DNA of 64,000 bases from Halichondria panicea. Lineage: Eukaryota; Porifera; Demospongiae; Suberitida; Halichondriidae. The translations under genes and the position numbers were made by a program. The stretch is from positions 5,152,169 to 5,216,168 of the forward strand of contig NC_087386.1 of the NCBI RefSeq assembly GCF_963675165.1, given 5' to 3'. The notes under the pieces were generated by a model, which worked only from the letters and a program-made list of their open reading frames with translations, was not told the origin of the DNA and searched no databases. This document shows positions 1 to 64,000 of the stretch, one piece after another; the first letter of the stretch is position 1, and the number at the start of each line of letters is the position of its first letter.

Positions 1-23
1 GGTGCTTCTCCAAATCCATTCAC

Positions 24-840
24 CTTTTTTTTTAGTTTTCTTTCTCCAGCATATACAGATTCCAGCACAGCAGATCAGAATGATCATCAGTATGAGTGTG
101 AACCCTCCAGCTGGCACCGTCACTCCAAGACAGGCTGCAAATCCTAAGTTTGTTACATTTAACTCACCACGACATAGTTCTAGTTGAGTGGGTGTTGCTG
201 ACGGAGTCATAACAGGAGATATTGGCGTTACGATTGATGACATGGTCTGTAGTGAAGGAGTTGGTGTAACTTGACAAGACGAAGAATTGTCTACTACTGC
301 GCAAACTGGACTCCGTTGATAATTAACACTTGAACAACCATTTCCATTCAAGCTTGTATTGACAGTAATATTCACATATGCTGATGGGATGAAGCAAAAC
401 CCGTCAGCTGAGATTTGACAAAAGTAAATACCACTGTTTGAAGAATTGATGCCATGAATAGTTAGTACATAATTGTCTCGAAAGAGTCCATTGATTGGAG
501 AGTTAGAAGAACTAAGTGCAATTTGGGCGTACATCATAGAACTTTCATACCTATCAGAGATATCCTCGACTATAGATTCAATAATTCTGTACCACTTTAA
601 TGTCGCCATTGAATTGTTGTTACTATCACGTGGAGCATATACTTCACATTTTAAGACAGCAGTACCACCTTCTGACACATAACAGTCACTGTTGTTGCCG
701 GGTACTGTCTGATACCAGTAACAGCATCGCTCTGTAACCAAAACTCAATGCATTACTTTTGTAGTCTAACAATAAATGTTACCTGAACAGTTCTGTCCCA
801 TTGATGAGGGTACAAGTAGCACTAGCAGGAACAACAACAT
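24..840 (-). CDS. Ig-domain transmembrane receptor, partial (3' tail exon outside window)
   Basis: Predicted cell-surface receptor. Exon 1 (840-783) encodes a signal peptide beginning MLLFLLVLLVPSSMGQ. A 51-base intron follows, then one exon (731-24) with the whole ectodomain and membrane segment. The Ig-like (V-type) fold is visible as CCYWYQ, LKWYR and NSGIYFCQ around the conserved Cys/Trp/Cys. A Cys-containing stalk (VNYQRSPVCA, SSCQVTPTP), a Ser/Thr/Pro region and a hydrophobic helix near GFTLILMIILICC follow. There are many N-x-S/T sites. The exon ends in phase 1 at a GT donor just after a basic stop-transfer stretch, so the cytoplasmic exon must lie left of position 1. It is the duplicate of the gene at 6382-8437. 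The second Ig Cys motif reads YFC where the paralogues have YWC. The ligand is unknown. Confidence 0.8.
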
Positions 841-1913
841 TATTTTACTCACAGCTATGCTAATATTATCGGCTTGGCAGTGAGCCTCGGTAGTATCTTT
901 AAATGTGAGTATCTATTGGTTCCTTTGGTAAAGTCCAGGTCCATAGCTAATATAGAACATACCGAAAGACATCATTCCTATAATCATAACAGCATATCTT
1001 AGTCAAAACAAACAGCTTATACTCACTGTAACTTATTAAGAAAACATGCATCACATTGACATACTCAACACACTTACCTGGTACATACATAGTGAGGCTA
1101 CTGCAATCTTTTATAGTAATGGAGACTGTGTTATTTAGTTTGCATGATTGTGCAAAACACAAATAGCTTCACAACGTATAAAATGTTTGCAGTACTGTTT
1201 CAGTTTCACTATGCACAGGCATGCATAAGCACTGTTACAGTAAACTGTACACAAAATGTTAGTAATAACAGGTGGTGAGAACTATCTATTTCTGCAAGGT
1301 ACACACATAATTTAGAACTGGCAACATGGTCATCTTTAATAGTTTGGTTAAAACTCCAGTCTTTGTGATCCAGCTGATGACAGACTACACAGGGGGTGCT
1401 CTCATTACAGGGGAGCATGTGAATTAATTGGTAAGACAGGGATATAGCTTGCTCCCCTCCCCCCCACACACACAGGCACCCTCCCTCTGGATTACAAACG
1501 TATTGGAGCTTGGCATAATTGTTACGGTAAGCAACGAAGTCTCTACTGTTAAAATGCATTTCTACCACAGCGTCGTGATCCTTACAATCAGTATGCTAGC
1601 ACCTTCACTTTGTGAGACGTAGCTGATCCTACTACATGCAAAGTAAGGGAGGTTTCTACTTGGCCATGCATGCAGGGACATACGCGTAGTTTGCCCAGTG
1701 CCTTGCTTCCACACTGACACCCTCCCTCTACTAGATCATGTATAAAGACAGAATTTAACAAGCATGAGCAAGCAGAGAACATCGTAATAAGCTGTCACTA
1801 TTATGCTGTCAAATTTTTTACTTAGTTTTTGCATTTGTTGCGGAATATCATCACCATAGTTTTGTACACTGTAATTCCTCTATATAGGAGTATAATTACT
1901 TCACACTTTACAG
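841..1913. other. Spacer between divergent Ig-family segments
   Basis: No convincing gene is visible. The stretch is shared with 8438-9504. It contains a pair of degenerate direct repeats of about 140 bases (around 1370-1510 and 1620-1750) that share gctgatgac-type and acaccctccctct-type words. Splice-like signals occur at 1470-1525 (an acceptor after a pyrimidine run and a gtaag donor), but no reading frame survives in both duplicate copies across successive candidate exons. Confidence 0.4.
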
Positions 1914-2572
1914 AACACATGCATTCAATGTATATCCCAGAACATCAGCTAATTCAGTGAACAATACGTTATGTGAAAGGAGAGAGTTTTCTGAAATGTA
2001 CTATGCTGCTATCGGAGTCCTTTCTTGTGTAACTGGGATCCTCGTGATATCTCAAGTGGTCACAATCACAGTATTTGCTGTAGCTTGGAGAAGACAAAAA
2101 AGAAACTTCCATCAACAATTACAAAGAAGTAAGAGTTCTTTAACAGGACATTTTCACAAACTTGTACTAATTTTTACAACCTTGCAACATTAACATAATT
2201 ATGTACCCATGCAGTGCATACGTCGGCTTATAGAGCTAAGAAACATACTGAGTATAATTAATAGAGTAAACAGTTATAAATGTTCCACACTACACATGCA
2301 CAGACAGGCCAGAGCTGAAAGCAAAACGATGAACAAATGCTAAGAAGAATCAAACTGATATAAGTGAAGACCCTCCAATAAAAGACAAAGGGAAATACAA
2401 TCGCGCATCTAGTGAACCGACTTTAAATTTACAAACTTTTGAAGTGGAGCACGTGAGCTCAGCTACAGTTGGTACTAATGAGTACACTCAGTCAATGGCG
2501 AGGGAGAGGAAGTACGAGGCTATTGATGTCACGAAAACGGACTATGTGCAGATGTACACTTCACGGAGTTAA
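1914..2572 (+). pseudogene. Decayed transmembrane and tyrosine-tail exons of an Ig-family receptor
   Basis: Two candidate exons (1914-2128 and 2322-2572) match the open exons at 9505-9720 and 10068-10309. The first encodes a juxtamembrane segment, a hydrophobic helix (YYAAIGVLSCVTGILVISQ) and a basic RRQKRNF stop-transfer. The second ends in KYEAIDVTKTDYVQM and a short tail before a stop. Compared with the 9505 copy, this one lacks a base near 1935, which shifts the frame upstream of the helix. It also reads TGA where the other copy has TGG at about 2330. It therefore looks inactivated. No ectodomain exon is visible upstream on this strand. Confidence 0.6.
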
Positions 2573-3084
2573 CTTACGGCACATACTCAATTATAATTAT
2601 GCATTTGCAAGTGTACTTTACCACAGCAGCTCAGTACAATAGCACGCAAGCTTATAATTATTATACGCAATATTATGTATAGTACACTTTTTACGTAGGC
2701 ATAATAGATGCCATACGTAATAATTACTTTATGCACAGCTATAATAATAATTATAGTCTACTTATAATTATGCTTGTCAATTTAGTCGATCTGTGTCATT
2801 GTACTTAGGAACCTGGATTGTCTTTCTCTCTTGCACTTTTCACATCCACTAAGTCCTGATTTATGGTGATCATGCTCGTTTGTTACTCCCAAAGCTCTCC
2901 AGTCAGCCACTATATAATTATAGTGAGTAGAAATTAGAGTACCAGTAGCTATGTATACATTAAAAAGAGCAAGACAGTTATTTTAGCCGTGCAGATACGA
3001 TACGATTTTTGTAATGTTAGTGCTAGTCTAATCATACTTGCCATTACTGTGTACATGTATATAATAGCAGGGGTAGAGTGATTG

Positions 3085-3125
<41 letters not shown>

Positions 3126-3546
3126 CACAAAAATGAGCTGTTTGAGCGAACTAGACACTTTCATGCATGCATGGGCTGCTTTAACTGCTAATGAGACAGT
3201 AGTTAGGCATGAAACTTTTAGGCGATTTTCGAAGGCGACAAAAACACTGTTTTCTAATCGTCGCTTTATAGATTCACGATCATTCCCCATGCATAATTGT
3301 ATCTGTTTTTCCGCTGTGCACATGCATTAAAGCTCAACTCGCAGGACTAAAGTACTTCATTCAGGTGCTATTGATATTTATTTTCTAGAAGCCATGACAT
3401 TGTCAGATATCTCTACGTATGTACCTCGTGGTAAACACACACAATAAGGCCTTCGGTACAAAATGATTGCTAAAGAGTATGGGAGTGTTGTAAATCTAAC
3501 TAAGTAGGAGTTCAATCGAACCACGGAACACCTCTAAAAGTGTTTT
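2573..3546. other. Intergenic, AT-rich with a microsatellite
   Basis: No gene is seen. The sequence is AT-rich with repeated taattata words and continues the duplicated block up to 3346. It includes the GT tract at 3091-3122. Short ORFs across the tract are repeat translations. Confidence 0.5.
3091..3122. repeat. (GT)n microsatellite
   Basis: About 16 GT units. The equivalent tract in duplicate copy B (10822-10884) is about twice as long, so it changed after the duplication. Confidence 0.95.
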
Positions 3547-4749
3547 TTAAAGTTCATTCGATACACTATACACACTAATGTAGTCCACTTTCGTTATGTC
3601 AATTGCCTCGTACGACTGTGTTTTGTTTTTGGCTGGGGTAGTAGTAGTCAGGTTTGCTCCTTGAGATGAAGATGGCAGAGAGTAGTAAGGATCCTCGACT
3701 GGTCCACCATCATTTGGATGTTCCGCTAATATTGTAGCAGCTCCTTTATCTGCATGTGTAGATAAGCATGACATTGTATAGATAAGCTAAAACATGCAAT
3801 GCAACATGTTATGTACATTAATATTCAGGTATGTTAATGTCTTATCCCCGCGAGCTTACTTCTGCAAGTTTCACACTGGTTCTTCTTATCTCGTCTCATC
3901 CAGGCCAATGCAAAGATGACAATAGTGATGAGTAGTGCCACAGCTAGCAGAGCAACGATAAATGATAGTGAACCAACCAACACTGAAGAGTTGGTTGGTG
4001 ATGATGTCGGGATTCGAGGAATGGCTACTGGAGATATTAGACTAGTTAACGCAATGTTGGCCATAACTGTAGGAGTGGAATTGTTCACCAAAAAGGGAGG
4101 AGTTGGTGTAACTTGACAAGATGACGGATTGTTTAGTGCGCAAACTGGACTCCGTTGATAATTAACATTTAAACAACTATTTCCATTCAAGCTTATATTG
4201 ACAGTGATATTCACATATGCTGATGGCATTAAGCAAAACCTGTCAGCTGAGAGATGACACCAGTAAACACCACTGTCTGAGGAATTGATGCTGCGAATAA
4301 TTAGTTTATAATTGTGTCTAAAGAGTCCATTGATTGGAGAGTTAGAAGAATTAACTGCAATTGTGGCGAGCATCATAGAATTTTCATACTTATCAGAGAT
4401 ATCCTCGACCACAGATTCACTTCTGTACCATTTTACTGTTGCTGTTAAATTGTTGTGACTATCACGTGGAGCGTATACTCCACATGTTAAGACAGCTGTA
4501 CCACCTTCTGACACATGACAGTCACTGTTGTTGCCAGGTACTGTCAGATACCAGTAACAGCATTGCTCTGCATGAATGATCCAATGGCAAAAGTGAAATG
4601 ATTAGCTCTAGCTTATTTGATTACATAGCATAATTTATCATGATAGCAAACACACCTGAGCAGTTCTGAGCTAGAGTGTATTGAAACAGAGCTAATCCTA
4701 TAAAGACTAGCAGCTGTTGCCAAACTATCCTGCTTTGTGCAGCTGCCAT
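3547..4749 (-). CDS. Ig-domain receptor with short ITAM-like tail
   Basis: Complete three-exon gene (4749-4656, 4567-3860, 3749-3547), 334 residues, phases agreeing at both junctions. Exon 1 is a signal peptide starting MAAAQSRIVWQQLLVF. Exon 2 carries the Ig domain (CCYWYL, VKWYRS, DSGVYWCHL), the Cys stalk (VNYQRSPVCA, SSCQVTPTP), a Ser/Thr/Pro segment and a membrane helix (SFIVALLAVALLITIVIF) followed by basic RRDKK. Exon 3 is a 67-residue tail with YYSLP and then YEAIDITKVDYISV, a YxxI-x6-YxxV arrangement that matches ITAM spacing although the second motif ends in Val. Known biology: ITAM-type tyrosines recruit tandem-SH2 kinases such as Syk. That role here is inference. The tail is related to those at 2322-2572 and 10068-10309. 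The signal exon is of the same type as in the pseudogene at 5216-6109. Confidence 0.85.
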
Positions 4750-5215
4750 ACTCTTTTATTCTGTGAAGTGATAAGTAGATTTACATATACTACACGTACC
4801 TTTTACGGCAATTGCTTATCAAAATGTTGACTTATTCAATGTGGTATGCAAAACGGAACTGTATATAAGCCTTATACAGTCCCGTTTTAAGTCAACATTG
4901 GAGTGTTGATATGACACAAACAAATCACTTAAATTAAGTACTTTATACATCGACAGGGTGGTCCACCACAGACTAAAGTGCATATAGGGGCTCATACACA
5001 ATGATTTGCAATGTTTTTGTAACTACAAAAATAGTTATGAGAGATGTAGGTGGTTACAGAACATGTATGTATTCAGAATAATGTCGTGTATTAAATAAGT
5101 CGTGTATTTGCTACGAGTTAAAACAATTGCATGTAACAAACAGTGTAATTTCAAATCTTTCTATTACAGACAATACAATGTGTCTGTAAAGATTGATCAA
5201 TTAGTCAGTGTGTAT
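4750..5215. other. Intergenic, nothing recognised
   Basis: AT-rich sequence upstream of the 4749 start, probably holding its promoter and the 3' end of the neighbouring pseudogene. No conserved motif or reading frame was recognised. Confidence 0.4.
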
Positions 5216-6109
5216 CCATACTTCATGTACGTCTGTCAGCTCATCAAAAGGGAATGTCTCAATCGGAGAAACTTCTCTTCTGTGCTCCGGTTCATCCTCT
5301 AAAACTTTCAGTGCAGTAGGGAGAATATCATATTGTGGGTCATCTTTTTCCCTTCCTCAATTCTCGATTGATATAACTGAGAGCTGTTCTTAGATTTAGA
5401 TTTCTTGCTGGCTAGAATTGTTATAAGAGTACACCATAAGCCCAACAGTTGTGTTTGGCTTGTGTTTAGGAATAGGTGGAGTCTGTTCTGGCTAGTTTGA
5501 AGTGGTGGGGATGGTGGTACCGTTTGAAACAGCTTCCTCAAGAACATGTGCTAACCTGTGATAACAACAAGACGGAATGGTTACTGCGCAAACTGGACTC
5601 CGCTGATAGAACATTCATCTACATGTACATTCATGCTTGTATAAGTAATATTCACATAGGCTGATGGGATGAAGCAAAACCCGTCAGCTGAAAGTTGACA
5701 CCAGTAAATTACCACTGTCTGAAGAATTGATGATACGAATGGTTAGTTTACAAAGAGTTCATTGATTGTAGTGCTAAAAAAGTGCAATTTGGGCGAACGT
5801 ACAGAATTTTCATACCTTCAGAGATATTCTCGACCACAGATTCGATGATTCTGTACCACTTTACTGTTGCTTTTTTGAATTGTTGTGACTATCACGTGGA
5901 GCAAATACTCCACATGTTAAAACAGCAGTACCACCTTCTGACACATGACAGTCACTGTTGTTGCCAGGTACTCTCTGATACCAGTAACAGCATCGCTCTG
6001 AATAAATGAGTAGCTTTAACTTATTACATATTTCACCTGGCAGTTCTGAGCAGAGATAATTATTATAAAGACTGCATGCCAAACTCATCCTGCTCCGTGC
6101 AGCTGCCAT
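5216..6109 (-). pseudogene. Chimeric Ig-receptor pseudogene
   Basis: Exon 1 at 6109 starts MAAARSRM like the gene at 4749, but small deletions destroy the hydrophobic signal core. The next exon keeps CCYWYQRVPGN and VLTCGVFAPRDS, then shifts frame near 5875 at an A-rich run and carries several stops. At about 5563 the stalk sequence is joined directly to sequence matching the second half of the long tail exon of the 6382-8437 gene (5216-5560 matches about 6392-6740). The membrane helix, the intron and the first half of the tail are missing. The locus therefore combines an ectodomain of the short-tail gene type with a tail of the long-tail gene type. No functional product is expected. Confidence 0.75.
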
Positions 6110-6381
6110 AGTTCTTATTTTTCAGTGCAAATGATAAGTGTAATCCCTTTTACACATTGTTTATTTTTGAATGCCGCTTTGAAGTGTGTAAGTCAACATT
6201 GTATAATGTGGCTATGTACACACAAAAACTCTGCAACGATCTCGAAAGTTACGATCACATGCATGCAGTGACAGAGAAAGCTGTCTTAATCCACTATTCA
6301 TGCTACACAATACATTATACACAAAATTATTGTTGCATGTAACAAACGGTGTCTCATTGTATACAAGGGTTGCATGATCAA

Positions 6382-8437
6382 TTAGTCATTGTGTATCCAC
6401 ACTTCATGTACGTCTGTCAGCTCATCAAAAGGAAATGTCTGAATCTGAGTAGCTTCTCTTCTGTGCTCCGCTTCATCTTCTAACACTTTCGGTGCAGTAG
6501 GGAGAATATTGTATTGTGGATCATCGAATACCCTCTCTTTGCTTTCCTCAATTATTGATTGATGTAAGGGCTGATCTTGGATTTTGATGTTTTGCTGGCT
6601 GGAATCATTGTAATTGAGTACACCATAAGCTGGAACAGATTTGTGTTTAGGGATAGGTGGAGTCTGTTCTGACTGGTTAAAAGTGGTGGGGAAGGTGGTA
6701 CCGCTTGAAACAGCTTCCTCCAGAACATGATACTCACAGCTATCAGATGATTCATTTGCCAGTGTATTCTGTCGCTGAGCTGACTTTACTACTCTGCTGC
6801 TAAGATTTTCATATTGGTTGTCTTGAGATGTTTCTTCGACAGAGTTTCCCATCAATGTCAACGTGTGTGCATGTGTTCTGCTGTAGCAATGATCCTCTGT
6901 GGAGCCCTCGCTGGTAACAGCTTTAATGGTGTCAGCAATGCTAACAAGAGAGTGATCAAGAACATTGTATTGATTCTGGGATGAACGGCTAGTGGAAAAG
7001 CTATCGAAAGAACTTTGTGGTTGTTGTGACAGTTTATTATCACAAACATCTTCATAATATTGTGAGCTTTCAATTTGCAGCTGCTGTTTCGTATTGACAG
7101 CAGTTTTGTCTTTGTCTTGACCCACAGCCAAAACCATTTCATACATGTGTGGTTCACCCTGATCTCCTTCTAGGTTTATTTTTTGGAGGGCATTGGTTTT
7201 TTCTTGATGCTCCAGCTCACTGTACTCATGATCTAGTGTTCTTTCATGATCACTGACTGGCTCTTCAGTGTGTTCATCAGGTCGTGGGTTTTCCACATCT
7301 TCGTACTGGTGGACTTTCCTTCTCTTGAGACCCACAACTTGAGCATTAGATCTATCTGAGGTATGATCCATTTCAGTTTGAGCCACACTCTGCACAGCTG
7401 CAATGTAAGAGTGAAATAGTTAAAAACAAAGTATGTATATTATGCTGCAGTTCCTAGTGACAGGGATTGTGTGGTGCTAAGTTAATTAATTTTAACAAGT
7501 TGTGGGTTCCCGCTACAAAAGGTAGTTTTACAAGAACCTAAGACCACAACAATTACAACAACAATGTGCTTTTATAAAGGCTTCTCCAAATCCATTCACC
7601 TTTTTTTCTAGTTTTCTTTCTCCAGCATATACAGATTCCAGCACAGCAGATCAGAATGATCATCAGTATGAGTGTAAACCCTCCAGCTGGTACTGTCACT
7701 CCAAGACAGGCTACAAATCCTAAGTTTGTTACATTTAACTCACCACGACATAGTTCTAGTTGAGTGGTTGTTGCTGACGGAGTGATACTAGTCATAACAG
7801 GAGATATTGGCGTTACGATTGATGACATGGTCTGTAGTGAAGGAGTTGGTGTAACTTGACAAGACGAAGAATTGTCAACTACTGCGCAAACTGGACTCCG
7901 TTGATAATTAACACTTGAACAACCATTCTCATTCAAGCTTGTATTGACAGTAATATTCACATATGCTGATGGGGTAAAGCAAAGTTCGTCAGTTGAGAGT
8001 TGACACCAGTAAATACCACTGTCTGAAGAATTGATGCCATGAATAGTTAGTTTATAATTATCTTCAAAGAGTCCATTGATTGGAGAGTTAGAAGAATTAA
8101 ATGCAACTTGGACGGTCATCATAACATTTTCATACCTATCAGAGATATCCTCAACCACAGATTCAATGTTTCTGTACCACTTTAATGTCACCATTGAATT
8201 GTTGTTACTATCACGTGGAGCATATACTTCACATCTTAAGACAGCAGTTCCATTGTGTGACACATGACAGTCACTATAGTTGCCGGGTACTCTCTGATAC
8301 CAGTAACAGCATTGGTCTGTATAATTATAGCCAAAATTCAATGAATTACCTTTGTAGCTTACATTACAATAAATGTTACCTGAACAGTTCTGTCCCATTG
8401 AGGAGGGTACCAGTAGCACTAGCAGGAACAACAACAT
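6382..8437 (-). CDS. Ig-domain receptor with long multi-tyrosine tail
   Basis: Three exons (8437-8380, 8316-7600, 7397-6382), 596 residues, phase 1 at both junctions. Signal peptide MLLFLLVLLVPSSMGQ; one V-like Ig domain (CCYWYQ, LKWYRN, DSGIYWCQL); Cys stalk; Thr-rich segment; membrane helix (GGFTLILMIILICCAGICI); basic CWRKKTRKK. The last exon encodes a 338-residue hydrophilic, probably disordered tail with nine YxxPhi motifs: YEDV, YSEL, YEMV, YEDV, YNVL, YENL, YHVL, YGVL, YNIL. YENL also fits the Grb2-type YxN pattern. Most lack the Ser/Ile/Val/Leu at -2 of a strict ITIM. The 63-base first intron is in frame without a stop, so retention would add 21 residues. Start chosen at the ATG before the hydrophobic core. 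The ectodomain is a duplicate of 24-840. Signalling function is inferred. Confidence 0.85.
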
Positions 8438-9504
8438 TATTTTACTCACTAATATTATCAGCGAGGCAGCGAGGCAGTTTGCTTTAAATGTGAGTATCTA
8501 TTGGTTCCTATGGTAAAGTTAGAGAACATACTGAAAGCATCATTCCTATATTAATCATAACGGCATATCTTAGTCAAAACAAACAGCTTATACTCACTGT
8601 AACTTATTAAGAAAACATGCATCATATTAATTGACATGCTCAACACACTTACGTGGTACATACATAGTGAGGCTACTGCAATCTTTTATAGTAATAGAGA
8701 CTGTGTTATTCAGTTTGCATGATTGTGCAAAACACAAATAGCTTCACAACGTATAAAATGTTTGCAGTACTGTTTCAGTTTCACTGTGCACAGGCATGCA
8801 TAAGCACTGTTACAGTAAACTGTACACATAATAACAGGCAATAACAGGTGGTGAGAACTATCCATTTCTGCAAGGTACACACATAATTTAGATCACTGGC
8901 AACATGGTCATCTTTAATAGTTTGGTTAAAACTCTAGCTAGTCTTTGTGATCCAGCTGATGACAGACTACACAGGGGGTGCTCTCATCACAGGGGAGCAT
9001 GTGGATTAATTGGTAAGACAAGGATATAGCTTGCTCCCCCCCCCCCACACACACACAGACACCCTCCCTCTGGATCACAAACGTATTGGAGCTTGGCATA
9101 ATTGTTACGGTAAGTAAGCAAATAAGTCTCTACTGTTAAAATGCATTTCTATCACAGCGTCGTGATTCTTACAATATCAGTATGCTATAACACCTCCAAC
9201 TTTGTGAGACGTAGCTGATGACCGACTACATGCAAAGTAAGGGAGGTTTATACTTGGCCATGCATGCAGGGACATACGCATAGTTTTCCCAATGCCTCGC
9301 CTCCACACTGACACCCTCCCTTTACTAGATCATGTATAAAGACAGAATTTAACAAGCATGAGCAAGCAGAGAACATCGTAAGCTGTCACTATTATACTGT
9401 CAACTTTTTTACTTAGTTTTTGCATTTGTTGCGGAATATCATCACCATAGTTTTGTACACTGTAATTCCTCTATATAGGAGTATAAATACTTCACACTTT
9501 ACAG
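8438..9504. other. Spacer between divergent Ig-family segments (copy B)
   Basis: Counterpart of 841-1913. It contains the same two degenerate ~140-base direct repeats (about 8945-9090 and 9210-9340) and the same splice-like signals near 9040-9110. No gene could be supported. It presumably includes the promoter of the 8437 receptor. Confidence 0.4.
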
Positions 9505-10309
9505 AACACATGCATTCAATGTATACTCCCAGGACATCTGCTAATTCAGTGAACAATACGTTATGTGAAAGGAGAGAGTTTTCTGAAATGTACTATGCTG
9601 CTATTGGAGTCCTTTCTTGTGTAACTGGGATCCTCGTGATATCTCAAGTGGTCACAATCACAGTATTTGCTGTAGCTTGGAGAAGACAAAAAAGAAACTT
9701 CCATCAACAATTACAAAAAAGTAAGAGTTCTTTAACACGACATTTTCACAAGCTTGTACTAATTTTTACAACCTTGTAACATTAACATAATCATGTGCCC
9801 ATGCAGTGCATACGTCGGCTTATAGAGCTAAGAAACATACTGAGTATATATAGAGGTTATAGTTATAGACTAATCACAAGGTTTGTATGGATATACAGTG
9901 CATTCAAACCCGAGGGCTTTGATTCCCAATCATTCCTATGTAATAGCAGGTTCTGTATCACAGTTATAAACCATTGTATACCTTAGCAACCACATAGCAA
10001 CGGGCAAGAATAAACAGTTATAAATGTTCCACACTATACACATGCACAGACAGGCCAGAGCTCAAAGCAAAACGATGGACAAATACTAAAAAGAATCAAA
10101 CCGAAGACCCTCCAATAAAAGACAAAGGGAAATACAATCGCGCATCTAGTGAACCGACTTTAAATTTACAAACTTTTGAAGTGGAGCACGTGAGCTCAGC
10201 TACAGCTGGTGCTAATGAGTACACTCAGTCAATGACGAGGGAGAAGAAGTACGAGGCTATTGATGTCACGAAAACGGACTATATGCAGATGTACACTTCA
10301 CGGAATTAA
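9505..10309 (+). CDS. Transmembrane and ITAM-like tail exons of an Ig-family receptor, 5' part not found
   Basis: Two open exons in agreeing phase (9505-9720, donor gtaag; 10068-10309). The first encodes a short extracellular stretch with N-N-T and Cys, a membrane helix (AAIGVLSCVTGILVISQ) and basic RRQKRNF. The second encodes a tail of about 80 residues that ends KKYEAIDVTKTDYMQM plus seven residues. YEAI and YMQM are six residues apart. YMQM fits the YxxM PI3-kinase p85 SH2-binding pattern. The tail is homologous to exon 3 of 3547-4749. No signal peptide or Ig exon is visible upstream on this strand before 8437, so this is either the 3' end of a gene with distant 5' exons, an orphaned cassette, or a recent pseudogene. 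The 1914-2572 duplicate is broken. Confidence 0.5.
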
Positions 10310-10815
10310 CTTACGGCACATACTCAATTATACCTTGCATAATTATACATTTGCAAGTGCACTTTACCACAGCAGCTCGTTACAATAGCACGCAAGCTCA
10401 TAATTATTATACGCAATATTATGTATAGTACACTTTTTACGTAGGCATAATAGATGCCATTACTTTATGCACAGCTATAATAATTATTATAGTCTACTTA
10501 TAATTATGCTTGTCAATTTAGTCGATCTGTGTCATTGTACTTAGGAACCTGGATTGTCTTTCTCTCTTGCACTTTTCACATCCACTAAGTCCAGATTTAT
10601 GGTGATCATGCTCGTTCGTTACTCCCAAAGCTCTCCAGTCAGCCACTATATAATTATAGTGAGTAGAAATTAGAGTACCAGTAGCTATGTATACATTAAA
10701 AAGAGCAAGACAGTTATTTTAGCCGTTCAGATACGATTTTTGTAATGTTATTGCTAGTCTAATCATACTTGCCATTACTGTGTACATGTATATAATAGCA
10801 GGGGTAGAGTGATTG

Positions 10816-10885
<70 letters not shown>

Positions 10886-11393
10886 ACACAAAAATGAGCT
10901 GTTTGAGCGAACTAGACACTTTCATGCATGGGCTGCTTTAACTGCTAATGAGACAGTAGTTAGGCATGAAACTTTTAGGCGATCTTCGAAGGCGACAAAA
11001 ACACTGTTTTCTAATCGTCGCTTTATAGATTCACGATCATTCCCCATGCATAATTGTATCTGTTTTTCCGCTGTGCACGTGCAATTAAAGCTCAACTCGC
11101 AGGGTGAATGCATGAGCATCTAGTTCTTTATATCTTTGCAATTTAAGTTCTTAGCTTAATTCTTGAACTAAAAATAGGGTCCATACAGACCATACATAAT
11201 TATAAGTCTTTGATATGACTATTTTTAATGAACCTCCCATCAGAGGACAACCTCCTAAAAGAGGACAAAAGGTTTGCTCCCAAAGTGAAAGTCCTTTATT
11301 CGGAGGTTCCACTGACTGTATAATTATAGTAGCAAGTTTATATAATTATTATACGTACTCCTTATAGCCCTACTATTTTTAAAACATACTTAC
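10310..11393. other. Intergenic with microsatellite; expected 3' exon of the 13465 receptor not found
   Basis: Continuation of duplicated copy B to 11103, then unique AT-rich sequence. The minus-strand receptor upstream ends in a donor at 11393-11388, so at least one 3' exon is expected around or beyond here. No tail-like reading frame was recognised. Confidence 0.4.
10822..10884. repeat. (GT)n microsatellite
   Basis: About 31 GT units; expanded relative to the matching tract at 3091-3122. Confidence 0.95.
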
Positions 11394-13465
11394 TTCGCCT
11401 GGCAAATTTTAGATCTCTCTTGTCCAGTGCCCTCAAAACACACTTAACGAAACACAGCAGTGGGACACTCAGTATACAAATCAAAATCACAGTTGATACA
11501 CTCGCTAATGCGATTATAATCACTTCTGGATTCGTACAACACTGAGCTTCCTTCTTATTGTTACCCCCTTCAATCGTCATTCCTAGTGTGGTCGGAGTGG
11601 GTGTGGGAGTTGGTATGCTTATTTCACAGCATTCTGGTTCTGCTAGAATTTCCCAGTAGGTGGAGTCGTACCGACTTGATGGGCATGGGGTGGTCACTCC
11701 ATTTGGCTGGTATAAGTGCAGGGTTTGTGACTGTGAGAATTCAAAAATTCCAATATTTGAGCTCCCTGGTGGATGCTCTAATATACACCAGTAGTAGCCG
11801 AAATCTGATGTTCCTGTACTAGAAATGGTAAGCTGTCTCTCATAACCATTGATACCACTCAGCTCAGGAGGAATCCGGGGGAGATTTGATGATGAATAGT
11901 AGCGTTCAGTTGCACTGTATTTGCTGGGAGAGGCAGTGATATTTATCCATGTGCTTGGAACCATGTCAGCATTCGGAGACCAATAGAATTCAAAAGAGGG
12001 TCTTGTTGCATTCGTCTCTGCCTCGTACATTAGAGCTGTGCAGTCGACGTAACTTGATCTACCGACAGGATTGCACGCAGGAGTGTACTCTGCTCTTGGT
12101 ACAATCCAAAAGAAGTAATCACAGTCTCCTGCGGTAAATGCATGTATAGCTCAACTATAGGGTTTATTATTAACGATAATTGCATGTGCATGTACTATAT
12201 AGCTCAGCTATAGGATTATAGTAGACTCTTGTTAATCTGGCCACCCTTGGGACAGCTAGTGCAGCTTGGCCAGAATAGCGAGGTGACCGTATTTCAGAAA
12301 ATTGCCGCGGCTAAAACAATCTTACCTCTAATGACTAATTTTGCAGTTCTGTCTTGAGGACAGTGTGGGTTTTAATGCAGGTTCTGTAAACGACGAACAA
12401 AACAAAACAAGGAGTTTTAGAAAAATAGTTTAGTTGCATGCAGTCAGACGTTGAAGAGAGTAGTTTGTGTACTTAGGCTCAGTGGATGGTCTTGGGAGGT
12501 GGAGGTTATCATAATTATGTCCACGAGTTGATACCTCGAGCTTGTCTATGCTCAGAAGTTTTGGTGAAAAGTTCTTGCATGCATGTATACTTATACAGAG
12601 GCGTAGGAAGCAATTTTACATTGGTCAGGCAATTATTACTATGAACTTTGAATAATGAAGGGGATAATGAATCATTCTGCCCAATTTTATCAGCCAAAAT
12701 TTCATATTCTGTTGTAATAAACGTATTGAAACCTAGTTTGGGGCAGCCAGTACGTGGCCAGTATACGGAATAACAAGTGGCCGCAGTAAACATCTAGCTA
12801 GCGATTCGTGCCAAACCAAATGCATGGCCGGTATATCAAGGTGGCTGTACTTCAGAGAGCCAGAATGGCGAGAGTCTACTATAATCATCATTGCTTTGTA
12901 GGATTGCACATTGGTGGTACTAGCTTACAATTATTTCTCCAACACCGTAAATGATTAATTACCTGTATCTATTAACTAGAAAGCATCAAACATTATTATG
13001 CAAACTTTGATCAATTCGCAAATATAAAATCGCAAAACCTACATAATTACACACGATCCTTGCCAGAATGTAATAGATGGATCGCAAAAGGTCCATTTTT
13101 CTGCTGATTTGGCTTACCAGGGGGGGTAGCTATGGTGGCCCTGGTCAGGTATGCTGTGAGCATGAGAGGGGTAGCTATGGTGGCCCTGATCAGGTATGCT
13201 GTGAGCATGAGAGGGGTAGCTATGGTTGGCTTTTAGCAAAGGTTTTTCACCAGCAAAATAATTATTCATTAATTTTAGACATGGCCATAGATAATTATAG
13301 CAGATATCTTCTCTTTTTCTGAGGGAGTTTGCACAAGAGGTTGTAATATGACAGTATCAACTCACCCACTTGTCCTTTTGCAATATTTAGAGCCATCATC
13401 AAGAGCAGAAAAATGGCCATTGCAGACAGGAAGCTTGTTGCCCATGCGCGTCGATCTGTTGTCAT
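11394..13465 (-). CDS. Divergent Ig-like transmembrane protein, 3' end unresolved
   Basis: Exon 1 (13465-13366) encodes an N-terminus with hydrophobic core MAIFLLLMMALNIAKGQV, a likely signal peptide. It splices in phase 1 directly to 12128-11394. Exon 2 carries an Ig-like region (VDCTALMYEAE, FEFYWSP, then SDFGYYWCILEH as the second-Cys motif), a Pro/Thr stalk (SIPTPTPTPTTLG), paired CC residues, a membrane helix (VIIIALASVSTVILICILS) and basic KRDLKFARR. It ends in phase 1 at a gtaagt donor, the same architecture and phase as the receptors to its left, though the sequence is only distantly similar. If that donor were ignored, 15 more residues would follow before a stop. No tyrosine tail was found. 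Its start codon is 71 bases from the carrier gene start on the other strand. Confidence 0.65.
12214..12886. mobile_element. MITE-like element with 16-base terminal inverted repeats
   Basis: Ends gattatagtagactct (12214-12229) and its exact reverse complement (12871-12886), about 670 bases apart. Similarity extends inward imperfectly (atctggcc versus gagccagaat). No transposase reading frame is present. The ends are compatible with a TA target duplication, but the exact boundary is ambiguous. It lies in the intron of the 11394-13465 gene. Confidence 0.6.
13118..13225. repeat. Short outlier array of the 45-base minisatellite
   Basis: About two and a half units of the same 45-base repeat that fills the carrier's first intron (13726-14540), in the same orientation but upstream of the carrier's first exon, inside the intron of the minus-strand Ig-like gene. 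Confidence 0.9.
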
Positions 13466-13536
13466 AGATAAAGTCTTTATTTTCAGTTGTAAACAGTCGA
13501 CCCTGTACCGTTTAATAATTAATAAGGGAAGGGAAG
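13466..13536. promoter_or_regulatory. Probable bidirectional promoter
   Basis: Only 71 bases separate the start codons of the minus-strand Ig-like gene (13465) and the plus-strand mitochondrial carrier (13537). Both 5' untranslated regions and any core promoter must overlap here or sit in the opposing first exon. No TATA box was identified. The pairing is inferred from position. Confidence 0.45.
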
Positions 13537-22004
<8,468 letters not shown>

Positions 22005-22248
22005 CTAGTTTTTTGCTAATTCATTCCCATTTCGATTTTGTTCACTTGTTCTCTAGTTGTTCAATTGACATGTATTTAAAAAATTATTTTGATTCAATTT
22101 GTGTGGTCAATATGTTGTACGATTCATACAGGCATGGCAAAAAAGTTAGATGTAATGTCAGGCACAAAAATAATTTTGTGAGTGCATGAAAAAATAAGAA
22201 TGTGATTGCATTTTAAAATATGTCACAGAAATATGGATTTAGTCTGCT

Positions 22249-22827
22249 TTAATTGCTTTGTGACTTCATTTGGACAAATTGTGAATAGTTACTTGCTGCT
22301 GTGATCTCTTTCTCTCTGCTCCATTCTTTGTCTGAGCAGTCTTTCTTCCAACGTGTTCGTCTATTCTGGTACCATGTTGTCACCTGTCTCTCCTTGAGAC
22401 CGAGCTGAGAGGCCACTTTGTTGCGATCCGTCTTGCTCAAGTATTTCTGTGCACCGAAATGCTTCTCCAAATCTTGTAGTTGCTCAGTGGTAAATATTGT
22501 CCTCTTCTTTTTCTGTGCTGCTCTTGATGTTTTCTTTGGTGGTAGTTGCTTCATATGCTCAGTCCTGGGTTCTGCCTCACTTTCAGAGCAGGAGGGTGAT
22601 ACTGAGTAGTCTCTCTCTCTAGCTACTGGAGTTAGAGTGCTTGCTTTGTGATAGGGGTAGCTAGCAGAGTGGAAGGGTGCACACATGACATAGCCACCCA
22701 TGGACAACCTGGAGGTGGCCAGCCAGTACTTGCAGTATTGCTCTAAGCTCAGTTGAGGCACACTGACTGGAGATGGTTTTGCAGGTGGGCAGTGCAAAAT
22801 TCGATCAATTGAAAAGCTCATCTTCAC
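22249..22827 (-). CDS. Bar-like homeobox transcription factor
   Basis: Intronless reading frame of 192 residues. The N-terminus MKMSFSIDRILH is an EH1-type motif (FSIDRIL), which in ANTP-class factors binds Groucho/TLE co-repressors. The homeodomain spans residues 105-164: KKKRTIFTTEQLQDLEKHF, then AQKYLSKTDR and helix 3 RQVTTWYQNRRTRWKK. R5, W48, N51 and R53 are present. QKYLS..DR together with Thr47, Tyr49 and Thr54 point to the BarH/Barx/Bsh group rather than NK2, Msx or Hex. A short basic/acidic tail follows. It is convergent with the carrier gene (245 bases between stops) and head to head with the coiled-coil gene at 23088. Family placement needs a tree; sponge Bar/Bsh genes are known from the NK cluster. 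Confidence 0.85.
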   Translation of the reverse strand: MKMSFSIDRILHCPPAKPSPVSVPQLSLEQYCKYWLATSRLSMGGYVMCAPFHSASYPYHKASTLTPVARERDYSVSPSCSESEAEPRTEHMKQLPPKKTSRAAQKKKRTIFTTEQLQDLEKHFGAQKYLSKTDRNKVASQLGLKERQVTTWYQNRRTRWKKDCSDKEWSREKEITAASNYSQFVQMKSQSN

Positions 22828-23087
22828 TGGTGATGCTCTGAAGTTCTAGTGGTGGTTGGAGTTATGCCAGCTAATTTTTATGCCAAGCATCGTCGTGGGG
22901 GAGCTGGGGGAGAGGAGCTTGTACACCGCGACTACTTTTCGAAACACAGATAATTATGACTACTTCGCTTATTGGCCGTGGTTAACCACATTAGAGGTCA
23001 ATGGCTGCCATGGCAACTTCGAAGAAATCAACTTAAATGCTATAAACTGGCTTTTGAGCTAATAGAAGAAGTGTAGAGCTGCTGTAA
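22828..23087. promoter_or_regulatory. Shared upstream region of homeobox and coiled-coil genes
   Basis: 260 bases between divergent start codons. No recognised core element. A short interval gcttattggccgtgg includes a CCAAT-type word on the reverse strand. Bidirectional use is inferred from layout only. Confidence 0.35.
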
Positions 23088-34037
<10,950 letters not shown>

Positions 34038-34515
34038 ACTAGAATTTTTATCCTGCTTGTCATGCAAAGTCACTCCCTGTTGATTTTAGTACGTATGCTA
34101 TGTGCTATGGTTTAAGAAGGACAATAATAATCCGTACTATTGTAACGATTTACAGTGGTAAATTACTAATGTAACATGTACAGAGTGGATACATGTACAA
34201 TATTGTATCAGTGCTCAAAACAAAGAAACCAGTAAAACTATTCATTACAGTTTGTATAAAACAGCATCAATAAAGAAAAAAGTTAGTCCACTATTATAGC
34301 TATAGCAGTCTCAATTTTCTCATGGACGTGCCTATAAAACGTATAGAAGACAGTCACGACATATTTATGGTGATTAGTTACGTACATATACATTTACCTA
34401 TACACATGACCGTACGTACAACGTATATTCATACAGTTTAGAAAGTATACATACATGCTGAAAGTCAATCATCATAATTATCATTGCATCTGGAGCTAAA
34501 ATTTCACATAGCTTA
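34038..34515. other. Convergent intergenic region
   Basis: 478 bases between the stops of the coiled-coil gene (+) and the MFS gene (-). It holds an aataaa-type signal near 34270 on the plus strand and otherwise AT-rich sequence. It serves as both 3' untranslated regions. Confidence 0.5.
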
Positions 34516-35837
34516 CTAAACTGGTTTGGTGGAAGTTCCCTCCGCCTCTAGCCTGGCCTTCTTTCGTAGATCAGACCTCATCAGAAAGAAAGTCGCAATG
34601 AACAGCAGAGAGCTCAGGACATACACGCCAGGGAACGTCACACTCAGCGTGATCCTGAGGCTCAACAGGTGAGGGAGGCTCTGTTGTATGGCATTGAGAA
34701 TGGGAGTCACTAGCAGGTTAAAGTTGCCTCCGATTAGCGTGATGATGAAAAGATAGATACTGACAGCCCCGGTACGGACACGACTTGGAGCAAGGTCGAC
34801 AACGAGCGCTGTGGTGACACCGACCCACATCTCACCGATGATGTTGGAGGGGAGGAGAGAGAGAAAGCACCAGGGGTAGGGCAGGAAGAGGGCACCCAGG
34901 GCAAATGGGGCAGCAGCCATCTGGAAGGGAGGGGGGTGCAAATATACGCATATTTACATAATTTGTATTCATAACACCTCTTTAAGACAAAACAAGGCTA
35001 TTATAATGGACAGGAACTCTTATAGTATGGATCACAAGTGCAGTCAATCCACCAAATACAGAACTGTGTAGCTCATAGTGATAAAAAGTGACCAATAACA
35101 GATGCTCCCTTTTGGAGTAGGGCAAAACCTGAAACGTGATAAAGGCTCACCTGACTGATGATGAGCACCCATATCCTCATGTAGGGACTGCGGCCCTTGA
35201 CGAGGATGTCAGAGATGAGACCCCCCACCACTGCTCCTATGGAACCCGCCACCAAGGGAATCCAAGACATCCACCTGAGAGGGAGAGAGGCATTGAATAT
35301 GTGCAGTGAAATACTATGCTTGTTAGATTCATTTAGCTTTAGCACGTACAGTATGAGAAGCTGGCTCAAATATTTTGATCGTATCATTATAGTAAATGTT
35401 CTTAACCTATCACTCCTACATGTACATGTAAGTACTCAATAGTGAATTTTTTTAGATGGTAGGTATGGCCTGAGCAGGTACAAAACGAACCTTCCCATTA
35501 AAAGAATTGTTACATGTACAAGTGTTCAAAATGTTGATACTGCATGTACATAATACCCCCCTACTCACTGTTGGATGGTAGTGGAGCTGTATCCCACCTC
35601 CTCAAAGAACAGCTCAGTGTGATACGCCCAGACATAGCCCCCAGCGTTCCTAATACCCCCTGCCAAGCACAACATGAGCATCCCAGGCATAAAGAAGGTT
35701 TTCAAGAGGAGAACAATACGTTCCTTTAAACTGAGTTTTTTCTCGGATTTTCCAGCTTTATCCACGGCCTTGTTTTGCGAGCGAGGAGGTTCCTTTACTG
35801 TGAAAAGGACCAGAGGAGCAGCTGCAAGACCTGTGTG

Positions 35838-35890
<53 letters not shown>

Positions 35891-38304
35891 CGTGCACATT
35901 TGCAGGAGAATGTGTACGAAGCTGTATCCATATTCAGTTGGATTATAACAATAGTTGATTTTCTACCTGTCTTAATTAACACAGCTGTGCACTCTCAACA
36001 ATCCCAATATCAACTACACAAGTCACATGCTCAGCTTTTACATAACAAATGAACTCAGCCGCATGCTATGGCCTAACTTAATAACCACCAAAGTTGTACA
36101 GATGCGTGCAGAAACATCCTGTAAGGAAGTGGCCTGACATATGTGTGCCAGAATTTGACAAAAAGGACCAATAATGTTGGTACCCAAATAATTATATGTT
36201 TGAGATGCATACCAGAGATTGGAAAGCTTTAGTTTTCAAAAAACTGACCTTCCTAACAACATTATTTTGACAGCTTGAAATTGTGCTCAGGGAGAATTAA
36301 TTGAACCAAAAATCTACTTCACTTCAAATCAGTCCCTTTTTTATGATCCTTCTGCCACACTTTTCAAGCAACTCACAATTTAAAGTAGCCATTGTTTGTA
36401 CATGCAGCTTACCGATGATCCCACTGAGAAAGAAGACCCATCTCCAGCCGATGGTTTGCTTGATGCCGTTCCCGATGGCAAACGAGAGACTGTACCCGAT
36501 GTAGATACCCCAATAGTAGAATCCTACAGAGGTGCCCCGGAACTCTGGGGGGTAGTAGTCGGCCAAAATGGACACGGCAAATGGACTGCAACCAGCAGCA
36601 CTGTGTGTGTGTGTGTGTGTGCATATAATAGACGCATAAAAATGAATTTTGTCCCTAGAAGTAATGTAACTGGATATAGCTACAGTGTACATTAGAATGT
36701 GAAAACGAAAGGTAGCTAGCTTTTGATATAAACTGTATTATAGCATCTACGCACAGAAGATGATAATGGTACATGTATCACTGTCTCGTTGACAAACACA
36801 TTCTAGGCTGTACACAGGAATTGCAAACCTTCCATCTCTTCTGTAAGACCAATACCCCCTCTCCCCCACCACTCACTCACCCAATGGCCAGCACTGCTCT
36901 CACCAATACCCCCTCTCCCCCACCACTCACTCACCCAATGGCCAGCACTGCTCTCAGCAATGCCCCCTCTCCCCCACCACTCACTCACCCAATGGCCAGC
37001 ACTGCTCTCAGCAATACCCCCTCTCCCCCACCACTCACTCACCCAATGGCCAGCACTGCTCTCAGCAATGCCCCCTCTCCCCCACCACTCACTCACCCAA
37101 TGGCCAGCACTGCTCTCAGCAATGCCCCCTCTCCCCCACCACTCACTCACCCAATGGCCAGCACTGCTCTCACCAATACCCCCTCTCCCCTACCACTCAC
37201 TCACCCAATGGCCAGCACTGCTCTCAGCAATACCCCCTCTCCCCCACCACTCACTCACCCAATGGCCAGCACTGCTCTCACCAATACCCCCTCTCCCCCA
37301 TCACTCACTCACCCAATGGCCAGCATTGCTCTCAGCAATACCCCCTCTCCCTCACCACTCACTCACCCAATGGCCAGCATTGCTCTCAGCAATACCCCCT
37401 CTCCCCCATCACTCACTCACCCAATGGCCAGCACTGCTCTCAGAAGTACCAGTTGCCAGTACGAAGTCACGAAACCTGTCACTCCCACAGCAAGGCTCCA
37501 GATCACCAGACAGATGACCAACCAGACTGTCCGTCTTCCATAGTCCGCCAAGAACCCGGTAAAGATGCCAGCAACAATGTAGAGATTATTGAACACTGGT
37601 CCGGCCACCACTTCATACAGGATACCAGTGCCAGAGTACCACCATCTACACGCATCAAATGTCTTGTTCCCCCACTCAAACTTAACGTCGATCGAGTTGT
37701 TGCAGTTTGTCTCATTATTCCTGCAAAATGTCGAGTAATGTACAAAATAAATACAAAACAAAATAAAAATGCTCTACCAGCATTATAACAGTGATTTGTT
37801 TCCGAAACAGAATCCATTATTACAAAGAAGGAAAGCCATTTTTGCGGCTTCTAAAAAATAAAAATAAACTTACTTGATATCGAGGCCATCATAGGACTGA
37901 TTAGAGCACCGCATAGTGATTGTTTCAAACTCATCCAGCACTGTGTGGTTCAGCTCCTTGTTCACCATACACATCTCATCTCCGTACTCCAAGTCGTACC
38001 CAATCTCCGTGACAACGATTGGTAGCGTGTAGCGATCCAACTGATTGATGAGATAGACCAGCAACATCATGAGCAAGACCCAGTGAGCGTAGGGCTTGAC
38101 TCCACGTATCATACGATACACTCCATAACCTGGGATCACGTGTCTGTGCCGAAATATGAAACCACCTTTGATGACTGTTGGTTCACTGTTAATAGTGTCC
38201 TCTGCAGGTCTGGAAGCTCCCTCTGATGTACCATAGGAGGGAGGGCTCGAGAGATCGGCAACCTCGTCATTGACCAGCAGTTCTTTCTTCTCATCGTCTT
38301 CCAT
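34516..38304 (-). CDS. Major facilitator superfamily transporter, Spinster-like
   Basis: Six exons (38304-37874, 37720-37421, 36600-36413, 35830-35569, 35274-35151, 34920-34516) give 569 residues with all phases matching. A cytoplasmic N-terminus of about 70 residues precedes helix 1 (HWVLLMMLLVYLINQLDRYT). An extracellular loop with several N-x-S/T sites and Cys residues follows. MFS motif A is seen as GFLADYGRRTVW, with a counterpart GGLISDILVKGRSP in the second half. Further blocks LADYYPPEFRGTSVGFYYWG and VVDLAPSRVRTGAVSIYLF match the substrate-helix regions of Spinster/organic-solute MFS proteins. The DRYT after helix 1 recalls Spinster proteins. Substrate unknown; Spns proteins move lysosphospholipids or sphingosine-1-phosphate. 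The exon-2 donor is repeated in a 54-base minisatellite. Confidence 0.8.
35838..35886. repeat. (CA)n tract (minus strand) before an acceptor
   Basis: On the coding strand of the MFS gene this CA tract lies just upstream of the cacacag acceptor of exon 4 (35830). Confidence 0.9.
36850..37420 (-). repeat. 54-base minisatellite containing the exon-2 donor of the MFS gene
   Basis: Ten intronic units of 54 bases plus the exon itself (period visible from 36887, 36941, 36995 onward to 37427). On the coding strand each unit contains the last 21-22 bases of exon 2 (gagcagtgctggccattgg) followed by gtgagtgagtgg, a strong donor, then a G-rich run. Units differ by single substitutions. Read through in the exon's frame, the first donor copy meets TGA at once. 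Confidence 0.92.
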
Positions 38305-41300
38305 TCTCTACATGCAGAAAGCCAATAATGTTAGCATTGTATGTACGTATGCTTGTATGAGCATTCAGTTGAACTAGCTGAATTGCACTGGAATAATGCA
38401 GCTCCACCTACCGCTGTCTTTGTTAGATCACTGAGCCTATAGAGAGACCTTGAAGCTCCACAGAAGTTAGTTTGAGCTGCTGTGTAGTGTAGTGCTGTGG
38501 AGAGGTCAGTGTGTGCAGCAGCCCTGGTCACATGTCTGACTGTGTAACCTTGACACAGCTATGAAACTCATTAGCGACCCAATTTGTGGTTTCTTGTTAA
38601 TGCCAACTAATAATTACCTCATGTAACTGGGACATCGCTATAATTATACAGCTTCTACATGTGTCTTTTCAAGTTCTTTAGACGATCCACTTTACAGCTG
38701 ATCTAATAGAAGAATGGACCGGTAACTAACCTCATCGTACCCCGATATAAGTCACACTACCCCCAATAAAGTGAGTTCATAGAAGCAGCTAGACTTTTTA
38801 TATCATGTGGCAGGCTGCATGGCCTATTCTAAAAACTAGTATTCTAGAATGCTACATTTACTGTGTATGATATTGCACTGTGTAGAGAGTGAGTGAGTGC
38901 ACTGGGCTAGCTGTGATACTAGATACTGACTGATAACATCTCAGGAATCGCAAGATATTTCGGATCACTTTTTCAAAGGTATGTTCACCGGATGATTAAT
39001 TTTATTGCAGTTTGTACAGTATGCATTATAATATCTAGTGTGCCCTAGGGACATATTTCCATTAAAGAAAATGCTATGGTAGCTACGTATGTATTCGTTA
39101 ATTTTGTCTGCAAACCTCTTGTGCGTAGACTCTTATGTTTGATGAGTAGCGTGTGTGTGTGTGTGTGTCCTTATGCAACAGCCCCCTTCTATGTATGGTG
39201 ACAAAGAGTAGCTTGATGTGATAAAGGTCAATTATGTAAGTGCCGTTCAACTCTCAGCTGTATTGAGTAAACTAGGACAAAGTGCTCATTGTTACCATTC
39301 ATTATAATACTGCCTACTATAACATCAAGCCCATTTGTTGGCCGTCGTGACCTTCCTTTAGTGTGTGGGCAGATGGCCTTGTTGCAATTACAAGCTTCTG
39401 CAGCTATTAGTACAAGCTTCCGTACATTTAAGTGGACTTCTTTTAAATTTCGAGCCTCTGTAGCCATTGGTGTGTTTGTGACTAGTGTCTGTACGTGCAT
39501 CAATTGTTTGTGTCAACTCTTTTGTGAGCATACTTTTCTAATCAACCTACATGTATAATAATTTTTATTTATACATGTAGTAGAAGATCATTTTCGTGAG
39601 CTTTCCTTTGTCTGTACTAGAGCTGACTTCGTGAGCTTTTCCTTTGTCTGTACTAGAGCTGACTTCGTGAGCTTTTCCTTTGTCTGTACTAGAGCTGACT
39701 TCTTGAGCTTTTTCTTTGTCTGTACTAGAGCTGACTTCGTGGGCTTTTCCTTTGTCTGTACTAGAGCTGACTTCGTGAGCTTTTCCTTTGTCTGTACTAG
39801 AGCTGACTTTGTGAGCTTTTCCTTTGTCTGTACTAAAGCTGACTTTACTTGTACATCTGGCCTCTCTATACATCCTCCACCTGGCAGAGATGCTAGGATG
39901 TTGTGGGTATGTGGTTGTGTCTACCCTACATAGAAGGAACAACTTTAGAGTCAGGTGGTGGGTGTGTGGTAATAGTTCCTATCAGGCACCCCTCTTAGCT
40001 GGGACACTTGACTCTAACCACAAGACACAGTTTAAGTCCTTTAGTCAAGTGTGTGGTTAAATTAACACTTGTATTAATAGTACTCACAGGAAGAGTTCCT
40101 CAAAAATGTGCTTCCTACATTTCCTAGAAACATGAGTTTGTATAGTTAGAAGTGCCTGCACCTGTACATGTACATGTACACACGCACACATCGACTCCTT
40201 CGATGTAATGTCAAGTGGGGTTTCATGTAGCTAGATATTTGCATCGGCCTTATACTGAAAGCTTTATTTAAAGTATTTGTTAGTTGAATATAATCTGACT
40301 TACATGCTAATGGCTTCTATATATGCATTATGTTAGGTGTGTGCGGGTTAGCAAACCACATCAAAGGATTCGTAGGGGTTTCCCCAAGGATGTCACAAGG
40401 TTTTCCCTGACGTTTTAGGTCATAATGTGATATTGACATCATTTATCATTTAACAACTCTTAGTTCCTGAAAGAATTTGAAGAGTTCCCATAGATGTGAC
40501 CCGTGTAGAGTTGCTAGTGGTAACCCCAGGTCAATTAGTAATGACCTCAGTACACAGTGTACACATGTCAATGTAATGCCTAAATGATATTCATAGCTTC
40601 CAGACCATGTGCTTATGCTAATTACCTTCGACTGATACGGTGTGGCCTGGGTGTACGTGTCTTATTCATGTACTGCTAGAAACTTAGTATGTGATATATC
40701 CTAACAAAATGTAATATATATTATAATTATAGCTAACAAATTCTTATTCATTGAGGCTGATGCCGTGCATGTAGCTAGCTATAGATGTGCGTGTTTGTAG
40801 GGGCGTGCTTAATTATATACATGTTAACTACAATGTATGCATAATTATATTATAGTACGTACTATATATATCCATAATCAATTTTTCATAATAAATTCTT
40901 GATAGCCTGTGTAGGGGAGTAGATACATTTACTAATAGGTACATCTGCTCCCAGCTGTCATGTGAGGTGGTTAGTAATGGACCCCCAGGCTATAATTATG
41001 TCTGACCTATTACAGCCCACCGTGAGAATTAGATCATTATCAGTTGCCAGCCACCTGGCTCTCTGATTATCATATCAGACATAATATGTTTGCATGAGGT
41101 GTTTTCGCCCTTTTAGACCCCCCTAACAATGCTTGCATTATTGTAGTAAATGAAGCATGTCCTTGGCTACATAATGTTGATTGCGTAAGTGGAATAACTC
41201 TAAGCTTCCATTTTTTAAATAATCATGTAGCTTTCACATGTTGACAGAATTTTCACCTCTTTGTAGGAAAGTGCTTGGTATTGTGACACTGCCAAATTTC

Positions 41301-41890
41301 CGTTTAAAACCATGCAGAGATTTTGTTACGCCCAAGAGTATACTGTTGTACTGTGCATAAGCCATTGACCTTGTACCTTACTACTGCAGGTTCTTGGTAT
41401 GTTAATTAATAGATCATGTTTTCTCTTAAAGTTCTTAGCTTTCTGTAAGGGTGACCTGACCTACAGGTGTGCGATATAGCAGTGGCTTTATTGGCCTACC
41501 ATACTTGTACCTTGAGGTCACCTGGTAGCTATGCAAAGCTGCTTGTGGTCATATGACTTGTACGAACAAAGGATGTGGTAAGCAAAGTTATGTGATATGA
41601 CCCACTGCTTTGGTTCACCGTGCCTTTTATAGACAGCTTCTGTTTCAAGGGTCAGTGTGCATAGCAACGTCTGGTTGTGTCGTTCCTTGGGCAACCTTGC
41701 ACTTGCATCAAGTATAATGAGGGTCTAAATTTCCAAGTATAAATATAAAAGCTGTATAACAGATGTCATGTAATCTTATATGTACTTGTAGTCAGTGTCA
41801 GCAAATTCGATATGCCATCATTATTACAAATGTCTTTACTTTTTTTTACCTACCAGCAGTTGATCTTTGACCTACTACCCACCTCTGAAA
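38305..41890. other. 3.6-kb non-coding region between divergent genes
   Basis: No protein gene is supported. The left edge is the upstream region of the MFS gene. A candidate 5' untranslated exon of the downstream plus-strand gene may end near 38978 (tttttcaaag followed by gtatgt), with its acceptor taccagcag at about 41858. That linkage is a guess. The interval holds a 36-base tandem repeat (39594-39846), a weak two-strand ORF region at 39228-39560 and otherwise AT-rich sequence. Its size suggests a regulated first intron or enhancer space. Confidence 0.4.
39594..39846. repeat. 36-base tandem repeat, about 7 copies
   Basis: Unit ttttcctttgtctgtactag followed by agctgacttcgtgagc. It is a multiple of three, so ORFs run through it on both strands (a Ser/Thr/Lys repeat on the minus strand). 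No splice signals or conserved flanks support a protein. Confidence 0.9.
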
Positions 41891-43267
41891 ATGGCCATGG
41901 CTGGGCTTATTCAAGAGATCGAGGATCCCCTCCCTCATTTCCCCCCGGCTCCTCCCCCAAGCCCTGAGGCACAGAGAGCCTGCAACATATTTGAGATACC
42001 CACGAGTGCATTCAATCCGTTGGACATGCGTCAGAAAGATTTTGCCGATTTGGACCTCATTTTGAGCCAAACTCAAAACTCTTCGAGAAATCCTTTCCTA
42101 GAGACCGTTCACGAACGAGAAAATCCGTTTGCTGACGAAGATGAGTACGGTTTCCCAGCCTCGCCCAAAAAGAGGATTTGCAATTCTCCGTGTTCACTCC
42201 CCGATGGATACAATATTCAGTCTAACGAATTTCACTCAGGTGGCAAGCTTACGAGCAGTTCACTACCTCATACGAAAGCCACACGTCATCACCGGTCTCC
42301 AGTCCATTCACATTCACCACCACTACTCAACGTGCCCAACTCAAACAGCCCACCCCCCTTGAACCAATCATTTCACCAGACAAGTCCCTATTCCATACCG
42401 CCTCACAAACCTGAGAATGGATTCGAAATCAGCAACTTCCAACCTGTTCACAGTTACAACCCCAGCCTCTCACCTCCCTCACAACTGGGCATGCTCAGTA
42501 AAAGCTTTGATCTCCACAACGTGCACGCATTTGAGACGAACTCTGAACTCGCTCTCCTGCCGAACGTTAGACCGAGAAGAGCCTACACTCTCGATGCAGG
42601 CTCCAAAAAAGAAGAAGCAAGTCGAAATCGTCGTCGAAAGATATCCCTCAAGCGTACCAAAGAGGAGAGGGACTCTGACCTTCAATTCTCATTCGAGTAC
42701 AGCTATGCAAGTACAAGTACCGGGAGCAGCGAGGAATCTGATTGGCTAGTTGTAACACCCGATACGACAGCTAGCCTTCCCCTTGGCAAGAAAGCGTGTC
42801 AAACTATCCCCATAAGTCCCCCTCCCTCTTTTCCACTGAACTTTGCAAACTCGTCTTTTATGGACCCTTCTGTTGCCTCGAATCTACCCCCCAGCACTTC
42901 AATGTTCAACCCCCCAACCCCCACACTGTACTATAGTCAGTTCGATCAGCAACCCCCCAGTCTTGTTAGCATGGATTCATCTGTTCAAATGATGGACACC
43001 GGAGACACTAGTTTGAGATTCGATTCAATTGATTCTATGGAATGTGGAGGAGACCAGTTTCATAGTTTTGTCGAAATGGACACACAAACCGAGAACGGGC
43101 ACCCCTCACACTATCACACCACACACTCCACCCTCTACCCACCCACACCACTGCGAAGTCACAGTTCCGAAGATCGATATGCTCCAACTAGGCACAGCTT
43201 TATACAAGGTGCCAGTAGTTTATGTACAGAACAAGATGTGTCCAATAGCATTTCTAGAAGTTTGTAG
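41891..43267 (+). CDS. Unrecognised disordered Pro/Ser-rich protein
   Basis: Single long exon, 458 residues from the first ATG (MAMAGLIQEIEDPLPHFP). An upstream taccagcag acceptor suggests a spliced 5' untranslated exon. No domain is recognised. Visible features: a Pro-rich start (HFPPAPPPSPEAQ), two NPF tripeptides (SSRNPFLETV, RENPFADEDE) of the kind bound by EH domains, PASPKKRIC and a basic cluster ASRNRRRKISLKRTKEE that could be a nuclear localisation signal, many SP/TP sites, and acidic Ser-rich stretches (SSEESDW). No signal peptide or helix. Composition is that of a phospho-regulated adaptor or transcription cofactor; this is inference. Stop at 43265-43267. It is convergent with the kinase gene. 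Confidence 0.7.
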   Translation: MAMAGLIQEIEDPLPHFPPAPPPSPEAQRACNIFEIPTSAFNPLDMRQKDFADLDLILSQTQNSSRNPFLETVHERENPFADEDEYGFPASPKKRICNSPCSLPDGYNIQSNEFHSGGKLTSSSLPHTKATRHHRSPVHSHSPPLLNVPNSNSPPPLNQSFHQTSPYSIPPHKPENGFEISNFQPVHSYNPSLSPPSQLGMLSKSFDLHNVHAFETNSELALLPNVRPRRAYTLDAGSKKEEASRNRRRKISLKRTKEERDSDLQFSFEYSYASTSTGSSEESDWLVVTPDTTASLPLGKKACQTIPISPPPSFPLNFANSSFMDPSVASNLPPSTSMFNPPTPTLYYSQFDQQPPSLVSMDSSVQMMDTGDTSLRFDSIDSMECGGDQFHSFVEMDTQTENGHPSHYHTTHSTLYPPTPLRSHSSEDRYAPTRHSFIQGASSLCTEQDVSNSISRSL

Positions 43268-44019
43268 CATTTGTAGCGTATATATTATTCAATTTTGTTT
43301 TTATTGCCATTTCTTTGTGTCTGCAATCAACAAAATAATTGTTCACTATAATTATTATAGTTAACGTTTGGAGCATGTATATATGTAATGTAATGCGTGC
43401 ATGTGAGACCTGCACATGTATATATAATTAAGTTGATGTAGTGAGGCGAGCATCTGACTAGATGGGCGTGGCAGCCTGTCCATAGGGCCATGCCCATTTA
43501 GTATAAGGGAATTCCCCTTCCCAAGAAAGAGGGGTGGGGCTGGTCTACAATGAATATCGTTATACCATTCTATTCTTGTGGGGGTCAAATCAGCTATAAC
43601 GTCTTGAGCCAGAGCCAGGCTCTCTGCAATTTAATACAGATAATAGGTGCATAAAAGTATATATACAATCCACAGAGCTCCCCATTAATTACACGTACAT
43701 GAAGCCATTTATAATTCACCACTTATTGTTGTGCTCATTCATATACATATGTATATAGTTACACTACTGAGAGAATATGGATTTCATATGATGACACAAA
43801 AATCAGTATACATTTTATATGAACAGTGTAAAACTAATAACGATTTAATCAATAAAGTGGCAACATTTAGAATGATTTGATCGGTATACATGTAAGTTAA
43901 CGAGTCCCCTCTATGCTCCAATAGGAATAGGACATACATTTAACATACAGTGCCCGTATACGGAAACTCGAATACATTAACACAGTTGTAAAAAAAAAAT
44001 TCACTGACAGAGAGTGTGT
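43268..44019. other. Convergent 3' region
   Basis: 752 bases between the stop of the disordered-protein gene and the stop of the minus-strand kinase. AT-rich, with possible polyadenylation words (aataaa near 43850). Nothing else was recognised. Confidence 0.45.
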
Positions 44020-47333
<3,314 letters not shown>

Positions 47334-47489
47334 CTGCAGGACACACATCATCACAACACATCACAAACCTCTAACAACATCGAGGCAACTCAAATCAATT
47401 CTGTGCTTGCTGCTACCTATACTATACCTTGTAGACCTTGAACCGACAATACTATATTAGTTACAGAACGTGAGAACCAATCAGGCTAT

Positions 47490-47689
47490 NNNNNNNNNNN
47501 NNNNNNNNNNNNNNNNNNNNNNNNNNNNNNNNNNNNNNNNNNNNNNNNNNNNNNNNNNNNNNNNNNNNNNNNNNNNNNNNNNNNNNNNNNNNNNNNNNNN
47601 NNNNNNNNNNNNNNNNNNNNNNNNNNNNNNNNNNNNNNNNNNNNNNNNNNNNNNNNNNNNNNNNNNNNNNNNNNNNNNNNNNNNNNNNN
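47490..47689. other. Assembly gap (200 N)
   Basis: Exactly 200 N, which looks like a placeholder length. Left of it is the interior of a minus-strand kinase gene missing its 5' exons; right of it is the interior of a plus-strand collagen missing its 5' exons. The true gap must be far larger than 200 bases or the join is wrong. Confidence 0.98.
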
Positions 47690-50600
47690 TGGTGATCATG
47701 GACCCCCCGGCCCTCAGGGACTCACTGGCCCCCCAGGCAGAGCTGGACCACTGGGACAAGACGGACCCCCCGGACCACAAGGACCCTCCGGAGCACAGGT
47801 ATATACGTAACAGCATTAGAGCAAACACACTTAGTGGGCGCTGATCTGACAGCAGCATGTATATTGTATGTTGTGCTAGTTTCAGATAGTAACTAGGCAT
47901 TATTAACTGATGGCTTTAAATTCCCATAGAGCAAGTCGAGAGAATTTTAGTTTTTAGTCTCCATAGTTGTGGTGTTTGTCTGAATTGTTGTGGTCATATT
48001 TTCTTCCTGTGCAAGTACAAAGTTGCTACACTAGGATGTAGCTTACCTGGCTTTACTGTACTGTACATTTGTCAATCCTGTGTAGGGAAATATTGGATAC
48101 CCTGGACCCCCTGGTCCCCCCGGACCAGCTGGCCCCGTTGGTGATGCTGGACAACAAGGAGAGGACGGAGATAAGGGATCAGCTGGATTCCCTGTGAGAG
48201 TTTAATAATAGCACATGGCACTTTATAAAGCCAGCTAGGGTAGTCACGTACAAGCAGAATTTATAGAACTAAAATTGAAGAAAGAACAATGGCCAACAAA
48301 TAAGCTTCTCTTGTGTACAGAATTTTATTTTAGTTTGGAGCCATGGGAGAATAAATTGAGTGTATAGGAAACATTTTAAAAACCTTGGACCCAATATCAG
48401 CCATGTACGTAGCTAGTACTGAATATATAATCACTCGCTATGCTCCCCCCTCCCCCCTCAGGGTGATAATGGCCTTCCCGGACCTAATGGTCTCCAAGGA
48501 CCTCAAGCAATTTCTGGAGAGCCTGGAGATGCTGGACACAAGGGACCTCAGGGACCACCTGGACCACCCGTATGTTTGACACACCCACTAATACGTTACT
48601 GTAGCGATAGTACGTATAATAGTTGAAGCGTGCAATTACCATGCACCACTCCTTTTGTTAGGGACCCGCTGGCCCCATTGGTCTAGAAGGTATGCGAGGT
48701 AACTCTGGAGTAGGTGGAGACGATGGCGAGGCTGGACCCACAGGACCAGCTGGACCTGTTGGAGGATTCGGAGAAGAGGGAGCAGTCGGAGAGAAGGGAC
48801 CCAATGGAGAGCCCGGACAACCTGTGAGGGCTCATACATAGTGATCATAGTTAAAATAGTAATTCCTTTGTGGTTATATACAATTACTGCATGGACTATA
48901 GTCTCTCTGATCTCCCCCTATGCCGTATATGCGTAGTTGTATGTATGAGCCTTTCTTTTACTAGTTAATTTTTTTTCTGTGAGAGCTGTATAATTATGTC
49001 ATTGTCTGTTTCTCATTCCCTCAGGGCAAGAACGGTAACCCTGGATCATCTGGTGCCCCTGGGTCTCGTGGACCACCTGTGAGTACTCACTCGCCTTTCT
49101 ATCACTTTTACTACTAACTTAGAGAGATTTTATGACGGTCAGTTTACCATAATTATTGTTCTAAACACGCACAGGGAGCCGCCAGTACTACCCCTGGAGG
49201 CGTTGGTGTTTCCGGACCACCTGGTGATGCCGTAAGTTATTCATCTATAATTATGTATTGTTATAGTAACAGTGTAGCTACAGAGTCAGCATTGCACGTA
49301 AATCATAGATTAATTCTGAACCTAAACCGGCTTGCGATGACGAAGGCCCTTAGCACTTTCTCTAAACAGGATAGTTGGGTTGTTAGTTGACAATGTGACT
49401 TCTTGAGTAGTACACCAGTCATTTCTGCTTATGCTCGTGATTACTGCTCTATGACTGTTTGTGTTACAGGGTAGAGCAGGTAGCCAAGGAAGCAGGGGAC
49501 GACCTGGACCAAGCGGAGAAAATGTGAGTACTTTAATCAAAACATAACATGTAGTTATGTACTACCCACATCACCAACTGTATGATCAACAATATTCACC
49601 TTGTGAAGAGTTTTGGCTCTAATATTGTACCATTCTGCTGCAGGGAGAGCCCGGTGATTTCGGAGTTAGTGGACCTCCCGGACCTGATGGACAAAGGGTA
49701 AGTGTCGAGTTGCTATGGAACTTAAAACATTAAAACAGTATAGCATTAGTACAAAAAACGAAAGCTTGATTATCAGTATTTAACCTGTGTGCATGTACGT
49801 GTATGTATGTATATAGATTAAGTATACTAATTAATTATGGGTATAATAATTTATATAGGGAGCTCAAGGCCCAGCTGGCGAGCCTGGTTTCCCTGGTTTC
49901 GATGGAGACCCCGGTATCGACGGAGACGATGGCAAGCCTGGACCCAAGGGAACACAAGGTCCCGACGGCCCAAGAGGACCAGATGGCCCCAAGGGACCTA
50001 AGGGAGGAGAGGGTGTTCCCGGAGATGATGGACCCCAAGGACCTAGAGGAGATCCCGGTGATGGTGGTCAGAAGGGAGCTAGAGGACCAGCTGGAGATGA
50101 TGGCGCTGATGGACAAGATGGTGTTCCTGGCAAGCAAGGACCTCAGGGTCTCAAGGGAGCCAAGGGAGACATGGGACAGAAGGTAGGGATGCTTGTATAT
50201 ACTTACTAGTTTTAGTTTTGTTAGAGTACATAATGTATACATTAACAATAAGCCTCCCTCACTGGCCTCCCCTGAGGAAGTGCGGCCTGGGATCAAGGCT
50301 AATTAACAATAAGCCTCCTTCACTGGCCTCCCCTGAGGAAGTGCAGCCTGGGATCGAGGCTAATTAACAATAATTATTATGGAGTATGGGTATATACTGT
50401 TGGAAGCATTGCTATGTTTTAATTGTGGTTTTTAATTCACTACACAGGGAGAAGTTGGAGACAAAGGTATCATTGGAGCTGATGGCCACAAAGGGCCTGT
50501 TGGTATGTCCGGAGCTCCTGGACCTGCCGGACCTGGGGGAGCACAAGGAGCCAAGGGACCCGTCGGTCACGAGGGCCCATCTGGTGCCGAAGGTATCCGA

Positions 50601-52386
50601 GGACCACCCGGACCCAAGGGACCCACTGGAGATAAGGGAGAACTTGGAGATAGAGGATTCGTTGGACCAGCTGGACCACCCGTGAGTAGACGCATTGTGC
50701 AATACTCGCCCTTAGGCTATTTACATATCGTAACAAGCTAAGGCTTCTCCTATTTCACGTGTTTGGTAAAATGTAGCATCAATTGTATACACATACATGT
50801 ACATGTACGCACTGATATTCTAACACCACACTTAATATTTCACAGGGCCCCCCTGGCGCCCCTGCTGCCGGCTCCCTCCCAGACCCCCCAGAGCTTCCAC
50901 TTGGTCGATTCTATCGTGGAGTGTCTGACGACGGACAAAATGTTGAGCTTGGCACTGTTGATAAGATCCTTGAGCTTCATAAGAAGATGAGCCATCTCCG
51001 AAACCCAGCTGGTACTCGAGAGTCACCTGTTCGATCTTGTGTGGACCTGTACTTGCAAGACTCTGAGATTGAGAACGGTGAGATCATGTGACCTGGTTTC
51101 CTAGGTCTCTCAAATAGTCAGCTATTTGCTCAGCTGTACCGATTTAGTGTACAAGGTCTCTTCTTAGTACTAGCTATAATTATGTACAACGATATGCAAT
51201 TATTGTTGCAAATCAGGTAGTGGTGAAACTTAGTAGCAACTTTGCCTACAAGTATTTGCTTGTTACAGAGAAACCATATTCTGTGTGAGTAGCTTTTCAC
51301 TTTTCCCTTTTCTCTTGCACAGGAGAGTACTGGATTGATCCCAATGGTGGTTGCAACTCTGACGCTATCCGTGTGTTCTGTAACTTCACCGGAGGTGTGG
51401 CCAAGACATGCATCGCCCCCCAGAAGAAGGAGGGAGAGAGGAAGAACTGGGCCGGAGAGTCTGCCTGGTTTAGCAAACTGTCTGGAGGATTCGAGGTACT
51501 TATTTTGGATTGTGAAACCTGTCAGTCTGTCAGTTTTTGGTGAATCCTACTTGTATACTTATCAGTGTGTTAGCATAGCAAGGTGGTTGGTGTATTGAGC
51601 ATTCCGTGGTAAAACTCAAAGCCTAAGAAAAATGCGTGTGTACATTGTAGGACATAAATGACTTCTATAAAGACAGTTCTCCTGTAACCATGTCTATACT
51701 AACTGCCCTCCCTCACTGTATTTGCAGATGTCCTATGTGGTCACAAAGTCCCAGTTGGAGTCTCTTCGTGTTGGATCCCGATTTGGCACCCAGACCTTCA
51801 CTTACCACTGCCGTAACTCAGCCGCCTCCGTTCTGTTCAAGACCCAGAACAACAAGGAGATCACACCAACTGGTGTTCTGTACGATGGATGCCAGGTGAG
51901 ACCAATTAGTCCTTATCTTTTTGTATGTGAGAATCTTTGTTTTTGTTCTCCATTTTGGATCTGTGTCTAAGATCTTCCTAGTTTGTTCCTTAGTGTTAAG
52001 TACTAGTCTACTTATTTGCTTTTGGTTCTGTTGACTTGTTTTCAGAGCGCCAATTAACACTAGGCCACCAATTTTGATGTGGAGTGTTGATAGCATGGTA
52101 TTTATTAACCACCAATATTTAGCATCAGGTGTTATTGGACACAAGCATTTTTTCGATGGTTGTGCTGTACAAGTCTACACTCTTAGAGATATATTGTGTT
52201 GCTAAATTGTTCACTCCCCCCCACCCCTCCTCCCTTCAGAGTCGACCCTCTCTGCCCGGTGCCTCTATCCTTGAGGTCAAGACCAAGAGAGTGGAGCAGC
52301 TGCCATTGAGAGACTTTGCAGCCACCGACTCTTCCGCTTCCAGCCAAGAGTTTGGCTTTGAGATGGGACCTGCCTGTTTCTACTAG
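47690..52386 (+). CDS. Fibrillar collagen alpha chain, 3' part with C-propeptide
   Basis: Fourteen exons from the gap edge: 47690-47798, 48086-48193, 48462-48569, 48662-48823, 49025-49078, 49175-49231, 49470-49523, 49644-49697, 49859-50182, 50448-50681, 50846-51077, 51323-51495, 51728-51895, 52240-52386. Several are 54 bases or multiples (108, 162, 324), the classic fibrillar collagen exon size. The Gly-X-Y helix ends at GPPGAPAAG. The COLFI C-propeptide follows: [29 protein letters not shown] (the calcium-site region), [16 protein letters not shown] and [13 protein letters not shown] at the end. Seven Cys are present; relative to eight-Cys propeptides, the second (in the DLKMC region) is missing and reads DLYLQ. 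Secreted extracellular-matrix protein; the propeptide directs trimerisation. The 5' end is lost in the gap. Confidence 0.95.
50251..50361. repeat. Two tandem deletion derivatives of the GCGCATGCGC MITE
   Basis: Two about 50-base copies (50251-50300, 50312-50361), each joining the two element ends: agcctcc(c/t)tcactggcctc ... gcctgggatc(a/g)aggct. Separated by aattaacaata. In a collagen intron. Confidence 0.65.
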
Positions 52387-53017
52387 CCTAGCTCCTGCTA
52401 GCTTCTATCTTCTAAGACAGAATATTAACTATGCAACTTTCAGTGTTTTTAAACCTAACAGTCATGTATGTACTGTGTAGAGTATGTAGTTGGTATTAAT
52501 ATTTTTATCTCTGAGTTATGTTGTTCTTTTGTTTAACACTGATGATTTCATATTTTAATCATTTTGAGCTAGAACCATTTACAAAACTCCTGTACTGAAA
52601 TTCATAAAAAAATCATGCTATTTATTACATACAAGGAAGAGACAATAATTGAGAGCTTAGAGCAAAGCTCCTGCATGCAATTACTAGAATGGAGAATGGA
52701 CAATATCAGATTCCCAAACAAGTGTGGTTAGGTGCAAACCTCAGCCAGCCTTTTGTTTCCTGTCTATTAGCTATTGAGCATTGTGGTGACGTCATAAAAC
52801 GCAGGCCTTCCCCATTGTCTGAATACCATTCTGATATGCGCAATCCGCTGGAGCGACCTTTGAACCCCCCGAAAATCTGCTTGCTGCGAAATTCGCATGC
52901 AAAGAAGCTGTGCAGCTCGCTCACTCCTTCCGCCATTAGCAGAAGGAATACCGGCATCCCTATTAAATATCTACCTGCTTGAGCTATTTGCATGCAGCTG
53001 CACGTCTAGCTGTAGGC
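52387..53017. other. Intergenic between tandem collagens
   Basis: 631 bases: 3' untranslated region of the first collagen, then the promoter side of the second. A short two-strand ORF pair at 52689-52993 has no recognisable features. No core promoter element identified. Confidence 0.45.
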
Positions 53018-56000
53018 ATGGCTCGTTTTGCAGTGTTTAGCTTGCTTGTACTATTGCTGTGCATTGTATCAACAAAGGCTACAGATGATTTTGCTGACTA
53101 TTACAGTGAATCTGAATTGTCAAAGAGTGGATCGTCATTATACAATGGATCTGACTATGATGAAGACTATGAGTCTGGATCTGGGTCTGGTGACGATTAT
53201 GATGATAATGAAGATGGGGATGAGGAAGACAGTGACCCAACAGTTGACCCAACAATAATACAGTGGACTGAAGACACTGATTTCTATGAAGATGGATTGT
53301 GTAAAGGACAATTTCCAACAAGTGAGTATGAGACACATGACAATCCTATATCTTCTACCAATCCCAAAATCAGTGAATTGGTAGTAACTCATATAGAAGT
53401 GTATAAGAGTATATACGCTTGCATGCATGCTCAGCCTAAGGTATACCATTCATTTTGTATTACAGTTTGCTATATGTAGCGATCAACGCCAATCAATATT
53501 CAAAATCGCCTTGACACAAAAATTGCAATACAAACAGAAGTGCACACCGACTTTTGACACCCTCAAACTTCTCGAAAATCAAAAGTCTAATTCAACTGCC
53601 ACTTTAGTATCAAGTTGTTGTCCTCCTTTAGCTAGCAGTTATACCATAATTATAGGCAATCGCTTATGACAATAATTATGATAGTTTCGGTGGGCTTTAT
53701 GCAGCTCTAATTCTTGCAAGGAAGGGTTTTATAGGATTTCCTTTAAGCAAGTTTTTGTCTAGTCCTTGCATGGACATTGTCCGTAAGGTTTACAAAACTC
53801 TCCTGTAGACGCAAATTCATCTGATTACTGATTATTGAATGGCATGAACATTGATCGCTGACTCTATACAGCTCAATATTCAATACATTGACAATAATTA
53901 TGTATACATGCACATGCAGGTTCGTCGGATTATATGGTTGAGCTTATGTCATTCTCTCAAAATGAAGTTAATGAGAGAATAAGCAATGAAGAGTTGACCA
54001 TTACTAGTGACAACTACGGTCAACTGGCAATGAGCACAGTTATCAAGCCCGGATTGATGGCCAAAGGCGGCGACAGATATGATGTGGACTCCCCTGGTGT
54101 GTGTCGAGGAAACTTCCCGTCCGACTATTCCATCTTAATCAAATTTTCATACAAGAAAGAAAAAATCAGCTTTAACTTCTTGAATATTACTGATCAGCTA
54201 ACCGTTACATTAGACAACTGTGACCAAAACCAGCCACAATTGGTGGTTAACTTCCCATCCTGCCTGACAAGTCTTACCAATTCTTTGAATATCGAAAGCG
54301 GCGAATATCATAAGATCGGTATTCAAGTTCGCAATGGTACATTATCCGTCTACTTTGATTGCATAAAACTTGTCAATGATGTTGCAATCAATGATAATTG
54401 CCGTGTTCAATGCGATAAGGAGGTCAATGTCCACATGATGCAGCCAGATGTTTCTTCATCCTGCAACAGTGCTGCGGAAAAGGTCCGAGAAATGTGCAAT
54501 ATTTTATCTGTACTTATAATACGAATGTTTGTTTTGCAGGTCAATGTGAAAGTATCACAGCTAGCTTTTGTCCCAGATCCTCCGGAAGGAGCTGATCTTG
54601 ACACCTATTATGCTCCCGCCGCCCAAGGTCTATGTTATGAGGATGGTGCATTCAATATAGACAACTGTGGAGAAGAGGTCAAACCTGCTGACATTCCTGA
54701 AGCTCAAAAGCAAGGAGGAGTTGTACTCGCCACCAATATCACTGACATTGTAAGTTAAATACGTACGGCTGTGAATACCATTCTGGCAATTAAAATTTGC
54801 TTTGTGTACATTAATAGGTTTACATAGTGGGAGACCCTGGAGAAAGTGGCCCTCGTGGAGCAAGTTTCCCAGGGGTGGTACGTTGTCAATCTCAGCGAAA
54901 ATGAGTGCGCGCAGTCACCATAATTATTTATATCTCTCTTACAGCCAGGTAATACAGGGCCTGTTGGTAGAGAAGGAATATCTGTAAGTGCTGTACAATT
55001 TTATTCTGCATGTGCTTAGTACATTATGTGGAATACTACAAATGTCATAGTTTTTACCAAAGTAGTTTTTGTTGATTACTCTGTTTCGTCGTGTACTCTT
55101 CATGCTGTATGCCAATTATCCCAGGGTGATATCGGAACCGTTGGTCAGCCTGGAGGCTCTGGAAAGCCTGGAAATCCTGGTCCCCAGGGAGTGAATGGAG
55201 CTACTGGACCTACTGGTTTGCGAGGACCCCCTGGGCCTATACTGCTCACTGAGGTGAGTAAATACAACAATAATTATTATCTGAGAAATTCATAAAACAG
55301 TATAATTATATCTGCAATGGCTTAATTTTTCTTTTAACTATCACACACAGACTTCCAGTCAAAATCTTGGAGGCGGTGGCAAGGGACCTGTCAATCTTCT
55401 TCCTGGACCACTCCCAATTCCTGTTGGACAGCCAGGTCAACCTGGACCAAGGGGGCCAGAGGGAGGGTTCGGAATATATGTAAGAAGAAACTATTGGTCT
55501 AGTCTTGCTGTACAATAAATAATGGCATTGTGTATTGTAGGCAGTAAGTATGATAGGCAGCTCAAAAGGTATAATTATCCGAATCGTAATATGGCTCAGA
55601 CACCACTGTTGCCATCTATTTTTGTGGCTGCCTTACAATGTGTATCGTATTTTTTATAGGGACCTCAAGGTTGGCCAGGCACACCAGGACCTGGTGGAGA
55701 GCAAGGAAGACCAGTAAGATACCATTTTAGTTGTGAAATTCGTCCATCCTTGCTTCTGTTTACAGGGTTCAAGAGGTCCACCTGGTCCAACGGGAAACCC
55801 TGGACCCGATGGAAGTCGTGTAAGCAATCCAGCAGCTTTTGTTGATTTGGCAGTTCTTACCATTCAAGCTTTTTTACTATGAGATTAAATTTCCTGCTTT
55901 AGCAGTTATCTTTATGCACTGATGTTGTATTCACAGGGTCACCCTGGAGTCGATGGAGACAAAGGAATTGGGGGACCACAAGGAGAAACTGTGAGTTCAA

Positions 56001-58448
56001 GTGACTATATATCAAGAAAAAATTAATGTATTCATTGCTTATCTGCAGGGTACGTCCGGCAAACCTGGATTTCAAGGTTCCATTGGAATCCCTGGCCACC
56101 CTGTAAGCAACTTGTTGAAATCTTATAATTATTATCATTGTGATTTGTTGTTGGCAAAAGCTGTACACGTAACTAATGAGATATACCAGTCAGACATTTT
56201 TTTCTTAGGGTCGTACCGGAAGTGAGGGTCAGTCTGGAGAAGATGGAGAGCCTGGAAAGCGAGGAGATCCTGGTCCCCTTGGTTACGGTGGACCACAGGG
56301 ACAAGATGTATGTAGAGAGTAGTGCTGTCTTACACATTTTAATGCAACTATTTCCCGTCACCAATTAAGTACAATCTTCCCTCCCATAGGGTGTTGAAGG
56401 TTCCAGGGGAAACAGAGGACCCATTGGACCTCCTGGACCTCCAGTAAGCGGCGAATATTTTTACATGGTGTTGCGAGTTGAGCATTGTGATAATTGTATT
56501 CGTAGGGCTTCGCTGGTGATCGTGGCGTGCAAGGAATTCCAGGTGGTGTGGTAAGTGATGAGTCATTTAAGTTGTTGATATGTTTGAGTGTGTACCTATT
56601 ATGTACTTATACCCCCCTCTCTGTTAGGGCCCACTAGGAGCTATTGGTCCACCTGGACCGCTAGGACCAAGAGGAGAAACGGTAAAGACGGCCTAATTTC
56701 TAAGCTAATTTTATGCATGCATCATAACGCTTTCTTGCCATCATTTTGGCATCAAAAACACTGCCTCTATTCTCTTCAACCACACAGGGACCGCCTGGTC
56801 GTGACGGCACCAACGGAGACTCAGGCTCATCTGTGAGTAGCTATTGCATTATAACTGTCGTTAGATTACACAAAATTGTGACACCCTCAGGGTCAAGATG
56901 GAACTGATGGTCGTCCAGGTTCCAGGGGATCAGCTGGAAGGAGAGGACTAGTGGGTCGCCCTGGACTAGATGGACCTCCAGGACCACCTGTAAGTGCTAT
57001 TAGATCAGTAGCAACTTTCTCGTACTGTGAACATGAACTCATATTTCGATAGGTCATTTTAGTAATGTTGACTATTAACACACAGGGTGATGATGGTACA
57101 GTAGGATTTTCCGGCCCCCATGGGCCTCAGGGAGAGTATGGAGAGAGAGGTCCAACTGGTCCCAATGGAAAGAAGGGAGTATCAGGAGACTCTGGAACAC
57201 CTGGTCTATATGGCCCCAAAGGTACTTAGTTTGATTCTTGCAGCAGAGTCTGAACAACTGCCACGAGTATATTAACCATCAGATTACACATAGTTCACCG
57301 GGTCACACTATTTTAATTCAACTCTTACAGGTGAACCTGGTAATCAAGGCCCCCTCGGGCGCTCAGGTATTCCGGGCAGAGATGGATCTGATGGTCAGAA
57401 AGGAGAACAAGGAGAGCCTGGTACCTCTGGCCCAGCAGGATCCATTGGCCCCCTCGGACCAACTGGCAACCCTGGTCTGCAAGGATTCAATGGACCAGCT
57501 GGATCTCCAGGATCTGAGGGAAATATTGGAGAGCCTGGAAGAGATGGAAAGCGTGGAGAGAGAGTGAGTAATGTAGTAGAGAAATATTTTTGTTTTGTTT
57601 CGTTAACGATTTTACCGAATACTAATTTACTTAATCAATGACCTTTACCTAATTTGTCTCTTATTTTTACTTTGATGACCGTTACCCACCCAGGGTCCTG
57701 CTGGCCAATCTGGTAGAGATGGTATCCCAGGATCTGAGGGAGACTTGGGAGAGAGGGGACCTTCTGGTGTGCCTGGTGTGGATGGAATAACTGTGAGTCC
57801 TCTATAGCTCAAGTAGAGATCAAGTAGAGAAGAGAAGCATTTGAGGACAGTGACAAAGTGAACCTGCAAATTCACGGAAATTTTTATGTCATTTTTCTGA
57901 AGAAATCCTCCATGCATATACAGGATTATGTTTCTAGTTATCTAGTTATATAATTATATGCTTTGATTGTGTTCAAAATGTTGTGTTCAAAAAGTGTCTG
58001 CAAACGTGCCAATAATTATGTGTATCTCACTGCAGGGAGGGACTGGAGAGAGAGGGTTTAGTGGAACACCTGGATCACCCGTACGTCTAATACTGGCGTT
58101 TAATTTAATTGGTCATGACATGATTTCTACAATTTGCCTCTAGGGTGCACAAGGTTCCAGTGGTGATTCAGGAAGCAGGGGAGGCCGAGGAACACAGGTG
58201 GGTGTGGTTAATCCTCGTGGTAGTAGTCTCATTCGATTGGTTGTTCTCGTTTCCAGGGTAACCCTGGTAGAAATGGTGATCGTGGATTCCAAGGCCCTCG
58301 TGGCACTAGGGGAGAGAATGGTATACCCGGACAGCTAGGACGACAGGGTGCCTCTGGACCACTGGTGTGTGTGTGTGATGTGTGTGGGAGTGAAGGGAGA
58401 GAATGGTGTACCCGGGTAGCTAGGACGACAGGGTGCCACTGGGCCACT

Positions 58449-58499
<51 letters not shown>

Positions 58500-61400
58500 T
58501 GTGTGTGAGGAGTGAAGGGAGAGAATGGTGTACCCGGGCAGCTAGGACGACAGGGTGCCTCTGGACCACTGGTGTGTGTGTGTAGTGTGTAGTGTGTGAT
58601 GTGTGTAGTGCCTGTGATATGTGTAGTGTGTGTGGTGTGTGAGGGTGTCCGAAGCTCCTGATGCTGAGGATTGCAAATCTGAAGCTGTATAGGTACTCTT
58701 GGTGGTATTCTTAGTGGTAAAGAAAAGCTCTTCTAGATTTGTACCAATGATAGATAATGCACAATAATTATAGTGAGTCTGACATACAAATGGTGTGACT
58801 CATTGCTGTGTACTATGTGTGTGCAGGGAGAGGCTGGAGACCCTGGTATTCGTGGAGAGGCTGGTGCTCCTGGAAGACACGTACGATTGCTCCTGTCTAA
58901 CTTCAGTACATTTTAATTATTGTTGTTGATTATAGGGTGACCCCGGTGTACATGGAGAGCTCGGTATACCTGGCCAGTCTGGAAATGCCGTACGTTCAAA
59001 ACGCATTATGCCGTCTTTGTATGATTATGAGCTTAATAATGTTCTCGGTATTATATGACCTTTTATATCGTATTCCTTGTTTCATTCAGGGTGCTCCCGG
59101 AGAGCCTGGAGCTGTGGGCCCAGTAGGAGCTGTGGTGAGCAATAGTAGCAGTACTGTGTTATATTTAAATCATGCTACAAGAACCCTCCTCTCTCATGGT
59201 TTTAATCCTGGCCCCATCGTGCGTGTTGTTGAGTGTGTGTGAATTGTACTTTTTATTGTAGTACCGTACCATTAACGTACACTTATTGACCACGACTTGT
59301 TACTCGTACCCTCAGGGTCTCACAGGAGAGACTGGGTCCGACGGTCTGCCTGGAGAGGACGGAGAAAGAGGAGAGCCAGGACCAGGTGGACCTGACGGAG
59401 CAGCTGGACAACCAGTAAGATACATGTTGCATAGCATTCAGTAACAGTAATGTAATAATGATCACAATCAGTTTCCTGTGTTGACCTGGTAAAAAAGGAA
59501 CAAAAATATTCGTTTATGTTGTCTGTTTGCCTTAGGGTTCCACAGGAACAGCTGGCAGTTTGGGACCAACTGGGCCACCAGGACCTTCTGTGAGTTACTT
59601 ACAATTAGTACCATGATTGTGACCTTTGACCTTTGGTTACACCCACACACAGGGAAGTGATGGAGTGGACGGTACTAACGGGCGGGATGGAGACAGAGGA
59701 ACTAGGGTGAGTGTCTCGGAAATTATTGAAAAGTTTCAAAATCTGACTATAAACTTGTAATAATTATGTTGAGTGAATGTGTTAACCTATACTGCAGGGT
59801 CAAGCAGGTGCTAAAGGGGAGGCAGGGGTCAGAGGTCAGGACGGAGCTAGAGTGAGTTTACTTACGCTTATGAGTCTTAACGTTTGAGCTGCTGTTATAA
59901 ACTGATTGCTCCACCCCACCCCTCAGGGCAATGCAGGTCCCTCGGGTATAAAGGGCGGACGAGGTTTCGGTGGTCGCGTTGGATTACCGGGACGATTAGG
60001 AGCCCCTGGGCCGGGCGGAGAGCGGGGTCTAAAGGTCAGTAGGTGTGGTCACTTAAAGGAGTGCTGTGATTTATGCTAGATTGTGATATGCAGGGTACAA
60101 TTGGACCATCTGGAGAACAAGGAGCTCGTGGGAGAAATGGAAATGGAGTAAGTTGCAGTTGCATGTACAGTATCATGTTATGAAGTCAATTGTCTTACTT
60201 AGAGACTGTGTGTGTGATGGCAGTGTGTGTGTATGAGTGTCGCATTCAATGTACTTAACGTGTGTATTGTACCTGTTCCTATAGGGAGTGCTCGGCCCCA
60301 ATGGTCAGGAGGGCAGTAAGGGAGAGAAGGGAAACACTGCAGACGTGGGAGACAGAGGACCCAGTGGCAGGAGTGGTGTACTAGGATTCCCAGTACGTCA
60401 CCTGTTTCCATTCAGTAACATAGTAACACGTTATATAGTGGCATATTTACATTCATTGGCTGTCATTTTAGAAGAACAGTCTAAATAAATCTAATTCACC
60501 CCCTCAGGCTTAGCGTTGATTTCCAGGCTTTTGTAATCTAGGCCACCGCAGGCTGAACTATAATTATGTTCGAGAATCGATGTATTTAATGATTCTTCCC
60601 CTTTCCTCTCCCTTTGTGACTCAGGGTACAGGAGGAGTGAAAGGTGACCGTGGTGTGCCTGGTGAGAGAGGAGACAGAGGTGTCTCTGGGAAGGATGGAC
60701 TGCCGGGGGAGAGGGGTAGTTCTGGACTGGATGTGAGTGGACTGTGCAGTTGTTGTCAGTAGCTAAGCGTGTAAAAGATCGTTATAGATCACTTGTTGAT
60801 CACGTATACGTTTAGGCGACTACGAAGCCAATTAGGTCTACTTGTCAGTTTAATTTCCTTCCTAGCAATAATTATGTTCATTGTACTCGATCGACTATTG
60901 AAAAACTGCACTGCTCTTATTCCCCGGCTGTACCTTCGTCACAGGGTTCTTCTGGTCGCCGTGGTGATCCAGGTCATTCGGGCGTTCCCGGCCAGCAGGG
61001 AGACATTGGTGACCAAGGAGACCAGGGTGCCGTGGGTGCTGCCGGTGCTAAGGGTGTGAGCGGGGCTCAGGGAGCATTCGGTAGCACTGGAAACACAGGG
61101 TCCAAGGGTATAAGAGGACCTGTTGGACTGACTGGACCGAGGGGACCCCCTGGAGTGTCCGTGAGTAGCAATAGTATAGTCAGTGAATGGACCCCCTGGA
61201 GTGTCCGTGAGTAGCAATAGCATAGTCAGTGAATGGACCCCCTGGAGTGGCCGTGAGTAGCAATAGTATAGTCAGTGAATTGAGTAGCAATAGTATAGTC
61301 AGTGAATAGACCCCCTGGAGTGTCCGTGAGTAGCTATAGTATAGTCAGTGAATGGACCCCTGGAGTGGCCGTGAGTAGCAATAGTATAGTCAGTGAATGG

Positions 61401-63902
61401 ACCCCTGGAGTGGCCGTGAGTAGCAATAGTATAGTCAGTGAATAGACCCCCTGGAGTGGCCGTGAGTAGCTATAGTATAGTCAGTGAATGGACCCCCTGG
61501 AGTGTCCGTGAGTAGCTATAGTCAGTGAATGGGGAGTGACCGTGAGTAGCTACATGTACACCTATAGTTAGTATATCTACAGGACAGCACCCAGTGCTAA
61601 GTTGAATATTGTAACTATTGGTACTGTCTTGAGACTCAGCAAGCATGATTCTAGACAGCCTCTGTGGCGGACATTTTATTGCTCGAAATGTTCAAGTACT
61701 GCATTGACGTAGTCATCACTCTTGTGTCGTCATTGGAATCCATCTCATGCACATGATCCCATACTGTGTTCAGGGCACACCAGGTTCCCAAGGTGCACCT
61801 GGAGCAGTAGGATCCGAGGGAGCAAAGGGGTTCAGAGGACGTGATGGTAACCCAGGAACTGACGGAGAACCAGGAAGACCTGTACGTGACTTTAATTTTT
61901 TAATTTAGCGTTCCATAGAGAAAAATTGACCTTGTGACAAACAAGGATAATAGTGATGTTTGATTAATGTGTGGTTATTGTTTCATTATACATTATAAGT
62001 ATGTGTTTACTGTTTCCATAGGGAGTGAATGGACCACCAGGAGTCAAGGGAGTCCAAGGTCTCGTTGGAGAGCAGGTACGATAGGTAGTTTGTGATCGAT
62101 AGTGGGTATTTAAGAATCCTGTCTTGTCTTGGTCAGATACTGCACTTACAATGTATACTAGTAATAAGAAGTTTTTTTTAGGGATTAAAGTAATATTGAC
62201 TTAGAGCACAGCGTAGTGATTCTTAAAGCTTCCTCTAGTTCACACACTTGTGTTTCAACAAAGGTTTTACTACGTTCAATAATAATTATTTGCTTGGTAC
62301 ATGTATAATGATTATACGAGACATCCTTCATTCTGTTTGTGTGTGTGTAGGGATTTTCTGGACCTCGAGGTTCTCAAGGCACCACTGGCTCTCGTGGTGA
62401 TGTGGTGAGTTGAACAGCTGGTGTCATGTGATGGCCGCGTAGAAAGCTTTTTCTTACGTTTAGTTTCCCGTATTCAGTCCATCTATTTACGATATGCATA
62501 CATGTACATGTAATTAGATTGTACGGCCAGCATGTAATGCATTCAAAGTGTTTCTCACAATGTGGAAAGAGCTTGCATTTGTCAGGATTTAACCTAGTAC
62601 ATGATACTGCACGTAGCTTCACTGATGTACGTTTTTGTTATTCATTGGAAGCACATGAAGTATATTTTTATGCTGAAATATTTATGTACCTAATCGAAGT
62701 CTATTTGTCCACTGTCCAGGGTCTGTTGGGTGACTCCGGTTCTGACGGCCCATTTGGAGACACAGGCCCCAAGGGCGTGAGGGGGCGTGGTGGTGCCTCC
62801 GGATCATCTGGAAGCAGAGGAGCTAGCGTGAGTTGTTCTCTTAGTGTATCCGACGTAGATGTACATGTACACATAAACACAGCCCCTCTGTAAGAATAGC
62901 ATGTCCGTTTATCAATGGCATATAATTATTTTAACGAAGGCACTGTGTTTTAAATGGCAATTAAGAGAGTGATACTGACTGCTTTCATGGGATGGTTTTT
63001 TTTTAAAACACTATTAAATTTTATTTTCTTACATCTGCTAAGTATAACCCTCCCCCCCTCCTCTCTGTAGGGTACCAATGGTGCTCGTGGAGATCCAGGC
63101 TTCCCTGGAGTACCTGGACGAAGGGTGAGCTTTGTTCTGTACTCTTGTGCATGCCTACACCGCTTACTGCATGTTTGACAACTGTGTATGCTCTGTTATC
63201 ATCCTACATTTACTTGTATCATATTCTAATGAATGCTCTTCATCTAGGGTGACGTTGGTCCCTTTGGAATTGAAGGCAACAAAGGACAAAAGGGAGATGA
63301 TGTAAGGCAGTCGAAAATGTTCCATAATTATTGCTTTCCACAAATTAGATGGTACCTGAATTAATTATTATTACCCCTCAGGGCAGACAAGGTGAAACTG
63401 GCCACAAGGGTGACCTTGGACCCCCTGGTTTCATTGGTAGCGACGGATTCCCTGGACTATCCGGACCTCTAGGACCCTCGGGAACAACTGTACGTCACAG
63501 CTGTCCAAATAATTACTTGCAGGGGGAGTTTCCAACGCTTGAGAGCATTAATTAATTCGTGACGTTTAATTGTGCCTTAGTACAGTACAACGAGTATAGC
63601 CAGGCTAGTGCATGTCGGGGGTGTTGTATACGAGAAAGGCTGGTGGTGTATTGAATGATTTGTGTTTGTTGCTACCATGCAGGGAGATGCTGGCAGACCT
63701 GGTATACCCGGAACTGACGGAGCTTCAGGAGTACACGTACGTTGTCTTGTGTACTGCATGTGTGTACATGTACCATACGTGTATGTACGTAGTTTAACTA
63801 GACAAGTTTTGTTATAAACTAAAATGCACTGTTGTTAACCTTGTCTTGCCCCCCCCCCCCACATAGGGACCCCGTGGAGAGGACGGCTACAGAGGAATCC
63901 CT
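53018..63902 (+). CDS. Fibrillar-type collagen alpha chain with TSPN-like N-terminus, 5' part
   Basis: Begins at 53018 with a signal peptide ([17 protein letters not shown]). A very acidic segment ([19 protein letters not shown]) ends exon 1 at 53321. Exons 53920-54482 and 54540-54749 encode a thrombospondin-N/laminin-G-like domain ([51 protein letters not shown]). The collagen region starts at [16 protein letters not shown] (54818) and runs through dozens of small exons, many exactly 54 bases (for example 55660-55713, 55766-55819), with a non-helical insert around 55351-55420. The last exon seen is 63867-63902; the C-propeptide is beyond the window. TSPN plus acidic region recalls type V/XI chains. 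The 57-base intron at 54483-54539 is open in frame. Two tandem arrays duplicate exon-end/donor segments (58365-58571, 61143-61545). Confidence 0.92.
58365..58571 (+). repeat. Two intronic copies of a 54-base exon end plus donor
   Basis: The last 54 bases of the collagen exon ending at 58364 recur at 58396-58449 and 58518-58571, each followed by gtgtgtgtg like the real donor and each preceded by gtgaag. The first copy has an in-frame TAG (gggtag). The second is open for 18 codons, keeps the Gly-X-Y register and is bounded by AG and GT. Confidence 0.9.
58450..58498. repeat. (GT)n microsatellite following a duplicated donor
   Basis: GT expansion directly after the first intronic copy of the exon end; the donor at 58364 has a shorter one. 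Confidence 0.9.
61143..61545 (+). repeat. 46-base tandem array containing a collagen exon end and donor
   Basis: Unit gtgagtagcaatagtatagt cagtgaatggaccccctgga gtgtcc, eight to nine imperfect copies after the exon ending at 61160. Each complete unit carries the final 18 exon bases (ggaccccctggagtgtcc, with tgtcc/tggcc variation) followed by gtgagtagc. 46 is not a multiple of three, so alternative donors would shift the frame. Confidence 0.9.
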
Positions 63903-64000
63903 GTGAGTTAGTCTATCTAAGACCACTAACTTCTCATAGAATATTATTATCTTATAATTATTATAACAGCTTAGTACATAATAATTATATGCAGTCTTAC

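Follow-up and report, generated by a model that had tools for sequence, protein, structure and literature searches.

Sponge Immunoglobulin-Type Receptors in a Tandem Array: V Domains Apparently Shared by Two Unrelated Tail Modules

Alignment of the Ig exons from a clustered sponge receptor family shows that recognition domains were moved between two signalling modules. The reading that we favour, with about even confidence, is that of a tandem family of single-V type I membrane receptors in which one V pool would be common to two unrelated stalk/helix/cytoplasmic modules and be read by two outputs. Tail function, tail polarity and an immune or allorecognition role are put forward as hypotheses.

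Gene Organization in the Window

The window is the whole stretch of 64,000 nucleotides that was analysed (C10:5152169-5216168); whole-genome searches covered the assembly of 131.46 Mb in 39 contigs. The gene plan consists of a signal exon (phase 1), one exon that encodes the V-set Ig domain together with stalk and membrane helix (phase 1), and a cytoplasmic exon. The features, in window positions unless a contig is given, are the following:

C10:5150980-5151989, left of the window: long tail of g5152C
24..731, minus strand: V-set-like Ig, stalk and helix exon of g5152C (V-set 28.5 bits at C10:5152532-5152849)
783..840, minus strand: signal exon of g5152C, the third intact window gene
1996..2572, plus strand: membrane-helix segment and tail YEAIDVTKTDYVQM, a possible relict (V exon not found)
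3547..3749, minus strand: short cytoplasmic exon of g5156B, YYSL...YEAI-x6-YISV
3860..4567, minus strand: V-set Ig, stalk and membrane helix exon of g5156B, ending in phase 1 (V-set 33.7 bits)
4656..4749, minus strand: signal exon of g5156B (short-tail), ending in phase 1 (junction read from sequence)
5204..6110, minus strand, ends approximate: pseudogene whose start resembles a signal, with a V remnant and the 3' part of a long tail (two similar copies beyond the window)
6382..7397, minus strand: long cytoplasmic exon of g5160C, nine YxxPhi motifs
7600..8316, minus strand: V-set Ig, stalk and membrane helix exon of g5160C, ending in phase 1 (V-set 29 bits)
8380..8437, minus strand: signal exon of g5160C (long-tail), ending in phase 1 (junction read from sequence)
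9588..10309, plus strand: second copy of the helix-plus-tail element (V exon not found)
11394..12128, minus strand: distant Ig-like, stalk and helix exon of a different type, donor in phase 1 (Ig match below cut-off)
13366..13465, minus strand: signal exon of the distant Ig-like gene, ending in phase 1

Splice junctions were read from the DNA in the genes at 3547-4749 and 6382-8437, where the signal and Ig exons each end in phase 1 at GT and the tail exons start after AG (the Ig-exon donor being read for the window genes only), in agreement with the phase-1 exon plan that a sequence-only reading of this DNA had proposed for neighbouring genes. The V-like Ig domain of that reading was recovered in both genes, their Pfam V-set scores (33.7 and 29 bits) passing the curated cut-off of 26. 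It had also proposed searching the ectodomain against known structures; among PDB sequences the best match was CEACAM1 (E 6.5e-5, each single stretch of that match being below threshold by itself), and the Ig assignment was made on the Pfam match and this search. The Ig exons of g5156B and g5160C are 54% identical (tblastn) and their tails are of opposite type, as had been described. Of the further statement that two genes are intact, both genes stand, but the one at 24-840 is intact too. The receptor cluster had been drawn to position 13465; it does hold the family genes, but the Ig gene occupying 11.4-13.5 kb belongs to a different type with a sub-threshold Ig match, and a convincing candidate for its tail exon was not found.

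The pseudogene at 5204..6110 was correctly described as mixing the two classes. Its V remnant scored 102 bits against the short-tail ectodomain query vs 80.5 bits against the long-tail one, and it is followed by the 3' part of a long tail; its signal is short-class by eye, the signal query giving no match there. All three pseudogene copies carry the V remnant on long-tail remnants, and since their flanks are alike they look like one event copied in tandem.

The plus-strand helix-plus-tail copies have a YxxPhi count not above chance (P 0.22). They were considered as DAP12-like adaptors and rejected for now, because an acidic helix residue is absent (by eye), a signal exon reading cleanly in both copies was not found, and the tail differences are 6 non-synonymous vs 0 synonymous.

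Extent of the Cluster and Copy Numbers

Mapping by tblastn along the joined chromosome sequence, together with the whole-genome protein searches, placed the receptor cluster in about 125 kb at C10:5.038-5.163 Mb; the window is its right edge, and the cluster reaches about 114 kb further left. Linked paralogues with each tail type, which the sequence-only reading had proposed to count, amounted in the whole-genome protein searches to at least 12 long-tail matches (out of 15 candidates scored, at E of 0.01 or below) and at least 14 short-tail matches (out of 15, at E of 0.1 or below), all within that interval. V-domain matches came to at least 27 (out of 34, at E of 0.01 or below), 26 of which fall in the cluster and the other on C6; these counts are of exon pieces, several from one broken copy, and are lower bounds. 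Other genes are interleaved with the family members, and mapping of the cluster stretch gave no family match at C10:5.098-5.124 Mb. At the left end lies a more distant long-tail family with the tyrosine pattern partly kept (27/90 residues identical, E 5e-7, in a single comparison). Outside the cluster, a relative at C6:5553812-5554261 shares the V, stalk and helix exon layout at 29-30% identity, and 20 of 27 V-set matches inspected by eye were mostly pieces of other Ig proteins.

Every part is open in 4 of the 12 full-length copies, namely g5160C and g5152C (long tail) and g5156B and g5131B (short tail), and also in g5126C, whose tail stops some 20 residues short. The remaining seven are broken by stops or frameshifts or, in g5140C, have no intact signal exon and a shortened tail. 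A recent duplication of 6.6 kb at 93.8% identity confirmed the tandem duplication that had been proposed.

The attribution to a sponge, made earlier from the letters, was borne out at C2:656-668 kb by three silicatein-type active-site motifs, each within a Peptidase_C1 match (reversed control pattern, 0 matches), which point most naturally to a siliceous sponge.

Exchange of V Domains between the Tail Classes

The Ig-exon alignment comprised 15 copies (12 full length and three pseudogenes), with the V domain in columns 1-500 and stalk plus helix in columns 505-770. Among the 12 full-length copies, V identity averaged 0.85 both for the 30 pairs sharing a tail class and for the 36 pairs that cross classes; for stalk plus helix the means were 0.90 within vs 0.39 between. 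In the V tree the short-tail copies g5142B and g5128B group with the long-tail g5140C, g5126C and g5074C (100/100), all five having a 9-base gap in common, and the long-tail g5135C groups with g5156B and g5148B (99/99); support is lacking at several other forks. The AU test rejected a single clade of short-tail V domains: for the 15-row alignment p was 3.2e-9, forcing them together costing 170 log-likelihood units, and for the 12-row alignment it was 9.5e-9, at a cost of 163. The 15-row V tree requires four tail-label changes, at least three of them forced by starred branches, and 143-153 of 500 label shuffles clustered as well as the true labels, so that tail type is not visibly clustered there. 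The stalk/helix tree requires one change, a value that 0 and 2 of 500 shuffles reached.

The V domains of g5140C and g5128B, from opposite classes, differ by a dS of only 0.045, and among complete genes the cross-class pair g5156B-g5152C (0.135) is closer than the same-class pair g5126C-g5152C (0.267). Together with the mixing in the V tree, these low values argue that V likeness reflects shared descent of DNA and not convergence. In 8 of 8 cross-class pairs profiled, identity falls from the windows that begin at column 480, past CQVTP and within the exon. Exchange between the classes, which the sequence-only reading had assigned to the tail exon, is therefore upheld with a different mobile part: a break inside the Ig exon points to the V domain, with stalk, helix and tail travelling together. 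The genes whose V domains are most plainly swapped (g5142B, g5128B and g5135C) carry frameshifts. As a caution on exchange, a young array recombines anyway.

Cytoplasmic Tails and Selection

Of the 12 tyrosines in the long tail nine stand in YxxPhi motifs, the number first noted, vs a mean of 2.4 in shuffles (P 5e-5). In five long tails compared all 12 tyrosines are invariant, 68% of all positions being so, and all nine motifs keep a hydrophobic residue at +3; a motif scan gave no strict ITIM among the nine. For the short tail the pattern YxxI-x6-Yxx(V/M) had been given; the V form (YEAI-x6-YISV) is present in g5156B, but the M form was met on the plus-strand copies, where a search for a V exon came up empty. 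The three YxxPhi motifs of the short tail are weak by count alone (P 0.03 vs shuffles). The ITAM consensus is YxxL/I-x6-12-YxxL/I; the x6 spacing of the short tail fits it, but the final residue of the second motif is V (M in the plus-strand elements) and the strict form is thereby missed. That second motif (VDYISV) fits the ITIM consensus. By eye on translations, no D, E, K or R occurs in the helix cores of either class. As to which tail activates and which inhibits, the motif evidence is ambiguous.

Ratios of dN/dS point to weak purifying selection on V and tails. For V they were 0.31-0.99, from the 7 of 12 full-length copies free of stops and frameshifts in the V part (g5148B, g5142B, g5135C, g5096B and g5074C being left out), and since none of the 21 pairs exceeded 1, a claim of diversifying selection on V was dropped. 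For the long tail they were 0.42-0.96 over 10 pairs from five copies (truncated g5140C and fragments left out), with 0.42-0.55 in eight pairs and 0.72 and 0.96 in the others; for the short tail they were 0.45-0.94 over 10 pairs from five of the copies matched in the genome search.

Proposed Mechanism and Rival Explanations

Candidate signalling partners, named SHP-, Syk- and Src-like from domain order alone, are encoded elsewhere in the genome:

C3:8404573-8406287: tandem SH2 and phosphatase exon set, SHP-like (same-strand exons)
C9:5255365-5259157: tandem SH2 and kinase exon set, Syk-like (same-strand exons)
C2:7249-7256 kb: three SH2 and kinase genes, Src-like (same-strand exons)

In the mechanism that we propose, duplication with gene conversion or unequal crossing-over would prevent the recognition surfaces of the two classes from drifting apart, so that one ligand set may be read by two outputs. 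Phosphorylation of the tail tyrosines would fall to Src-like kinases, the paired motif of the short tail would recruit Syk-like proteins, and the long tail, with its many single motifs, could recruit SHP- or Grb2-like SH2 proteins; our guess is that the short tail is activating and the long tail modulating or inhibitory. Points that weigh against this reading are the lack of a strict ITIM in the long tail, the ITIM-like second motif of the short one and its departure from the strict ITAM, the uncharged helix cores, V dN/dS below 1 throughout, and the number of broken copies, those with the clearest swaps among them. If V domains are indeed pooled across two tyrosine-signalling modules, paired-receptor-like logic would extend to sponges, and the cluster offers concrete genes for testing self/non-self or microbe recognition in them. 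The fuller version, a true paired-receptor system with a V repertoire kept common by gene conversion and two opposing tyrosine-signalling modules, possibly for allorecognition, is held only tentatively; if true, opposing modules on one V repertoire would place, or independently invent, NK-like signal balance near the animal base.

Somewhat unlikely, in our estimate, is a tandem adhesion or allorecognition family of the homophilic Alr-like kind, both tails recruiting SH2 or endocytic adaptors without opposition and V sharing being mere duplication. YxxPhi motifs are also compatible with AP-2 sorting and generic SH2 sites, which together with the lack of a strict ITIM in the long tail speaks for it. 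So do the ITIM/(hem)ITAM motifs carried by cnidarian and tunicate allorecognition genes, according to an excerpt of PMC12065747. By itself, however, this account leaves two unrelated modules on one V pool unexplained.

Less probable still are neutral dynamics of a young, decaying tandem array, with inter-copy recombination and functionless V sharing. The 7 of 12 copies that are broken or without a part, the recent 6.6 kb duplication and V dN/dS values up to 0.99 would be expected from it, yet both classes retain complete genes, the 12 long-tail tyrosines are invariant in five tails, long-tail dN/dS is 0.42-0.55 in 8 of 10 pairs, and identity drops at one V/stalk border in all eight pairs profiled. 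Splicing across neighbouring genes, by which one V/helix exon could join either tail, is allowed by phase-1 junctions on one strand but is very improbable, since in the 12 full-length copies the stalk/helix type matches the next downstream tail exon, as fixed pairs predict.

Comparison with Known Systems

Open-licence PMC literature on sponge Ig receptors with ITAM/ITIM yielded no sponge family of such two-tailed Ig receptors. A receptor tyrosine kinase of the sponge Geodia cydonium likewise bears an Ig-like domain in its extracellular part (PMC12018476); unlike the present genes it carries its own kinase, and tail classes are not described in the excerpt of that source.

The Botryllus FcoR, as excerpted in PMC12065747, resemble the sponge genes in having variable-type Ig domains and long motif-bearing tails (ITIM, hemITAM or core YxxI/L/V), with motifs swapped by alternative splicing at some loci; they differ in adding sushi and C2 Ig domains, and the sponge swap concerns the V domain, in the genome. 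The Hydractinia Alr genes are also non-bilaterian, clustered and provided with V-set domains, with ITIM/ITAM motifs on candidates (excerpts of PMC11999971 and PMC12065747); compared by description, they have V-set plus I-set domains, whereas the sponge receptors have one V only.

With vertebrate paired receptors the sponge cluster shares linked homologous receptors, alike ectodomains on unlike signalling parts, and ectodomain sequence exchanged between tail classes. As to canonical ITIMs, the long tail has none and the short tail one (VDYISV). The cluster differs in the absence (by eye) from the helix cores of the charged residue for an ITAM adaptor; from ITAM receptors the short tail differs in the last residue of its second motif, the x6 spacing fitting. 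The nearest analogue found is the primate pair CD300A/CD300C, in which, according to the excerpt of PMC12447643, gene conversion homogenises the ectodomain while the tails differ; there CD300A inhibits and CD300C, whose helix contains a charged glutamate, activates. Both sponge helices are uncharged and both sponge classes have tyrosine motifs in their own tails, unlike that pair as excerpted; the single IgV-like ectodomain and the linkage of the genes are common to the two systems.

Distant Long Tails and a Membrane Cassette

Two further tails rich in tyrosine, remote relatives of the cluster's long tail (the cytoplasmic exon with nine YxxPhi motifs), were located in L018, at the left end of the cluster, and the second has a near-copy at the C10 position listed:

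L018:6277-7671, minus strand, tyrosine-rich long tail
L018:8249-9373, minus strand, second tyrosine-rich long tail
C10:5079662-5080783, near-copy of the L018:8249-9373 tail

The second tail was preceded by a short membrane cassette differing from that of the receptor family. A sequence with 91% DNA likeness to this cassette, its frames broken, was present at C10:5094.7 kb upstream of a short tail. The distant long tails and the cassette copy before a short tail possibly represent a second set using both tails.

On contig C6 of the whole genome (G000), a lone relative showed the exon layout of the cluster (V domain, stalk and helix), and a candidate tail downstream of it contained YTKL and YARV:

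G000:C6:5553812-5554261 (stretch L022), lone V-domain relative

Neighboring and Other Genes

Repeated kinase genes, assigned by Pfam testing of one copy, were interspersed among the receptor cluster at C10:5.049-5.061 and 5.100-5.113 Mb (stretches L019, L020 and L011-L013); ankyrin-like repeats were recognized in them by eye. A further, duplicated membrane-protein type was also present within the cluster, the second copy of which gave nothing above a cut-off in Pfam:

L021:5659-6636, plus strand, first copy
C10:5119103-5119996, plus strand, second copy

Within the window, a minisatellite-like array (13100-14530), its repeat unit judged by eye to be some 45 bases long, adjoined, and lay partly inside, a gene resembling by eye an EF-hand/mitochondrial carrier.

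Tyrosine-phosphatase exons were very numerous in the genome, with at least 176 matches (150 of the 361 candidates scored); among the matches listed, contig C4 held most.
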